Assembly: GCF_000218895.1 (NCBI RefSeq)
Contig: NC_015703.1
Location: 433,501 to 497,500, forward strand
Reading direction: 5' to 3'
DNA length: 64,000 nucleotides
Source: Runella slithyformis DSM 19594
Lineage (GTDB): Bacteria; Bacteroidota; Bacteroidia; Cytophagales; Spirosomataceae
Positions 1 through 64,000 of the stretch are shown here, one piece after another. Numbering within the stretch: the first letter of the stretch is position 1; each line of letters starts with the position of its first letter. The notes beneath the pieces were generated by a model. The model was not told where the DNA came from. It did not search any database and was given only the letters and a program-made list of their open reading frames with translations. The translations under genes were made by a program, and so were the position numbers.

Positions 1-3000
1 ACCTTTGGAAAACCGATTTAAGTTCAGGTCTCACCACGCGTCTAACAGCCATGCAGGGCAATGAATCCAACCCGCGTATTTCGCCGGATGGAAAATGGAT
101 CGCCTTCAGCGGAACCGAAAACAACAACCCCGATGTGTATCTGATGCCGCTCGAAGGGGGTGGCATTCGTCAACTGACCTACCACAGCACCTACGATCTG
201 GTGGAAGCGTGGTCGTGGGATTCGCAAACGATTTACTTTGAATCGGGCCCTCAAAATGGGGGTACTACTTTCACGGTTTCCATCAAAGGCGGCACGCCTA
301 AGCGTGTGTTCAAGCACTATTTCAATCGCATTCACAACGTAGCGGAAAGCCCTTCGGGCGAGTTGTTTTTTAATGATACCTGGGAAAGCGACAACCAAGC
401 CATGCGTAAAGGCTACAAAGGAGACTTCAACCCGGATATTCAATCGTATCATCTCCAAACCAATACGTACAAAAAATACACTGACTACCGGGGCAAAGAT
501 ATGTGGGCAACCGTGGACCGCAACGGTACTATCTATTTTGTGTCGGACGAAGCCAACGGAGAATACAATCTGCACACATTTGTTAACGGTCAAAAAACGG
601 CCTTGACTTCGTTTAAAGAATCTATTAAACGCCCGCAGGTAAGCGCCGACGGCCGTAAAGTCGTTTTTGAAAAAGACTACCAACCCTGGATCTACGACGT
701 AGCAACCAAAGCAGCCGAACCCATCAAACTCAATTTGGTACGCAATTTCACACTGTCTAAGTGGCAGGATTTTAAAGTAAGCGGCAACATTTCAACGTTT
801 GATGTGGCACCCGACAATAAGAAAATGGCGTTTATTTCCCGTGGGGAGCTGTTTGTTTCTGATGTTGACGGAAAGTTCATCAAACAACTGAAAACCACGC
901 CCAACGAGCGCGTATTGGAAGTAAAATGGCTTGCCGATACCCTGACGCTGTTGATCGGGCAAACCGCAGGCGGGTATCAAAACTGGTTTACGATCAGGGC
1001 TGACGGAAAAGGTTCCCTTAAACCGGTGACCAAAGACAGTCAATCGAACCGTCAAATGGTCCTCAATAAAGACCGCAGTGTGGGGGTGTACCTCAGCGGG
1101 CGTAACGAAGTCAAAACAATAGACCTGAAAACGTTCGAAAGTAAAACCATTGTGAAAGAAGAACTTTGGGGCTTCTACAATGACTCGCCCCGTTTCTCTC
1201 CCAATGGCGAATATATACTGTTTACGGCCTATCGCAATTTTGAAAAAGATATCTTTCTGCATCATCTGAAGAAAAATGAAACCATTAATTTAACCAATAC
1301 GGGCATTTCCGAATCCGAGCCGGTATGGTCTCCCGACAGCAAATACATTTATTTTTCCTCCGACCGGATGAACCCGAGTTATCCTTTCGGACCGCGCAAA
1401 CAAAAGCTGTACCGCATGGCACTCACCAAAATTGAAGACCCGTACCGCAGCGAAAAGTTTGAAGATCTGTTCAAGCCCGAAGCGAAAAAGAAAGAACCTT
1501 CTACGGACGCAAAAGAGGATGATAAAGGAAAGAAAAAGGGTAAAAAAGACGAAAAACCCAAGGAAGAAAAACCTAAAAACGAGGAGAAAGCGATTGAACT
1601 GGATTTGGCTGATATTTGGGAACGGATGGAGCAGGTAGGGCCTTCTTTCGGACAGCAGGGTGCGCCGTTTGTCATTCAAAAAGATGCCAAAACCTACGTT
1701 TATTATACTTCTGACCATCAGGAAGGCAACGACAAACTGTGGCGGACTGTTTATGAACCTTTTCAAAGAACAAAAACCGAAAAGGCCGAAGATTCGGGGA
1801 ATTACGAGATCGTGCAGGCAGGAGATAAATATTATCTTTTGACGGATGGAAAAATCAAAAAACTCAATTTTGAAAGCAACAAATCCGAAGAAATTGAAAT
1901 CAGCAATTACACCTTTCGCCGCAGTCTGGAAGAAGAATTTCGTCAGATGTATTATGAAGCCTGGGCGGGAGTAGAAGAGAATTTTTATAATGAAACCTTC
2001 CACGGGGCAGATTGGAAAGGGCTGCGCGATCGCTATGCTAAATTTTTGCCTTACCTCAATCGTCGGGAAGATTTCCGAACGCTGTTCAATGACATGCTCG
2101 GTGAGCTGAATGCTTCTCATTTAGGCTTTTATTCCAACGGAAAAGAAGAAGACGTATTCTACAGATCACAAACGATGGAAACGGGCATCCTGTTTGACAA
2201 TCAGCGCCCTTACGTGGTTGAGCGCATTATTAAACGCAGCGCGGCCGATAAACACGGCAAAAAAATCTTAGCGGGTGATGTGCTGACGCATGTCAACGGA
2301 GAAGCGGTGGATACACTCCAAAATCGCGATTTCTATTTTACCAAACCTTCCAACGATCCCGAATTGGAGATGACGTTCCGTCGCAAGGGCACGGACACCA
2401 CCTATACCGTAAGGGTACATCCGCAGGGCTCCATTTCGGGAAATCTGTACGACGAATGGATGGATTGGAATCAGAAGTATGTGGATGACAAATCAAAAAA
2501 TCGGATCGCCTACGTTCATATGAAAGACATGGGTATGGGACAATACGAAAAATTTGTGCAGGATATGACCCGCGATTGGTACAAAAAAGACGCGCTGATT
2601 TTTGACCTGCGCTACAATACGGGCGGTAATGTCCACGATTTGGTCCTTAATTTTCTGGCGCAAAAGCCTTATTTACAGTGGAAATACCGCGAAGGAGCGC
2701 TCTCCCCGCAGCCCAATTTCGGTGTGGCGGCCAAGCCGATCGTGCTGCTTATCAATGAGCAGTCGCTGTCTGATGCAGAAATGACGGCTACGGGTTTTAA
2801 AGCGTTGAAACTCGGCAAAATCATCGGCACGGAAACTTACCGCTGGATTATTTTTACGTCGGGCAAAGGGCTCGTCGACGGGTCTTTTTACCGACTGCCG
2901 TCATGGGGTTGCTACACGTTGGACGGCAAAAACATTGAAAAAGAAGGCACTGCCCCCGACATATACGTTAAACAGACGTTCGTAGACCGACTGAACGACA

Positions 3001-3053
3001 AAGACCCGCAACTCGACCGCGCCATCGAAGAAATTTTGAAAGACCTCAAATAG
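1..3053 (+). CDS. Tricorn-type S41 protease, 5' end outside window
   Basis: The reading frame is open from the first in-frame codon at position 3, so the true start lies upstream and the ATG at 51 is internal. The N-terminal half has WD40/PD40-like beta-propeller repeats with motifs such as ISPDGKWIAFSG, FSPNGEYILFTA and WSPDSKYIYFSSD. A strongly charged Lys/Glu linker follows at about 1480-1590. Next come a tricorn C1-like region, a PDZ segment (around ILAGDVLTHVNGEAVD) and an S41 tail-specific protease domain with NEQSLSDAE holding the presumed catalytic Ser, then IIGTETYRW. Tricorn-type enzymes degrade oligopeptides; in Bacteroidota they are usually exported, but the N-terminus that would show this is missing. 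The family assignment is secure; the substrate is unknown. Confidence 0.93.
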   Translation, partial: LWKTDLSSGLTTRLTAMQGNESNPRISPDGKWIAFSGTENNNPDVYLMPLEGGGIRQLTYHSTYDLVEAWSWDSQTIYFESGPQNGGTTFTVSIKGGTPKRVFKHYFNRIHNVAESPSGELFFNDTWESDNQAMRKGYKGDFNPDIQSYHLQTNTYKKYTDYRGKDMWATVDRNGTIYFVSDEANGEYNLHTFVNGQKTALTSFKESIKRPQVSADGRKVVFEKDYQPWIYDVATKAAEPIKLNLVRNFTLSKWQDFKVSGNISTFDVAPDNKKMAFISRGELFVSDVDGKFIKQLKTTPNERVLEVKWLADTLTLLIGQTAGGYQNWFTIRADGKGSLKPVTKDSQSNRQMVLNKDRSVGVYLSGRNEVKTIDLKTFESKTIVKEELWGFYNDSPRFSPNGEYILFTAYRNFEKDIFLHHLKKNETINLTNTGISESEPVWSPDSKYIYFSSDRMNPSYPFGPRKQKLYRMALTKIEDPYRSEKFEDLFKPEAKKKEPSTDAKEDDKGKKKGKKDEKPKEEKPKNEEKAIELDLADIWERMEQVGPSFGQQGAPFVIQKDAKTYVYYTSDHQEGNDKLWRTVYEPFQRTKTEKAEDSGNYEIVQAGDKYYLLTDGKIKKLNFESNKSEEIEISNYTFRRSLEEEFRQMYYEAWAGVEENFYNETFHGADWKGLRDRYAKFLPYLNRREDFRTLFNDMLGELNASHLGFYSNGKEEDVFYRSQTMETGILFDNQRPYVVERIIKRSAADKHGKKILAGDVLTHVNGEAVDTLQNRDFYFTKPSNDPELEMTFRRKGTDTTYTVRVHPQGSISGNLYDEWMDWNQKYVDDKSKNRIAYVHMKDMGMGQYEKFVQDMTRDWYKKDALIFDLRYNTGGNVHDLVLNFLAQKPYLQWKYREGALSPQPNFGVAAKPIVLLINEQSLSDAEMTATGFKALKLGKIIGTETYRWIIFTSGKGLVDGSFYRLPSWGCYTLDGKNIEKEGTAPDIYVKQTFVDRLNDKDPQLDRAIEEILKDLK

Positions 3054-3070
3054 AATTTCCGTTATCTTTG
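3036..3070 (+). promoter_or_regulatory. Possible promoter for DUF4494 gene
   Basis: TATCTTTG at 3063-3070 matches the Bacteroidota -7 consensus TAnnTTTG. A TTG lies at 3036-3038, but the 24-base spacer is longer than the usual 19-21. The site starts just after the preceding stop codon and about 150 bases before the next start. Confidence 0.35.
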
Positions 3071-3098
3071 AAACGGTATAGAGTAGTGACGAATTTAG

Positions 3099-3179
3099 AA
3101 TGACGAGTGACGAATTGAAAAATACCAACAGAAATTCGTAAATCGTTAATTCTTACCTCATAATTCGTCACTCGTCATT
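3099..3179. repeat. 18-bp perfect inverted repeat, 45-base loop
   Basis: AATGACGAGTGACGAATT at 3099-3116 is repeated as its exact reverse complement at 3162-3179. Related fragments (ATTCGTAA, ATTCGTAATT) occur between and after the arms, and a similar ATTCGTCATTCG stretch lies near 20213. It looks like a short dispersed intergenic element rather than a terminator, because the loop is long and no T-run follows. Confidence 0.6.
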
Positions 3180-3217
3180 CCTTCATTCGTAATTTATTCA
3201 CAATTCACTAATTAAAC

Positions 3218-3730
3218 ATGCCCAGCTGGTACTTAGGAAAAATCAAATATCAACAGGAACAGGAAAACGGAGCGCTGAAATCCATCTCAGAAGCGTATCT
3301 GGTGGATGCCGTATCGTACACCGACGCCGAAGCTCGCCTGTACGGCGTGGTGGCCGACAATACACCTGACTTTCAAATTAGTAGCCTTACTCGCATGAAG
3401 CTGTCAGACGTATTTCACTTTGAGGAAGAAGGGGGGGATAAATGGTTTAAATGCAAAACATTTTACGTCTCCATCGACGACAGCAAAGGAGCTGCAAACG
3501 CCAAAGAGAAGAAGATCGTAAGCTTTATGCTTGTCAATGCTGACAGCCCTAAGCAAGCCATCGAGCGCATAGAAAGGAGTTTGGCTACGATGCTGATTCC
3601 GTACGAAATCACCGACGTAAACCTGACGCCGATTCTGGAAGTGTATCCTTACTCGCCCGAAGACGAAGCGCAGAAAGTTCCCGCAGGCTTTCGACCGTTG
3701 GCCGAAGTAATGGCCGAACAACAAGGCTAG
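3218..3730 (+). CDS. DUF4494 domain protein
   Basis: A 170-residue cytoplasmic protein without signal peptide or membrane segment. The N-terminus (WYLGKIKYQQEQENG, then EAYLVDAVSYTDAEARLYG) is characteristic of DUF4494, a family restricted largely to Bacteroidota with no established function. The length is normal for the family. The ATG at 3218 begins right at the conserved N-terminus. It is transcribed alone: the gene before it ends 165 bases upstream and a strong hairpin follows. No catalytic motif is evident. Confidence 0.88.
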   Translation: MPSWYLGKIKYQQEQENGALKSISEAYLVDAVSYTDAEARLYGVVADNTPDFQISSLTRMKLSDVFHFEEEGGDKWFKCKTFYVSIDDSKGAANAKEKKIVSFMLVNADSPKQAIERIERSLATMLIPYEITDVNLTPILEVYPYSPEDEAQKVPAGFRPLAEVMAEQQG

Positions 3731-3743
3731 ATTAGCTGACCGG

Positions 3744-3783
3744 TAACAAAGAAGGGGCACTGAAAAGTGTCCCTTCTTTGTTA
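3744..3783. terminator. Bidirectional hairpin terminator
   Basis: An 18-base stem (3744-3761 with 3766-3783) has one G-U pair and a GAAA loop. A-runs and T-runs lie in the stem flanks. It sits between two convergent genes and overlaps the stop codon of the minus-strand gene, so it can serve both. Confidence 0.75.
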
Positions 3784-4605
3784 CTGTCGCCGCCGAGTCG
3801 TTGAGAAAGGCGGCGGGGTGGTAGGCGGAGTTGGTATTGACTTTTTGGTTTGTACCATGTTTCCCCTACTAATCGCTAAGTTGCTCAAGTACACATTTCC
3901 CGAACGAAACATCAGGTTGATGGCATACAGCCTGTCTGAAGGCACTCCGTCAAAATGAGCGGGAATCCAGCGGGGCATATCCTTGATGATGTCGGCCAAT
4001 TGGTCGAGTGTCACGTAAGGACTTTGTTTGAACGTATTAAGAACCGCCATACTATCCGCCTGCACCAGCAACACAAATGAATAAAATTCCGTGGCTGAAG
4101 GAGGGATATTTTTTAATTTTCCCCGAAGGTAGGATTGAAGCGCAAAATCGCCTCCCGGAAACATCGGCTCGCCCGAAAACTCATAAAACGCAACTTCATT
4201 TCCGTCAAAATCGTAGCAATGTTTGTCTTTACGCAAACCGTTGCGGTACCATTCACGGCGCTTGATGGTCCCATCGGGATAGAAGACCTTAAATTCCCCG
4301 AATTTCTCATTGTTTTTATAATCGGAGATCCAGTACAGATCACCGTTGGAATAAAATCCCTTGGAAAAACCCTGCCGAATCCCTTCTTTGTAATCTTTAA
4401 AGTTGGTTTCCGTCAATAATCGGCCTGCTTTATCATAAATCCGCAGCGTAGCAAACCGCTTTTTTTTGTCGTAAAACGTCACCTCTTCCTCGTGGGTGGA
4501 GAAGCTTTTGTACTGTACAGAAGTTCCGACCGAATCAGCAACAGCAGCATGAGCTTCTCCCGCCAAAAGCCAACATAACCCGATCCAAAATACATAAATT
4601 TTCAT
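3781..4605 (-). CDS. Secreted MORN-repeat protein with TonB-C-like domain
   Basis: 274 residues with an N-terminal signal peptide (hydrophobic core FWIGLCWLLAG, Ala-rich cleavage region). Residues about 45-130 contain MORN/YwqK-like repeats (TLRIYDKAGRLLTETNFKDY; SKGFYSNGDLYWISDYKN; FYPDGTIKRREWYRNG). Residues about 145-235 resemble the TonB C-terminal fold common in Bacteroidota (PMFPGGDFALQSYL, IPAHFDGVPSDRLY). The tail is rich in Pro, Thr and Arg. The combination is typical of periplasmic 'energy transducer TonB'-like proteins, but there is no N-terminal TonB anchor, so a role in energy transduction is not supported. Probably monocistronic. Confidence 0.75.
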   Translation of the reverse strand: MKIYVFWIGLCWLLAGEAHAAVADSVGTSVQYKSFSTHEEEVTFYDKKKRFATLRIYDKAGRLLTETNFKDYKEGIRQGFSKGFYSNGDLYWISDYKNNEKFGEFKVFYPDGTIKRREWYRNGLRKDKHCYDFDGNEVAFYEFSGEPMFPGGDFALQSYLRGKLKNIPPSATEFYSFVLLVQADSMAVLNTFKQSPYVTLDQLADIIKDMPRWIPAHFDGVPSDRLYAINLMFRSGNVYLSNLAISRGNMVQTKKSIPTPPTTPPPFSTTRRRQ

Positions 4606-4710
4606 AGCTAAACACCTTTCTAGCAGTCATAAAAAGGGCAGTATCCACCACGAAAACGCCCCCTCTTTCCCGAAGTTATTCCTTTCTCACGTAAAATCCT
4701 ATTCTCCGAT

Positions 4711-5469
4711 TCAGTACCCATCACTTGTGCTGACAGGGGCCGCTGCGGTATCGGCCTCAATGCCCAGACGTTTTTTGGCTTCTTCCAAAATAGCTACCGT
4801 GGCTGTAGCTCCGATGCGCGTCACCCCGAGTTCTCTTACTTTCAATAATTCTTCCAGGGTTCGGATACCGCCCGCAGCCTTGACCTGTACTTCCGGGGCG
4901 CAATGTTTGCGCATCAAAATAAGGTCGGCAGTTGTTGCTCCTTTGTAATTATAACTGCCATCGGGCTGTTTGGTATACCCGTACCCGGTCGATGTTTTGA
5001 CAAACTCTACCCCCAGAGTGCTGCAAATTTTACAAAGTTTGATTTTGTATTTGTCTTTGGGGAGCAGATCATTTTCAAAGATCACCTTCAGAATGGCACC
5101 GTGCTTATGACACTCTTTCAGAATGGCATAGATTTCTTTTTTGACGTATCGCCAATCTTCACTGAGTACTTTTCCGATGTTAACAACCATGTCAATTTCA
5201 GTAGCACCGTCTTTACAGGCCTGTCGCGCTTCGGCAACTTTCAGCGAAATGGTACTGCCGCCGTGGGGAAAACCCACCACCGTACAAACCCCTACCCCGG
5301 AGCCTTCCAGCACAGTCTTAGCCATACCCACCGCATACGGTTTGATACAGACGGTAGCCGTACTGTACAGGCGTGCCAATTCACAACCCGCCAACAGATC
5401 GGCATCGGTCATTGAGGGTTGTAACAAAGAGTGGTCAATCATCTTGGCCAATTCGCGCAGCGTAAACAT
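4711..5469 (-). CDS. deoC: Deoxyribose-phosphate aldolase
   Basis: 252 residues, normal for class I DERA, which cleaves 2-deoxyribose-5-phosphate to glyceraldehyde-3-phosphate and acetaldehyde in deoxynucleoside catabolism. Diagnostic segments are IDHSLLQPSMTDADL near the start, VCTVVGFPHG, EIDMVVNIG, the Schiff-base lysine in FVKTSTGYG and the second active-site lysine in VKAAGGIRT. It lies 50 bases downstream of the TPR gene on the same strand and may be co-transcribed with it. No other nucleoside-salvage gene is adjacent. The C-terminal tail ending SDGY is short and normal. Confidence 0.96.
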   Translation of the reverse strand: MFTLRELAKMIDHSLLQPSMTDADLLAGCELARLYSTATVCIKPYAVGMAKTVLEGSGVGVCTVVGFPHGGSTISLKVAEARQACKDGATEIDMVVNIGKVLSEDWRYVKKEIYAILKECHKHGAILKVIFENDLLPKDKYKIKLCKICSTLGVEFVKTSTGYGYTKQPDGSYNYKGATTADLILMRKHCAPEVQVKAAGGIRTLEELLKVRELGVTRIGATATVAILEEAKKRLGIEADTAAAPVSTSDGY

Positions 5470-5519
5470 AGAATAAACAGTTTAGTTAGACTGTTTTAAA
5501 AGACACAAAACGCGCTTTC

Positions 5520-6851
5520 TTACTTGCCGCAGGTCTGACCGATCACGTTGTAAGCTTCGGCAAAGCCATATTCGCCCGCTTTGCTGAAATCGTAGCAGGC
5601 ATCGTTTTTATCCAAGAGCGAATACTTGATGACTCCGCGCAGAAAGAACGCTTCGGCGTGTCGGGGTGACAATTTGATGGCACTGCTGCAATCGACCAAC
5701 GCGCCTTTTTGATCGCCAAGGGAAGATTTGACCACTGCCCGAATGAAGTAACTGTCGGAATTGGTGGGCTCAATTTGAATGGCTTTATCCAGATCAGCAA
5801 TGGCAGACTTACCCTCACCAATGGTATTTTTAGCAATTCCCCGCGACAGATACACTTCCGGGCGACCCGGTGAAAGGTCTTTGGGCTGCGTATATTTGGT
5901 GATGATTACATCCAATAATTTAATACTGTTCTCCGTGATCAGATCATTATAATAGGGCAATGTGGCCGCTGAAGCACCGTTGATTTCGATGGCTTTGTTG
6001 TAGTCGACAACGGCATCAGCGGCATTTCCCAATTTAGCCTTACATACACCACGACCGTAGTAGGCCATGTAGCTTTGAGGATTGAGCCGTATGGCCTCGT
6101 TATAATCCGCCAGCGCGTCAGCAAATTTATTCATTTTACTGCGCACCAATCCGCGGTAATAAAAAGATTCCGAATCTTTGAGATTCAGTTCAACCGCTTT
6201 GGTCAGGTCTGTTACGGCTCCGTTGAGGTCATTCAGGCGAGTGCGGGCGTTGCCTCTTCCGGCATACGCTGCTGTATACCCCAACTCGATGGCTTTTGTA
6301 AAATCGGTCACACTTCCTTTGAAATCACCCAACGCCAATTTACACTGTCCGCGACTGTTCCAGGCAAACACATTGGTTGGCTCCAGCATCAAACCGCGGT
6401 CAAAATCCTGCAAAGCACGCTTGGGGTCATCCATTTTTACCCAAATCTGACCGCGCTCCAACAATGCTTTTGCTTCGTTCGGATTCAATTCAAGGGAGGA
6501 GTTAAAATCACGTAAAGCCCCGCCGATATCGTCAAGAAGAACTCGACAAATGCCCCTGTGTAAAAAAGCTTTGGGATCCTGCGACGTGATACCGATGGCT
6601 TCATCAAAATCGCGCATAGCCCCCCTATAGTCCTTTAGGGATATTTTTAATTGACCGCGTTGATAATAACCCGGAGCATAATCTACATTGGCCTGAATGG
6701 CAGAAGAGAAGGCGATCATTGCACCGGCTATATCGCCTTTGCTTTGTTTGGTAATTCCTTCCTGAAAAAATACCTCATAGGTTGAGGTTTGAGCATACGA
6801 AAGGCCGCTTAAAAGCAGAACACCTACAAAATAAAGCAGGTTTTTTGTCAT
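5520..6851 (-). CDS. Secreted TPR-repeat protein
   Basis: 443 residues with a clear signal peptide (LLYFVGVLLLSGLSYAQ). The rest is a nearly uninterrupted array of about eleven tetratricopeptide repeats, for example GAMIAFSSAIQANVDYAPGY, GALRDFNSSLELNPNEAKAL and ALADYNEAIRLNPQSYMAYY, with one interruption around residues 290-325. Such arrays are protein-interaction scaffolds; no enzymatic domain is present. Likely periplasmic. The ATG at 6851 directly precedes the signal peptide. Partner and role are unknown. Confidence 0.85.
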   Translation of the reverse strand: MTKNLLYFVGVLLLSGLSYAQTSTYEVFFQEGITKQSKGDIAGAMIAFSSAIQANVDYAPGYYQRGQLKISLKDYRGAMRDFDEAIGITSQDPKAFLHRGICRVLLDDIGGALRDFNSSLELNPNEAKALLERGQIWVKMDDPKRALQDFDRGLMLEPTNVFAWNSRGQCKLALGDFKGSVTDFTKAIELGYTAAYAGRGNARTRLNDLNGAVTDLTKAVELNLKDSESFYYRGLVRSKMNKFADALADYNEAIRLNPQSYMAYYGRGVCKAKLGNAADAVVDYNKAIEINGASAATLPYYNDLITENSIKLLDVIITKYTQPKDLSPGRPEVYLSRGIAKNTIGEGKSAIADLDKAIQIEPTNSDSYFIRAVVKSSLGDQKGALVDCSSAIKLSPRHAEAFFLRGVIKYSLLDKNDACYDFSKAGEYGFAEAYNVIGQTCGK

Positions 6852-7034
6852 AACTATATTCGAGAGTTTAGGCTATAAAGTCACAATATTAATTCAAATA
6901 AAGCATTTTTCGCAAAATAAAAGACATAATATTTTTTATTTTACCTCTCGAATGAACGGTTGATACACAACATATTTTTTTGCGGGCAGTCTAAGGTGCC
7001 GCAAAATCGACCTCTTCCTTCTACATAGGGTTTG

Positions 7035-8066
7035 TCACCTGCCGTATTTTTCCAATACCGGAGAAGAAGCACCCGGCGGGCGAAACAGCTTTTGAAAAAA
7101 AGGAACCTGTGAAGCAAATTTAATAATCCCCTCTTCCAGAGGCACTTGTGGGACATTTAGTAGCTCCGCAACATCATTTCCCAATAAAAATCGCATTTGA
7201 GCCAATGGAAAATCACGAAGTGCAGGCGGTGCAGCCTGCTGCTGCAATACCTTAATAAGGGCTTTTGTGAGGCCGATTCCCGCTTCAGAAGTCTTAAATT
7301 GCCGCTGAAAAATAGTTCGATCCAAATGATACGCTTCCCGTAAATTTAGAGGCAAAAGCCTTTCTTCCACTCCGAGTAACGCCCCCACAACACTCCAAAA
7401 ATGGAGAAAATCAGCTTCCCGGCTATCCTCCGTATACACGCTTAACTTGCGAAGACCGCGAATGACTATATACGAAAAAGCCAGATTTGTACCCGCCATG
7501 TCTTCCTGATTGATGGGCAGGCCCCAGCCTGAATTCCACGCTTCAGCGTGTTTTGTAAAATACCGTATCACGGCGTGCATCAAACGGATCTTCAGAATTC
7601 GAATACCATTGCGACCGTTGCGCCAATCGCGTTCCTGCATGATGCCGTACACAAATTCACCTGTTTCTTCCAGGCGTTTGAAGGTATCGTTCTTAATACG
7701 CTGTGAAAACCACAATACCTGAGCACCATCGGCGGCGGCATAACAATAAGGAAGCGAATAACATCCCAGAATTAACGCGATTCGGTCGTTGTATCGCCAG
7801 AAGAAATCCATGCCTTTTGCCATCCGTTCGCGGTCGGCAAAAGAGGGTAAACGATTATGGATTTCGAAGAATGCCTGTACAAAAGCGGGCTGTGCGTCAA
7901 CGGAAAGATGCTCGGCAGTACCCAAAAAGCGCATGAATTCACCCAACGCTGCCCGTCCGCCCTCAGCCCCAAGCTGCTCCACGACGGCATCGGCGGCCGC
8001 ATCTCCCTTTTGACGATAAGGCGTCAGGAGGGCATTGTCAAAAGTACGTGTGGGCGTTATCTGCAT
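7035..8066 (-). CDS. MpaB/Lcp-like DUF2236 putative haem oxygenase
   Basis: 343 residues with the features of the DUF2236 (MpaB'/rubber oxygenase) family: an Arg/His segment (KIRLMHAVIRYF), then WGLPINQEDMAGTNLAFSY and a helical C-terminal half. In latex-clearing protein the equivalent segment supplies the haem-b ligand region, so a b-type haem oxygenase is the best inference; the substrate cannot be read from sequence. There is no signal peptide, unlike the secreted Lcp enzymes, so it is probably cytoplasmic. Neighbours (GHMP kinase upstream, TPR protein downstream) give no functional clue. Confidence 0.75.
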   Translation of the reverse strand: MQITPTRTFDNALLTPYRQKGDAAADAVVEQLGAEGGRAALGEFMRFLGTAEHLSVDAQPAFVQAFFEIHNRLPSFADRERMAKGMDFFWRYNDRIALILGCYSLPYCYAAADGAQVLWFSQRIKNDTFKRLEETGEFVYGIMQERDWRNGRNGIRILKIRLMHAVIRYFTKHAEAWNSGWGLPINQEDMAGTNLAFSYIVIRGLRKLSVYTEDSREADFLHFWSVVGALLGVEERLLPLNLREAYHLDRTIFQRQFKTSEAGIGLTKALIKVLQQQAAPPALRDFPLAQMRFLLGNDVAELLNVPQVPLEEGIIKFASQVPFFQKLFRPPGASSPVLEKYGR

Positions 8067-8148
8067 AGTGAGTCGTGAAATGGTCAGAAAGTGGTCATGA
8101 CTATCTCCTGACGCGAAGCCCGTGACTTTTCTGTCTTCAATTAACGAC

Positions 8149-9141
8149 TCAGACGATAAAAGGTTTTATGACGCGGGCGTTTTGTTTTTTGAGTTCTACA
8201 AACAAACGATTGAGCATTTCTTCGTCGCGGTAAATACCGATGATGGACCCGCCCGAGCCCGTAAAAGAGGCCGAAGCACCGCAGGCGCGCGCCGTTTCGA
8301 TCATGGCCCGGTTGCGGTCAGTAATGGTCATGATCTCGGCGCGATGGTCCAGATTTTGATTGACCAATTCGTTCAGCCGGTCGTAATTCTGTTCTTTGAT
8401 GATGTCCCTGCCTTCTTCGGCCACCCCGGCGATTTTCTGCAAGGTACCCACTACGTGCTCATCTCCCTGCTCCCACCGCTGACGAATGTTGTTCAACACT
8501 TTTCCCGATACTTTGCTCAGGTCGGTTTTGTAGGCAATGTATAATTTAGGCAATAAACGGGGGTCGATGGGCTCGTAATATCCAAAGCCCTGTTTTTCGA
8601 TCAGATCCCGCGAGAAGTCCATGTACACGCAGCCTTCGTAGCACTGAATGACGCGATCCTGCAACCCTGCCGTAATACCGAGCTCTTCGACCTCGGCTTT
8701 CAAAGCCAATGTAGGTAATAAGGGCAGCGGAATCTCCACTTTGTAAAACTGCATCAATGCCCGCATCGTAGCCACGATGATGGCACTCGAACCCGCTAAT
8801 CCGACCTGACGCGGGATGGTGGTACGGTAACGAATGGTGAAATTTTGATTGGAAAGCTTGACCCCTTCCTTTTCGCAGTATTCCAAAAATTTCTTGATGG
8901 CGGCTTTTACCAGCGGAATACCGCCGTGATAGCCCAAAGTGCTGATGGTGTCGCGTAAATGGAATATATTTTTAAACACATTGGAATCCTGCGTTTGGGG
9001 TTCTATCTGCAACTCGGGAGATTCGTGCAGCGTGATGGAAGCGCCGAAATTACGAACCGAAATAGAAATGGTTTTGCCATAATAGCCATCGGAAGGGTTT
9101 CCTAAAAGCCCTGCACGGGCATAAGCACGGGTTTCAATCAT
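8149..9141 (-). CDS. GHMP kinase, glucuronokinase-like
   Basis: 330 residues of the GHMP kinase superfamily. The N-terminal RAYARAGLLGNPSDGYYGKT, the glycine-rich ATP loop VGLAGSSAIIVATMRAL and the C-terminal ASFTGSGGSIIGIY correspond to GHMP motifs 1-3. The GNPSDGYYGKTISISVRNF stretch closely resembles plant glucuronokinase, which phosphorylates glucuronate at C1. Glucuronate kinase activity is therefore a reasonable inference, but heptose and other sugar-1-kinases share the fold. No pyrophosphorylase partner is adjacent. The start is the first ATG, directly before the conserved N-terminus. Confidence 0.82.
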   Translation of the reverse strand: MIETRAYARAGLLGNPSDGYYGKTISISVRNFGASITLHESPELQIEPQTQDSNVFKNIFHLRDTISTLGYHGGIPLVKAAIKKFLEYCEKEGVKLSNQNFTIRYRTTIPRQVGLAGSSAIIVATMRALMQFYKVEIPLPLLPTLALKAEVEELGITAGLQDRVIQCYEGCVYMDFSRDLIEKQGFGYYEPIDPRLLPKLYIAYKTDLSKVSGKVLNNIRQRWEQGDEHVVGTLQKIAGVAEEGRDIIKEQNYDRLNELVNQNLDHRAEIMTITDRNRAMIETARACGASASFTGSGGSIIGIYRDEEMLNRLFVELKKQNARVIKPFIV

Positions 9142-9199
9142 TATTTTACCTATTTGTCACCCTGTAAGGGTTGATTATCGTCGCAAAATAACAACAAAA

Positions 9200-9222
9200 A
9201 AGCGAAGGCAGTGCCTCCGCTT
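9200..9222 (-). terminator. Terminator of the M56 gene
   Basis: An 11-base stem with one mismatch (9200-9210 with 9212-9222). Read on the minus strand it is followed by a run of six T residues. It lies just downstream of the stop codon at 9245. Confidence 0.65.
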
Positions 9223-9244
9223 CTGTACTAATTTGCTGTGTGGG

Positions 9245-11560
9245 CTAGTTTTTCTTCGTTGTTATCTCAATGACGCCATTTTTTCCTTTATCTCCATGTT
9301 TTTTAGTAGCTGCCTCTCCCTTCAAAACATTCATACTTTGGATACTGTCCGGGTTCAATTTTTGAATTTGCTCCTTTTCCATTTCTTTTCCGTCCAAGAG
9401 CCATAGTACATTTTCAGGTATGTTTTTTCCTACTACATCTTTCCTAACAGCCCCAGCCTTTTTCGTAGTGATTCGCACCACGCCATGCATTGCCATGGAG
9501 CCGTAAATTTTGGTAGCTGACTCATTTTTCAGAACATCAATACTTTCAATATCTTCCGGACTCCACCTTCCATCTAAGTCACCTTCTACCCGAATTCCAT
9601 CTACTATAATGAGTGGTTTATTCCCATCCACTTTTATCGAAGGATTGTAGCGATAAAGGCTCCCTCCTGCCGTAGCAGGGTTAGTAGTGTTCATCTTGAC
9701 GGAAGGCTCTTTTTTCTCCAACACAAATGAAACCGGCATGCTACACTTTGCATCTACGGGCTGCCCATCTTTTAAGGCAGGAGTCCAATGGGGCATTGTT
9801 GAAATTAATCTTATGGCCTCGGCATCGGCTCCAAAACCAAAACCTTTGTCTATCACAAGATCTTTAATGGCTCCTTCTTTAGTGACCGTAAAACTTACCA
9901 GTACAATTCCTTCCACATGCGCTCTTCGGGCAGGCTCAGGGTATTTTAAATTAGAAGCAATGTATTGTTGTAAAGCACGCATCCCGCCCGGAAATTCGGG
10001 ACTTTTGTCGCCGTTGGAGGATGTAGAAGTTTGTTTCTCCAGCACAAAAGCAATCGGCAGATTGTATTGTACCGCTACGGGTTTCCCATTTTGTTTGCCG
10101 GGATTCCATTTGGGCATATTCAACGTAACCCGCAGGGCTTCCTCGTCGCAGCCAAAACCGATACCTTTCAGGATTTTGGGGTCGCGGATGTCTCCATCTT
10201 CGCCTACCACAAACTGCACAAACACTTTTCCCTGCACATTGGCGCGTTGAGCTGCGGCAGGATACTTGATATTGCGTCCTAAATACCTGCCCATTTCACT
10301 TAATCCGCCCGGAAACTCCGGATTTTGCTCCACTACCGTAAAAACCTCACCCTTTTTGGTCAGTTTTGACTCTCCCTGTCCCGATACTGCCTCATCCTGA
10401 GCAGGTACAATGCCGTACCCTACTATTACTACCTCATTTAATTCTTTTGGTTCGAGTTGCATGATTACGTTTTGCTCGTTTTGAGTCACGTCCAGCACCT
10501 GCGTTTTAAAGCCTACAAACGAAAACACTAATTGCTTTCCACGGGCTACATTAATTAGGTAGTTCCCTTCCATGTCGGTAGTTGTGCCACGGTTTGAATT
10601 GGCAACAATGACCGCCACCCCCGGCAAACCTTTCCCGTCGTTAGTCGTTACACGTCCTTTTACGGTGAGTTCTTCGACCGGTCCCTGCTCAGTAGAAGGC
10701 CCCTCCGATTCTGCCCGGCGGGCGGCTACGAGCACAACTAAACCGATAATTACAGGCACGGCAAGCAAATAACGGCCCAATACCCAGCGTGAACTTCTAT
10801 TTTTTGTTAACATGGCGATTCTGTTTTTAAGTTGAGCGGTGTCAAAAAAATTGTTGGTCAATACATTGGGCGAAACCCCAAAGGCGTATCCCACCAACGT
10901 ATGGGCATATTGCATTCGGTCACCGTTAGTGGCCAGCTCATCGGCGATGAATTCGTGAACTTCTTTGAGCGAGCGTTTGAAAAAGATCAATATGGGATTG
11001 AACCACCAGAACACATGAACCGATTCCAGCCACAACAGATCCCAACTGTGCCGCTGCCGAATGTGGACCAACTCGTGGCGCAGCACCACATCGCCGTATG
11101 TTTCGGTATCCTTTTGACTTACAACCAGGTAATTCAGAAACGAAAACGATGGAATGGACGCATCAGCCGCCCGCACCAGAATGAAGTTTCCGGCGCGTTG
11201 ACGCTCCCCGGCCCGAATAATTTTGACAATTTGCCTAAGACGAAAAACCAAACGCCCCAACATGAAAAATATCCCTGCTCCATATACGAGCCACAGGATT
11301 TGCTCCATGGTCATAAAAGGTTCCGGTGCCGGCGTAAACACAATCATTGAGGGCTCAAGGGTGATTTCCGTCATGGGCAACGGCTCCGGAGCCTTTTCGG
11401 TCAGAACCACCAAGGGAGCCGCCAACGCCACGAAAAGGGCTGCTAACAGGTAAAAACGATTGAACGTAAAATACGTGTGTCGGCGTAACAAAAGCCAATA
11501 CAGTGCATACAGCGCCACCATGCCGGCACTTGCTTTGAAAAGATACATAAACGATTCCAT
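9245..11560 (-). CDS. M56 (BlaR1-like) membrane protease fused to TonB-C and plug-like domains
   Basis: About 771 residues from the ATG at 11560; an in-frame TTG lies at 11587 but the ATG precedes the first membrane helix and is preferred. Order: transmembrane helices, an M56 metallopeptidase with zinc motif HELVHIRQ and a downstream Glu (VHEFIADE), another helix (YLLAVPVIIGLVVLVAARR), a carboxypeptidase-regulatory-like domain (VKGRVTTNDGKGLPGVAV), two TonB C-terminal domains (PEFPGGLSEMGRYL and PEFPGGMRALQQYI) and two TonB-receptor plug-like segments (IESIDVLKNESATKIYG and IQSMNVLKGEAATKKHG). It forms an operon with the BlaI repressor upstream (43-base gap). By analogy with BlaR1-BlaI it should sense an envelope signal and relieve repression. 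The periplasmic part is unusually elaborate. Confidence 0.92.
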   Translation of the reverse strand: MESFMYLFKASAGMVALYALYWLLLRRHTYFTFNRFYLLAALFVALAAPLVVLTEKAPEPLPMTEITLEPSMIVFTPAPEPFMTMEQILWLVYGAGIFFMLGRLVFRLRQIVKIIRAGERQRAGNFILVRAADASIPSFSFLNYLVVSQKDTETYGDVVLRHELVHIRQRHSWDLLWLESVHVFWWFNPILIFFKRSLKEVHEFIADELATNGDRMQYAHTLVGYAFGVSPNVLTNNFFDTAQLKNRIAMLTKNRSSRWVLGRYLLAVPVIIGLVVLVAARRAESEGPSTEQGPVEELTVKGRVTTNDGKGLPGVAVIVANSNRGTTTDMEGNYLINVARGKQLVFSFVGFKTQVLDVTQNEQNVIMQLEPKELNEVVIVGYGIVPAQDEAVSGQGESKLTKKGEVFTVVEQNPEFPGGLSEMGRYLGRNIKYPAAAQRANVQGKVFVQFVVGEDGDIRDPKILKGIGFGCDEEALRVTLNMPKWNPGKQNGKPVAVQYNLPIAFVLEKQTSTSSNGDKSPEFPGGMRALQQYIASNLKYPEPARRAHVEGIVLVSFTVTKEGAIKDLVIDKGFGFGADAEAIRLISTMPHWTPALKDGQPVDAKCSMPVSFVLEKKEPSVKMNTTNPATAGGSLYRYNPSIKVDGNKPLIIVDGIRVEGDLDGRWSPEDIESIDVLKNESATKIYGSMAMHGVVRITTKKAGAVRKDVVGKNIPENVLWLLDGKEMEKEQIQKLNPDSIQSMNVLKGEAATKKHGDKGKNGVIEITTKKN

Positions 11561-11603
11561 GATTTTTGAAACGGTTAAGGTTGGCAATCAGCAAAACATT
11601 TCC

Positions 11604-11960
11604 CTAGCGCTTTAACATTTTAATGATCTCGTCGGCATCCTGAAGGCTGATGTTTTTGTCCTGTACAAAAAACGACACCAACTCTTTCAGTGACCCTTCA
11701 AAGTAGTTGTTTACCAGTTTATTGGCCTCGTGAGCGCGGTACTCTTCCTTGCTGACAATCGGGAAGTATTCGTAGGTTTTTCCGCTGATGGCCCGGTGGT
11801 CAATGAAGCCTTTCTGTTCCAAAATTCGGATAAACGTAGAGACCGTATTGTAGGCAGGTTTGGGGTCGGGCAAATGCTCAATCACATCCCAAACCACTCC
11901 TTTTTCCAAATCCCACAGGATTTGCATGATTTCTTCTTCGGCTTTTGTGAGTTCTCTCAT
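11604..11960 (-). CDS. BlaI/MecI/CopY family repressor
   Basis: 118 residues, typical of BlaI-type winged-helix repressors. The conserved opening (LTKAEEEIMQILWDLEKGVV), the recognition-helix region (KPAYNTVSTFIRILEQKGF) and the dimerisation tail (ELVSFFVQDKNISLQDADEI) are all present. These proteins bind dyad operators as dimers and are inactivated by cleavage after signalling from the partner M56 protease, here the next gene. It is the first gene of the two-gene unit. The promoter upstream contains a dyad that fits an autoregulatory operator. Confidence 0.94.
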   Translation of the reverse strand: MRELTKAEEEIMQILWDLEKGVVWDVIEHLPDPKPAYNTVSTFIRILEQKGFIDHRAISGKTYEYFPIVSKEEYRAHEANKLVNNYFEGSLKELVSFFVQDKNISLQDADEIIKMLKR

Positions 11961-12044
11961 TGTGTAAATCAGTAAGTAAATAATTTTTAAAGTAGGTACT
12001 GCTTTCCGACCGTCAGTTCAATACCGCAGTCGTAATTATGTATA

Positions 12045-12097
12045 CAAAGTAAAAACTAAAACTTTAGTTTTGCAAGACAATAAACTAAAAAATTAGT
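12045..12097 (-). promoter_or_regulatory. blaI promoter with overlapping dyad operators
   Basis: On the minus strand, TTG at 12073-12075 and TTACTTTG at 12045-12052 (7 of 8 to TAnnTTTG) are 20 bases apart, a Bacteroidota promoter layout. The dyad AAAACTAAA-AC-TTTAGTTTT (12052-12071) fills the spacer, where a bound repressor would block the polymerase. A second, weaker dyad ACTAA-AAAA-TTAGT lies at 12084-12097, just upstream. Both share CTAA/TTAG half-sites. That BlaI binds here is inferred from position and symmetry. Confidence 0.6.
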
Positions 12098-12130
12098 GAA
12101 TCTTTTTAGAGGGTCATTTTAGAGGATAAA

Positions 12131-12163
12131 ATGCGTCTGAGGATTTTAAACCCTCGGACGCAT
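12131..12163 (-). terminator. Hairpin downstream of ridA-like gene
   Basis: A 12-base stem with one G-U pair (12131-12142 with 12152-12163) and a 9-base loop, about 70 bases past the stop at 12233. The T-run after it on the minus strand is weak. Confidence 0.4.
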
Positions 12164-12232
12164 AAAGCGGGTACTACCTATAACATCGCAGGAGTGCAAA
12201 ACCTTCGGTTTCTCAACAGATTTTGAGAATAC

Positions 12233-12682
12233 TTATTTCTTTCGAGGCCCGCGCACGGCAATCACGGCGATCTCCACCGCCGCTCCTGCGGGCAGATTAT
12301 CCACACCAATGGTCGCACGAGCGGGAAAATTTGCGGTGAAATACTTTCCGTAAATTTCGTTGACTTTCGGAAAATTGGCGAGGTCTTTTACGTAAAGGGT
12401 AGCATTGACGATATCATCCATGGAGAGTTTGGCCGCTCCTAAAATGGCTTTTATATTTTCCATGATCTGCGCGGTTTCTGCCTCTACTCCCCCGGCAACC
12501 AATTGGCGGGTTTGGGGGTTGAGGCCAATTTGACCCGCAACAAACACCATTCCGTTGGCTTCAACGGCCTGGCTGTAAGGACCGATGGGAGCGGGGGCCT
12601 GATCGGCTTTAATAACGGTTTTTTGGGCAAAGGTCAGCGTAGCTATAAGGATAAGCAGAAACGTAAACGTATTTTTTTTCAT
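12233..12682 (-). CDS. Exported RidA-family protein
   Basis: 149 residues from the ATG at 12682. The frame stays open further upstream, but this ATG begins a clear signal peptide (KKNTFTFLLILIATLTFAQ). The mature part is a YjgF/YER057c/UK114 (RidA) domain: APIGPYSQAVEANGMVFVAG, GGVEAETAQIMENIKAIL, PARATIGVDNLPAGAAVEI. The Arg of the terminal ARATIGV motif, which binds carboxylates in 2-iminobutanoate deaminases, is present. Cytoplasmic RidA removes reactive enamines; exported homologues are known in Bacteroidota but their substrate is not. Transcribed divergently from the SCP2-domain gene. Confidence 0.9.
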   Translation of the reverse strand: MKKNTFTFLLILIATLTFAQKTVIKADQAPAPIGPYSQAVEANGMVFVAGQIGLNPQTRQLVAGGVEAETAQIMENIKAILGAAKLSMDDIVNATLYVKDLANFPKVNEIYGKYFTANFPARATIGVDNLPAGAAVEIAVIAVRGPRKK

Positions 12683-12773
12683 AAAAATCGGGGGCGTTAT
12701 TGTTTGTTGACGAATGAGTAACCTAACTTGCTCCCCAAATTCGTATTTTTCACCAATAAAACCAATTTTCAGC

Positions 12774-13073
12774 ATGAGCCTCCAATCACTCACTGAACAA
12801 ATCAAAACCATCGTAGGCACCGACAGCGGCCTGAATGCCTCCGTCAAATTCGCAACGGATGAAGGCGTTGTGGTGGTAGATGCCAGGCAAGTACCGAATG
12901 TGGTCAGCAATGAAAATGTACCGACCGACTGCACGTTGGAAATTTCAACGAGCGATGCATTGGACCTTCTGAGCGGCTCCTTAAATCCAATGATGGCGTA
13001 CATGACGGGCAAACTCAAGATCGACGGAGATATGGGCGTAGCCATGAAAATAGCCCAAACCTTTGGTGGATAG
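12774..13073 (+). CDS. SCP2 sterol-binding domain protein
   Basis: 99 residues from the ATG at 12774; an earlier in-frame ATG at 12714 would add 20 residues that do not fit the family. It is a single SCP2 domain: acidic/hydrophobic strands (GVVVVDARQVPNVVSNEN), TLEISTSDALDLLSG, then the signature PMMAYMTGKLKIDGDMGVAM. SCP2 domains bind lipids or fatty acyl-CoA. Cytoplasmic, no signal peptide. It stands alone between the divergent RidA gene and a strong hairpin. Confidence 0.9.
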   Translation: MSLQSLTEQIKTIVGTDSGLNASVKFATDEGVVVVDARQVPNVVSNENVPTDCTLEISTSDALDLLSGSLNPMMAYMTGKLKIDGDMGVAMKIAQTFGG

Positions 13074-13094
13074 CCCCGGGCGGGTAGCCTCAAA

Positions 13095-13130
13095 ACAAAC
13101 GGACCCGACACTGCTGCCGGGTCCGTTTGT
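13095..13130. terminator. Bidirectional terminator, 13-bp perfect stem
   Basis: ACAAACGGACCCG at 13095-13107 pairs perfectly with 13118-13130 across a 10-base loop. It lies between the convergent SCP2 and histone-like genes. Confidence 0.75.
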
Positions 13131-13149
13131 AAATGTCTTTAGGAATAAC

Positions 13150-13329
13150 TTACTCCTTGCTGTTTTTAGAGTTCTGTACTTCGGCGCGGATAGCCTGAGC
13201 TATATTTTTAAGGTCCTGCATTCCTTTACGCACACGGGTACCGGCAGCCTGGTTGCCTTTGTTATAAAACTTATCGAAGTCTCCTTCAAGGCTCATTACC
13301 AGATTTTTGATTTCATCAAATTTTGCCAT
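13150..13329 (-). CDS. Histone H1-like (Hc1) small protein
   Basis: A 59-residue protein starting MAKFDEIKNLVMSLEGDF, with central NKGNQAAGTRVRKGMQDL and ending KNSKNSKE-like (VQNSKNSKE). The start ATG is the reverse complement of 13327-13329 and the TAA is at 13150-13152. The segment GNQAAGTRVRKGMQDLK is the hallmark of the Hc1-like 'histone H1' family found throughout Cytophagales and Flavobacteriia, thought to bind DNA. It is rich in Lys, Arg and Asn and has no Cys or Trp. It shares a bidirectional terminator with the SCP2 gene. Function as a nucleoid protein is inferred from the family. Confidence 0.88.
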   Translation of the reverse strand: MAKFDEIKNLVMSLEGDFDKFYNKGNQAAGTRVRKGMQDLKNIAQAIRAEVQNSKNSKE

Positions 13330-13595
13330 TGTGTTAACAAGTTTTTAGTTAGAAAATAGTTCAAAAACGCTCAAAACAGCGTGATTTGGCCGAAATTTAG
13401 TGATTAAACAATTAAACACAAGAAGTAGTCAAAAAAAACCAATGAAAAAAATGCAATTTTTAATAAAACAAGTACAATAAAAATCACAAACCACTGATTA
13501 TCAATATTTTACAAATACTACTCATTTTTAACTTTTTTTATCCTTTTTTTAAAAAATGCCCATACAAGCCCGGAAAGGGCATTTTCCCGATTACA

Positions 13596-14159
13596 CTACG
13601 AGGTAGGGAAGCCCGCTTGCTGCACTACCCGCAGGGCTTGGTTCAAATGACGTTGATAATGTGCCGTCATAAATACCAATACATCACCGAATCTGAATTT
13701 TATCCATGAAGTAAGCGGAGAAGCTACTTTGGTATTCCAATCAATGACATCTGCCCCTTCCAATACTGCGTCTAAATCGTCCAAAATTGCATAAAAGCGT
13801 GTCAAGGCTTTTTGAGGATCCAAATGATAGGCTTTGGGCTTAAACATGCCCGGCGACGGAATCTTCCGGGTAGATTTCGGATCCAGCAGCCCTAACATCA
13901 TCCGACCGTTAAAACTCATCTCAAAGGTGAAAGGCGGAAGGATATTATTAGGAGCGTGTTCAACCTTAAATTTCAGTTGGTTGACGTAGTACTGATTGGC
14001 CATGTTGAGGTGCACGAGACACTCCAGAACACCCCATTGAGTGGGGGCGGGCTTCCACAGGAGCTGATTTTCTGACAGCGGCTCAAACTCCTGCCGGACC
14101 GTCTGCCGTATCTGCTGCAGTTGTTGACGTAAATCCTGTCGAGTGTCAAGAACATCCAT
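13596..14159 (-). CDS. DinB family protein
   Basis: 187 residues forming a DinB-like four-helix bundle. QWGVLECLVHLNMANQYYV holds the first conserved His (of the usual three metal ligands) and FMTAHYQRHLNQA holds the C-terminal H-x3-H pair. Members of this family include thiol-dependent metalloenzymes and damage-inducible proteins; the specific activity here is unknown. It lies 49 bases downstream of the MmcQ/YjbR gene on the same strand and is probably co-transcribed with it. Confidence 0.87.
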   Translation of the reverse strand: MDVLDTRQDLRQQLQQIRQTVRQEFEPLSENQLLWKPAPTQWGVLECLVHLNMANQYYVNQLKFKVEHAPNNILPPFTFEMSFNGRMMLGLLDPKSTRKIPSPGMFKPKAYHLDPQKALTRFYAILDDLDAVLEGADVIDWNTKVASPLTSWIKFRFGDVLVFMTAHYQRHLNQALRVVQQAGFPTS

Positions 14160-14196
14160 AAGAAATGATGATTGATGTAGGTAAGAATCCGAGTGG

Positions 14197-14547
14197 TCAG
14201 GTCATTTGCTCCTTTATCTTTCGCGGCAACGATTGCACCACCAGATCATACGAATGGTCGATCCATTCTTTTAGAAGCGCGTCTTTTACAGAACCTTCCG
14301 CGATGACGGTGTTCCAATGCTTTTTATTCATGTGAAAGCCCGGGAGTACGCCATCATATTCTTCCCGGAGCTGAATCGCCTTCTCGGGGTCGCATTTCAA
14401 ATTGATGCTGAGCGGCATACTGTCAAGGGAGGTCAGGGCAAATATTTTGCCCATTACTTTGTACACCATCGTTTGTTCACCAAAAGGAAACTCTTCGGTA
14501 ACCCCCGGTTTGGAAAGACAATACAGCTGTAAGGATTCAATGTTCAT
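14197..14547 (-). CDS. MmcQ/YjbR family protein
   Basis: 116 residues with the MmcQ/YjbR (CyaY-like) fold: LSKPGVTEEFPFGEQTMVYKVMGKIFAL at the N-terminal half and GVLPGFHMNKKHWNTVIAEGSV in the second. The conserved FPFG and NKKHWNT motifs are intact. The family resembles double-wing DNA-binding proteins; the physiological role is unsettled. It is upstream of the DinB gene with short spacing. The start is the first ATG (14547). Confidence 0.9.
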   Translation of the reverse strand: MNIESLQLYCLSKPGVTEEFPFGEQTMVYKVMGKIFALTSLDSMPLSINLKCDPEKAIQLREEYDGVLPGFHMNKKHWNTVIAEGSVKDALLKEWIDHSYDLVVQSLPRKIKEQMT

Positions 14548-14582
14548 AAGCCCCCTCCCCCCCTTTTAAGGCTTAGTTTAAT

Positions 14583-14771
14583 TTACCTTGTAAATAAGCG
14601 ATACAGCATCACGCAGATACAAAACAGGAACATGACGATGGAAATACGATTAATGCCGTGCATCATGCGCAGCGATGATGTATTGGGCCGTGAAGGATCC
14701 GGTTTCTTAAAAACCCGTATAAAATACCCAAACACTTCACTCACTTGGAAAAATTCAATGAAACGTTTCAT
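14583..14771 (-). CDS. DUF6728 small membrane protein
   Basis: 62 residues from the ATG at 14771 (MKRFIEFFQVSEVFGYFI). The frame is open further upstream into the next gene, but the earlier candidate has no family resemblance. FFQVSEVFGYFIRVFKKPDP, the conserved MMHGINRISI and a C-terminal membrane helix (ISIVMFLFCICVMLYRLF) match DUF6728, a small Bacteroidota family of unknown function. It lies 76 bases downstream of ispG on the same strand, an arrangement suggesting co-transcription. Confidence 0.82.
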   Translation of the reverse strand: MKRFIEFFQVSEVFGYFIRVFKKPDPSRPNTSSLRMMHGINRISIVMFLFCICVMLYRLFTR

Positions 14772-14847
14772 ATCTATCAGTATCTCCTGCCCCCAAAGAG
14801 GAGTTTTGGTGAAAGTAAGCCCCTTTGGGGTTGGGGCGTTATAGTTA

Positions 14848-16851
14848 TCATTCGATAGCTTCCGGCTCAAACCATTTACCATCTTCTTTGATCAAATTGA
14901 TGAGTTCATCCACGGCGTTGTTGGCCACCACAGATTTTTTTACTACCTGCTGTCCGCGGTAGAGCGCAATTTTGTCTTTTCCAATACCGACATATCCGTA
15001 ATCGGCATCGGCCATTTCGCCGGGTCCGTTTACGATGCACCCCATGATGCCGATCTTCACGCCCTTCAGGTGGTCGGTTCGCTTCCGAATCAGGGCGGTT
15101 GTTTCCTGTAAGTCAAACAATGTACGTCCACACGAAGGACAGGAGATATACTCGGTCTTGGACATCCGGGTTCGGGCCGCCTGTAAAATACCAAACCCGA
15201 TACTATTTTGCTGAGCGGCATGTTTGAGGCGTTCGGCATAGGTGCCTTCAGCGTCGTGATGCGCAGAAAGCATGAGGCCGTCACCAAGGCCGTCCACCAG
15301 AAGTCCGCCGCAATCCGTTGCCGCAAACAGCGAAAGTTCGTCGGTATTTTCCGTGGAGTACGTCCTCCGAATCACCACCGGACAGTCTATTCCCTGCGCT
15401 ATCAGATCGATCATACATCGACGCAACGCCGGCATCGCATGCGCATTGTCGGTTTGGAGTACCAACACCGCAGGGGTATCGGCGAGTTGTTCTTTGGTAA
15501 TTTGCGTGGCCGCATCAATGATTATGAAGTTCAGTGCATGACTTTTCTCTTCTGCCGCCTCAAATTCCGCCAAGGTAAAGAGCGGAAATGAATGCTCACG
15601 TTCGCGGAGTGTTTTCCAGACTTCGTAATCAACGATTTCTTTCAAACCCATCGGCAACATGAACGACGAAGGCCGAGCGCCGGTATAGAGGTAATCCACG
15701 CCGATATCATTCATTTTCCACTTATCGGGAACAGGGAGATAAAAATGCCCTACGCTTCTTAGATCTTCGTATCGGGTTACTTCAATGTTTGAAAAATCCG
15801 CGATCACGCGCGGTACATTTCCACCGCCAAAGTTAAGTACTTCTTTGGTTTTGCGGCGGCTGTACTGAAAGGGATGAATGGGTGATGCCTCCAGCGGCCG
15901 AATGGGCGTTGTGCGCTCGGCACGGTGCGTATAACGATTGATAAGGGCCGCCGCGACCGGTGCTTCAAACTCGGGATCTTCGGTCAACGAAACCCGCACC
16001 GTATCGCCCAGGCCATCCTCCAACAACGTACCGATACCTACCGCCGATTTGATACGTCCATCTTCTCCTTCTCCGGCCTCCGTCACGCCCAAATGCAGAG
16101 GATAAGGTTTTAAGCCTTCAGCATCCAGTCGGTTGACCAGCAGTCGATACGCTTCCACCATTACCAAGGGATTGCTGGATTTCATCGACAGCACCACATC
16201 GTAATAGTTAAATTCTTCGCAAATGCGCAGGAACTCCAGCGCCGATTCTACCATGCCCAGGGGCGAATCGCCGTAGCGGCTCATGATACGGTCAGAAAGG
16301 GAACCGTGGTTGGTTCCGATCCGCATGGCCGTGCCGTACTCTTTGCATATTTTCAGTAACGGAATGAATTTTTCCCGAATGCGTTCCAATTCACGTTGGT
16401 ATTCATCTTCGGTATAATCAATCAATTCAAAGCGTTTTTTATCGGCATAGTTTCCGGGATTGATCCGCACTTTTTCCACGATACGGGCCGCCAATTCGGC
16501 AGCATTGGGCGTAAAGTGAATATCGGCAATGAGCGGTACGCTGTAACCGCGTGCGCGCAATCCTTTTCGGATGTTCTCTAAGTTCTGAGCTTCCTTTACG
16601 CTGGGTGCCGTGATACGCACGTATTCGCATCCGGACTCAACCATTCGAATCACCTGTTCGATCGAGCCTTCGGTATTCATGGTATCCACGGTCGTCATGG
16701 ACTGGACCCGAATCGGATACTCTGACCCCAACGGAATATCTCCGATCTTGACCGTAATGGTTTTACGACGCAGGTATTCCGTAAGTGAGCGACTGTAGTG
16801 ATACGACGTAATGGCGTCCTGAAGCGATACCGTGTCGTTGAGCGTTAGCAT
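14848..16851 (-). CDS. ispG: 4-hydroxy-3-methylbut-2-enyl diphosphate synthase, large form
   Basis: 667 residues, the long IspG/GcpE type with a central insert as in plants, Chlamydiae and Bacteroidota; the short bacterial form is about 370. It catalyses the reductive step from MEcPP to HMBPP in the MEP isoprenoid pathway. The N-terminal TIM barrel is recognised by YPIRVQSMTTVDTMN, VPLIADIHFTPNAA and RIGTNHGSLSDRIM. The C-terminal [4Fe-4S] ligands are in SCPSCGRTLFD and IMGCIVNGPGEMADADYGYV, with the family signature NGPGE. It is transcribed ahead of the DUF6728 gene. Confidence 0.97.
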   Translation of the reverse strand: MLTLNDTVSLQDAITSYHYSRSLTEYLRRKTITVKIGDIPLGSEYPIRVQSMTTVDTMNTEGSIEQVIRMVESGCEYVRITAPSVKEAQNLENIRKGLRARGYSVPLIADIHFTPNAAELAARIVEKVRINPGNYADKKRFELIDYTEDEYQRELERIREKFIPLLKICKEYGTAMRIGTNHGSLSDRIMSRYGDSPLGMVESALEFLRICEEFNYYDVVLSMKSSNPLVMVEAYRLLVNRLDAEGLKPYPLHLGVTEAGEGEDGRIKSAVGIGTLLEDGLGDTVRVSLTEDPEFEAPVAAALINRYTHRAERTTPIRPLEASPIHPFQYSRRKTKEVLNFGGGNVPRVIADFSNIEVTRYEDLRSVGHFYLPVPDKWKMNDIGVDYLYTGARPSSFMLPMGLKEIVDYEVWKTLREREHSFPLFTLAEFEAAEEKSHALNFIIIDAATQITKEQLADTPAVLVLQTDNAHAMPALRRCMIDLIAQGIDCPVVIRRTYSTENTDELSLFAATDCGGLLVDGLGDGLMLSAHHDAEGTYAERLKHAAQQNSIGFGILQAARTRMSKTEYISCPSCGRTLFDLQETTALIRKRTDHLKGVKIGIMGCIVNGPGEMADADYGYVGIGKDKIALYRGQQVVKKSVVANNAVDELINLIKEDGKWFEPEAIE

Positions 16852-16938
16852 GAATCTATGGAAAGTTTATAATAAAGATGGACAGCACTTTTCAGTGCGT
16901 AAATTTAGGCATAAAACCCTAAAGAGAAGTCTATTGTT

Positions 16939-18171
16939 TTATGATTCCTCCAGTACAGACAGTAAGGTCCGGCATTTCAGCTCGGTTTCCTGCCATTCTT
17001 TTTCGGGGATCGAATCTTCCGTAATCCCGCCGCCGCCGTAGAGCGTGGCTACCCCGTTGCTGATTTTCATACATCGAAGGTTGACAAACAGGTGCGTTTC
17101 GTGATCAATATTGACCGGGCCCAGATATCCGCTGTAAAATTCGCGATCGTAGCCTTCATTTTGCTGAATAAACTGCAAAGCCGGCAGTTTAGGCATTCCG
17201 CACACGGCCGACGTAGGATGCAATAACCCCAGCATGACCGTCCCCAACTCGGGGAAATTAATGGCCTTGGTATCAACGGCATAATCGCTTCGCAAGTGCA
17301 TCAAATTACCCGCCACGGCCGTTTTAGGCCCTTCTTCGAGGTATTCCCGTACGCGTATTTTCTTAAAACACGAAATGATATAGCGACTCACCAATGCCTG
17401 CTCTTCAATCTCTTTTTGGGTCCAGGGGGCCTGTTTCGGCGGGATAGGCTGCCCCGAAGCATCAAAAGCCGACTGAGTACCGGCCAGGGCCACCGTTCTG
17501 AAAATCCCCTGTTTATCCACACTAACCAGTATTTCGGGCGTTGCGCCCAGCCAAAGCTGATTCAAATGAGGCAGATACACCAGCGACACAAACGCATTGG
17601 GGTATTTTTCGCAAAGACGTTCAAAAATGCCGGTGACGGAAAACGAAGAGGGCAATGCAACCTGCTTATTGCGGGAGAGCACAACCTTTTGAATTTTGCC
17701 GGCTTCAATGGCTGCAATCGCGTCTTTTACCGACTGCAGGTGCCGCTCATGAGATGAGGTCTGCAATAGATCAAAAGAAACAGGTTCATTTTGAGAAAAA
17801 AGCGTGACATTTTTGCCATGCCTTTCCCAGGCTTCTTTCAACCTTTCCGTTTCAGCGGTGGTATGATTGCTTTCGGCGATCAATTCATCTTTTTCATTAA
17901 ACCGAAAATAGACATCCGCTTCCATAAAAAGCGCCCTGTCGTCTTCCAAATTCAAAAAAGGGCTGATGGCAAACCCCGAAGGAAGGTCTTCAAGGACCAT
18001 TTTGGCGGCGGGAATATCCGCCCCAAAATTGAGAATCAAGTGTTTATCATTTTGACGGGGTAAGCGCCACAGGGCGGCGGCATATCCAAGTTCGTAGGCC
18101 GACTGCCAACCGTGCAGCGGCAAAACTGTTTGCGAGGTAGTATGTGACTCCGAATCCACTATTTGACGCAT
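16939..18171 (-). CDS. menF: Isochorismate synthase
   Basis: 410 residues with the chorismate-binding domain in the C-terminal two thirds. Landmarks: KVVLSRNKQVALP, VALAGTQSAFDASG, the EIEEQALVSRYI helix, LGLLHPTSAVCGMP and FYSGYLGPVN. The sequence HPTSAVCG and the absence of an anthranilate-synthase type glutamine site favour isochorismate synthase over TrpE or PabB. It would supply isochorismate for menaquinone, the standard quinone of this phylum; a siderophore role is possible, but no siderophore genes are nearby. No other men gene is in the window. The start ATG at 18171 begins MRQIVDSES. Confidence 0.9.
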   Translation of the reverse strand: MRQIVDSESHTTSQTVLPLHGWQSAYELGYAAALWRLPRQNDKHLILNFGADIPAAKMVLEDLPSGFAISPFLNLEDDRALFMEADVYFRFNEKDELIAESNHTTAETERLKEAWERHGKNVTLFSQNEPVSFDLLQTSSHERHLQSVKDAIAAIEAGKIQKVVLSRNKQVALPSSFSVTGIFERLCEKYPNAFVSLVYLPHLNQLWLGATPEILVSVDKQGIFRTVALAGTQSAFDASGQPIPPKQAPWTQKEIEEQALVSRYIISCFKKIRVREYLEEGPKTAVAGNLMHLRSDYAVDTKAINFPELGTVMLGLLHPTSAVCGMPKLPALQFIQQNEGYDREFYSGYLGPVNIDHETHLFVNLRCMKISNGVATLYGGGGITEDSIPEKEWQETELKCRTLLSVLEES

Positions 18172-18649
18172 TGGTTCGCTGATTGTGTTCTCTCTGTAAT
18201 AACACTTTTCAACGCAAAAGTGTCTCGAAAAAACAAAAAAACAAGTCTTTCTCTTACGCCGGGTGCATAAAATCCCATCCCGTCAGCGTCAGAAATCATT
18301 TTCAACTCTTCACGGACGGTTATAAAATGGCTGTCAAACTGATTTTCAGCGCCCACTCCAGTACTTTACTTCTATCCTATTTTGACTTTCCTGATTCACC
18401 TTATTGGATAATTTTTAGTGGCAACATCTACTATCAACTCAAATTGCCGCAAACTGTTAATGAATATGAAGAAATAAGCTAATCCTAAACAGCATACATC
18501 AGTATCCTGCCGGTTCGCCCTATAACACAAGGTTTGAGGCTACTTATTTAAAAATTAATGCGGTATTTTTTTCTTGGGGCATAGGGGAAACCCCGGATCC
18601 GATTGTCATTGATACGGAGGGCCTCAGCAATCTCCCTCTTTATACAGCC
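18172..18649. other. Gene-poor interval
   Basis: 478 bases between divergent genes. A 99-codon frame at 18183-18482 has no recognisable family, no ribosome-binding site that I can see, and a composition like noncoding sequence. I see no strong hairpin or TAnnTTTG promoter. GGGGAAACCCC near 18580 is the only short palindrome. Confidence 0.5.
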
Positions 18650-19195
18650 ATGAAAATATACCTTCTGCTCCTTATGATGGTCGAGCTATGCCCATTTTTT
18701 CCCGTCAGTGACAAAAAGGGCCCTGCCTTTCCTGAGCCCAAACTCTCGGAAAACCATTTATTTTATATACAGCGCAGCAATGACATCAATACGGTAATGT
18801 ATGAGGCCAATATACTGCCTGATAAACGTATTGATACAAATCTTCCCATGAACGTATACTGGATACGTTATGCAGAAAGGGGCCAGAAAGAAAAACTTTC
18901 AGCTCTGCAATGGCGATTGGCTTACGGATATAAACAACTCAAAAAAAGTGGCAATGGGCAACCTATTGAGTTAATGCTCAATGCTTTTCGAGAACGATCT
19001 TTGTATGTGATTTACAGTGGCGGAAAACATATGGCAGTCACTCAAATCAACAGCCATAAAGCGGCCCTTAAAAAGATCTTCGTCCAACTGGCCTCTACGG
19101 ATGGATTCATCCCAAAAGTGCAGTACATAGAACTTTTCGGTGTAGATATGGCAGCTCCCGATAAAATCGTCTCAGAAAGGATAAACATACAATAG
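18650..19195 (+). CDS. DUF4833-like secreted protein
   Basis: 181 residues with a hydrophobic N-terminus (KIYLLLLMMVELCPFF) that could be a signal peptide. The core HLFYIQRSNDINTVMYEANI, then PMNVYWIRYAERGQ and the C-terminal YIELFGVDMAAPDKIVSE match DUF4833, a Bacteroidota/Proteobacteria family of unknown function. It lies 58 bases upstream of the sterol desaturase gene on the same strand, so an operon is likely and a lipid-related envelope role is possible. No catalytic residues are evident. Confidence 0.75.
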   Translation: MKIYLLLLMMVELCPFFPVSDKKGPAFPEPKLSENHLFYIQRSNDINTVMYEANILPDKRIDTNLPMNVYWIRYAERGQKEKLSALQWRLAYGYKQLKKSGNGQPIELMLNAFRERSLYVIYSGGKHMAVTQINSHKAALKKIFVQLASTDGFIPKVQYIELFGVDMAAPDKIVSERINIQ

Positions 19196-19253
19196 TCTAG
19201 TTATCAAAGGCAACCCCCTATTCTTCTTATTAAATCAATAACACTTTTTCGGC

Positions 19254-20078
19254 ATGACTCCCCGGCAGTTTGAACAGGACCTGCAGCCGCTGTTACTGTA
19301 TGCGGCCCCTCTTATTTTTGTTTGTATTATCGTTGAGTATTGGTTGGTAAAACGTGATCCACATCACCGCTACGACTCAGAAGACTTGAAGGCTTCGGTA
19401 GGAATCGGCCTTGGCAGTTTGGTGATCAATGGCCTCTTTAAGGCATTCATTGTCGGCATAAGTTTGTTTTGCTATGAACTCGTACCGTGGCGCCTACCCA
19501 ATGCCTGGTGGTCATGGGGACTCGCGTATTTGGGCATTGACCTCTGCAATTATGGAGCACACTACATTGCTCATAAACAGCGCATTTGGTGGGCTACGCA
19601 CGTCACGCATCATTCATCGGAGCATTTCAACCTGACTACCGCCTTTCGAAACTCCTGGACGCAGCACATCAAAATCATTTTCTTTTTGCCCGTATGGCTA
19701 TCGGGGATTCACCCGGTGATCACGTTCACCTGTTATCAAATTGATCTGCTGTACCAATTTTGGATTCACACCGAAGTGATCCATAAGTTGCCGCGTTGGT
19801 TTGAATATATATTTGTCACACCTTCTCACCACCGCGTACACCACGGCAAAAATGAATTGTATGTAGATAAGAATTTCGGCACCACGTTTATTCTGTGGGA
19901 CCGTCTGTTTGGCACCTTTCAGGAAGAAACCGAAGCACCGGTATACGGCATTACCAAACCCGTCGAATCCCAAAACGTGATTTACCTGAATTTCCACGAA
20001 TGGCGCGACATCATTAAAGATGTACGTCGGGCCAAATCGTTACGCGAAGCGTTTGCCATTTTGTTTGGTCCGCCTTAA
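19254..20078 (+). CDS. Sterol desaturase / fatty acid hydroxylase family protein
   Basis: 274 residues; an integral membrane di-iron enzyme with at least four hydrophobic segments. The family His boxes are clear: HYIAHKQRIWWATH (HxxxH), THVTHHSSEHFN (HxxHH type) and SHHRVHHGKNELYVDKNFG (HxxHH), followed by the conserved LWDRLFGTF. The family hydroxylates or desaturates lipids; the substrate cannot be told. Co-directional with the DUF4833 gene. A repeat-type hairpin follows the stop directly. Confidence 0.93.
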   Translation: MTPRQFEQDLQPLLLYAAPLIFVCIIVEYWLVKRDPHHRYDSEDLKASVGIGLGSLVINGLFKAFIVGISLFCYELVPWRLPNAWWSWGLAYLGIDLCNYGAHYIAHKQRIWWATHVTHHSSEHFNLTTAFRNSWTQHIKIIFFLPVWLSGIHPVITFTCYQIDLLYQFWIHTEVIHKLPRWFEYIFVTPSHHRVHHGKNELYVDKNFGTTFILWDRLFGTFQEETEAPVYGITKPVESQNVIYLNFHEWRDIIKDVRRAKSLREAFAILFGPP

Positions 20079-20081
20079 AAA

Positions 20082-20128
20082 AACGTCGGCGAGGCTTGGA
20101 GCGGGGGCGCCCAACCCTCGCCGACGTT
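20082..20128. repeat. AACGTCGGC hairpin element, copy 1
   Basis: Inverted repeat 20082-20099 with 20111-20128 (18 bases, one mismatch, 11-base loop). The outer 13 bases AACGTCGGCGAGG are perfect. It begins four bases after the sterol desaturase stop codon and is followed by AAAAA on this strand, so it may act as a terminator. A second element with the same outer stem lies at 47510-47542. Confidence 0.75.
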
Positions 20129-20145
20129 AAAAATGACGACATTAA

Positions 20146-20226
20146 TTGGTGTTTCAGTGTTGGCGGTGAGAACACCACCAACGGCGTAAACTCCTCATTC
20201 ATCATTCGAAAAATTCGTCATTCGCT
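20146..20226. repeat. Possible intergenic repeat tract before metK stop
   Basis: It holds a short dyad (TTGGTG at 20146-20151 against CACCAA around 20176-20181, nested with GTTGG/CCAAC), followed by ATTCAT/ATTCGTCATTCG units like those in the inverted repeat at 3099-3179. No gene is supported. It resembles dispersed intergenic sequence rather than a regulatory site. Confidence 0.35.
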
Positions 20227-21516
20227 CTAAAGTCCAAAGGCCGCTTTGACCGCGTCGACGTAATCGAGCTTCTCCCACGTAAACAGCTCCACCTCCACTT
20301 CTGCCCGCTGACCTGCATTTTCGAATACCTTCGTCACCATTCTGGGCTCCCGGCCCATGTGGCCGTACGCCGCCGTCTCCGAATAAATCGGGTTGCGAAG
20401 CTTCAACCGCTGCTCAATGGCATACGGCCGCAAATCAAAGACGCTTTCTACCAGCTTGGCAATCTCGCCGTCGCTCAATTTCTTCCCGTTCTCGCCCTTC
20501 ACCTTCGCCGTGTCGTACGTGTTCACGTACAATCCGCAGGGCTTGGCCACCCCGATGGCGTACGATACCTGCACCAGCACTTCGTCGCACACACCCGCCG
20601 CCACCAGGTTCTTGGCAATGTGGCGCGTGGCATAGGCCGCCGAACGGTCCACCTTCGAGGGATCTTTGCCCGAGAAGGCTCCCCCGCCGTGGGCACCCTT
20701 GCCGCCGTACGTGTCTACAATGATCTTACGACCCGTCAGGCCCGTATCGCCGTGCGGTCCGCCGATGACGAACTTGCCCGTCGGGTTGATGTGGTACGTG
20801 ATTTGGTCGTTGAACAATTTACGCAAGGAAGGCTTGAGCTTGGCTTTCACCCGCGGGATCACATAGCCGATGATGTCTTTGCGAATCGTGGCCAGCATCG
20901 CTTCGTCGGCCGCAAAATCATCGTGCTGCGTCGAGACCACGATCGTGTCAATACGAATCGGCTTGTTGGTATCCGAATATTCGATCGTCACCTGCGACTT
21001 GGCATCGGGACGAAGGTATTTGATGCGCTTGTTCTCGCGACGGATGGCCGCCAGTTCTTCCAGTATCTTGTGCGACAGGTCCAGCGCCAAAGGCATGAAG
21101 TTGTCGGTTTCGCGCGTGGCGTAGCCAAACATCATTCCCTGATCACCGGCCCCCTGCGCGTTGGCTTTGCTTTCAAAATCATCGGCCGTTTGGCGGTCTA
21201 CGCCCTGATTGATGTCGGCCGATTGCTCATGCAGGGCCGACAATACCCCGCAGGAATGGGCTTCAAACATGTATTCGGCTTTGGTGTAGCCGATCTTTGC
21301 GATCACATCGCGGGCAATCTGCTGCACATCCAGGTAGGTTTTGGTGTTGACTTCACCGGCCAAAACAACCTGCCCCGTGGTCACCAGGGTTTCGCAGGCC
21401 ACTTTGGATTTGGGATCAAAGGCCATGAAATGGTCGATGAGTGCATCTGAAATTTGGTCAGCTACTTTATCGGGATGACCTTCCGACACCGATTCTGAAG
21501 TGAATAAATAAGACAT
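20227..21516 (-). CDS. metK: S-adenosylmethionine synthetase
   Basis: 429 residues, slightly longer than the usual 385-400. It makes AdoMet from methionine and ATP. Signatures: [19 protein letters not shown] at the N-terminus (methionine loop, Mg site), [12 protein letters not shown] (substrate-binding hexapeptide region) and [18 protein letters not shown] (P-loop-like signature 2). Catalytic Asp, Lys and His residues of these motifs are intact. Codon use is strongly biased to C/G third positions, which produces long open frames on the opposite strand and is consistent with high expression. It is monocistronic, with a 271-base leader region upstream. Confidence 0.98.
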
Positions 21517-21648
21517 TGGAAACGAGAATTTACAAAGTATGAGTTACAAAATGTGTTTGTTTTTGATAATTGCCGTGAAGCGGCATTGAGCGTTTTAAAC
21601 GATTGGGCTCAGGCTGATGGGCAGTGCATCGTTTTGAATTATCCGGCG

Positions 21649-21656
21649 CAAAAATA
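21649..21656 (-). promoter_or_regulatory. Possible metK promoter -7 element
   Basis: TATTTTTG on the minus strand matches TAnnTTTG, 133 bases ahead of the start codon. No clear TTG element is found 19-21 bases further upstream. I looked for a known SAM riboswitch in the leader and could not recognise one. Confidence 0.35.
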
Positions 21657-21787
21657 GGTTATTTTCAGAGATAAAGAAAAAATGGCGAAATTTGCCGAAT
21701 AAAGACGTTCTATTTCAGGCATTGGCAATGGTTAAACCGTCTGATATGCATTTATTTACCCAATTTTCACTCGCTTTTTAACAACAA

Positions 21788-22777
21788 ATGGTAAAGATAG
21801 GAAACATAGAATTAGGCGAATTCCCGCTGTTATTGGCCCCCATGGAGGATGTATCTGACCCTCCTTTCCGAGCGGTGTGTAAAGAAGGCGGTGCCGACCT
21901 GATGTACACTGAGTTTGTGTCGTCGGAAGGCTTGATCCGGGATGCCGCCAAGAGCGTCCAGAAACTGGATATTTTTGAATACGAACGCCCGATCGGCATT
22001 CAATTGTTTGGCAGCGATATTGAAACCATGGGTGAATGTGCCCGTATTGCCTCCAATGTACATCCCGATCTCATTGATATCAACTATGGTTGTCCGGTCA
22101 AACAGGTGGCCTGCCGTGGTGCCGGTGCGGCCCTGTTGCAGGATATCCCTAAAATGGTCAAAATGACGGAAGCCGTGGTAAAAGCCACGCATTTGCCCGT
22201 CACGGTCAAAACACGTTTGGGCTGGGATGAATCTACCAAAAATATACAGGAAGTAGCCGAACGTTTACAGGATATTGGCATAAAGGCACTTACGGTTCAT
22301 GGACGGACGCGGGTACAGATGTACAAAGGCGATGCCGATTGGACACTGATCGGTCGAATTAAAGAAAATTCACGCATTGATATTCCTATTTTTGGCAACG
22401 GCGACATCGACAGCCCCGAAAAAGCCCTCGAATACCGTAATCGTTTTGGCGTAGACGGTATCATGATCGGACGGGCCAGCATTGGGTACCCTTGGATATT
22501 TAACGAAATCAAGCATTTTATGCGCACCGGCGAGCATCTATTGCCACCCACAACGGCCGAGCGGGTACGCGTTTGTCGCAAACATTTGGATTTTTCCATC
22601 CGCTGGAAAGGGGAACGTACCGGAATCGTGGAGATGCGACGCCATTACGCCTCCTATTTCAAAGGCTTGGACAACTTTAAACCGTTCCGGATGCGGTTGG
22701 TGGAAACCATGTCGTATCAGGATATAAACGACATTCTGGAAGAGGTATCCGACGTCTATTCTGTAGAGATGGCATAA
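21788..22777 (+). CDS. dusB: tRNA-dihydrouridine synthase
   Basis: 329 residues of the Dus flavoenzyme family, which reduces uridines in the tRNA D-loop. LLLAPMEDVSDPPFRAVC is the FMN-site N-terminal signature, INYGCPVKQVACRGAGAALL carries the catalytic Cys in its usual place, and PVTVKTRLGWDE, TVHGRTRVQMYKG and IPIFGNGDI follow the barrel order. The last, GIMIGRASIGYPWIF, is the phosphate-binding region. The overall pattern best fits DusB. Upstream of it lies the divergent metK leader; the next gene follows at 37 bases. Confidence 0.94.
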   Translation: MVKIGNIELGEFPLLLAPMEDVSDPPFRAVCKEGGADLMYTEFVSSEGLIRDAAKSVQKLDIFEYERPIGIQLFGSDIETMGECARIASNVHPDLIDINYGCPVKQVACRGAGAALLQDIPKMVKMTEAVVKATHLPVTVKTRLGWDESTKNIQEVAERLQDIGIKALTVHGRTRVQMYKGDADWTLIGRIKENSRIDIPIFGNGDIDSPEKALEYRNRFGVDGIMIGRASIGYPWIFNEIKHFMRTGEHLLPPTTAERVRVCRKHLDFSIRWKGERTGIVEMRRHYASYFKGLDNFKPFRMRLVETMSYQDINDILEEVSDVYSVEMA

Positions 22778-22814
22778 TTCCGGGTAGGTTTCGGCGTTAT
22801 AGGCACATATCATC

Positions 22815-23318
22815 ATGGTAAACCCCAACGCTATGCTCCAAGCAGCCCTGTATCGTTTCCAACACCTATGCTCCGTCCTCGTTTTCGGATTGCTTTTATT
22901 TACTTACGGCTGCGCCGCTCAGAAGAAAAAAGGAGGTCAGGGAATTACGGGGACGGTGCTTTGGCGCTCGGGAAATTTCATGCCCTCTCCGGACGCAAAA
23001 GCAAGCAACGCAAAGGGTACTCCCATTGTGCGTGAGATCCTGATCTACGAATTGACCGCCCTGTCAAAGGCAGAACCCGCCGAACAAGCAGGATTTTACC
23101 AAAAAATTAACACCAAACTGATCAAAAAAGTCACCTCCAATTCGTCCGGAAGGTTTACCGTCTCGCTGCCGAAAGGCTATTATTCTCTTTTTGTCAAAGA
23201 AGACAAAGGCCTCTATGCCAACCTATTTGATGATACCATGAATATCCATCCCGTTCATATTCAACAGGGACAATGGAAGAAGACCGACATCATCGTTGAT
23301 TATGCTGCGGTGTATTAA
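22815..23318 (+). CDS. Putative lipoprotein with carboxypeptidase-regulatory-like domain
   Basis: 167 residues. The hydrophobic segment LVFGLLLFTYGCAAQ ends in a lipobox-like LFTYGC, so an outer-envelope lipoprotein is likely. The start could be the ATG at 22815 or the one at 22833; both precede the same signal. The rest has a beta-sandwich look (GITGTVLWRSGNFMP; NSSGRFTVSLPKGYYSLFVK; then DIIVDYAAVY), similar to Bacteroidota carboxypeptidase-regulatory-like domains used for protein or glycan binding. It is close behind dusB and convergent with the next gene, 3 bases away. Function unknown. Confidence 0.72.
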   Translation: MVNPNAMLQAALYRFQHLCSVLVFGLLLFTYGCAAQKKKGGQGITGTVLWRSGNFMPSPDAKASNAKGTPIVREILIYELTALSKAEPAEQAGFYQKINTKLIKKVTSNSSGRFTVSLPKGYYSLFVKEDKGLYANLFDDTMNIHPVHIQQGQWKKTDIIVDYAAVY

Positions 23319-23321
23319 CCC

Positions 23322-24425
23322 TCAGTCCAGACTCAACGCATATACGGCAAACGACGCCAGCCAGTGCTCGCCGCCGTAGCCGCCGTTGGTGATTTGCGGC
23401 AACGTGGTATTGATAAATTTCCGGGCACTTCTGAGTAATGAAACACGGCGCGGGTCGTTGGCCGGCAGTGCCTTGGCGATCCCTTTCATACACCACGCCC
23501 GGCTCAGCGAAAGGCCGTCCAAATGAACGATCTGCATGTCGTTTCGATCGCTTACTACGGGCATCTTCATCACATTTTGGAGTCCGGCAACGGGCAGAAA
23601 AGCGTTAAACCACTTCACAAAAGCTGCTTGCGGCAAAATGCGCCGCATCAGATCGGCCACTTCCAGGCTCGGCGATAAAAAATCCGAGCCGTCGGGCTCC
23701 TGAAACGCCGGCGCATTGGTGTTTTTCAGGTAAAAGTCCTTGGCTTTCTGAATGATCTGTGCCTCAAAAGCGGTGTTCCTGACGGTACGGGCGTAATCAA
23801 GGGCAAATACCAACCCGAAAGCCGTATTGGGATGAACGCCCGTACGATTGGGGTAGGTTTGTTTGGGCAAAAAAGCCGTCCAGAGTCGGAGCATCTGCTG
23901 CGTCAGCGGGCGTAGATTTTGGTGCCATTGCCGTCCCTGCGGGTCATCCCAGGTGGCGAGCTCTTCGTCCAGCTTCAGCAGCCATGCCCAACCGTAAGTA
24001 CGCTCAAAGGTATTAGCCAACGCATATTTTACAAAATAATCGGCTTCGGCCTGCAGTTTATCAGCGGCGAAACTTTCACTTAACGTTTTACGAATCTGTA
24101 CTTCTTCAGGCAGGTTTTTAAAGGTTTTCAATAATTTCACCAACATCCAGTGCCCGTGCACCGACGAATGCCAGTCCAGGCAACCGTAAAAAGACGGGTG
24201 CAATTCTTTAGGACTCAAGCGTGCATCTTTTTCAGCTTCCAGCGTATGCCCGGTTTTGTTGGGGTATTCAACGTCGATGCAATGAAGCGGCAATTTGGCC
24301 AAGAAAGAAGCGCCCGCGGGCGTCAGCTTCAACTGCTCGTTTTGGGTAGTCAGGTAAGGATTCTGCGCCCGGGATGCTGCCATGGTCAATGAGAAAATAA
24401 AAAAGAAAAGTGTATACAATTTCAT
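23322..24425 (-). CDS. DUF2891 family secreted protein
   Basis: 367 residues from the ATG at 24425, which directly opens a signal peptide (KLYTLFFFIFSLTMAASRAQ); a further upstream in-frame ATG is less suited. HCIDVEYPNKTGH, then HPSFYGCLDWHSSVHGHWML with the hallmark CLDWHSSVHGH and downstream ERTYGWAWLLKLDEE are diagnostic of DUF2891, an alpha/alpha-barrel-like family of unknown activity. The Asp-Trp-His-x-x-x-His-Gly-His cluster looks like a metal or catalytic site. Convergent with the preceding lipoprotein gene. Confidence 0.88.
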   Translation of the reverse strand: MKLYTLFFFIFSLTMAASRAQNPYLTTQNEQLKLTPAGASFLAKLPLHCIDVEYPNKTGHTLEAEKDARLSPKELHPSFYGCLDWHSSVHGHWMLVKLLKTFKNLPEEVQIRKTLSESFAADKLQAEADYFVKYALANTFERTYGWAWLLKLDEELATWDDPQGRQWHQNLRPLTQQMLRLWTAFLPKQTYPNRTGVHPNTAFGLVFALDYARTVRNTAFEAQIIQKAKDFYLKNTNAPAFQEPDGSDFLSPSLEVADLMRRILPQAAFVKWFNAFLPVAGLQNVMKMPVVSDRNDMQIVHLDGLSLSRAWCMKGIAKALPANDPRRVSLLRSARKFINTTLPQITNGGYGGEHWLASFAVYALSLD

Positions 24426-24476
24426 TGGGAAAGGGAATGATCTGAACATATGAAGGGACTAATGTACAAAGAAAGA

Positions 24477-24512
24477 CATCAGCCCTTTACGCTTTAGCAT
24501 AATTTAGAGTGA
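24477..24512. repeat. 36-bp dispersed repeat, copy A
   Basis: This 36-base stretch starts CATCAGCC and contains CTTTAGCATAATT in the middle. It matches 27446-27481 at 31 of 36 positions in the same orientation. Both copies lie in noncoding DNA flanking the two secreted-protein genes. Confidence 0.65.
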
Positions 24513-24709
24513 ATACGAAAAAACTTCAGGGTAAGTGCCCTTCCATACACTGCATCACGTACCGAAGAGTACCGGGTTCAATGGTTCCTTTCGTAGCCTG
24601 TCCTACCGCTTTTTTTAAACTATTCGCCCCCGGGAAGTGCATCGCATTTTTCACAAAAACGTCACATTTATACTCTCAGGCATCAAATTTAACCACTTGG
24701 TAGTTTTTT

Positions 24710-24740
24710 TTGACAATCAGAAAAGGTACCTCTAAATTTG
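24710..24740 (+). promoter_or_regulatory. Promoter for the 24948 gene
   Basis: TTG at 24710-24712 and TAAATTTG at 24733-24740 are separated by 20 bases, an excellent Bacteroidota -33/-7 pair. The predicted transcript would begin near 24747, giving a leader of about 200 bases. The rest of the 24426-24947 interval shows the repeat copy at 24477 and no gene. Confidence 0.65.
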
Positions 24741-24947
24741 AAAATCAAAAAGCACGAACAGTTATTTTTATCGTTATGCCCCCCTTATGCGTTTTTATCA
24801 GGGTTCATTATCTGTTTTTTTTCGACAGACCTGACATAGTTCACAGCGCAAAAAGGTATAGATATCAACCATCGGTTTAACAGAGGCTTGACTACTGAAT
24901 GTAGGATCATTTTTTCAATAAGTACCTTCAACTTAACTAACACGTTT

Positions 24948-25643
24948 ATGAAAAGCAAACATTACCTGCTCCCTTTTTTTTTATGTTTAACTACGAGTCA
25001 TTGCTTTTGCTCGAATGCCGCGCCGGATAGTGTATCAAAAGCGGGGCCTTCGCATAAATTCGGTACAGCTTTGCGGCTTGGCACCACCCCGGGCTTTGAC
25101 TTTGCCTATCGAATCAGTCCAAAAATAACCATTCTTTTAGGTTATACTTACTTTAAATACACTGTTAATACGGTAGCAAAAACGGCTGATGAAGGAGTGA
25201 AACTTGATGCAGGTATTAAGATGTCAGCGGTTTCAGGACTGGTTGAATATCATCCTTTCCGCAAAAGCAGTTTTAAACTGTTAACGGGAGTTTCTTACAT
25301 TAATCAGGGGCTGATCTCTGTACTTGTTACGCCTGAAGGCAACTACACTTTCGGGACTACGGTATTTACACCCGAAGAGGTGGGAAATGTAAGCCTTTCG
25401 GTTGATTATGGACAATCGGCAGCCCCCTTTGTCGGTATAGGTTTTGGGCGCACTGTTCCGAAACGCCGTGTGGGAATCGGTTTTGAAATGGGGATGTATT
25501 ATATAAAATCTCCGGTAATCAGCATGTCCGGAAAAGAACGTTTGAGCAGTATGAGTGAGCAACAGGCACAAGTTCAGGAAAACATGAAAGATTGGCGCTA
25601 TTGGCCGGTAATGAATCTTCGTTTGGCCATTCGACTTGACTGA
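24948..25643 (+). CDS. Putative outer-membrane beta-barrel protein
   Basis: 231 residues from the ATG at 24948, which precedes a signal peptide (LLPFFLCLTTSHCFCSNA). The mature part alternates hydrophobic and polar residues in strands separated by Gly-rich turns (TALRLGTTPGFDFAYRISPK; ITILLGYTYFKYTVN; FVGIGFGRTVP) and ends in NLRLAIRLD, as in small eight-stranded barrels. No conserved family could be named. The next gene begins 33 bases downstream on the same strand, so the pair is probably one transcript from the promoter at 24710. Confidence 0.72.
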   Translation: MKSKHYLLPFFLCLTTSHCFCSNAAPDSVSKAGPSHKFGTALRLGTTPGFDFAYRISPKITILLGYTYFKYTVNTVAKTADEGVKLDAGIKMSAVSGLVEYHPFRKSSFKLLTGVSYINQGLISVLVTPEGNYTFGTTVFTPEEVGNVSLSVDYGQSAAPFVGIGFGRTVPKRRVGIGFEMGMYYIKSPVISMSGKERLSSMSEQQAQVQENMKDWRYWPVMNLRLAIRLD

Positions 25644-25676
25644 TTTAAACAATTTTAATTTTAATAACTCAATCTT

Positions 25677-27335
25677 ATGAAAAGCTATATTATGTTTTCT
25701 TTTCGTCCCGTGATTCCCGTTTTTATTGGGCTTTGTCTGGCGTTTTCCTGTCAAAAATTAAACCCGCTGGAGGGAGTTCAGCTAACAGTAAACACCGACA
25801 TTTATAAATCTCCCATGATGATTCAATTTGTGGACGGCAGCCCGCAATCGACAAAAATTCCCGAGGGACTGACGGTGTCCATTTCAGGACCCGGAAAAAA
25901 CCTTGTTGTTGACGATTTGGGGGGGAAAGATTTTACCGTTGCCGGCAATATTCTTACGCTTGTCCTGGACAGAACTGCCAAACCGACCGAAGAAAAACCT
26001 ATTGTTTTTACCATTTCGGTGTCAGGTCCGGGCTATTTGTCTACCTCCAAAACAATTACGGTTGTAGATGAAGAAAGACCGATCAATTATGTAGTTCCAT
26101 TGGTTGCGTTAAGTGCACCGCCGGCGGGAGTCACTGCTGCCTCAGGTACCGTCTCATTAAATGGAGGCACCATTGAAGCTCCCGTTGGCAATGGAAAAAA
26201 CGAAGGTGCCGAACTGACCATTGCTCCGGGGACCCAGGTCAGAGATGCTGCGGGCAACACGATTAATGCCGCAAACGTCAGCACCCGGATAGTGCATTTC
26301 GGGACCGACCAAATGACCTCATTGCTGTCGTTTCCCGGAGGGTTTACCCCCCAAAATGTAAATCGCAACGGGACTGTTACAGAAGGTGCGTTTGTAACGG
26401 CCGGTTTTGTGGCCATTGATATGCAGGCCGGTGGTAAAGAGGTGAAAAGTTTTTCAAAACCCATTGAAGTAAAAATTGGAATCAGTGATGATTTTGTTAA
26501 TCCGGATAACAATCAAAAGTTGCAGCCGGGAGACGAAATCCCTACCTGGAGTTATGAAAACTCTACCGGCGAATGGAAAGAAGAAGGCGTAGCTAAAGTA
26601 TCAAAAAATGCCGACGGAAAGTTAATCGCTACCTTTACCGCCACTCACTTATCTTATTGGAACCTCGATTATTTTTATAATTTAGGCCCTGTGTGCAATA
26701 GATATTATACCCAAATAAAAGTAAATTCCAACGTCACATCCTACCAAAGCGGTTACCAAGGTTTTTTATACGCGGGCAATCAGGTGTTGAATGGCTATAA
26801 TTTTGACGTAACTAATGGCGCTGTTTCTTACATTTTTAATCCTCGTCGGTCAAATATGAGAGTAAAAGTCATGGATATGACCAAATATCCCGCGAAGCCG
26901 GTAGGAGAAACTGCGTTGTTCAACCCCTGTGCAGTAACAACGGTGCCGATTAATCTGTCATTGCCGGCTCCTCCGCCCCCCATTACGGTAGACATTAATT
27001 TCACCGCTAAATGCAGTGGAAAGGATGTAAATATCAAACCTTCCGCGTGGTTGTTATTATATGAACCAACGGGCGGCTGGTATGGTGGCTACACCTATGA
27101 ATATATGCAGAGCGGCAAGGCAACCGTAACCGTCAAAGAGGGAAAAGAGTATTTTGTCTATGCGTACACTGCGGGTCAATATTATACAGGCAAAGTTACG
27201 TTTACCAAATTTTCCTCAACTGTTCAGTCTGCGGGAGGGGCAGGGGTAAAGGGTCTATCCGGCAGTACAAGCTTTAATGCCGCTTCAAACCGTGTAAAAC
27301 TCGTCGCTACTTACGTGATCAACGATTGTAAATAA
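25677..27335 (+). CDS. Large lipoprotein, FAM171-like region
   Basis: 552 residues with a lipoprotein signal (PVFIGLCLAFSCQK, lipobox LAFSC). The first part is beta-rich (VQLTVNTDIYKSPMM; TVSISGPGK) and probably Ig-like. Residues about 150-340 have NGGTIEAPVGNGKNEGAELT, PIEVKIGISDDFVNP, DEIPTWSYENSTGEWKEEG and ATFTATHLSYWNLDYF, a pattern resembling ZU5/FAM171-type extracellular domains. A Pro-rich PAPPPPITVDI linker leads to a C-terminal beta-sandwich. It is likely surface-exposed and paired with the upstream barrel protein. I cannot assign a function. Confidence 0.7.
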   Translation: MKSYIMFSFRPVIPVFIGLCLAFSCQKLNPLEGVQLTVNTDIYKSPMMIQFVDGSPQSTKIPEGLTVSISGPGKNLVVDDLGGKDFTVAGNILTLVLDRTAKPTEEKPIVFTISVSGPGYLSTSKTITVVDEERPINYVVPLVALSAPPAGVTAASGTVSLNGGTIEAPVGNGKNEGAELTIAPGTQVRDAAGNTINAANVSTRIVHFGTDQMTSLLSFPGGFTPQNVNRNGTVTEGAFVTAGFVAIDMQAGGKEVKSFSKPIEVKIGISDDFVNPDNNQKLQPGDEIPTWSYENSTGEWKEEGVAKVSKNADGKLIATFTATHLSYWNLDYFYNLGPVCNRYYTQIKVNSNVTSYQSGYQGFLYAGNQVLNGYNFDVTNGAVSYIFNPRRSNMRVKVMDMTKYPAKPVGETALFNPCAVTTVPINLSLPAPPPPITVDINFTAKCSGKDVNIKPSAWLLLYEPTGGWYGGYTYEYMQSGKATVTVKEGKEYFVYAYTAGQYYTGKVTFTKFSSTVQSAGGAGVKGLSGSTSFNAASNRVKLVATYVINDCK

Positions 27336-27387
27336 AATATCGGGGTTTCCAACATCGCTGCGGGCGATGTTGGAAACCCCGATATTT
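27335..27387. terminator. Very long perfect hairpin after the lipoprotein gene
   Basis: A 24-base perfect inverted repeat (27335-27358 with 27364-27387) with a 5-base loop TGCGG. The first base overlaps the stop codon region. The A-run before and T-run after are short. It probably terminates the two-gene transcript, but the length and perfection also suggest a repeat element. Confidence 0.7.
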
Positions 27388-27445
27388 ATCAAACAGCTCA
27401 CTTCTATATTCATTGATTACCGCTGATGGTGAATGTATACGCGAG

Positions 27446-27481
27446 CATCAGCCATTTGCACTTTAGCATAATTCAGACTGA
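27446..27481. repeat. 36-bp dispersed repeat, copy B
   Basis: Second copy of the element at 24477-24512; 31 of 36 positions are identical, in the same orientation. Confidence 0.65.
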
Positions 27482-28455
27482 CTATGGAAGCGCTATCGTA
27501 AAAGTTCCGCTTCATACATACGAAAGGGGGCGACTCTCAATGTGTTTTGCTCACCTGGTGAGGCCGGCATCTTGAAATGGCTATATTTTGCAATGTTGCC
27601 CCACAAAAGCCTTTCAGCAAATGGGCGCACACAGGTGCGTACAAAAGCCAAACGTTACCGAACTGTCACAATTCGGTTCAATCTCAGGATCAAGGCCAAA
27701 AGGCGAAGTACTCAAAATTCGTCAACCCACAATATAACATACTGTTTCTCAAAACTTTCAAACTTATTTGCTTAGCACTTCCCCGGTTCGTTACGATTGG
27801 TGATTTACCAAGGACAAATCAAAATTATTAGGTCGTATTTTTTAAATAAGGAAAACAGGTCAGTGAAACGACTTCCCCCTCTTCTTTGAAAGGATTTTCA
27901 ACCGCATCGGTAGTCCGATATCTTTTTGAATGCACTCCTGTAATTACTCAAATGTACCAAAAAACTTTTTTCAGCTTCTCCCTTACCGTTCGGCAGTCAT
28001 GTTAATTTTAAAACGTCTACACAAGTTACTGAGATCGCCGATTGCATAACTCTTCACTGAGTCATGTTAAAAACAGGTCGAGTATCAAGCCATATTTCCG
28101 CTCAAATATCCATTAATAGCTGTCAAACCTACAGTTACCCGGACGTCGCTCACTTTCAGCCAATAACTTCATACGGGCTTTTTTTTGCAAACCTGCGTTG
28201 ATAAAAGCGCCAAAGCCGCTTTGGTTGACGCTCGTATCGGCCGATTGTTTTATCGGCGGCTGATTAAGTTTTAGCTCCCCCACTTTTCACAAGTCGAATA
28301 CAGCGAACACAACCACAGATAAGGGCCAAAGTACTCCTGCACTCCTGCTCTGATAAAAATTCGATATCCTCAATTATTTCATCTGTAATTCATTTTATAA
28401 AATACGACAATATAATTCTTCGTTAGTATGACTTTAGCCATTATTATCTTACTGT
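27482..28455. other. About 1 kb without a supported gene
   Basis: Only short open frames occur (27542-27831) and they match nothing I know. On the minus strand around 28120-28390 there are two adjoining open stretches in different frames (one includes CGCVRCIRLVKSGG, the other QSGFGAFINAGLQKKARMKL), which may be remains of a decayed gene. Small hairpins occur, e.g. GCCGAT/ATCGGC near 28237-28255 and CCAAAG/CTTTGG near 28211-28225. No promoter matching TAnnTTTG was found before the gene at 28456. Confidence 0.45.
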
Positions 28456-30186
28456 ATGAATCTTTTCGACCGTCTTTTTCAACACCGTTTTGTTGTACGC
28501 ACGCTGTGTCTATTGCCGCTCCTGCTGTATGTTTTGTTTTTTCAATCTATTGCGCTCAATGTAAATTACGTAGCCTACGATGACATACATGTGTTACAGA
28601 TCATTGAGCAATGGCAGCAGGCAAGTCGTTGGCAGGATAAATTGGATTGGCTGACGGTAGGATTTCCCGAACACCGAATTGTTTTTACACGCTTTATGGT
28701 GCTGCTGTCTTATTGGCTGACCGGACAGGTCAATCTTAAAACCCTCATGGTCATCAGCAATACATTGTGGATTGGTCAGTTGGGCATTCTGTATTTGATT
28801 TTCAAAAAAATCGCTTCTGCTTCTCAGGAGCGTTTTCTTTCGTTTGCCTATTTTATTCCTCTTTGCTGGATTTTGTTGAGCGTTCAGTCCTTTGAAAATA
28901 TATGTTGGGGAACGAGCTCACTGGGCAACTTCGGGCTGTTGTTCTTTGTCATGCTGGCGGGCTATTTTTACACCTGCTTTCCCCGTACTTCCCGTCTATT
29001 CCCGGCCCTTCTTTTTTCCTTTTTTGCCACTTTTACTTACGGCAACGGGTTAGTGACCTTTTTGATCGGCGGCTTTGTGCTTGTTCTCATACGCCGTTGG
29101 AAGGCCGCAGGAATCACGGCGGGAGCTTTTGCGGCTACCATGCTGCTGTATGGCCTGACCCGCGCCCACGCTTCGCCAAGGGGACTTAACCTTACCGATC
29201 CGAGCAGTTACGGTCATGCACTTACCTGCTTCTTTGCATTCATCGGCTCATCGGTCAATGTGGATGTCTATGCCCCTTCGACCGTTGCCGTTTGGGGTTC
29301 AGTCGTTTGGGGAGCAGTATTATTGACCGGTATAGTATTGATTTTATGGAAAGCCATTCGGCTCAAAAACTTCGGGTCGAAGATTCGTCACTTTGAGGTA
29401 GTGATCAACCTGAGTGAGGTACAGCTTTTTTCTCTGTTCTTACTGCTTTTTGTGGGCCTGACCGCACTGGGAGTGGTCTACAAACGGGCAGAGAGCGATG
29501 GACTCATCGGCATGTTCAAGGGACGGTATCGAATGTATCCCACGTGGTTATTGGTGGTAGGATATCTGCTTCTGATCCATTGGCTCCGTGATACCCAAAA
29601 ATGGCTTTTGCCCTTAACGGTCGGCCTGAGCGCAATGTTTAACCTGCTGATTTTGTACTATGCCGTGGCGCCGGCGGTCAATAATCGTCGGGCAGCGGTG
29701 GTGCAGGAATTTAATTCTATGTATAATGAGGACCTGTTGGGGTTGAAGATGTTTGACATGAAGGGAAAGGATTTCAAACGAATTCAACGCCTGTATCAAC
29801 CCGATCTATTTTTTGAAGCAACTCCTCAAACGGCAATAGCCAAAGAACCATTTCCACTTGATTCGGTGTATTTTTCAGGGGATATTTTACATATTACCTA
29901 CAAAAAAGGGTTTATTCTTCCCACTCAAAATTTTGACGACGGTGCTTATGTCATGCTTCAATCTCTTTCGCATACGTACATGGCCGCAGGAATGCAGCAG
30001 GCTCTGCCTCTGAAAACATTCATTCGGCGAGGTCGGTACTGGGATCTCGGTTTTACGGCCACCTTTCACCGCGCACCGATCGTCGCAGGCACCTACGATA
30101 TTTTGGTTTTGCTTCGCGAAAACGGCGTAAATAAACAGTACGATACGGGGAGAAAAATTACTTTTCGGGACTTATTTATGCGCTAA
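28456..30186 (+). CDS. Polytopic membrane protein of unknown function
   Basis: 576 residues. The first about 400 contain around ten hydrophobic helices (TLCLLPLLLYVLFFQSIALN; LGNFGLLFFVMLAGYFY; LLVVGYLLLIHWL; LTVGLSAMFNLLILYYA), and the last about 150 residues form a soluble, probably periplasmic beta-rich domain (DSVYFSGDILHITYKKGF). After the first helix YVAYDDIHVLQII places acidic residues in the first outer loop, a feature of GT-C glycosyltransferases, so a lipid-linked sugar transferase is possible. The gene overlaps the convergent epimerase gene by 15 bases at its 3' end. Confidence 0.7.
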   Translation: MNLFDRLFQHRFVVRTLCLLPLLLYVLFFQSIALNVNYVAYDDIHVLQIIEQWQQASRWQDKLDWLTVGFPEHRIVFTRFMVLLSYWLTGQVNLKTLMVISNTLWIGQLGILYLIFKKIASASQERFLSFAYFIPLCWILLSVQSFENICWGTSSLGNFGLLFFVMLAGYFYTCFPRTSRLFPALLFSFFATFTYGNGLVTFLIGGFVLVLIRRWKAAGITAGAFAATMLLYGLTRAHASPRGLNLTDPSSYGHALTCFFAFIGSSVNVDVYAPSTVAVWGSVVWGAVLLTGIVLILWKAIRLKNFGSKIRHFEVVINLSEVQLFSLFLLLFVGLTALGVVYKRAESDGLIGMFKGRYRMYPTWLLVVGYLLLIHWLRDTQKWLLPLTVGLSAMFNLLILYYAVAPAVNNRRAAVVQEFNSMYNEDLLGLKMFDMKGKDFKRIQRLYQPDLFFEATPQTAIAKEPFPLDSVYFSGDILHITYKKGFILPTQNFDDGAYVMLQSLSHTYMAAGMQQALPLKTFIRRGRYWDLGFTATFHRAPIVAGTYDILVLLRENGVNKQYDTGRKITFRDLFMR

Positions 30187-31341
30187 AAGTTCCAATAAAT
30201 CAGCGCTTTCGAGCAGGTTTTTGATGGGCGAATACGCGTTTTTTTCGGGCGTGGCCTTGACACCGAACAAGGGCTCGCCGTGGCGGCTCAGTACCCCTAC
30301 CCACTCGCCTTCTTTGGAGTTGTCGGGAAAATGCTGCCACAGATAATCATTCACCCGTTGCCAATGTTTCAGTACGGCCCGATCCTGCAATACCTGATAC
30401 GCCCGCAACAGTGCCGTGCAGGCTTCCAGCTGTACCCACGCGTATTTATAGTACGCTTCCGGTTCGGATGCCGGAAGGCTTTTTACATCCAGCCAATGAA
30501 AATAGCCGCCGTAAACTTCATCCCAGGCGGTATCGGCCAGGTAGGCAACGTGCTGCGCCAGTTGCTGACGTATACGCCGCTTATTAAGCACTTTGGTGAG
30601 TTCATAAAAGGCATTGAATGCTTCAAAAACACGCCCGGGATGGATCCTTCGCCCCAACAGGCAGTCAGAATAGCCGCCTTCCGAAAACACATTTTCGAGG
30701 AGGATGTTGGCGCGCGGTTCCCAGAAATGCTTAGTCAATTCGTGCAGTAGGGTCTCTCCTTTTTCCCGAAATGCTTTTTCACTCATGAGTTTTTGAGAAG
30801 CCGTCAGGGCCTTGGCCAAGGCACTCAACTCGCCGATATTTTTCAGATTTCTGCCCGTAAGAAGCGCCTCAGCACGTTTCTGCAACCCTTTTTCACGACG
30901 ACGCATGGCCTTGGCCAACGTCTTTTTGGCCGAATCGGCATAGGCTTCTTCGTTGGTTAACGCATGCGCCAAACTCCACGCCGCCACGGCCGCCGCTTCG
31001 GCACAGCTATCCGATACCTCCTCTACCCCCCGGCCGGTACTGTCTACGATCTCCCACCAATTTTCTTTGGTATCGGCCCCGAAATGCAGCAAAAAGTCGG
31101 CCCCGTGCAGCGCATAGCCGAGATAATCGGCATGTTGGGTCAGTTGGTATAACTTCCCGAACGCCCAAGCCTGCTGCCCGTGCCATTTTATCCATTTATC
31201 AAACGAAATGACTTCCCCTTTTCCCGAAAGGACACAGATATAGCCCCCGTGAACCGTATCCAAACTGAACTCCATCCAGAACGGGACGAGTCGCTGAAGC
31301 AGGTCTTCACGGTATTGCTTTGCGTAAACGGAAAGATTCAT
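30172..31341 (-). CDS. AGE-family epimerase/isomerase
   Basis: 389 residues from the ATG at 31341; a GTG two codons upstream is an alternative. It is an (alpha/alpha)6-barrel of the N-acylglucosamine 2-epimerase superfamily: GGYICVLSGKGEVIS, KWIKWHGQQAWAFGKLYQL, SDSCAEAAAVAAWSLAHAL, HPGRVFEAFNAFYEL and GGYFHWLDVKS. The length and the His-rich barrel positions match N-acylglucosamine 2-epimerases and related aldose isomerases. Exact substrate (GlcNAc/ManNAc, mannose/fructose or cellobiose) cannot be decided. Its 3' end overlaps the convergent membrane-protein gene. Confidence 0.87.
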   Translation of the reverse strand: MNLSVYAKQYREDLLQRLVPFWMEFSLDTVHGGYICVLSGKGEVISFDKWIKWHGQQAWAFGKLYQLTQHADYLGYALHGADFLLHFGADTKENWWEIVDSTGRGVEEVSDSCAEAAAVAAWSLAHALTNEEAYADSAKKTLAKAMRRREKGLQKRAEALLTGRNLKNIGELSALAKALTASQKLMSEKAFREKGETLLHELTKHFWEPRANILLENVFSEGGYSDCLLGRRIHPGRVFEAFNAFYELTKVLNKRRIRQQLAQHVAYLADTAWDEVYGGYFHWLDVKSLPASEPEAYYKYAWVQLEACTALLRAYQVLQDRAVLKHWQRVNDYLWQHFPDNSKEGEWVGVLSRHGEPLFGVKATPEKNAYSPIKNLLESADLLELLAHK

Positions 31342-31413
31342 GGGCACAAAAATAGAAAAAGCGCCGAAGAAACAGCGACGCTTTTACGATCGAATGCCCG
31401 GTGTGGACGTTAA

Positions 31414-34227
31414 TTATTTGGTTTTAAGCAGGAATCCCAACAACGCATAAAATTCCTTTTCGGGAATGGTATTCCTGAATTGGTCAGGCATCAGGGTGTA
31501 TTTGGAGGCTTTGTATTCTTTAATATCATTTTTAGCCACCGTAAATTCCTGCCCCGACGGGTTGGCAAATACCATCGTTTGGCCTTCGGTACGGCGATAC
31601 AGCCCCGTCATGGATTGGCCGTTGTGTAGGGTGATGTTATAGCTGCGAAAAGCTTCCGAGATGTTTCGATTGGGGTCCAGTATCTTTTCGGTGAGCGCTT
31701 TTTGGCCCCAATTGCCGATACCGTCCAACTGCGGACCGATCAACCCACCCGTTCCTTTGATCTGATGGCACGCGCTGCAATTTTGGGCAAATACCGCTCG
31801 GCCCGCCTCGGCCGAAGCCTTGGCCGTTTCAAAACCCGCCAATCTGGCCAGAATCAGCTTTTGCCTTTCTTCAAATTCATTGAGTCCTCCCGCCGTCAAT
31901 TGATTCAACTGAGTCTGTTGCAACGGCTTACTTTTGGCGGCCAATCGCTCCCTGACCGCTACTTCGGTCAGCACATCGGGGTTTACGTTTTCTTCCTTTA
32001 ACGCTTTGATCAAATGATCAATACCCGCTTCAAAATTGGCTAAGGCAGCGGCAATGCCCACCTGCAAACTGCGCGCGCTCCCGATCAATCCTTTTTCCAG
32101 CAACGAAAATACTTCGGGCGAAGGCGTACGGGACAAAGGAGCCACCAATTTTTCCCGCAGGGAGATCGGCTCCGAACGATCATGAAAAATCTCGCCCAGC
32201 AGTACTGTATTAGTTTGAGGAGCAAGGCTCATCAGCGCATTGGCCGCGGCCACACGTACGTTGACAGGTGCTGACTTTGCGGTCACTATTTTTTGCAGAG
32301 ACGGCTCCAACGCCGCCACTTTATAGTCACCGGCAATATCGGCCGCCTGCGCGCGACGGGTACTGAGTGCGGGAGATTCGTTTTCAGCTACCGGAATCGT
32401 CAGGTAATGCGTGGCCATCTTTGCCCCCCATTCCTGCAAGGGCAGCGATACGCTCAAGCCGCTCTGTGCCACGCCTCTGCGCAGCGAAGTGTAGAGCAAA
32501 AACTGACTGTCCATGTCATTGCCAAAGCGGTGCTGCATCAGCCCGGTAATTTCGTTGATGCGGTCAGTGTTCACGTAGCGGCCGATGTATTCAATGTTTT
32601 TGGCAAGCTCTTCCACCGACAACTCGTGCGTTTTCAGGTAGCCCCACGCAAACATCGCTACCTCGGGCGACGGGATGTCGAGGGCTGCTTTTACGAGCAA
32701 TACCCGTTGGTCTTCGTTCCAAGGCCGTGCCGCTGCCTGTTGCATGATTCCTTTCGCGGCTAAGTTGGTCCGAATGGCCAGCAGCGTCGTGTAGGTCAAA
32801 TGCGAGTCTTCGGCATCCGTTTGTTGATACAGCTTCATCAAAGGGGTGAGATTGTCAACGTTCGGAAACCTCGTCAGCACTTCGGCCGCGATGCGCCGCA
32901 CAAACGGATTCTGATCGTTCAGCGACGCTCTGACTGCCGCGCGCCGCGACTCCGGCAGAGTTTCCGCTTCCGCCAACACCCGAAACGCATGAACACGTAC
33001 CGTGGGATCGTTATGTGTCATCGCTTGACTCAACAATGATTCGGGCAAGGCCCCGAGTCGGTGCAGTATCCATAATCCGTGCACAAATTCAGTAGCTTTC
33101 ACCCCCGAAGAGGTCATCATTTCGGTCACGGGCGCAATGGCTTTTTCTTTGGCCACTTCTGCCAAGCGGTCCGCAATTTTCAATCGTACGTTCAATTGAG
33201 GGTGTTGCAGGCCCGCCACCAGCTCGTCGATCGCGGCCTTTGACCAATCTTTTACGGGAACGTTACGGTGGGGTTCCCTGCCTTTGTAAGTAATTTTCCA
33301 AATCCTGCCGCTGGTACGGTCGCGCTTGGGATGATTGAGCGGTACTTCGTAGTGACCGATGATCCGGTTGTAAAAATCAGCAATGTACAGGGCACCATCG
33401 GGACCGACTTTCACATCTACGGGACGAAACCACGGGTCGTCGCTTACCAGAAAATCGGTTTCTTTTTGGGAAACGGGCGTAGAGCCCCTGAAGGTTATGG
33501 TGTTGCGGTTTACTTTGCACGTCACCACGTCGCCGTTGTAAAAGCTGTTGCGGTAGGCGGCAGGAAATTGTTCGCCTACGTAATACACCAAGCCCGAAAG
33601 TGCCGTCGAGCCCAGTTCATAACTCATCATTTCGGGGCCGAAGCCGATGCCCGTGGGTTTCTTGCCAAAATGCGGATAGTCAGCGCCTTTGATGAGTTGG
33701 TAAATAGGTTTGGAATGGCAGTCGACCGAATACAGAAACCCTCGCTCATCAAAGGCATACCCAAACGGATTCACCCTGCCAAAGGTGGTTTGCTCCACCC
33801 GGCTGCCATCGGGCCGAAAGCGAAAGGTGTTGCCGGAGGTCATCGAGACGGAGTCACCGTCGGTACCGGCGATCTTGGAGGTATTGGTAAAACCGTGGCA
33901 TGAATTTACCCAACCGTCAAAACCCCGTATAAAATTGCTCACCATGCCGTGGGTATCTTTGTAGCCAAAAGCCCCATAGAGTACGCTGCGTGTATCGGCC
34001 CTGCCGTCGTGGTCGGTATCGACAAAATGATACACATTGGGAATACTGTACGCAATGGCACCGTCGGCCACGGGCATGATACCGATGGGGATGTTTAGTC
34101 CCTCCTGAAAATCGGTAAAGGTATCGGCTTTTCCATCGCCGTTGGTATCTTCCAAAATGGTGATCTTATCGTTTCCTTTTTCGGGGGCCGCCGCCATCGG
34201 ATACTCCGACGAATGCGTGACCCACAG
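31414..34227 (-). pseudogene. C-terminal part of PVC-type haem protein gene, cut by IS
   Basis: This piece encodes about 936 residues starting at WVTHSSEYPMAAAPEKG, which has no proper start: it is the downstream part of a gene whose first 89 codons lie at 35494-35763. It has a beta-propeller of the PVC-type/glucose-sorbosone dehydrogenase kind (ILEDTNGDGKADTFTDF; VDTDHDGRADTR; VGPDGALYIADFYNRIIGH), a long HEAT-like helical region (residues about 330-760) and a C-terminal cytochrome c domain with NCSACHQIKGTGG and Met in TLMPDQF. Such proteins are exported oxidoreductase-like proteins in Bacteroidota and Planctomycetes. Removing the element restores a 1025-residue frame. It may be untranslated now or start internally at the Met about 30 bases into it. 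Confidence 0.93.
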
Positions 34228-34239
34228 GATTTCTATGAT

Positions 34240-35254
34240 TCAAACAAGTGAATAAGTATAATTTTCGTCATATTTTTTACCCTGCTTGGCTAAAGAAAAA
34301 ATAAGCCTGACCAGCTTGTTCTTCATGGCATTAAAAACGGTGAACTTGTTTTTGCCTTCTTTGAGTTTTCGTTCATAGTAAGCCTTAAAATGAGTGTTAT
34401 ATCTCATGGCTGACATGACACAATTAGATAAGGTGGCTTTTATTCCTTTGTGAGCTTTTTTGCTGACTTTGGGCTTTGAGTGTAAACTGCTGCCAGAGCT
34501 ATTTTCAAAAGGTACAACCCCGGCATGGCAAGCCAGTTGTTTGGCATTCTCGAACTTTTTAAATTCGTCTGTTATGACAATACATTTAGCCGCAGTAACA
34601 GTACCAACTCCGGGAATAGAGGTGATGTTGTCAAAGAGTGATTTGAGCTGAGGATCAGAATCAATGAGTTCTTTAATCTGCTTTTCGAGGGTTTGCAAAT
34701 CAGTTTCGACTCCTTTGAGCGTATGAGCAGAGTATTTTTTTTGTGTCTTTTTGTGAGGGTTTTATTAGCTTCACAAGACTTCTGCTCATTCAAGGCAGTC
34801 AGACAAATTTGGCGTACTTTTACTAACCTGTCACGAATGTCAAGCAGATTGTCCAATTGATCAATTATAGCCCTGGGAGGCACATAAAGCTTGATTTCAT
34901 CGCGATTTTTATAAGCATAACGAGCAATACGCTGGGCATCAATGATGTCATTCTTGCCTCTGACATCGCCCATTGAGTACTTTATTTGGCTACCTGATTC
35001 CAACCAAATTGCTAGCTTTGCGACTCAGTCAGATATTTCAATAAACGAGTGTGATAAATCCCGGTGTGTTCCATGCAAAAAACGGCACTTCCAAGTTTAA
35101 AATTTAACTGCCTTTGGAGGCTTATTACAGTTTTGGTTATGCTCTTTATATCATTACCCGAAACATGTTCTAAGATAATCTTATTAGAACTACAAACTGC
35201 CCAATTCAAACTTTCTTTGGAGATGTCAATACCGATAAAATACTGTGTTTCCAT
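34240..35254 (-). pseudogene. IS110-family transposase, two frameshifts
   Basis: Three consecutive frames make up one DEDD transposase. The first (80 codons from 35254) has IGIDISKESLNWAVC and CMEHTGIYHTRLLKYL, the second has KNDIIDAQRIARYAYKNRDE, and the third has SIPGVGTVTAAKCIVIT plus KQLACHAGVVPFENSSGSS of the Transposase_20 domain with a C-terminal Ser/Lys-rich strand. The shift near 35015 and the one in an A8 run near 34735-34742 are both in the -1 direction. The A8 run could allow slippage, but the first shift has no obvious slippery site, so decay or sequencing error is likelier. It is probably unable to move by itself. Confidence 0.9.
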
Positions 35255-35297
35255 GATGGTTGATGTTAAGAGTTTGTGTATTTTTACAGTACAGTTG

Positions 35298-35440
35298 TTG
35301 AGATTTTATCCGCCATCAACACCTTGGCTAATGGGTTTTACCCGGATTTCTATTTGATGTTTGGATAAAAACAGGATATAGGATTCAATCCCGTGGTGGG
35401 TTTTGCCCCTGCGGCCCCTTAAAGTGCCTATATCCTGCTC
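35298..35440 (-). ncRNA. Putative IS110 bridge RNA
   Basis: The segment lies in the noncoding left end upstream of the transposase and reads on the minus strand. The 5' stem-loop has an 11-base perfect stem (35427-35437 with 35372-35382). Its loop holds GGGGCCGC (35411-35418), identical to the left target flank at 35500-35507, and ACCCAC (35396-35401), complementary to the right flank GTGGGT at 34220-34225. A second stem-loop (35354-35359 with 35314-35319) holds ATAGAAATCC (35344-35353), identical to the element's right end at 34227-34236. AAATCT (35301-35306) is complementary to the left end. Order and strand polarity agree with the target and donor loops known for IS621-type bridge RNAs. 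Ends are approximate. Confidence 0.75.
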
Positions 35441-35493
35441 AACAACTGAAAAGTAAACTTACCAGTTTCTTGGTTTTGTTCAATCACACAAAT

Positions 35494-35763
35494 CTAAAGG
35501 CGGCCCCGGTCATCAAACTCCATATTGATGGGCTTCGTGATGTGAGGTTCCGACGCAAAAAGAGTGATTTCAAAACCGGGCGGCAAATGAAAGCTTTTTC
35601 GTTCCTGCTCCGGCGTTCTGAAATCGGTGGTTCGCACGTGATCGGCAAAGACGTCTTTTGGGGCAGCGTTCTTTTTAGGAACGTTGCACCCCTGCGCATA
35701 CAGCATCAACAGACCTGTGCCGAGCCATAGGGTCTTTTTCTGAAACCAAACGGAATTTTTCAT
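35494..35763 (-). pseudogene. N-terminal part of the interrupted PVC-type haem protein
   Basis: The first 89 codons of the gene continued at 31414-34227. It has a lipoprotein-type signal (LWLGTGLLMLYAQGCNVP, lipobox around AQGC), then SFHLPPGFEITLFASEPHIT and NMEFDDRGRL, the standard N-terminal segment of PVC-type haem-binding domain proteins. The codon after GRL is a TAG created by the inserted element; in the intact gene the next residues would be WVTHSSEYP. It is therefore a truncated product at most. Confidence 0.93.
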
Positions 35764-35896
35764 TTTTTCGGGAAGAAAGGCTTAGGTTTAGCAATGGAAG
35801 TCATTGACCTTAAAATGGTTATCCGCGCTATTTTTACCCGAATTCATTTTGTTTTTTCGTCAGATACTACAATTTTCTTCGATTGTACCCAAAAAA

Positions 35897-35924
35897 ATGA
35901 GGTTGATGCAGGCATCAACCTCAT
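35897..35924. terminator. 13-bp perfect hairpin between minus-strand genes
   Basis: ATGAGGTTGATGC (35897-35909) pairs with 35912-35924. Read on the minus strand it comes after the haem-protein N-terminal gene start region and before the hydrolase stop, so it lies just downstream of the hydrolase gene and is followed by T7. Confidence 0.65.
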
Positions 35925-35945
35925 AAAGAAACGGGCCCGGCATTT

Positions 35946-36896
35946 TCAATCGGCAGCAATCCTTTCCAACGCCGCATTTTTCAACATCTCGTGCGTACCT
36001 TCAAAAATCGTCAATGTGATTTTTCTCGAAGATTTTTGGTACAGAATGGCGCGGTTATCCAGTGTTTTTGACGGATTTTGGGCGGAGAAGGTCTGCGTTT
36101 TGAGCATTGTGGCCGCGTCGGTTTCCGACACATAAAGCGACTTATCTTTTTCGCCAGCGTCGGTCAGGAGTTTATTGTAAAAGTTGATGGAATGCGAAAT
36201 CGGTACTGAGCCCGTATAGCCGTCGTGAATGCCGGCATAGATTTGCAGGATGCTCTTTTTACGTTTTTTAAGGGACGTTTTCCAATACAACGGAGAACGC
36301 TCTTTGGCTTTTTGGGCATCAAATACCTCGCCGGCACCGGTACATTTGATGATCTCCGGGCCATACCTGTTTTTTCGTTCCACTGATTCACCATACCAGG
36401 CTGACAGGTCTGAAATGGACGACCAGGCCGAAAATGAAGCGATGGCATGCCGAGACTTCATGTACATTGCCAGGGTAGCAAAGCCTCCCCCGCTGTTGCC
36501 CACGACGTAAATCTTCTTTTTATCCACCTTCATGTTTTTCAGCGCCCAGTCAATGGCCTCGTCAATATCGGCCATTACAAACTCGCTGCAACAGGCCTTG
36601 GGATGATTGTTGACACCCCGAAAGTTGGGAAAAATATAGTTCCAGCCTTTGGTCCGGGCCTGTACCGCTACCATATCTTTCTGAGAATCGGCCGTATTGC
36701 TCCAGGAGTGCAATTCTACCACTAAGGGTTGCGGCGAAGATTCCGTAGATTTATCATAATAAAAGACCTGTACATTTCCGTCCAACGAGGATCGAATACT
36801 GTCTTTTTGTAAGAAGTCCGGGCGTTGGGGGGCTTGGCACCTGCCCGAAACGGCCAATGCCAGGACAGTGATGATCAACAGAAGCTTTTCCTTCAT
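35946..36896 (-). CDS. Secreted alpha/beta hydrolase (prolyl-oligopeptidase type)
   Basis: 316 residues from the ATG at 36896; upstream in-frame codons would put a charged stretch before the signal peptide. The signal is KEKLLLIITVLALAVSGRCQA. The nucleophile elbow is VVGNSGGGFATLAMYM (G-N-S-G-G), with RGVNNHPKACCSEFVMADIDEAIDW upstream, as in S9/dienelactone-hydrolase-like enzymes. The acid and His of the triad should lie in YAGIHDGYTGSVPISHS and FEGTHEMLKNAA; the latter is the likely catalytic His. Substrate (ester, peptide or acetylated sugar) unknown. No obvious operon partner. Confidence 0.85.
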   Translation of the reverse strand: MKEKLLLIITVLALAVSGRCQAPQRPDFLQKDSIRSSLDGNVQVFYYDKSTESSPQPLVVELHSWSNTADSQKDMVAVQARTKGWNYIFPNFRGVNNHPKACCSEFVMADIDEAIDWALKNMKVDKKKIYVVGNSGGGFATLAMYMKSRHAIASFSAWSSISDLSAWYGESVERKNRYGPEIIKCTGAGEVFDAQKAKERSPLYWKTSLKKRKKSILQIYAGIHDGYTGSVPISHSINFYNKLLTDAGEKDKSLYVSETDAATMLKTQTFSAQNPSKTLDNRAILYQKSSRKITLTIFEGTHEMLKNAALERIAAD

Positions 36897-36992
36897 TTTC
36901 TTTTTTATACATGTGTCAACGATAACCATCCAACGGCCCTCCTCCGCTAAGAATCACATAAAAATGCGGGCCGTTCAGAACACCTCCGGACC

Positions 36993-38318
36993 TCAGGGTT
37001 TGGCCATTTTCGCTTCCGAAACCAGCGTCAGCAAGGCCACCTGAATGGCTTTGTAGCCTTCGTCATCCAGCCACCATTCATTGAGGGCATGGGCATTGCC
37101 GCCTTTTCCTCCGCGTCCCAAGGTCACGGCAGGGATTCCTTTGGCAATCGGCGTATTGGAGTTGGTTGAGCCGCGGCCCACTTTAGGAGAAGCTCCAAAA
37201 TAAGCGATCGAGGCCATGGCCCGCTGAATGAGGGGGACGGTTTCGGGTAATTCGCCCGAAGGGCGATCGCCGATTTTTTTGATCTCCACCGTGAGTGCCG
37301 GGCCCATGCGTTTCATGGCATTGTGTTCCTGAAGTGCCTGTTGTACCGATGCTTTTAACAGCGAATCCACTAAATTGAGGTTTTCGGGGATTTCGGAGCG
37401 CATATCCACTTCCATCCAAGACTCAAACGCAATGGAATTGACCGAAGTACCCCCGCCGATACGGCCTACGTTGTAGCTGGTACGCGCCCCTGTCCGGGTA
37501 AATTTATCGGCCGCTTTTGAAAAGTAATGAATGGCCGAGCCCAGGGCATGCTGAGGGTTAGCCAAGCCGAAGGCGCCCCACGAATGTCCGCCGGGGCCTT
37601 TGAAGGTAATGCGGTACCGATACGAACCTAAGCCCATGGTCCGTAAGTAGTCCATGCCGCCGCCGTCAATCGCGATCCACGAGTCGATGCGGGGGCTTTG
37701 GTCGGTGAATAAGTGTTTTACACCTCTCAAATCTCCAAGCCCTTCTTCGCCTACGGAGCCAATGAACAACACATCGGCTTCGGTTTCTATGTTGGCCTCT
37801 TCCAGGGCTCTCAACACCGACACGATCATGACGACGCCCTGCGTGTTGTCACCAATGCCCGGGGCAAAGAGCGTATCACCCTTTATTTTCACTTTGACGT
37901 CGGTTTCGAGTGGGAATACGGTATCTAAATGGGCATCAAATGCGACGGTCCGATTGCGTTTTTTGCCTTTTCGCAGTCCGATCACGTTGCCCACCTTATC
38001 CGTCCATACCGAATCGATCCCCGCTTCTTTGAGCATGGACGCAAACCGAATGCCCCGTTTGGTTTCCATAAACGGTGGGGCGGGAATCTCGGTCAGCATA
38101 ATGAGGTCCTCCCGATTTCGTTTGTTTTGAGCAACAATGGACTGAAACGCCTTTTGGATTTGTTTGTTTTTGGCCAATTGTTCAGCTTCTTTGAGGTAAG
38201 CCGCCTCTACTTTACCATTCTTTCCGGCATCATCTTCCTGAGCGTAGGCCACCGAGAAAAGGAGCGTGAGGCCGGCAATTATTCCAAGGTGGGTCAAGGT
38301 GGGTTTTCGATTTCTCAT
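36993..38318 (-). CDS. Secreted M20/M25/M40 metallopeptidase
   Basis: 441 residues with signal peptide LGIIAGLTLLFSVAYAQ. The zinc-binding signature is complete: FDAHLDTVFP (His-x-Asp), APGIGDNTQGVV (bridging Asp), FIGSVGEEGLGDLRG (catalytic Glu-Glu) and the C-terminal NAHALNEWW His. A dimerisation lid domain (GPGGHSWGAFGLANPQHALG) is in the middle. It resembles peptidase T-like/tripeptide aminopeptidase members. Predicted periplasmic exopeptidase. It is upstream of, and co-directional with, the alpha/beta hydrolase but 96 bases away, so co-transcription is uncertain. Confidence 0.93.
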   Translation of the reverse strand: MRNRKPTLTHLGIIAGLTLLFSVAYAQEDDAGKNGKVEAAYLKEAEQLAKNKQIQKAFQSIVAQNKRNREDLIMLTEIPAPPFMETKRGIRFASMLKEAGIDSVWTDKVGNVIGLRKGKKRNRTVAFDAHLDTVFPLETDVKVKIKGDTLFAPGIGDNTQGVVMIVSVLRALEEANIETEADVLFIGSVGEEGLGDLRGVKHLFTDQSPRIDSWIAIDGGGMDYLRTMGLGSYRYRITFKGPGGHSWGAFGLANPQHALGSAIHYFSKAADKFTRTGARTSYNVGRIGGGTSVNSIAFESWMEVDMRSEIPENLNLVDSLLKASVQQALQEHNAMKRMGPALTVEIKKIGDRPSGELPETVPLIQRAMASIAYFGASPKVGRGSTNSNTPIAKGIPAVTLGRGGKGGNAHALNEWWLDDEGYKAIQVALLTLVSEAKMAKP

Positions 38319-38377
38319 AGGTTCTTTTTAGTGGTTATTGGCTTTTTTTGCTCATTGTACATTCAATAGTGTTAAGA

Positions 38378-38401
38378 AATCACGCAAAGTCGCAAAGAAG
38401 C
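38378..38401 (-). repeat. 24-bp dispersed repeat, copy 1
   Basis: On the minus strand this reads GCTTCTTTGCGACTTTGCGT then GATT. The same 24 bases occur on the plus strand at 53374-53397. Both lie in intergenic DNA. Confidence 0.75.
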
Positions 38402-38482
38402 AGCGATTTCCCAAAGAATCATATAAAAGATGGCCTTCATTCGCCTTTAAATTGCCTCCTATTACACTTTGCATCAAGAAGG

Positions 38483-39472
38483 TTATTGTACCAGTATTTT
38501 CAATTCATTTTCTTTGACCGTCAGCAGGCCTGCTTTGGGCAGCCGTTGAGTCATTTTTCGCCAGTTGGGTTCTTTGGCATAAATGGCTTTCAGCATCAAA
38601 GCAGCTTTTTGAATATCGCCGTTGTTGGCCAGCGTAATGGCCGTCCAATACTGCATTTCCAGGTTTCCGGGAAACATTTTCATGGCAGCTCCGTACTCCT
38701 TCATGGCGAGAGGCATGTCGTTTTTCTCCACGGCCAGGTCGCCGTTGTTCATGTGGTCATAGGCCCGCTGGACGGTCAATAATCGTTGCAATTCGGCCAG
38801 CGGCTCGGGGTGGTCATCTACCCGCAGATCTACCAGGTGATTATCATCCCACGGCTTATCCGTGGCCTCTCCTTTGACCACCAGCAGGACAGCCGATTGC
38901 TTTCCCCGAATATCCCCGCCCACCTTTTGGGCTGCTTTCAAGGCTTCCAGTACCCGCTCGGCCAGTGGCAGCTGCGCATTCGCTTCAAACGACTTGGCCA
39001 TGGCGGCGGGCACGGCATCGGTCAGCATCATGTTTGATTGTACGGCATAGTTTTTTCCTTTTAAATCTCCCGCAAAGTCCACGCAGTTTTTGCCCGTAAA
39101 GTTGGCTACGTTTCCCTTCGCATCTACAATGCCAACCTGCCGCACCTCCCTGCCGGCGTCATCCGAGAGCAGAATATCCAGCGCTTCGTGAGCAGTTTTG
39201 CCCGATTTGAGCAACGCCAACCCTCTGACTCCAAACGATTTATTGGTAAATGACTGGGTAGCTACAGCCCCGACACCCGCTTCCGCCCACGAAACAGAAG
39301 TACCGACGCTGAACCAATGACTCTGCACACCGACGGCGATCTCGCCCGTTTTCTCATCGCGGGCCACGATCGAAAACGTGTGCGCCAACCCATTGTCTTT
39401 TTTAAAAAACTGGGCGTGCGTCCGTGAAAAAATGAGACCCAAAAAAACAAAAAGGAAAATGGAATTTCTCAT
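38483..39472 (-). CDS. DUF1028 (Ntn-hydrolase-like) secreted protein with TPR tail
   Basis: 329 residues with signal peptide NSIFLFVFLGLIFSRTHAQ. The DUF1028 domain is clear: HTFSIVARDEKTGEIAVGVQ, SWAEAGVGAVATQSFTN, GRQVGIVDAKGNVANFTGKN-like (REVRQVGIVDAKGNVANFTG) and NYAVQSNMMLTDAVPAAMA. The C-terminal 80 residues form a TPR-like pair (AYDHMNNGDLAVEKNDMPLA; LEMQYWTAITLANNGDIQKA). DUF1028 members share the Ntn-hydrolase fold and were linked to protein or peptide processing, but activity is not established. Transcribed away from the caspase cluster. Confidence 0.92.
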   Translation of the reverse strand: MRNSIFLFVFLGLIFSRTHAQFFKKDNGLAHTFSIVARDEKTGEIAVGVQSHWFSVGTSVSWAEAGVGAVATQSFTNKSFGVRGLALLKSGKTAHEALDILLSDDAGREVRQVGIVDAKGNVANFTGKNCVDFAGDLKGKNYAVQSNMMLTDAVPAAMAKSFEANAQLPLAERVLEALKAAQKVGGDIRGKQSAVLLVVKGEATDKPWDDNHLVDLRVDDHPEPLAELQRLLTVQRAYDHMNNGDLAVEKNDMPLAMKEYGAAMKMFPGNLEMQYWTAITLANNGDIQKAALMLKAIYAKEPNWRKMTQRLPKAGLLTVKENELKILVQ

Positions 39473-39585
39473 AGTTGGAGGGTTTGATAAGGAGGCCCAA
39501 TGATACGACGTTTACCCCTCTCTTCCAAACCGTTACCAACACTATTCCGCATAAAATACCGCTTAATAAAAAAAGCGCCGTTTTC

Positions 39586-39615
39586 TTGTCAAATGAGTTA
39601 TTACCGGTATTTTTG
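39586..39615 (+). promoter_or_regulatory. Promoter of the caspase/papain gene block
   Basis: TTG at 39586-39588 and TATTTTTG at 39608-39615 are 19 bases apart, matching the Bacteroidota -33/-7 pattern. The predicted start near 39622 leaves a leader of about 250 bases before 39876; I see no gene and no obvious riboswitch in that leader. Confidence 0.6.
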
Positions 39616-39875
39616 AAAAAATAGTGTAGGCTCCATGGTTCGGCTGCGCCTCATTTTCAGGCGCACTGCCAATACCAACGGGGTGGAAAACACCATACAA
39701 TCGAATAGTATACGCGTTGAAATGGTGAAATAAATGTTTCTCTCACGACGTTATCAACCGCTGATAAAGAGTATACAGTTCTGAGGGCACCGCTGTCATA
39801 AAGTGAGCCTTTTGCCCACCCGTCAACGCTGTACCTGCTAAACCTAACTTACCACGTGTTCAATTTTGTTCTGTT

Positions 39876-42767
39876 ATGACAACTCACAAACTCTTCCTGT
39901 TACTTTTCCTTTTCGGAAGTCTATTAACCGAAGTTTGGGCACAGGAAGAACGCGGCTCCGGGATCAACAAAACCGCTCCCAAAACCGCGGTCGGCACTAC
40001 CCGGGCGCTGATTGTAGGCGTGTCGCAGTATCAACACATCAATTCACTCCGCTTTGCCGGCGACGACGCCCTGGCTTTTTATAACTATCTGCTCTCTCCC
40101 GCCGGAGGCTCCGTTCCGCAGGCCAATATTGAACTTTTACTGAATGAAAAAGCTACGTTGGTACAGGTCGATCTGGCCATGGGAAAACTCCTGAACAGCG
40201 TCAAACCCAATGACCGCGTCTTTATCTACTTTTCGGGCCACGGCGATCAGGAATCAAAAACCATTGCCCAGCGCGGTTTTTTGCTCACGCACGATACCTT
40301 CAGCAGCAATTATAACTCTACGGCTTTTGCGGTACTGTATTTACAGGACTATATCGCCACCCTGGCCACCAAAAACCAGGCGCAGATATTCCTGTTTCTG
40401 GATGCGTGCCGTTCCGGAAAACTGGCCGGGAGCGAAATCGGCGGGGTGCAGCTTGCCGGTCAGCAATTGCTCAAACAGGTCGCCAACGAGGTGAAGTTTA
40501 TGGCCTGCCAGGCCAATGAACTATCGCTGGAAGGGTATCAATGGGGCGGCGGCCGGGGGGTGTTCAGTTACCACCTCATTCGCGGGATGCAGGGGCTGGC
40601 CGACGCCGACGGCGATAAGACCATTACGCTGCGCGAGCTGGAACGGTACCTTGAAGACCGCGTAACGGCCGAAGCCGCTCCCAACCGCCAGAATCCGCTG
40701 TTGTTGGCGGCCGACAAATCACTGCCCCTGGTAAAGGTAGACCCCGCTACCCTCGCGGCCGTGCGTCAGAATCTGCCCCCTCCTGCCTTTGCGGCTGTGC
40801 AAGGCAAAGGATTCGTCGAAACCATTCTGGACAGCGCCCCCGATGACGTACAAAAAACCTACGCTGACTTTCACGAAGCAATTGCGCAAAAACAGTTATT
40901 GGATAGCCCCAACAGTGCCGATGGGTATTATGAAAAATTACTGGCAACGCCTTCCATCGGGGAACTTCACCCCTTTATCAAACGAGAGTTTGCGGCGGCG
41001 CTGCTCGAAGAATCCACGAAAACGTTCGGACAGCTTTTGGCCAATAAAAACCTGCCGGCAGTCAGTACCGGTTACCGAAAAAACATTCGTTATTTGGAAA
41101 AAGCCGCTCAAATTTTGGGAAAATCCCATTATTTCTATCCCAATCTGCGCGCACAGACTTTTTATTATAAAGGCCTGTTGACCGAATCCGCCAACCGTGA
41201 CGAAGCCCTGCTGAATTACCGTCAGGCCATCACCGCCGACAGCACTTTTGCGCCGGCTTACAATGACGCCGGCCGATTGCTGTTTTTGAAGCAATCCTTC
41301 CGGGAAGCGCAGGAAATTTTTGAAAAAGGGCTCCAACTGGCCCCGAAATGGAGTTATCTGCACCTCAATTACGGCATGGTGTTGGTGGCCCAAAAAAAAT
41401 GGACCGAAGCCGAAACGGCGTACAAAGAAGCCATCGAACTCCAACCCGATAACGCCATTGCGTTTAAGAATTACGGTAACCTCCTCGCCGGGCAAAACAA
41501 GGGATCAGATGCCGAAACGGCGTACAAAAAAGCCATCGAACTCAACCCCAACGACCCCGAAACCTACAACAACTACGGAATGCTGCTGAACGCCCAAAAA
41601 CGATACAGCGAAGCCGAAACCGAGTACAAAAAAGCCATCGAACTCCAACCCGACAACGCACAGGTCTACAGTAACTACGGCATTGTACTGGCCATTCAGA
41701 ACCGGCAGGCAGAAGCGGAGTTTGTTTTTCGCAAATCCATTGAGCTCAACCCCAAAGACGCACAGGCGCACTTTAACTACGGCATCCTGCTGGCCACCCA
41801 AAATCGATTGGCCGAGGCAGAGATCGCTTATAAAAAAGCCATTGAACTGGCCCCCAACGATGCCATTGCTTACAACAGTTACGGAGTATTGCTGGCGGCG
41901 CAGAATCGGTTGGCTGAAGCCGAACAGGCGTATAAAAAATACGTAGAACTCAGTCCCAACAATGCCATTGTGTACGGCAATTACGGCAATTTGCTGGCCC
42001 GTCAGGGGCGACAACGTGAGGCGGAGACCGCTTACAAAAGATCCATTGAACTGAACCCCAACGACGCCAACGTGCATAAAAGCTATGCCATTTTATTGAA
42101 AAACCTGAATCGGCCGGCGGAAGCGGAAACATCCTACAAGCGGGCCATCCAGCTCAAAACGGACGACGCCGAAGTCTATAAGAACTACGGCATGCTGCTG
42201 AATGCGCGCAATCGCCCCGAAGAAGCGGAAGCCAACTTCAAAAAAGCGATTGAGCTAAATCCCGACGACCCCTTCGTTTACAATAGTTACGGCATGTTGC
42301 TCGCCGCGCAGAGCCGTTTGGACGAGGCCGAAAACGCCTACAAAAAATCCATCGCATTGAGTGCCGCCAACGGATTGGTCTTCGGCAATTACGGAAATCT
42401 GCTGGCCCGTCAGAGTCGTTTTGAAGAGGCGGAGACCAACTATAAAAGAGCGTTGGAATTGATTCCCAATAACGCCCTGCTGTACAACAATTACGGCAAT
42501 CTTTTGGATGGTCTGGGGCGCCTGCCCGAAGCGGAGGCGATCTATAAAAAAGCCATCGAAGCCAAGACCGATTATCCTCCGCCTTATTATTACATAGCAC
42601 TTCTCAAAGCGCGTCAAAACCTGACCGCCGAGGCCATCGACTGGCTGGGCAAAGCCTTGGAAAAAGGCTACACCAATTTTGACAGCATCAGCAGAAATCC
42701 GGCCTTTGACCCGTTGCGGGAAACGCCCGAATTCAAGGCGTTACTCACCAAATACCGTAAGAATTGA
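39876..42767 (+). CDS. Secreted caspase-family (C14) peptidase with long TPR array
   Basis: 963 residues. Signal peptide (LFLLLFLFGSLLTEVWAQ), then a metacaspase/orthocaspase-like C14 domain (about 40-265): RALIVGVSQYQHINSLRFAG, catalytic His122 in VFIYFSGHGDQES and catalytic Cys178 in IFLFLDACRSGKLAG. After a helical linker, residues about 395-960 form an array of about 15 TPRs with strong periodic repeats (ETAYKKAIELNPNDPETYNN; NYGNLLARQGRQREAETAYK). It is the first gene of a three-gene unit, 7 bases ahead of a caspase-like gene and followed by a papain-like one. Substrate unknown; a role in proteolytic signalling or envelope turnover is inference. Confidence 0.93.
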   Translation: MTTHKLFLLLFLFGSLLTEVWAQEERGSGINKTAPKTAVGTTRALIVGVSQYQHINSLRFAGDDALAFYNYLLSPAGGSVPQANIELLLNEKATLVQVDLAMGKLLNSVKPNDRVFIYFSGHGDQESKTIAQRGFLLTHDTFSSNYNSTAFAVLYLQDYIATLATKNQAQIFLFLDACRSGKLAGSEIGGVQLAGQQLLKQVANEVKFMACQANELSLEGYQWGGGRGVFSYHLIRGMQGLADADGDKTITLRELERYLEDRVTAEAAPNRQNPLLLAADKSLPLVKVDPATLAAVRQNLPPPAFAAVQGKGFVETILDSAPDDVQKTYADFHEAIAQKQLLDSPNSADGYYEKLLATPSIGELHPFIKREFAAALLEESTKTFGQLLANKNLPAVSTGYRKNIRYLEKAAQILGKSHYFYPNLRAQTFYYKGLLTESANRDEALLNYRQAITADSTFAPAYNDAGRLLFLKQSFREAQEIFEKGLQLAPKWSYLHLNYGMVLVAQKKWTEAETAYKEAIELQPDNAIAFKNYGNLLAGQNKGSDAETAYKKAIELNPNDPETYNNYGMLLNAQKRYSEAETEYKKAIELQPDNAQVYSNYGIVLAIQNRQAEAEFVFRKSIELNPKDAQAHFNYGILLATQNRLAEAEIAYKKAIELAPNDAIAYNSYGVLLAAQNRLAEAEQAYKKYVELSPNNAIVYGNYGNLLARQGRQREAETAYKRSIELNPNDANVHKSYAILLKNLNRPAEAETSYKRAIQLKTDDAEVYKNYGMLLNARNRPEEAEANFKKAIELNPDDPFVYNSYGMLLAAQSRLDEAENAYKKSIALSAANGLVFGNYGNLLARQSRFEEAETNYKRALELIPNNALLYNNYGNLLDGLGRLPEAEAIYKKAIEAKTDYPPPYYYIALLKARQNLTAEAIDWLGKALEKGYTNFDSISRNPAFDPLRETPEFKALLTKYRKN

Positions 42768-42774
42768 TCTCCGT

Positions 42775-43599
42775 ATGAAAAACATTCTATTCTTTTTGCT
42801 TTTTACCGGCAGCCCCTTTCTGCTTTGTGCCCAAAAACTCCACCTTATTCTTACCTCCGATTATGAGAACAGGGAGTTCGGGATGATCAGCCTCAAAGAC
42901 GAAGAAATGGTCACGACCATGTTTCGAAAAATCAGTACACAGATCGGGTACGAGCTGAGGATCGTTTACATTAACAAAAATACCAAAGAGGGATTTACGG
43001 GCAATGCCGTGCGCAATGCCGTCACCGACACCTCCATTCACACAACCGACATTGTCATTTTCTATTATTCAGGCTTTGGCATTTATCCTTCCAAAAGCAC
43101 ACTGCCTTCTTTGCAGTTGGATAACAGCAGTTTACTGAGCCTTAGCCGGCACACGCCGCTCTCGCTTGATGATGTGGCAGCGGCCCTTCAGGCCAGAGGG
43201 ATTAAGCTGGGCATGGTCATGGCCGACTGTCGCAATACCCTTACCACACGGTATCCGATCCCGGCACGAAGAGGTACGATTGTGAGGCAGGACCGCTCGA
43301 AGGAGATTCTCAAAAAATTGTTTTTGGGCGAATCCTGCCGCATTCTGAAAATAGCCAGCGCTCAAAAAGGCAAACCGGTGCTCGCCATCTCGCGCAATTC
43401 CGTTTTTACGTATTCACTCACCGAAGCCTTTGAAGATATGCTGTATGCCAAAACGATGAAAGAAGTGAGTCTGGACAACCTGCTGCTCCGGATCAACAGG
43501 ATCACCAAAGCCTTCATTCCCGAATATACCGGCTTGAGCAAGGTCCCCATCAGTTGTCGTACCGCCGCCGGCCGGCCGGCTGTCCGGGTTGTCCGATAA
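42775..43599 (+). CDS. Caspase-like protein lacking the catalytic His
   Basis: 274 residues from the ATG at 42775, which opens a signal peptide (KNILFFLLFTGSPFLLCAQ); upstream in-frame codons overlap the previous gene. The caspase scaffold is visible: HLILTSDYENREFGM, DIVIFYYSGFGIYPSKS where caspases have the SGHG box, and IKLGMVMADCRNTL where they have DAC. The Cys is kept (residue 152) but the catalytic His is Phe101, so it is expected to be proteolytically inactive. It shares the operon with an active-looking caspase and may be a regulator or binding partner. The family assignment rests on these motifs and on synteny. Confidence 0.72.
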   Translation: MKNILFFLLFTGSPFLLCAQKLHLILTSDYENREFGMISLKDEEMVTTMFRKISTQIGYELRIVYINKNTKEGFTGNAVRNAVTDTSIHTTDIVIFYYSGFGIYPSKSTLPSLQLDNSSLLSLSRHTPLSLDDVAAALQARGIKLGMVMADCRNTLTTRYPIPARRGTIVRQDRSKEILKKLFLGESCRILKIASAQKGKPVLAISRNSVFTYSLTEAFEDMLYAKTMKEVSLDNLLLRINRITKAFIPEYTGLSKVPISCRTAAGRPAVRVVR

Positions 43600-43611
43600 T
43601 CCACCAAACGT

Positions 43612-45072
43612 ATGAAGCACTTCTCTCTGACCTTGATTTTATGTCTGCTGAACGCTGCAACACTGCACGCGCAGGGATTGAACTTCAACGACTCGGCCTA
43701 CCATCAGGTACCCCGAAAAAAATCAGTTGTGGTCATTTCTCCCGATGGACTGCCTCCCAAAGCCGACCTGTCCATGTACGTTCCCACGGTCATTGATCAG
43801 GGAAAACTCGGCACCTGCGTGGGGGTTTCCACGGGGTATTATATGCGTACGATCCTCGAAGCCAGGCACCTGGGCATCACCGACCGAGATTCGGTAGACG
43901 CCCTGCGCTTCTCGCCTTCCTTTTTGTATAACTCCATCAAAGATCCGTTGGATAAGAACTGCAAAAGGGGCACGGAAGTAGCCGCAGCGCTGGAATTTCT
44001 GAAAAATAAAGGCGTGGTCAGACTCGCCCAACAGCCCTATCCCGACTGCTCCCAAACAAGATCCGCTGCCTTACAGCCCGAGGCGGGCTCACGAATCATG
44101 GATTATATCCGACTGTTCGGTCTCAACGACCGGCAGGAAGATGTCATTATTTCAACCAAAAAGGCGCTGGCCGAAGGTACGCCCGTCGTCATTGCCATTC
44201 AGACCACACCGTCGCTGGATGACCTCGGTTTTTGGTATAAACTATGGATTCGCTTTTTGCGATTCTTCGGCATTGATACCGACGATGAATTTGGGCTGTG
44301 GAATCCCGCCAAATCGAAAAAATTAAGGGGTGGGCACGCCGTCTGCGTAGTGGGGTACGATGATGCCAAATTCGGCGGCGCATTTCACGTAGTCAACAGC
44401 CGGGGAGAAAACTGGGGCGATGACGGTTTTTTCTGGATTCGCTACGCCGATTACAGCAAACACGCCAAATACGCTTTTCAGGCGTACCTGCCCGCCGAAC
44501 AATACACAACTGCCGCCCTTCGCTCGGGAGAAATCATTATTGAATTGGCCGGTTTACGCTCGACCCAACCGCGGTTTACGCCTTTACATTCCGACAGTTC
44601 GCTCATTACGTACGCATTACTTGATCCTCAACCCACTGATACCGAATTCAAATTTAAGATCAATGTGGATACACAAACCTATCTGTACGTACTGGGCGCG
44701 AACAGCAGCCAACGGACCGTCGACAAGCTCTTCCCCCTCGACTCCATCAGTCCCATGATCGGTGCCGACACCAAGGTGATTCTTCCGTCAGAAGAGCAGG
44801 TATATGCCCTCGATGCCACCACGGGAACCGAAAATTGGCTGTTTTTATTCTCCGACCGCGAAATAAATATCGACAGCTGCATGACCGAGATCAACGCCCG
44901 ACAGGGACCCTTTACGCAAAGGGTACAGGATGTATTGAGCGACCGATTGATCAAAAAAGAACAGGTCGACTACCAAACCCGGAAGATGGGTTTTGCACTG
45001 AGAGAAAAACACGAAGGACTGATCGTGCCGCTGTTAGTGACCCTGAAACACGTAAAAAAGAGGAGTATGTAA
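43612..45072 (+). CDS. Secreted papain-like (C1) cysteine protease
   Basis: 486 residues with signal peptide SLTLILCLLNAATLHAQ. The C1 catalytic residues are all present: the oxyanion Gln63 and nucleophile Cys69 in VIDQGKLGTCVGVSTGYYM, His242 in GGHAVCVVGYDDAKFGGAF and Asn262 in HVVNSRGENWGDDGFFWIRY. The enzyme domain is about residues 50-290; no pro-domain inhibitor motif precedes the Cys, so it may be made active. The C-terminal about 190 residues are beta-rich and of unknown fold (FKFKINVDTQTYLYVLGAN). It begins 12 bases after the caspase-like gene, completing the operon, and is followed by a hairpin terminator. Confidence 0.92.
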   Translation: MKHFSLTLILCLLNAATLHAQGLNFNDSAYHQVPRKKSVVVISPDGLPPKADLSMYVPTVIDQGKLGTCVGVSTGYYMRTILEARHLGITDRDSVDALRFSPSFLYNSIKDPLDKNCKRGTEVAAALEFLKNKGVVRLAQQPYPDCSQTRSAALQPEAGSRIMDYIRLFGLNDRQEDVIISTKKALAEGTPVVIAIQTTPSLDDLGFWYKLWIRFLRFFGIDTDDEFGLWNPAKSKKLRGGHAVCVVGYDDAKFGGAFHVVNSRGENWGDDGFFWIRYADYSKHAKYAFQAYLPAEQYTTAALRSGEIIIELAGLRSTQPRFTPLHSDSSLITYALLDPQPTDTEFKFKINVDTQTYLYVLGANSSQRTVDKLFPLDSISPMIGADTKVILPSEEQVYALDATTGTENWLFLFSDREINIDSCMTEINARQGPFTQRVQDVLSDRLIKKEQVDYQTRKMGFALREKHEGLIVPLLVTLKHVKKRSM

Positions 45073-45092
45073 ATGAACAGGCTCCTCTTTTT
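45055..45092 (+). terminator. Intrinsic terminator of the peptidase operon
   Basis: An 11-base perfect stem (AAAAAGAGGAG, 45055-45065, with 45082-45092) with a 16-base loop and a T-run in the right arm. The stem overlaps the last codons and the TAA of the papain-like gene. Confidence 0.75.
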
Positions 45093-45097
45093 GACCC

Positions 45098-45277
45098 TTA
45101 TTTTTTGGTCATTCGTGAGGCAACCAAATACCCGACGACCAGCCCGATCACCAAGCCGATCACAACAGACATCACATCGATACCCCCACTGCTCCCTTCG
45201 GTTTCAATGACGGGTTGTGCGTAAGAAAGGGTGGTTACCAATAAAAAAAGGAACGGAAGTACACCTATTTTTTTCAT
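45098..45277 (-). CDS. Small membrane/secreted protein, 59 residues
   Basis: Opens MKKIGVLPFLFLLVTTLSYA, an ideal signal peptide with a cleavage site after SYA, and then has a polar linker ending GSSGG. A second hydrophobic segment, VMSVVIGLVIGLVVGYLVAS, is followed by the basic tail RMTKK. Start ATG is at 45275-45277 (reverse) and the TAA at 45098-45100. The Gly-rich membrane helix with a signal peptide is a common small-protein design in Bacteroidota, of unknown function. It is convergent with the papain-like gene and downstream of the histidine kinase gene on the same strand, 55 bases away. Confidence 0.75.
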   Translation of the reverse strand: MKKIGVLPFLFLLVTTLSYAQPVIETEGSSGGIDVMSVVIGLVIGLVVGYLVASRMTKK

Positions 45278-45332
45278 AAAAAATGAGTTAAAAATATAAT
45301 AGACAGTGAAAGATAAGCAAAACAGCCCATAC

Positions 45333-47423
45333 TTATGATTCTTCTTCTTTCATTAATTCGCCGGCAGCGAGTGACCGAATCGGCAATTTGATGACAAACG
45401 CGGTTCCCTCGCCGTCTTCGGCCTCTACCTCAATCGTACCGCCGTGTCCTTTGGTAATGATATCGTAGCTGAGCGACAACCCCAGCCCCGTTCCTTCGCC
45501 CGTGGGTTTAGTGGTAAAAAAGGGCTGAAAGATTTTTTCCTTCACGCCCGCGGGGATGCCCGTCCCGTTGTCTTGGACCCGTATTTCAACCCAATCATTC
45601 AGCGCTTTGGTGCTCACCGTCACCATCGGTTGATAGGCCGACAGTACTGCCATAATATCCTCGTTCTTACCGCCGGTCTGTGCCGCTTTTGACCCAACGG
45701 CATAGAATGCGTTGTTGAATAAATTCAATAAAACGCGCCCGATATCCTGCGGCACAACTTGGACAGAAGGCAGGGTTTCATCAGCCATAAATGCGTAGCC
45801 GGCCGTAAAACCTTTGTCTTTCGCCCGCATGCCGTGGTACGAAAGGCGAAGGTATTCCTCCGCAAGTTTGTTGAGGTCGGTCACGGCTCGCTCTCCGGTG
45901 CCTGCTCTGGAATGTTCCAGCATATTTTTAACAATGCCGCTGGCCCGTTGACCGTGAAAATGGATTTTTTGAAGGTTTTGCTCAATATCGTTCAAGAGTT
46001 CGACTTCCAATTCATCCTCCGGCGCTTGTCCGTCTTTGGCTTTCAGCTTTTTATCTTCTTTGATTTCCTTCAATTCCTGCACCAGTTCAGCGCTGATGTC
46101 AGAGAAGTTATTGACAAAATTCAACGGATTCTGGATCTCGTGCGCAATGCCGGCGGTCAGCTCGCCCAAGCCGGCCAACTTCTCTTTTTGGATAAGTTGG
46201 TTCTGGGTTTCTTTCAGCGTTTGCAACGACGTTTGGAGCTGCACTTTTTGCGACTGAATGGCTTCTTTTTGTTTACGTAATAACTCATTTGCTTTGTTTT
46301 TCAGGCGATTGTTGCGGTAAAGCATTCCGGTAAAGATCAGGATAGCGGCCAGAACGCCAAACAGCACGTACAGTTTTCGTCGGCCGGCAAATTCTTTTTG
46401 GGTCGCGATCAGTTCCTGCTGAAGCAGTTGTTCCCTAAAACTCAGGTTCTGTACCTGTTTTACTTTTTCCTGATTGAACATACTGTCTTTGGCCGCCGCC
46501 GCCAATTTGAAGTAGTCAAACGCTTTACTTTTATCACGTGTTTCGTACAAAGACGCCAAAAGATGACCGGCCTCAAAAACATATTTAATATTGTTGGCAC
46601 TTTGCGCAAGGGTAAGGGCCCGTTCAGCATAATATAGACAGGAGTCCAACCGTTTCATTCCCTGAAACACCTGCGCCATTTCAAAATACGTTTGACTTAA
46701 CAGGCGGTTGTTATCGACCGCTTTTAAATAAGGTAAGCTAAGGCGGTAGTATTTCAGCGACTCAGGATACTCGCCCATTCGATAATGAATATTCCCCAAA
46801 CTGATTAATAATGTATTTCCGGTACTGCCTTTCCGGTCTTTGACCGATTGATACGCCTGTTTGACGTAGAGCTGCGCCGAATCCGGGTTATTTTGGAGCG
46901 CATACCCGGTTCCGATATTCACCAGAGCTATCTGCACAAGATTTCGGTCATTGATCTTTTCGGCGATCGCTTTGGTCATTAAAAAATACTCGATCGCTTT
47001 CTTTGAATCTTTCTGCTCCAAATAGAGAATCCCGATATTGTTAAGGGTTTTGGCTTTTCCTTCTTCGTCGTGGATGCTTTCTGCCAACTTGAGGGCATTG
47101 AAGAGCATTTCAAGTGCTTTTCCATAATTACTCGTAATGCGCAGAATGGACCCGAGCCGATTCATATTTCTGACCTTTCCTTTGGGGAAATTTATTTTTT
47201 GGGCCAACTCCAATCCTTCCCGGGCGTGCTGCATCGCCACCCATGGTTTGGAGTACATCAGATGGTAGCTCAACTGATCCAACAAAAGCACCCGCGCCGT
47301 ATCAGGCATGGCTTGAGAGAGCCGTCTTTTAAGACTATCGGCGGGCGTTTGTTGAGCAAAAACAGGGATTGCCAAAAGCACGAAACACAAAATAAGTGTT
47401 GAGGCAATCGATTTCATTCTCAT
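45333..47423 (-). CDS. TPR-containing sensor histidine kinase
   Basis: 696 residues. Signal peptide/first helix IASTLILCFVLLAIPVFAQ, periplasmic TPR region (residues about 40-330), one membrane helix (LYVLFGVLAAILIFTGMLY), a coiled coil (LRKQKEAIQSQKVQLQTSLQ), then the dimerisation helix with H-box AGIAHEIQNPLNFVNNFSD and a HATPase domain with N/G boxes (NLFNNAFYAV; VQDNGTGIPAGVKEKIFQPF; GTGLGLSLSYDII). It autophosphorylates the His and would pass phosphate to a response regulator, none of which is adjacent, so it is an orphan kinase. The TPR-fused type is frequent in Cytophagales. Alternative start at 47417. Confidence 0.94.
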   Translation of the reverse strand: MRMKSIASTLILCFVLLAIPVFAQQTPADSLKRRLSQAMPDTARVLLLDQLSYHLMYSKPWVAMQHAREGLELAQKINFPKGKVRNMNRLGSILRITSNYGKALEMLFNALKLAESIHDEEGKAKTLNNIGILYLEQKDSKKAIEYFLMTKAIAEKINDRNLVQIALVNIGTGYALQNNPDSAQLYVKQAYQSVKDRKGSTGNTLLISLGNIHYRMGEYPESLKYYRLSLPYLKAVDNNRLLSQTYFEMAQVFQGMKRLDSCLYYAERALTLAQSANNIKYVFEAGHLLASLYETRDKSKAFDYFKLAAAAKDSMFNQEKVKQVQNLSFREQLLQQELIATQKEFAGRRKLYVLFGVLAAILIFTGMLYRNNRLKNKANELLRKQKEAIQSQKVQLQTSLQTLKETQNQLIQKEKLAGLGELTAGIAHEIQNPLNFVNNFSDISAELVQELKEIKEDKKLKAKDGQAPEDELEVELLNDIEQNLQKIHFHGQRASGIVKNMLEHSRAGTGERAVTDLNKLAEEYLRLSYHGMRAKDKGFTAGYAFMADETLPSVQVVPQDIGRVLLNLFNNAFYAVGSKAAQTGGKNEDIMAVLSAYQPMVTVSTKALNDWVEIRVQDNGTGIPAGVKEKIFQPFFTTKPTGEGTGLGLSLSYDIITKGHGGTIEVEAEDGEGTAFVIKLPIRSLAAGELMKEEES

Positions 47424-47445
47424 AGGGATAAGAGTTCTTTGTAAA

Positions 47446-47453
47446 CAAAGATA
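47446..47453 (-). promoter_or_regulatory. Possible -7 element for the histidine kinase gene
   Basis: TATCTTTG on the minus strand matches TAnnTTTG, 23 bases from the start codon. It overlaps the small dyad CTTTGTAAACAAAG (47437-47450). No clear TTG element is found upstream. Confidence 0.4.
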
Positions 47454-47509
47454 GAAGATTTTCCGAAACGCTCTATCTCCTGCCTCCGTGCTGAAAGTTT
47501 TATAAAAAA

Positions 47510-47542
47510 AACGTCGGCAAGGTTTGAAACCTTGCCGACGTT
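47510..47542. repeat. AACGTCGGC hairpin element, copy 2
   Basis: A perfect 16-base inverted repeat (AACGTCGGCAAGGTTT at 47510-47525, with 47527-47542) around a single G. The outer stem AACGTCGGC is shared with 20082-20128. It lies 23 bases past the thrA stop and could act as its terminator; on the minus strand the T-run follows it. Confidence 0.8.
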
Positions 47543-47565
47543 AAAAGCCCCGTCAATTTTTACCC

Positions 47566-50028
47566 TTACGACAGATAACTGCTGATGCTCATCACATCGG
47601 CAAACACTCCCGAGGCGGTCACTTCTGCGCCGGCACCCGGGCCTTTGACCACAAGCGGCCGTGAATTGTACCGCTCAGTGGTAAAGGAAACGATATTATC
47701 CGCTCCCGAAAGAGAATAAAACGGATGGTCGGTGTCGACGGTACGAAGCTGAAGCGTGGCCCTGCCGTTTTCGAGCGTAGCAATGTAGCGCAGCTTTTCG
47801 CCTTTCTCCGTGGCCGATTGCAGAAGTTCTGCAAAATACGCATCCGAGTTTTCCAGTTCCTGAAAGAAATCATCGACCGTGGGAGCCTGCAAACAATTGT
47901 CGGGCAAAATGGGTGCGATCTGAATGTCGCTCATTTCGAGCGCTACGCCCGTTTCTCGCGCCAGAATCAGGATCTTACGCGCCACGTCAAGCCCGCTCAG
48001 ATCATCGCGCGGGTCGGGTTCGGTGTAGCCTTTGGCTTTGGCCTCCTGTACAATGTCGACAAAACGGGTGCCCGGTACGAAGCTGTTGAAAATAAACGAC
48101 AGCGTTCCCGATAAGATGGCTTCAATTTTGGAAAATGTATCCCCGCTTGCCATCAGCCCCTGAATGGTATTGATGATGGGCAGGCCTGCCCCCACGTTGG
48201 TTTCGTATAAAAACTTCACGCCCTTTCGCACGGCGGTTTGCTGCAACCGGCGGTATTCGGCATAACTGCTCGAATTGGCCACTTTATTGGGCGTCACGAC
48301 CGATACGCTGGCGTCGAGCAATGGATGATAATACTGAATAATGTCTTTGTCGGACGTACAGTCAATGAATACGCTGTTGGGTAAGTTGAACTCCCGAATA
48401 CGCTGCACATACGCGGGCAGGCTCGTCGTCTTGCCGTTCTCTTCCAGTTCTTCTTTCCAGCGGGCCAGACTGATACCGGCGGGATTGAGCCACATTTTTT
48501 TGCTGCGGGCCAAGCCTACTACGTTGATCTTCAGCAATTTTTCTTTTGCCAAATACTCCGATTGGGCCGACAGCTGTTTCAAAAACGTACTGCCGATCAA
48601 TCCCGTACCGACAAGGAATAAGTTCAGGGTTCTGACTTCCGACTGAAAAAACACGCCGTGAATGGCATTGAGGGCTTTGGAAAGATCGTTTTTCTGAATG
48701 ACGACCGAGATGTTCAGCTCCGAAGAGCCCTGCGCAGTGGCAATGACGTTGATACCGTTTTTCCCCAACGCCGTAAAGAGTTTTCCTGAAACACCTGTAC
48801 TGCGCCGCATGCCTTCGCCCACGATGGCGATGATGGAAACGTTTTTCTGAATTTGGATTCCGTCGCGGTCTATGTCGCCGGCGTTGATCTCGGGGGCAAA
48901 GGTTTGGTCCAGCACTTCCTTGGCGCGGTCCGCATTTTTGGGGTCAATGGCAAAACAGATGGAGTGCTCAGACGACGCCTGCGAGATCAGGATGACGCTG
49001 ATCTTATGCCGCGACAAGGCCGAAAACAGCCGCGCGGATACGCCCGCTACGCCGATCAAACCGCTGCCCTGCACGTTGACCAGAGCAATATCATCAATGG
49101 AGCTGATGCCCGTGATGGCGAACGGTGTTTCGTCAGCGGTCGTATGGACGGTGGTTCCTTCGGAGGCGGTATGAAAGGTATTGAGTACTTTGATCGGAAT
49201 ATTCTTAACAAAGGCAGGCTGCAAACTCGGCGGATAGATCACTTTGGCTCCAAAGTGACTCAATTCCATGGCTTCTGCATAGGTGATCGTCGGAATGGTA
49301 AACGCGGTCGACACCTTGCGCGGGTCGGCGGTCATCATCCCGTCGACGTCGGTCCAAATCTCAATGACATCGGCATCCAAGGCCGCCCCAAAAATAGAGC
49401 CGGTATAGTCGGAGCCGCCCCGTCCGAGCGTGGTCGTAATACCTTCTGATGTAGCGCCGATGAAGCCCGTGATACACTGCAAGGCGTCGGTTTTGGCAAA
49501 GTGCGCTAAAATTTGCGCGTTGGTTACTTCAAAATCCACTTCGGCGTAGCCAAAATGGTCGTTGGTACGCACCAACGTACGGGCATCACAAAACTCCGCT
49601 TTGACCCCGCGCCCTTTGAGGGCTTCGGTAATGATGGTCGTGGAAAGCCGCTCTCCAAATGACATCAACAGATCGAGCGTCCGGGCCGACAATTCCCGAA
49701 TCAGCGAAATCCCTTTCAGCAAATCTTCCAACTCATTGACCAACCCCCGCACCTTGGCAATGGAACTGCTCTGGTTTTTGATATCGATTAGCCCCCGAAT
49801 GGCGGCAAAATGGCGTTCTTCCACGGCTTTGAGGGCATCAAAATACTCGGCATTGCCTTTGGACGCCATGCGGCCTATTTCGATCAACTTGTTGGTGACA
49901 CCGCCCATGGCCGAATACACCACGGCAATACGCTCACCTTTGGCAATATTATCCTGTAAAATCTGAATGACCTGTTGGATACTTTCGACTGTGCCGCACG
50001 AGGTGCCGCCAAATTTGAGGACTTTCAT
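47566..50028 (-). CDS. thrA: Bifunctional aspartokinase/homoserine dehydrogenase
   Basis: 820 residues. The N-terminal aspartokinase (KFGGTSCGTVESIQQVI; TTTLGRGGSDYTGSIFGAAL) is followed by ACT regulatory domains (about 310-460) and a C-terminal homoserine dehydrogenase (LFLVGTGLIGSTFLKQL; YETNVGAGLPIINTIQGLM; GYTEPDPRDDLSGLDVARK). It phosphorylates aspartate and reduces aspartate semialdehyde to homoserine, the entry to Thr, Met and Ile. No thrB or thrC follows inside the window, so it appears to be separate from them here. The ACT domains suggest feedback regulation, presumably by threonine. Confidence 0.97.
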   Translation of the reverse strand: MKVLKFGGTSCGTVESIQQVIQILQDNIAKGERIAVVYSAMGGVTNKLIEIGRMASKGNAEYFDALKAVEERHFAAIRGLIDIKNQSSSIAKVRGLVNELEDLLKGISLIRELSARTLDLLMSFGERLSTTIITEALKGRGVKAEFCDARTLVRTNDHFGYAEVDFEVTNAQILAHFAKTDALQCITGFIGATSEGITTTLGRGGSDYTGSIFGAALDADVIEIWTDVDGMMTADPRKVSTAFTIPTITYAEAMELSHFGAKVIYPPSLQPAFVKNIPIKVLNTFHTASEGTTVHTTADETPFAITGISSIDDIALVNVQGSGLIGVAGVSARLFSALSRHKISVILISQASSEHSICFAIDPKNADRAKEVLDQTFAPEINAGDIDRDGIQIQKNVSIIAIVGEGMRRSTGVSGKLFTALGKNGINVIATAQGSSELNISVVIQKNDLSKALNAIHGVFFQSEVRTLNLFLVGTGLIGSTFLKQLSAQSEYLAKEKLLKINVVGLARSKKMWLNPAGISLARWKEELEENGKTTSLPAYVQRIREFNLPNSVFIDCTSDKDIIQYYHPLLDASVSVVTPNKVANSSSYAEYRRLQQTAVRKGVKFLYETNVGAGLPIINTIQGLMASGDTFSKIEAILSGTLSFIFNSFVPGTRFVDIVQEAKAKGYTEPDPRDDLSGLDVARKILILARETGVALEMSDIQIAPILPDNCLQAPTVDDFFQELENSDAYFAELLQSATEKGEKLRYIATLENGRATLQLRTVDTDHPFYSLSGADNIVSFTTERYNSRPLVVKGPGAGAEVTASGVFADVMSISSYLS

Positions 50029-50112
50029 TCTAAGAAAATTAGTGGACGGCTCGGTGCCGCGATTTACGATGGCTTGACGATCACATAAAAGGTCTGCGCG
50101 TCACTTAGGCTG

Positions 50113-50120
50113 CAAAGATA
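50113..50120 (-). promoter_or_regulatory. Possible thrA promoter -7 element
   Basis: TATCTTTG on the minus strand, 85 bases ahead of the start. The -33 position has no clear TTG. I saw no threonine-rich leader peptide in the 50029-50160 interval; the rest of the 410-base gap contains the terminator at 50383 only. Confidence 0.4.
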
Positions 50121-50382
50121 GCGCGGAGAGGCTATTTTTACAGTAAACTCATGACTTTTATCGCGTTGCTGATTTTCGAGGACGGATTGGGGATGGGGAA
50201 TTTTCGGGGTTATTACGCTTTTTCCTTCCTTTTTTTGGAAGGGTCTGCCGGTTGTTTAACCGTCTGACCCTTATTTTCTACCAACACCTCAAGGCAGGGC
50301 GGTGCGCCGCTAAGATTCTCACAACCTTGTACATTTTGAACAGTAAAAAGAAGGCACCCGGACGCTTCATAGGGCCAACATT

Positions 50383-50422
50383 AAAAAGGGATTGTCTCCT
50401 GCTTTTGAGACAATCCCTTTTT
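50383..50422. terminator. 16-bp perfect terminator hairpin
   Basis: AAAAAGGGATTGTCTC (50383-50398) pairs perfectly with 50407-50422, with an 8-base loop. T-runs lie on both sides of the stem. It follows the GMC gene stop at 50439 on the minus strand by 17 bases. Confidence 0.8.
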
Positions 50423-50438
50423 TCAACCGACCGACGCT

Positions 50439-52160
50439 TTATAAGTTCTTCGCTTTCAGTTGTTTTACGGCATAATCGGTGGCGCGGGCGGTAAGAGCCA
50501 TGAATGTCAGCGAAGGGTTCTGCGTTGAGGTGGAGGTCATGCAGGCGCCGTCGGTGACGAATACGTTTTGGCACTGATGCAATTGATTCCATTTGTTCAA
50601 CTGCGAGGTTTTGGGGTCTTTGCCCATGCGCACGCCGCCCATTTCGTGGATATCAAGGCCCGGGGCTTTGGTCGGAACGTCGTTGGTGCGAATGTTGGTA
50701 AAGCCCGCGACCGTCAGCATTTCGGTCATCTGTTCGTGAAAATCTTTGATCATTTTCTCGTCGTTGTCGTCATACGCTACCGATACTTTCAACAGCGGAA
50801 TGCCCCATTGATCGGTCAAATTCGTATCCAGCGTGACGTAATTGCTTTCTTTCGGAAGTGTCTCGCCCATCATCCAGGAGCTCACGCGCCAGTTGCCGTA
50901 CTTCGGTGTGGCCAAGCTTTCCTTCAAGGTTTCTCCCATGCCTGACGTATCGCGTGAGACGATCCGTTCCCCCGAAAATCCGGCCGCATAGCCACGCAGA
51001 AAATCCACTTTATCCTGCTGAAACACATTCCTGAAACGCGGAATGTAACTGCTGCCGGGGCGCTTGCCTTCCGTCACGGTATCCAATAGTCCTTCGTATT
51101 CGCCCGAAATGGTGGTTCGGAAATTGTGAAAAGCCACGTATTTTCCCAATAAACCATTGTCGTTGCTTAACCCGTTCGGGAAACGATTGGACTTCGAGTT
51201 CAACAAAATCAGGTTGGTATTGAGCGCCGAGGCGTTCAGAAAAATGATCTTGGCGTAGTATTCTACGGCTTCTTTGGTATGCGCGTCAATGACGCGTACG
51301 CCCGTTGCCTTGCCCAACTTTTCGTCATAGATTACCGAATGCACCACCGAGTCGGGGCGCAGGGTCAGATTACCCGTTCGTGCCGCCCACGGCAGGGTGG
51401 AAGCGTTGCTGCTGAAATACCCGCCGTACGGACACCCGCGCACGCACAGGTCGCGCTGTTGGCACTGCGCTCTACCCTGCTGATAATGAATGGGCTTAGG
51501 CTTGGTCAAATGCGCACAGCGACTCACAATGATAGGGCGGGCCCCTTTATAATGCTGCGCCATTTGTTGGCTGAAATGCTTTTCTACGCACGACTGCTCA
51601 AACGGCGGCAAAAACTCCCCGTCGGGCAGTTGGGCCAGTCCGTCTTTATTGCCCGAAATCCCCGCAAAGGTTTCGACGTGGCTGTACCACGGTGCCAATT
51701 CTTCGTACCGGATCGGCCACTCTACCGCGAAGCCATCGCGCGCGGGACCTTCAAAATCATACTTCGACCAACGCTGCGTGCCGCGCGCCCACATCAGCGA
51801 TTTGCCGCCCACATGGTAGCCGCGAATCCAGTCAAACGGTTTTTCCTGCACGTAGGGATGCTCGGCATCTTTCACAAAAAAATGCGCCGACTCTTCCTTA
51901 AAGGCATAACAGCGGCTTGCGATCGGATTGGCGTCTTTGAGGGCTTTGGGCAACTGCCCCAAATGGTCGAACTCCCACGGATTCATCATCGTGGTGGGAT
52001 AATCGGTCACGTGTTTGACGTCCCTGCCGCGCTCCAAAACGAGCGTTTTCAGTCCTTTATCACAAAGTTCTTTGGCGGCCCAGCCGCCACTGATGCCCGA
52101 GCCGACCACGATGGCGTCGAACGTACGATCTTTGATGGAATCTATATTGAGGTATGACAT
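50439..52160 (-). CDS. GMC-type oxidoreductase, paralogue 1
   Basis: 573 residues; flavoprotein of the GMC family. The FAD dinucleotide motif is in DAIVVGSGISGGWAAKEL, followed by ERGRDVKHV. HVGGKSLMWARGTQR is in the second FAD loop, QCQQRDLCVRGCPYGGYFSS is a Cys-rich loop typical of gluconate-dehydrogenase-type GMC enzymes, and the C-terminal HEMGGVRMGKDPK and GACMTSTSTQNPSLT carry the catalytic His and the Asn that replaces the second His. There is no signal peptide. It is closely similar to the gene at 55822-57540, implying recent duplication. Inferred substrate: a sugar or glycoside. Confidence 0.93.
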   Translation of the reverse strand: MSYLNIDSIKDRTFDAIVVGSGISGGWAAKELCDKGLKTLVLERGRDVKHVTDYPTTMMNPWEFDHLGQLPKALKDANPIASRCYAFKEESAHFFVKDAEHPYVQEKPFDWIRGYHVGGKSLMWARGTQRWSKYDFEGPARDGFAVEWPIRYEELAPWYSHVETFAGISGNKDGLAQLPDGEFLPPFEQSCVEKHFSQQMAQHYKGARPIIVSRCAHLTKPKPIHYQQGRAQCQQRDLCVRGCPYGGYFSSNASTLPWAARTGNLTLRPDSVVHSVIYDEKLGKATGVRVIDAHTKEAVEYYAKIIFLNASALNTNLILLNSKSNRFPNGLSNDNGLLGKYVAFHNFRTTISGEYEGLLDTVTEGKRPGSSYIPRFRNVFQQDKVDFLRGYAAGFSGERIVSRDTSGMGETLKESLATPKYGNWRVSSWMMGETLPKESNYVTLDTNLTDQWGIPLLKVSVAYDDNDEKMIKDFHEQMTEMLTVAGFTNIRTNDVPTKAPGLDIHEMGGVRMGKDPKTSQLNKWNQLHQCQNVFVTDGACMTSTSTQNPSLTFMALTARATDYAVKQLKAKNL

Positions 52161-52260
52161 AACTGATGTTTGAATGCCGATTCAGCGTATTGTTGTATCT
52201 AAAAAAGGCAACTTCCGTTTGAGCTACTGTTGGCGTTTCCGAAATTATCAGCCGGTACCG

Positions 52261-53187
52261 TTACCCCCGGTCCACAATTTCCTTTACGCCTTCCGCATAG
52301 CCTGTTGTTTGAAAATCGGGAAAACGTTTCATGAACTTGCTGCTGTCAAAGAAATAAGGTTGATCGTATTGATAGGTCATTTCATACACTTCTCCCAGGA
52401 TAGGAATGAACCAGCCCAGTATCTTCAGCATAAATTTAGGAATGGCGCTCACCTTGGCTTTTTTATTCATCTCTTTCGCAAAGAGTGCTGTCCATTCCCT
52501 GCCCGTTGGTGCGTCAGGGTACGTTGGCAAATGCCACACCTGATCGTAGGCATCGGGGGTATTGCCCAACAACGCCGTAGCCCGCGCCGCATCGGGGGTA
52601 TAGGTTGCCGAATGCCTGAAATTCACCCCTCCTATCCACTGAGCCGCTTTATCTTTTTGCAGATTTTTAAAAATGGTCTCCTGCAACATACTCGTACCGA
52701 TCCCCGGCCCGTAGAAATCTGCCGAACGGGCAATGAGCGCCTTGAGCTTTCCCGCCTTCACCGCTTCAAAGATCATATCGACGAGCTGTTTACGGACTTT
52801 GCCCTTTTCACTTGGAGGGTTCATCTTCGACTCTTCGGTCATGTGCGGAATTTCTTCTTTCGCATACATGTACACGTTATCGAAAAATACCAATTTAGCG
52901 TTGTGCTTCGCGCAGGCATCAATCACCAAACGCAGGAAAGCGGGCCATTTTTCCCGCCATACGCTGAGTTTGTACTCAAACCCGATGGTCACGTATACCA
53001 CTTCCGAGCCCGCCACGGCGGCATCTACGTCGGCAGGATTGGACAGATCGGCTGCGAAGAGTTCATCGGTCGGATTGACTTTTTTAGGATTTCGACTGAC
53101 GAGCCGAATTTTTTGGGTGTATTGTTGGCCTAAAGCCTTGGCCAATTCTGACCCAATGGCACCGCCGGCTCCGAGGATTGTCTGCAT
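52261..53187 (-). CDS. NAD-dependent epimerase/dehydratase family protein
   Basis: 308 residues of the extended SDR family. The Rossmann motif is ILGAGGAIGSELAKALGQQ (GxxGxxG type with a Gly-rich start), and the FFDNVYMYAK segment places a Tyr at the catalytic position, but the YxxxK pair is not fully typical. LIARSADFYGPGIGTSML marks the nucleotide-sugar/atypical branch, and the C-terminal half has a substrate-binding domain ending FFDSSKFMKRFPDFQ. Function is likely NAD(P)-dependent reduction or epimerisation of a sugar-type substrate. It is 100 bases upstream of the GMC gene on the same strand. Confidence 0.85.
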   Translation of the reverse strand: MQTILGAGGAIGSELAKALGQQYTQKIRLVSRNPKKVNPTDELFAADLSNPADVDAAVAGSEVVYVTIGFEYKLSVWREKWPAFLRLVIDACAKHNAKLVFFDNVYMYAKEEIPHMTEESKMNPPSEKGKVRKQLVDMIFEAVKAGKLKALIARSADFYGPGIGTSMLQETIFKNLQKDKAAQWIGGVNFRHSATYTPDAARATALLGNTPDAYDQVWHLPTYPDAPTGREWTALFAKEMNKKAKVSAIPKFMLKILGWFIPILGEVYEMTYQYDQPYFFDSSKFMKRFPDFQTTGYAEGVKEIVDRG

Positions 53188-53373
53188 TGTGATGATGATT
53201 TTAAAAGGCTGAAATTTAAAGAATTGATTACCGAATAATTTGGGTAAATGTACGGGATTAAGGATAAAAGTGAACCTCTTTGGGTCGACAATTTCAGGAC
53301 CGGATTCCGACGATTATTTTTAGGTAAAGCAATAAAGATTCACTCGATCTACTTACAAACGGGTAAAACCTTT

Positions 53374-53397
53374 GCTTCTTTGCGACTTTGCGTGATT
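53374..53397 (+). repeat. 24-bp dispersed repeat, copy 2
   Basis: Exact 24-base copy, in the opposite orientation, of the element at 38378-38401. It lies 61 bases ahead of the DUF1080 gene. Confidence 0.75.
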
Positions 53398-53457
53398 AAA
53401 CATTTATTCGGTAAAAACCACTTCCCAAACCCTTTTTAAGAAAAAAGCCCCAACTTC

Positions 53458-54144
53458 ATGAAAGCAACCCTTCTTTTGTCCGTCCTTTTCTTTACTTTTT
53501 TTTTCAATACAAACGCTCAGGAAAGAAGCCTCTTCAACGGCAAAGACCTGACGGGCTGGCACATCGACGTGCCCGCCATGGACAAAGACCCCAATCTGCG
53601 CAACCCCTTTATTATCCGCAACGGCCTGTTGGTCAGTTTGGGCGAGCCGCAGGGGCATTTGATCACGGATGCCGTTCATGAAAATTACCGCATCGAAATT
53701 CAGTACCGCTTTGCGGGTAAGCCCGGCAACTGCGGCCTGCTGCTCCACGCGTCCACGCCGCGCGCACTGTACGGCATGTTTCCCAAATCCATTGAGTCGC
53801 AGATGATGCACAAAAATGCGGGGGATTTTTGGTGCATCGTCGAAAACATCGAGGTCGAAAACATGGAAAAACGACGCGGACCGAAAGAAAACTGGGGAAC
53901 GGTCGACGGCAAAGAACGCCGCATCAAAAACCTGACCGACGATTCGGAAAAGCCCCTGGGTGAATGGAACACCATGATTGTTGAATGCCTCAACGACCAC
54001 ATCAAGGTCTGGGTCAACGGTGACATGGTCAACCACGGATTCCACTGCACCGCCCAAAAAGGCCACATTGCCCTGCAAGCCGAAGGCGCCGAAGTGGAAT
54101 TCAGAAAAGTAGCACTGACCCCGATCAAGAAGTTGACGGAGTGA
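53458..54144 (+). CDS. DUF1080 protein (3-keto-disaccharide hydrolase family)
   Basis: 228 residues with signal peptide KATLLLSVLFFTFFFNTNAQ. The domain is DUF1080/3-keto-disaccharide hydrolase: SLFNGKDLTGWHIDVPAMD, the strand FRIEIQYRFAGKPGNCGLLL-type pattern (YRIEIQYRFAGKPGNCGLLL), HASTPRALYGMFPKSIESQM and GEWNTMIVECLNDHIKVWVN. Family members cleave glycosidic bonds after the sugar has been oxidised at C3. The neighbouring GMC oxidoreductases could supply that oxidation, so this gene is probably the second step of the local pathway. Exported, so cleavage would take place in the periplasm or outside. Confidence 0.92.
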   Translation: MKATLLLSVLFFTFFFNTNAQERSLFNGKDLTGWHIDVPAMDKDPNLRNPFIIRNGLLVSLGEPQGHLITDAVHENYRIEIQYRFAGKPGNCGLLLHASTPRALYGMFPKSIESQMMHKNAGDFWCIVENIEVENMEKRRGPKENWGTVDGKERRIKNLTDDSEKPLGEWNTMIVECLNDHIKVWVNGDMVNHGFHCTAQKGHIALQAEGAEVEFRKVALTPIKKLTE

Positions 54145-54251
54145 TAGGAAAAGACCTTTAGAGCTTACTTCTTTCTTTTGATAACTCTCCTTTTGTCCAT
54201 CGGCTGTACAACGGGATTTTTTGATGCCTTTGTCGGTGTTTCCTCTGTAGG

Positions 54252-55664
54252 TTATTCCACTTCTACAATCACCCTTTCGTAGCGCGTTAAGGCGGGGCTT
54301 CCGTTGTCGGTTACGGCCAAAATAATGTGCATCGTACCTAATCGACCGCTTTTGGGTACGGTAAACCACGCCTTTTCTTTGTCGGCATTTTCAATGGTAA
54401 GCGGATTGCCGGTTCGGGCGGCTGAAACAGTAAACGTTCCTACTTCCGGATAATAAAACCATTGATAGGAAAGCGTATTACCATCGGGGTCGGTAGAGCC
54501 GGCGGCACTTAACTGTATGGTATCCCCTACGTTGGCTTTGATGTATTTCTCACCGCTGAGTTTTACGACCGGCGGGTGATTGGCTTCTTTGTAGGGTTTG
54601 ATACTCCAATCCATTCGGGCGACAAAATCATGCTGAAAAGCCTCACGCCAACGCCAAATGGTTGGTTTGTTGCCGGTATGCCAACTGCCGTCAGCGCCCA
54701 ATACTTCATCTTCAGCATCCGTCCAAAGCGGGCGGGTTTCGGGTTCTGAAAACCACTTTTCGGTGCGAGGTTGATACAATTCGTATCGGCCGCCCCAGCT
54801 TCCCCAATTTGGATTTTCTGAGCTCCCCAAGCCATTGTTTATCAGATACAAAAAACTCGGGGTATCACCTTCCATCAGAAACTTGGCAAAAGGATATTGT
54901 TGGCCCAACGGCCCTTTGCTGCGAATATGCGTGTCCAGCCACGGATTATCGACTATTTTGAAATTTCCGCCGGCAAAACGACCATGAAATGTATCGCCGC
55001 TGATGCCCGACCATGTCGCATGATGATACCCCCCCAACTCATGAACACCGGGACTGGCAATATAAAATAATCGGGGGAACGTTTTCCGTAGCCACGGGCC
55101 GCTGTCGTCTTGGTCTGAAATGGTATACACCCGTAGTTTTGACACAAACTTTTCCAGTTCTTGGGCATTTCGGGTATTTTTTACTTTCCAAAGTGCCTGC
55201 GCCAGGCAATTGGGCCCACCCCACACCAGCACCCACACCGGGCGGCTATCAGCGCGGTCAACCGAATTTATGATCAATTCCGAGCCTTCCGAGTCCATCC
55301 CTTTGCCAACTGCCTGCATACCATAATCGGCCCGCCCGTCTTTGGTGAGCGAAAGCAGCTTTTCGGCCCTTGGGTAGCCTTCTTCGTGCAATGAAAGGTT
55401 GGGCTGCACTTTTCCGTAAGCTTCGATAATTTCCCGCAGTCGCCACGAAGCCACTTTGTTTTTTTGGTGAACGGACGTGGTGGCAATAAGCCCTTCAATA
55501 TCCAACTGATTGGCATACGTAAGCAATCGCACCGTTGACATGGCATCATCGGGTTCATTTTCTATATCCGTCAACACAATGACCCTCGGCTTAGTTTGTG
55601 CAAACAGCCCGGCGACAAAAAACTGGCAAAAAGCAATGATTGTCAGCAGTTTAAAGATTTTCAT
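54252..55664 (-). CDS. DUF1593 nucleoside-hydrolase-like secreted protein
   Basis: 470 residues with signal peptide [21 protein letters not shown]-terminal DUF1593 (Sde182-like) domain of the nucleoside-hydrolase fold: [20 protein letters not shown] contains the Asp cluster of that superfamily, and [19 protein letters not shown] and [14 protein letters not shown]-type region ([18 protein letters not shown]) follow. The C-terminal 120 residues are an Ig-like module ([40 protein letters not shown]). Originally described as cellulose-binding related proteins; the true substrate is unclear. It stands alone on the minus strand and is convergent with the DUF1080 gene. Confidence 0.9.
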
Positions 55665-55749
55665 TGAAATAGAGTTTAAGGTATTGGGGTTGAAGATTCG
55701 GGTGATACTGCCATTTTAGTAATGACAGTCACAAATCCCTAACAACAAA

Positions 55750-55772
55750 AGAGCGAGGCAACGCCCCGCTCT
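55750..55772 (-). terminator. Hairpin downstream of GMC paralogue 2
   Basis: A 10-base stem with one mismatch (55750-55759 with 55763-55772), followed on the minus strand by T4. It lies about 50 bases past the stop codon at 55822. Confidence 0.55.
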
Positions 55773-55821
55773 CGTAAATGATATGTACACCGACCCCCCG
55801 TCCGACGGATAGGGCAACTTT

Positions 55822-57540
55822 CTACAAATTCTTCGCCTTCAACTGCTTCACGGCATAATCGGCCGCGCGGGCGGTGAGGGCCATGTAGGTCAGGGACGGG
55901 TTCTGTGTAGACGTGGAGGTCATGCAGGCACCATCAGTGACGAATACATTTTTGCAGGCATGCATCTGATTGAAATTATTGAGCATCGACGTTTTGGGGT
56001 CTTTGCCCATGCGCACGCCGCCCATCTCGTGGATATCAAGCCCGGGGGCTTTGGTCGGGTTGTCATGCGTTTTGATGTTAGTAAACCCGGCTTTGGTAAA
56101 CATCTCCGTCAACTGCTCGTGATAATCTTTGATCATCTTCTCGTCGTTGTCGTCGTAGCTGACCGAGATCTTCAACTGCGGAATACCCCACGGGTCGGTT
56201 AGTTTTGAATCGAGCGCCACATAATTGGTTTCTTTCGGAATGGTCTCGCCCATCATGTGTGAGCCCACGCTCCAGCGACCGTATTTCTTCTCGGCCAGGC
56301 TGTTTTTCAGGTCTTCGCCCATACCCGAGCGGTCATTGTAGGTCATGCGGTTGGCACCGAAGCCCGCCGCGTAGCCGCGCAAAAAGTCCGTTTCCTGCTT
56401 GAATACGTTGCGGAAACGCGGAATATAGCTGCTGTTGGGGCGGATACCTTCGGTAGTGGTATCCATAAATCCTTCGTATTCTCCCGAAATACTGGTGCGG
56501 TAATTATGGAAGGCAACGTATTTACCCAACACGCCGCTGTCGTTGCCCAAGCCGTTTTGAAAACGATTGGATTTAGAGTTCAACAGGATAAGGTTGGTAT
56601 TCAGCGCCGCCGCATTCACGAAGATGACTTTGGCGTAGTAATCTACGGCCTCCTTAGTGTTGGCATCGATCACCCGCACACCTGTAGCTTTGCCGAGCTT
56701 CTCATCGTACAGAATGGAATGCACCACGGAATCAGGCTTCAACGTCATTTTACCGCTGCGCTGCGCCCATGGAATGGTGGAAGCGTTGCTGCTGAAATAC
56801 CCACCGTACGGACAACCGCGCTGACACAGGGCGCGGTTTTGGCACTGCGCGCGGCCTTGGTCATAGTGGATTTGGTTGGGCTTGGTCAGGTGGGCACAAC
56901 GCCCGATAATGATGGGACGCGCGCCGCTGTAATGCTTCGCCATCTGCTCGCTGAAGTATTTCTCCACGCACGATTGCTCATGCGGCGGCAAAAACTCCCC
57001 GTCGGGCAGTTGGGGCAACCCGTCTTTGTTTCCCGAAATGCCCGCAAATTTTTCGACGTAGCTGTACCAAGGTGCGATTTCATCGTACGTGATGGGCCAC
57101 TCCACCGCGAAACCGTCGCGGGCGGGGCCTTCAAAATCGTATTTTGACCAACGCTGCGTCTGCCGTGCCCAGAGGAGTGATTTTCCGCCTACCTGATAGC
57201 CGCGGATCCAGTCGAACGGTTTTTCCTGCACGTAAGGGTGCTCGGCATCTTTCACAAAAAAATGGGCCGCATCTTCGTTGAACGCATAACATTTACTAAC
57301 AATAGGATTGGCGTCTTTGACGGCTTTGGGCATTTGGCCCAAGTGGTCAAACTCCCACGGATTTTTGAGTGTCGTGGGGTAATCGGTCACGTGCTGCACG
57401 TTACGCCCGCGTTCGAGTACGAGCGTGCGCAATCCTTTGCCGGTCAATTCTTTGGCCGCCCAGCCTCCGCTGATGCCTGAGCCGACCACGATGGCGTCGA
57501 ACGTACGGTCTTTAATGGAATCTATGTTGAAATAAGACAT
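55822..57540 (-). CDS. GMC-type oxidoreductase, paralogue 2
   Basis: 572 residues, colinear with the gene at 50439-52160 and nearly identical in its motifs: DAIVVGSGISGGWAAKEL, QVGGKSLLWARQTQR, QCQNRALCQRGCPYGGYFSS, HEMGGVRMGKDPK and GACMTSTSTQNPSLT. By eye the proteins are over 80% identical. It is preceded by the subunit-3-like gene, 53 bases upstream on the same strand, the normal arrangement for membrane-associated gluconate/glucoside dehydrogenases. The partner, and therefore electron transfer to the respiratory chain, is present only for this copy. Expected reaction: oxidation of a sugar hydroxyl; C3 of a glycoside is the likely position. Confidence 0.94.
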   Translation of the reverse strand: MSYFNIDSIKDRTFDAIVVGSGISGGWAAKELTGKGLRTLVLERGRNVQHVTDYPTTLKNPWEFDHLGQMPKAVKDANPIVSKCYAFNEDAAHFFVKDAEHPYVQEKPFDWIRGYQVGGKSLLWARQTQRWSKYDFEGPARDGFAVEWPITYDEIAPWYSYVEKFAGISGNKDGLPQLPDGEFLPPHEQSCVEKYFSEQMAKHYSGARPIIIGRCAHLTKPNQIHYDQGRAQCQNRALCQRGCPYGGYFSSNASTIPWAQRSGKMTLKPDSVVHSILYDEKLGKATGVRVIDANTKEAVDYYAKVIFVNAAALNTNLILLNSKSNRFQNGLGNDSGVLGKYVAFHNYRTSISGEYEGFMDTTTEGIRPNSSYIPRFRNVFKQETDFLRGYAAGFGANRMTYNDRSGMGEDLKNSLAEKKYGRWSVGSHMMGETIPKETNYVALDSKLTDPWGIPQLKISVSYDDNDEKMIKDYHEQLTEMFTKAGFTNIKTHDNPTKAPGLDIHEMGGVRMGKDPKTSMLNNFNQMHACKNVFVTDGACMTSTSTQNPSLTYMALTARAADYAVKQLKAKNL

Positions 57541-57593
57541 AAGTTAGTATTGAGTAGTAAGTATTGAGCAAGGAAATACTGCTGATACTTTAT

Positions 57594-58145
57594 TTACCGA
57601 TCCGCTTTTTTTTCCGCTTTCGCCTGGGCTTTCGCGATGGGCACACAGCCGTGATAAAAGCCCGGGGCCATGTTGTATTTCTGAATGTTGACCATCACAT
57701 ATTCGGAGTTTTGGTACCCCTGAATCGTCAGGCCTTTGATCATGTTGACAAACTGTTTGGTGGCCGTATCCGGTGAATTCGCCAATTGTTTGAGCAACTC
57801 CAGGCGTTGGACGGGCGCTATCTCCGCAAACACTTTTCCGTGGGCCAGCTTGGAGGCGATATCGGTCGTGGCGAGACCGTCTTTCAGGCTTTTTTGGGCC
57901 GCTTCGCCGTAGCAATCATTGATCATGCGCATGGCAAACTGATGCACTTTCAGCGATTTCGCGCCGGGCGTAGCGGTTTCGGGAATGATGGTTTCCACGA
58001 TTTCGGCCAGGGTCGACTCTTCACTGAAAGATAAGGTCGACACGTGTCCGACAGATTCGGGAGTCCAGGCCGAGGCCCAGGTTGGAAGGCTCATGAGTCC
58101 GCCAACGGCCATGGTTAAATTTCGTATTGCTGAACGTCTTTGCAT
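57594..58145 (-). CDS. Gluconate 2-dehydrogenase subunit 3-like protein
   Basis: 183 residues with an N-terminal QRRSAIRNLTMAVGGLMSLP, which has a twin-arginine motif (RR-S-A-I) and a hydrophobic core, so Tat export carrying the folded flavoprotein partner is plausible. The mature part has the subunit-3 family pattern: STLAEIVETIIPETATPGAK, HQFAMRMINDCYG, LELLKQLANSP and QGYQNSEYVMVNIQKYNMAPGFY. In this family it is the small accessory subunit of GMC dehydrogenases. Next gene downstream is the GMC paralogue 2. No cytochrome c subunit is in this gene pair. Confidence 0.92.
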   Translation of the reverse strand: MQRRSAIRNLTMAVGGLMSLPTWASAWTPESVGHVSTLSFSEESTLAEIVETIIPETATPGAKSLKVHQFAMRMINDCYGEAAQKSLKDGLATTDIASKLAHGKVFAEIAPVQRLELLKQLANSPDTATKQFVNMIKGLTIQGYQNSEYVMVNIQKYNMAPGFYHGCVPIAKAQAKAEKKADR

Positions 58146-58250
58146 GAGTGCGGTTCGTGATTAAAGGGTTATGCGTTAATCGTTTATTATTTATCTATTG
58201 TAAAGGATTGTGTCAAGGCAAAATTACCCATTAAACGAAAAGAAAGGGCG

Positions 58251-59288
58251 CTATTCAGCGACTTTTTTCCGAGAAGGCAGGGAAGATTCCCGCACCATCA
58301 GCTGGGTTGGCAGCGTCACGGTCTCCGGCACGCTGTGCTCTGACTCCAGCTGTTTCAACAGTAACCGTACCACCTGCGCTCCCATTTCCTGAATGGACTG
58401 ATTGACGCTCGTCAGCGACGGCGAAAGGTAAATACACGTGGGCTCGTTGTTGAAACTCGCGATCGCCACATCTTCCGGAATGCGGAGCCCGCGCTGCTTG
58501 AGGGCATACATGGTCGAGAAAGCAATCCGGTCGCTCATGGTCAGAATGCCGTCGGGAGGCTCGGGCAACGCCATTATGCTGAGGGCCTGCATCATACTGT
58601 TTTCCTGCGTAAAATCACTGTGAAATACATAACGCTCCCGATAGGGCAAATCATATTTGAGCAGTGCTTCTTTAAACCCTTCCAACCGCTGATTGCTGAT
58701 GAGCAGATTGGGCGGGCCCGCCAAACATCCGAGCCGACGACAACCGTTTTCAATAAGATGCTCAGTGGCTTTGAAGGCCGCCAGCTTATTATCTACAATG
58801 ACCTTTGAGGCTTCGATCCCTTCGGCGTAGCGGTCAAAGATGACCACCGGGATCTGCTTCCGCAGCAGCCGATGGATGTGATCGAGATCCTGCGTATCGC
58901 GGGCCAGTGAAATGATAAACCCCTCCACCTGACTGTTGAGCAGGTTTTGAATTTGGGCCACTTCGCGCAGGTACGACTCGTTGGTCTGACACACCACCAC
59001 GCTGTAGCCCGCCTGCATGGCGGCCTCTTCGATGCTGTTGAGCACGGAGGAAAAAAAGTAGTAACTCAGGGTCGGTAAAATGACGCCGATGGTACGGGTC
59101 CGGCTTTTCACCAGGTTTTTGGCAAGCTGATTGGGCTGATAGTCCATTTCCTGCGCCAACTGCAATACGGCCTGCCGCGTTTCGGGATGTATTTCGGGCA
59201 TTCCGCGCAATGCCCGCGAGACCGTAGACGCCGATAAATTAAGGGCATGGGCAATGTCTTTGATGGTGACGGGTGTATTCTTGGTCAT
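58251..59288 (-). CDS. LacI family transcriptional regulator
   Basis: 345 residues. The HTH is canonical: VTIKDIAHALNLSASTVSRA (recognition helix) then LRGMPEIHPETRQAVLQLA with the hinge LAKNLVKSRTRTIGVI. The effector domain has the periplasmic-binding-protein fold (VQCQTNESYLREVAQIQNLL-like region; VIFDRYAEGIEASKVIVDNK; PDGILTMSDRIAF; ASFNNEPTCIYLSPSLTSV). The ligand is probably a sugar. It is divergent from the GH88 gene, and the region between them holds a perfect 20-bp palindromic operator. Start ATG at 59288. Confidence 0.94.
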   Translation of the reverse strand: MTKNTPVTIKDIAHALNLSASTVSRALRGMPEIHPETRQAVLQLAQEMDYQPNQLAKNLVKSRTRTIGVILPTLSYYFFSSVLNSIEEAAMQAGYSVVVCQTNESYLREVAQIQNLLNSQVEGFIISLARDTQDLDHIHRLLRKQIPVVIFDRYAEGIEASKVIVDNKLAAFKATEHLIENGCRRLGCLAGPPNLLISNQRLEGFKEALLKYDLPYRERYVFHSDFTQENSMMQALSIMALPEPPDGILTMSDRIAFSTMYALKQRGLRIPEDVAIASFNNEPTCIYLSPSLTSVNQSIQEMGAQVVRLLLKQLESEHSVPETVTLPTQLMVRESSLPSRKKVAE

Positions 59289-59426
59289 TAGGTTCGGGAA
59301 ATATCATTTTTACAATATAAGGGCATCAACACGCCGCCGGTTATCTCTTAAAAGCACCATTTCGGGTACATTTTACAGAACAAATATAATTTAATTTTTT
59401 AAAGACCTGAAATTTGTCTCTTTAAA

Positions 59427-59454
59427 AACCGCAAACGTTTGCGGTTACGTTTGC
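59427..59454. promoter_or_regulatory. LacI-type operator between lacI and GH88 genes
   Basis: AACCGCAAACGTTTGCGGTT (59427-59446) is a perfect 20-bp palindrome with the central ACGT typical of LacI-family operators. A further half-site, ACGTTTGC, follows at 59447-59454. It lies 139 bases from the regulator start and 219 bases before the GH88 start. That the neighbouring LacI protein binds here, and sugar-dependent derepression, are inferences. Confidence 0.78.
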
Positions 59455-59664
59455 ACGAAACCATAATAGCTAATTTATATTTTTCCTGCGTTTTTTCTCA
59501 CTTAAATTGCAATTTACCTTTAGTTTTAGGGTAGATAAAGCTTTTTTTTCGTTTAGATTAAAAAACACGCAAGCCATAGCTTTATCAGGTACTCTAATTA
59601 AAACTTGTATTTTTTTTATTTTCTATTCGTTCCCGTTTTATCTGAATTTAACCCTCATTAGTGG

Positions 59665-60831
59665 ATGAAAAACGTAATCGTACTCTGCCTGAGCCTGCTG
59701 GCCTTTTCAGCATGGAGTCAATCAAAAATTGATGTAAAAAAGGAATTTGAATTTGCCGCCAAACAATACGAAGGCATGTTGGCTGCCCATCCTGACATCA
59801 CCCAATTTCCGCAGTCAACCAATCCGGACGGCTCGCCGCGCAACATGAAGTCGAGTTGGTGGTGCAGCGGGTTTTTCGGAGGCTCACTTTGGTATATTTA
59901 TGAATTCAACAAAGCGCCCCAATGGAAAGATGCCGCCCACAAATGGACCATGGCCGTCGAAAAAGAACAGTACAATACCCGTACGCACGACTTGGGTTTT
60001 ATGATCTATTGCCCCTTTGGCAACGGCTACCGCCTGACCAAAAACGAAGCGTACAAACCCATTATGCTGACCGGGGCTAAGTCGCTTTCGACACGTTTTG
60101 ACCCCAAAGTAGGCTTGATAAAATCATGGGAAAGTTTTAAAGGAGGCTATACCTATCCCGTCATTATTGATAATATGATGAATTTGGAGTTGCTGTTTTG
60201 GGCCGCGCGCGAGTCGGGCAACAAAGACTTCTATAATCTCAGCGTAACGCACGCCGACAATACCCTCAAAAACCATTATCGCCCCGACCACAGTGCCTAT
60301 CACGTATTGTGCTACGGACCCAACGGCGAAGTATTGGCAAAGAAAAACCATCAGGGTGCCGCCGACGAATCGGCGTGGTCGCGCGGGCAATCGTGGGGAT
60401 TGTACGGGTATACGGTCATGTACCGCGAAACCAAGGACAAAAAATACCTCGACCATGCGCGCAACATTGCCCATTTTATTTTAACGAATCCCACCCTGCC
60501 GGCCGACAAGGTCCCGTACTGGGATTACAGCAAACCCGGCGAAGAGCGCGACGCCTCGGCAGCAGCGATCGCGGCCTCGGCCCTGTTGGAATTGAGTACT
60601 TACGGCGGCAAAGACGCCAAAAAGTACTACGATACGGCTGTTCAAATGCTGGAAAGTCTTTCCAAGGCTCCTTACAAAGCCGAATTGGGCAAAAACAATC
60701 ATTTCATTCTCCAACACAGCACCGGACATAAATTAGGAAATTCCGAGATCGACGTTCCGCTGGTCTATGCCGACTACTATTACCTCGAAGCCTTGCTCCG
60801 TTATGAAGCATTGAACAAAGGGAAAAAATAA
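59665..60831 (+). CDS. GH88 unsaturated-uronyl hydrolase
   Basis: 388 residues with signal peptide NVIVLCLSLLAFSAWSQ. It is an (alpha/alpha)6-barrel with glycoside hydrolase family 88 landmarks: SSWWCSGFFGGSLWYIYEFN, the catalytic-Asp segments THDLGFMIYCPFGNGY and VIIDNMMNLELLFWAA, and HQGAADESAWSRGQSWGLYG with the conserved RGQSWGLYG. The enzyme hydrates the 4,5-double bond of unsaturated uronides left by polysaccharide lyases. It is transcribed divergently from the LacI regulator and ends 69 bases before the ECF sigma gene, with a terminator between them. Confidence 0.95.
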   Translation: MKNVIVLCLSLLAFSAWSQSKIDVKKEFEFAAKQYEGMLAAHPDITQFPQSTNPDGSPRNMKSSWWCSGFFGGSLWYIYEFNKAPQWKDAAHKWTMAVEKEQYNTRTHDLGFMIYCPFGNGYRLTKNEAYKPIMLTGAKSLSTRFDPKVGLIKSWESFKGGYTYPVIIDNMMNLELLFWAARESGNKDFYNLSVTHADNTLKNHYRPDHSAYHVLCYGPNGEVLAKKNHQGAADESAWSRGQSWGLYGYTVMYRETKDKKYLDHARNIAHFILTNPTLPADKVPYWDYSKPGEERDASAAAIAASALLELSTYGGKDAKKYYDTAVQMLESLSKAPYKAELGKNNHFILQHSTGHKLGNSEIDVPLVYADYYYLEALLRYEALNKGKK

Positions 60832-60850
60832 TCTATTCTTACAAAAAACG

Positions 60851-60882
60851 GCCTTCCGAAGAGTATGAAGCTCTCGGAAGGC
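60851..60882 (+). terminator. Terminator after GH88 gene
   Basis: An 8-base perfect stem GCCTTCCG/CGGAAGGC (60851-60858, 60875-60882), extended by GAG/CTC, with TTCTTTTC following. It separates the GH88 gene from the sigma factor gene. Confidence 0.7.
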
Positions 60883-60899
60883 TTCTTTTCAAAAAACGC

Positions 60900-61514
60900 A
60901 TGGTGAAACTCCCCGATAATCATTCGACTTTTTCTGACCTTCAACTCTGGCTGCAGTTGAAGAGCGGAAGTGAGTTGGCTTTGGGCAAGCTCATCAAAAA
61001 ATATTTTAATCCCCTGCAAAACTACGGGTACAAGTTTATCCGCGACGAAGATTTTGTCAAGGATTGCGTGCAGGAAGTCTTTATTGAAGTATGGCAGCGC
61101 CGCGACCGCCTCAGCACGCCCGACAGCGTTCGGGCATACCTGCTGAGCTCGGTCCGCAAGCGTGTGCTCAGAGAAGGATTTCGTCAACAGATTCTTAAAG
61201 AAGAAACACCGGTCAACCTTGAAAACGATTGGCATTTTGCCGAGCTGCCGCACGAGCGCCTGCTCATCGAAGAAGAGCACGAAGCACAGCTCAAACACAA
61301 AATAAGCACCCTGCTCAACCAACTTCCAAAACGGCAGAGAGAAGCGGTGTATTTACAGTTTTACCAGAATCTGGAGCGGGAAGAAATCGCTCAGATCATG
61401 AACATTAACCCTCAGTCGGTCTCGAATCTGCTGCAAACGGCTTTCAAGTTATTTCGCGAAAATTGGCAGGTGATCTATACCTTGTTGGGGATTCAGGAAT
61501 GGATTATTTTTTGA
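60900..61514 (+). CDS. ECF RNA polymerase sigma factor (FecI-like)
   Basis: 204 residues. Region 2 is ALGKLIKKYFNPLQNYGYKF with EDFVKDCVQEVFIEVWQRRD (the -10 recognition helix), and region 4 is LPKRQREAVYLQFYQNLERE with EIAQIMNINPQSVSNLLQTA as the HTH. It is typical of the Bacteroidota ECF family used with FecR anti-sigma factors and TonB receptors. The next gene, 92 bases downstream, is the FecR partner, and a SusC-type receptor with an STN domain follows. Expected to activate expression of the receptor locus. Start is the first ATG, no other start is better. Confidence 0.95.
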   Translation: MVKLPDNHSTFSDLQLWLQLKSGSELALGKLIKKYFNPLQNYGYKFIRDEDFVKDCVQEVFIEVWQRRDRLSTPDSVRAYLLSSVRKRVLREGFRQQILKEETPVNLENDWHFAELPHERLLIEEEHEAQLKHKISTLLNQLPKRQREAVYLQFYQNLEREEIAQIMNINPQSVSNLLQTAFKLFRENWQVIYTLLGIQEWIIF

Positions 61515-61606
61515 AAATTCAAAAAAAGCAAGTATTTCTTTTCCGTTCCCGCTATCTATTCCAAAGCCGACGCTATCCTCTGCCTTAGTATAACGAAATA
61601 CATTTT

Positions 61607-62698
61607 ATGACAACTCTTTATCGCAATTACCGATTTGAAGACTTTGCCCGCGATGAGCGCTTTCGCGAGTGGGTGCTTGACAACGATCCGGAAAGTACCC
61701 GTTTTTGGAATGAGTGGATGCTCCAAAACCCCGATTGCGCCGAACATGTCCGGCTGGCCAAAGCCTTTTTATTGGCCCTCGAAGACCGCGACCCTTCCCT
61801 CGAATCAGACGAACTGGATTTTATTACCCAACGGATTGTTGCGGCACCGGTAGCCGAATCAATCTTTTTTTGGAAAAATAATGCTTTCCGACTGGCAGCG
61901 TCCATTCTGTTGGTCATCGGCGTCGGCTTCGGCATGTATACGTATTTCAACGGCGTTGTTTCCCCGCTTACTCAGATTGACGAATCGTTTACTCTTCCAC
62001 TCACCGATCATTATCTCGAAAGCACCAACCAAACCGCCCTCCCGCAGCAGATCGCTCTGGAAGACGGCAGTACCGTGACGCTCTACCCCAAAAGCAGCAT
62101 TCGGTATCCTAACCCCTTCAGTCCTTCCCGGAGAGAGGTTTATCTCAACGGCAAAGCGTTTTTTGACATTACCAAAAATCCCCGAAAACCTTTCTGGGTG
62201 TATACCTACCATATTTCAACGCAGGTGTTGGGCACTAGTTTTATGGTCAATTCCTTTGCCGATGCCAAAGAGGCAAACGTAGAAGTAAAAACGGGCAAGG
62301 TCTCCGTGTATACGCGCAAAGACCTGGAAAAAGCCAAAGGAACGCAACAAAACGCAAGGGCGGGCGTAGTACTCACGCCGAATCAGCAGGTGGCTTTTTC
62401 AAAAACAGAGGAGCGCCTCTTAAAATCAATCGTAGAAGCGCCCTCGGTAGTGATTGAAGCTCCAAAGCAGGAATTTATTTTTGAAGAAGCCCCGGTTTCT
62501 CAGGTATTCCGTTTTTTAGAGAAAATTTACGGCCTCACGGTCATTTATGACGCCAAGACCATGGAAGCCTGCTACCTCACGGCCAATCTCTCCGACGAAT
62601 CCCTGTTTGATAAACTTGATTTGATCTGTAAGATCACTCACTCGGGCTACGAAATGGTTGATGGACAAATCATTATCCACAGTCGGGGCTGTAAATAG
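61607..62698 (+). CDS. FecR family anti-sigma regulator
   Basis: 363 residues. The N-terminal cytoplasmic region (about 1-85, including WVLDNDPESTRFWNEWMLQN) binds the sigma factor in characterised systems; a single membrane helix is AASILLVIGVGFGMYTYF. The periplasmic FecR domain has LEDGSTVTLYPKSSIRYPN and REVYLNGKAFFDITKNPRKP, with GTSFMVNSFADAKEANVEV following, and the C-terminal DUF4974 includes VSQVFRFLEKIYGLTVIYDA and ISTDSGYE-type pattern (ITHSGYEMVDGQIIIHSRG). It relays an outer-membrane receptor signal to the upstream sigma factor. It is the second gene of the sigma/FecR/receptor unit. Confidence 0.95.
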   Translation: MTTLYRNYRFEDFARDERFREWVLDNDPESTRFWNEWMLQNPDCAEHVRLAKAFLLALEDRDPSLESDELDFITQRIVAAPVAESIFFWKNNAFRLAASILLVIGVGFGMYTYFNGVVSPLTQIDESFTLPLTDHYLESTNQTALPQQIALEDGSTVTLYPKSSIRYPNPFSPSRREVYLNGKAFFDITKNPRKPFWVYTYHISTQVLGTSFMVNSFADAKEANVEVKTGKVSVYTRKDLEKAKGTQQNARAGVVLTPNQQVAFSKTEERLLKSIVEAPSVVIEAPKQEFIFEEAPVSQVFRFLEKIYGLTVIYDAKTMEACYLTANLSDESLFDKLDLICKITHSGYEMVDGQIIIHSRGCK

Positions 62699-62777
62699 AA
62701 CTTTTTCAAAAAAAAATTTCAAAAAACAAGTATCTCAGCTTACTCTCTGCCATCCATGAGAAAACCACTATTTTGTC

Positions 62778-64000
62778 ATGGATCTATTCTACAGGAAACC
62801 TCATTTTTTCGGAACACTCATGAAAATCTCCTTCACACAGCTATTGATCGCAATACTGTGCATGGGTGTGTCGTATGCGCACGACGCCGCCGGTCAGGAA
62901 ATGCTTGACCAAAAAGTCACCCTTAAACTTTCCAATGAAGACCTGAAAAGCACTTTGGGCGCGATTGAACGTACGACCAACGTACGCTTTATCTACAATC
63001 CCAAGGAAATCAGGGCCAATCAAAAAATCAATCTTAATGCCAAAAACGAAAAGCTCAAAGAAGTGCTGGAGCAGGTACTGACCCCGCTCAACATCAGTTT
63101 TGAGGCCAAAGGCAAACAGATCGCCCTCTTTAAAAAAGCAGTGGGCTTGATCGAAACACCGCCGAATACACCAACCATCCTCCCTCATCAGTCCATTGAC
63201 CAAAATGTAACCGGAAAAGTGACCGATGAAAAAGGCGAAGCACTCGTCGGAGTAACGGTTCAGGTAAAAGGCACCACGCGCGGCGCTACTACCGACGGAC
63301 AGGGCGCTTTTCGTATTTCGGTCATTGATGCAAAATCCGTACTGGTTTTTTCGTACATCGGCTACACCAAACAGGAAATCACGGTAGGAAATCAAACCAA
63401 TTTCAACATCAGTCTGGCCATTGACGATAAAAGCCTCGAAGAAGTGATCGTGGTAGGATACGGGACACAAAAGAAAGTAAATTTGACGGGAGCCGTTTCG
63501 ACCATTGATGCAAAAATGATCCAAAACCGCCCCAGCAGCAACCTGGCCAACGCCCTTCAGGGAACAACCCCGGGCTTAATTGTAACCCGCGTCACGGGCC
63601 AACCCGGCAACGAAAGCCTCAACCTGCAAATCAGAGGAGCCACCACTGCCAACGGTGACGTACCGCCCCTTGTGATCCTGGACGGAGTAACCGTACCCAG
63701 TACAACACTGCTTAACATGAACCCCAACGACGTGGAAAGCATGAGCGTGTTGAAAGATGCCGCTGCCGCCGCTATTTACGGCGCACAGGCTGCGGGGGGA
63801 GTTATTTTGGTAACAACCAAAAAAGGAAAAGCGGGCAAAGTATCCTTTGACTACCTGGGACAATTCGGCTCTGATTGGGCCATCAATGTTCCGGAGCGCC
63901 TGAGTTTGCTGGATGAAGCCAATTTAGTGAATTTAGGTCAGCTCAACGCCGGTGCCGGTCCGGAATACAATGCCTTTGACCTGGAACAAATTCGTAACAA
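62778..64000 (+). CDS. SusC/RagA TonB-linked receptor, 3' end outside window
   Basis: The frame runs off the right edge after about 407 residues of a protein that is normally about 1000-1100. The start is placed at 62778 because many SusC proteins begin with a short basic extension before the signal peptide; the ATG at 62820 is an alternative. Order: signal peptide (SFTQLLIAILCMGVSYAHDA), STN domain (VTLKLSNEDLKSTLGAIERT), carboxypeptidase-regulatory-like domain (VTGKVTDEKGEALVGVTVQV; DGQGAFRISVI), then the plug (LEEVIVVGYGTQKKVNLTG; NALQGTTPGLIVTR; MSVLKDAAAAAIYGAQAAGG). The STN domain fits signalling to the FecR/sigma pair. Confidence 0.95.
   Translation, partial: MDLFYRKPHFFGTLMKISFTQLLIAILCMGVSYAHDAAGQEMLDQKVTLKLSNEDLKSTLGAIERTTNVRFIYNPKEIRANQKINLNAKNEKLKEVLEQVLTPLNISFEAKGKQIALFKKAVGLIETPPNTPTILPHQSIDQNVTGKVTDEKGEALVGVTVQVKGTTRGATTDGQGAFRISVIDAKSVLVFSYIGYTKQEITVGNQTNFNISLAIDDKSLEEVIVVGYGTQKKVNLTGAVSTIDAKMIQNRPSSNLANALQGTTPGLIVTRVTGQPGNESLNLQIRGATTANGDVPPLVILDGVTVPSTTLLNMNPNDVESMSVLKDAAAAAIYGAQAAGGVILVTTKKGKAGKVSFDYLGQFGSDWAINVPERLSLLDEANLVNLGQLNAGAGPEYNAFDLEQIRN

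Follow-up and report, generated by a model that had tools for sequence, protein, structure and literature searches.

An IS110-group insertion sequence of Runella slithyformis with a predicted bridge RNA whose guides match its insertion sites, most of them in a 16-bp dispersed repeat

The closest described system is the bridge RNA of IS621 and the IS110 group. As presented in the available parts of two reports (PMC11208160, PMC11208158), a DEDD recombinase with a Tnp domain is combined there with an RNA from the left end; this RNA forms two stem-loops, with the target loop first, and its left guide (8-9 nt) pairs with the bottom strand whereas its right guide (4-7 nt) pairs with the top strand. 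The element analyzed here has all of these features in common with that system. A noncoding RNA that guides target choice, located upstream of the transposase gene in the IS110 type, is likewise shared with the seekRNA of IS1111/IS110 elements, as described in part of PMC11187229, whereas IS1111 members usually carry the RNA downstream and possess subterminal inverted repeats, unlike the element here. Finally, the use of a dispersed palindromic repeat as landing site is common to our element and to ISPpu9, ISPa11 and ISRm19, which lie in REP palindromes according to the portion of PMC1525189 available to us.

The element, its transposase and the predicted bridge RNA

In this study, we analyzed a window of 64,000 nucleotides (the whole stretch of DNA under study) from Runella slithyformis DSM 19594, in which the following features belong to the element and its noncoding left end:

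34229..35498, minus strand: IS110-group insertion sequence of 1270 bp (TTTAG...AAAT), with six near-identical copies in the genome and ends common to relatives
34240..35254, minus strand: transposase gene, frameshifted in comparison with the open 336-aa copies L002 and L005
35292..35448, minus strand: predicted bridge RNA consisting of an outer stem, a target stem-loop and a donor stem-loop (fold z -5.03; compensatory change in the target stem)
35372..35438, minus strand: target-binding stem-loop in the predicted fold, with arms at 35427-35438 (GCAGGATATAGG) and 35372-35382 (CCTATATCCTG)
35345..35353, minus strand: left donor guide ATAGAAATC, the same as the element right end at 34228-34236; an A/G variant covaries in relatives
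35322..35330, minus strand: candidate right donor guide, UA (35329-35330) and AAGG (35322-35325), proposed by analogy with the right donor guide (RDG) of IS621; it can pair with donor CCTT and TA

The element starts with TTTAGATTTG and ends with CATAGAAAT, and the bounds of 34228-35499 given in the original prediction contained one C too many on each side. Six copies are present in the 6.9-Mb genome (the window copy and L002-L006). The predicted RNA region is identical in all of them, and the whole noncoding left end is identical across L002-L006, except that L006 has lost one base in the interval between the outer stem and the ATG. This left end comprises 244 nt (from 35498 to the ATG at 35254), as against approximately 11 nt past the stop at the right end. 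DNA matches to the element were found in nine of the 13 genomes of the genus, mostly partial; the element is present in Runella defluvii (L159), R. limosa (L160) and Runella sp. MFBS21, and the genera of its relatives include Spirosoma, Larkinella, Fibrella and Rudanella. A lone 54-bp stretch elsewhere in the genome (L013, G000:C1:59500-59553) is 84% similar to the target stem-loop region.

In the window transposase gene, four single bases are additional and one is substituted compared with the open copies; these differences could stem from assembly error, and the frameshift of the gene could reflect either decay or assembly error. L006 is frameshifted as well, whereas L003 and L004 have lost their last residues through a one-base deletion in a T run. 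The open L002 protein matched the Pfam domains PF01548 (DEDD_Tnp_IS110, E 6.8e-13) and PF02371 (Transposase_20, E 1.1e-21), the NCBIfam model of IS110 RNA-guided transposases (NF033542, 157.1 bits with a cut-off of 140) and the IS621 structure 8wt6 (phmmer, E 3.7e-24). In the phmmer alignment, read by eye, the catalytic D, E, D and D and the serine of IS621 align with D10, E62, D102, D105 and an SSG segment. The element appears to have been active in the past.

Folding of the 240-nt minus-strand interval 35260-35499 gave -69.8 kcal/mol compared with a shuffled mean of -49.5 (z = -5.03), and none of 200 shuffles was as stable. The target stem formed between GCAGGATATAGG and CCTATATCCTG as had been proposed, and two internal loops were predicted. 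Stem pairing was examined in 32 of 45 non-redundant left ends, after exclusion of two distant sequences (L177 and L192) and of 11 that contain repeat insertions. The target stem had a mean of 10.1 bp, compared with a maximum of 8.8 when arms were permuted between elements, and the donor stem gave a weaker signal in the same per-sequence test (8.16 vs a permuted maximum of 7.84). According to these predicted folds, the target stem is maintained through compensatory change. RNAalifold on the 32 bridge RNAs returned only 10 pairs, on the donor side, and missed the target arms, and the per-sequence tests were used instead. No Rfam family matched the RNA, the single weak hit lying far under the gathering score (E 0.75).

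With regard to the donor loop, ATAGAAATC matches the right end of the element, and UA and AAGG could pair with the start of its left end. All 13 elements ending in ATGGAAAT also carried ATGGAAAT in the left end, 42 of the 49 ending in ATAGAAAT carried ATAGAAAT there, and the other variant was never seen in either group; three more right ends in Runella sp. MFBS21 yielded CCCGTGCGG. In IS621, the RDG pairs with donor positions 8-11 and 13-14, as described in part of PMC11208158, and by analogy UA and AAGG would represent the right donor guide here. AAGG follows the donor hairpin in 60 of 62 elements by pattern; the sequence of this candidate is nearly invariant, and therefore covariation cannot test it. 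Taken together, the locus is almost certainly an insertion sequence of the IS110 group whose noncoding left end encodes a bridge RNA of its own, with guides that specify the insertion site, and this RNA is presumably transcribed.

Target guides and their covariation with the flanks

The host site of the window copy and the guides that correspond to it are as follows:

35411..35418, minus strand: left target guide GGGGCCGC, identical to the flank at 35500-35507
35500..35507, minus strand: left target half-site GGGGCCGC in the host gene, which has orthologues without the insertion
35390..35395, minus strand: right target guide CACGGG in the corrected register
34223..34228, minus strand: right target half-site CCTGTG, paired with CACGGG
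35398..35409, minus strand: possible small hairpin GGG-CAAAA-CCC between the two target guides, which includes ACCC of the right guide proposed earlier
31414..34197, minus strand: downstream part of the interrupted PVC-type heme-binding gene (TIGR02604, E 2.4e-54; TIGR02603); its 5' part lies at approximately 35499-35763, with the start placed by eye

The host gene codes for a PVC-type heme-binding CxxCH protein. It is uninterrupted at this position in all nine aligned relatives (16 loci for the site) and has a similar sequence there, for example GACCGCGGGCGGCTGTGGGT in L039. The window copy sits in coding sequence, whereas the five other copies lie in a 16-bp repeat; its target would be a chance resemblance, in which the codons for Arg-Gly-Arg-Leu-Trp-Val happen to spell a similar sequence.

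The identity of the left guide GGGGCCGC with the flank, as originally reported, was confirmed. Along the minus strand of the window, the preceding 8-mer was present in the 44-nt loop at 90 of 63,950 positions, the loop's own positions included. With the element removed, the true site ranked first among 125,416 positions on both strands, with 14 of 14 matches (8/8 left and 6/6 right) compared with 12 of 14 for the runner-up. This agrees with the earlier claim that the match exceeds chance, although the ranking is partly circular because the match to this very flank had served to delimit the left guide in the first place. The independent test of the guide match is the covariation across the family rather than the ranking within the window.

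A total of 75 loci (six own copies and 29 + 40 from relatives) were analyzed, of which 62 could be parsed via their end motifs and 13 could not, including own copy L006 because of its frameshift. The anchor of the right guide was recognized in 61 of the 62 (five own copies and 56 relatives; lacking in L148). The register of the right guide, first noticed by eye in a handful of elements, was subsequently tested on the full set: the guide consists of the six bases before a conserved ATT, and its partner of the six bases after AAAT. First, the 25 distinct right guide/target pairs had on average 5.48 of six positions paired, compared with a mean of 3.54 and a maximum of 4.56 after permutation, and none of 20,000 permutations, which ignore relatedness, was as good. 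Sliding the register from -8 to +5 gave at most 2.59 of six, and alternative pairs were observed at five of the six positions (G-C, C-G and A-T at position 2). Second, the 50 distinct pairs of left half-site and loop matched at 6.56 of eight positions vs a permuted maximum of 6.0, and again no permutation was as good (0/5,000, relatedness ignored). Poor right-guide fits occurred in L062 (2/6), L084 (3/6) and own copy L004 (4/6); among the 50 left pairs, L062, L074 and L079 reached 4/8 and nine others 5/8. The original prediction had named covariation between loop and flank in other copies as its test, and such covariation was found over 61 copies. Its core statement, that this IS110 element carries guides matching the site in which it inserted, has strong support.

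An element in Runella defluvii (L159/L060), 90% identical in DNA and 96% in protein, lies outside the 16-bp repeat, apparently in a repetitive coding gene, with a left half-site of 6/8 and a right guide of 5/6.

The right guide was previously placed at ACCCAC (35396-35401), pairing with GTGGGT around a CT core. These letters are indeed present and, in this one copy, provide six exact complementary bases together with CT at both junctions. However, this register reached only 2.63 of six across relatives against 5.48 for CACGGG, it paired poorly with the right flanks of other copies (GAGCGG, GGCGGC and GTGCGG), and CT was not conserved on the right junction. We therefore rejected ACCCAC as the right guide, a role that had been misplaced by six bases and that we regard as extremely unlikely. 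The right guide of the window copy is CACGGG because, family-wide, the six bases before ATT pair with the six after AAAT; in the window, CACGGG and CCTGTG form five Watson-Crick pairs and one G-T pair. Short arms of a possible hairpin between the target guides were also seen in some relatives.

As for the core, the CT reported at both junctions is literally there in the window copy, whereas it does not hold as a general core: an IS621-like conserved CT at both junctions was not found among the parsed loci, which share an invariant C, with CC at the left junction in 62 of 62 and CN at the right (CG in 35, CC in 25 and CT in two). We infer that the crossover immediately follows a single shared C, with the second base coming from the donor at the left junction and from the target at the right junction, and the rebuilt empty targets are consistent with this. 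The recombinase would accordingly join donor AAATC^CTTTAG to target ...C^N... around the shared C.

The 16-bp repeat as landing site

Five of the six copies lie within the 16-bp GC-rich repeat CGGGGCCGCCCGNGCG, one of them lacking a base, and at these sites the left guide fits fully and the right guide at four to six of six positions. Element-free relatives could be aligned for each site (two for L002, three each for L003, L004 and L005, one of the last being poor, and a single messy one for L006). Measured against these empty sites, the inserted sequence comprises more than the element itself: it has an additional CGGGGCCGCC at the left and an additional CCG(A/T)GCG at the right, the latter reading CCGGCG in L004. 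Pfam searches on the fragments identified the interrupted genes as IS66 (PF03050) in L003, IS3-type HTH_Tnp_1 in L004 and IS91-type in L005; by eye, L006 lies in the same IS66 gene as L003, and the gene interrupted by L002 is transposase-like (no Pfam match). L003 and L006 (G000:C4:6142402-6145455) are in opposite orientation approximately 530 bp apart within the one IS66 transposase gene, as judged by eye.

Such extra sequence might suggest that CGGGGCCGCC just belongs to the element as its left end and that the likeness to the loop is an internal repeat instead of a target match, since CGGGGCCGCC adjoins TTTAG in all six copies and is absent from the empty host site in five. However, the PVC gene in relatives continues across the empty site with closely similar sequence, the 16-bp repeat containing CGGGGCCGCC occurs without the element, and relatives that combine another left flank with a matching loop were found: L060 and other subtypes have different left flanks, in most cases accompanied by a different loop. 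On the basis of the empty sites and the element-free repeat copies, CGGGGCCGCC as a part of the element was rejected, and the probability left to it is close to nil. According to the bridge-RNA reading, one RNA would have sent five copies into 16-bp dispersed repeats and the window copy into the PVC-type heme-protein gene.

Seven exact copies of CGGGGCCGCCCGNGCG without the element are present elsewhere in the genome. When up to two mismatches were allowed, 45 copies were found vs 30 for the reversed control, so that only near-exact matches are informative. One copy, L092, forms a clean 16-bp insertion that interrupts a gene judged transposase-like by eye (no Pfam match). Two paralogous stretches of the same genome are contiguous across this site, and a search of the genus for its empty site found that only these own-genome paralogues cover it. 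In L066 and L125, the 16-bp repeat lies inside the bridge-RNA region, where it is absent in L062. Repeat subtypes were also seen by eye inside the bridge-RNA region of the IS110 relatives L085, L072, L061, L201, L210 and L223. Around several 16-bp repeat copies (L091, L095, L098, L099 and L102), AT-rich intergenic runs with a loose motif (e.g. accgaaaaatgtaaaaccg) were noted.

The T form of the repeat, CGGGGCCGCCCGTGCG, occurred in 70 of 200 family genomes, with up to 113 copies (G006) and 66 in G111, and its reversed control gave zero throughout. The base following the T form was G in all 45 distinct contexts and GT followed in 36. The repeat is built from two interlocked inverted repeats, in which bases 1-4 pair with 9-12 and bases 6-8 with 15-17, the 17th being the neighboring host base. 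Subtypes differ by joint changes in both arms of a stem, examples being CGGG/CCCG, CAGG/CCTG, CCGG/CCGG and TCGG/CCGA in the first stem, and CCG/CGG, CGG/CCG and TGG/CCA in the second. In G006, three copies are arranged head to tail with a period of 16 inside what reads as another subtype. Over 918 kb of loci, the exact spacing yielded 190 GC-rich instances vs 0-22 for eleven other spacings, a count that is biased upwards because the loci were partly chosen for the repeat.

The two-stem 16-nt pattern was present in 45 of 56 distinct rebuilt IS110 targets, compared with a shuffled mean of 0.9 and maximum of 5, and the target in the window is without it. Of 70 loci from further relatives, 48 could not be parsed by the end motifs; the remaining 22, which include some elements already in the set, comprised 14 with a two-stem target and eight without. 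The frequency of this pattern, together with the REP palindromes known as targets of IS110 elements (PMC1525189, in the part available), would fit a recombinase that recognizes the hairpin shape of short repeats, with the RNA match being secondary. However, from one repeat subtype to another, individual bases of the right guide change together with those of the target, and at the coding site of the window copy, which has no two-stem pattern, both guides nevertheless match fully, so that recognition by shape appears very unlikely compared with recognition by the guides.

Two candidates for the mover of the repeat were rejected. The Y1 transposase (PF01797) was found in 163 of the 200 genomes, both with and without the repeat, and was not found in G142, which has 25 copies. 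An IS110 relative (E <= 0.001) was found in 57 of the 70 repeat-bearing genomes and not in the other 13, and 44 genomes had a relative without the exact repeat, a comparison that ignores relatedness. The 16-bp repeat may be compared with the very small mobile repeats of cyanobacteria. Among the titles and abstract openings listed, no description of this repeat was found, and the string GGGGCCGCCCGTGCGG gave no matches. Bacteroidetes are described in part of PMC3733652 as containing CGTC-tagged palindromic repeats, a class to which this repeat could belong, so that it may already have a different name.

On balance, we favor the view that Spirosomaceae contain a mobile family of 16-bp micro-repeats of varied sequence, formed by two interlocked inverted repeats and inserting precisely, whose subtypes were tracked as landing pads, in either orientation, by the guides of IS110 bridge RNAs. 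As part of this joint reading, the repeats would insert without duplicating the target site, and would do so even where the target is another repeat or a gene for a transposase or a bridge RNA.

Comparison with known systems

The mechanism is that of the known bridge-RNA system, and IS110 elements in REP palindromes were also known earlier. What is new is a natural family with guides that follow the subtypes of a 16-bp repeat, together with a corrected register, a corrected core rule and a single case of insertion outside the repeat, which a guide match explains. The natural evolution of bridge-RNA guides and targets thereby becomes visible at base-pair resolution, with one repeat in many subtypes as the target, and the family provides a ready data set of compatible guides and targets with a core rule unlike the CT core of IS621. 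The 16-bp repeats themselves would rank among the smallest mobile sequences, which raises the question of their mover.

Compared with IS621, as far as the available parts of PMC11208160 and PMC11208158 describe it, the element here differs in two respects. First, in place of the CT core, an invariant C appears to mark the crossover, the left junction reading CC and the right one CN. Second, most targets are subtypes of a 16-bp dispersed repeat. In contrast with the REP-targeting IS110 elements, as presented in part of PMC1525189, the repeat here is 16 bp long, is built from two interlocked inverted repeats and has subtypes with which the guide covaries.
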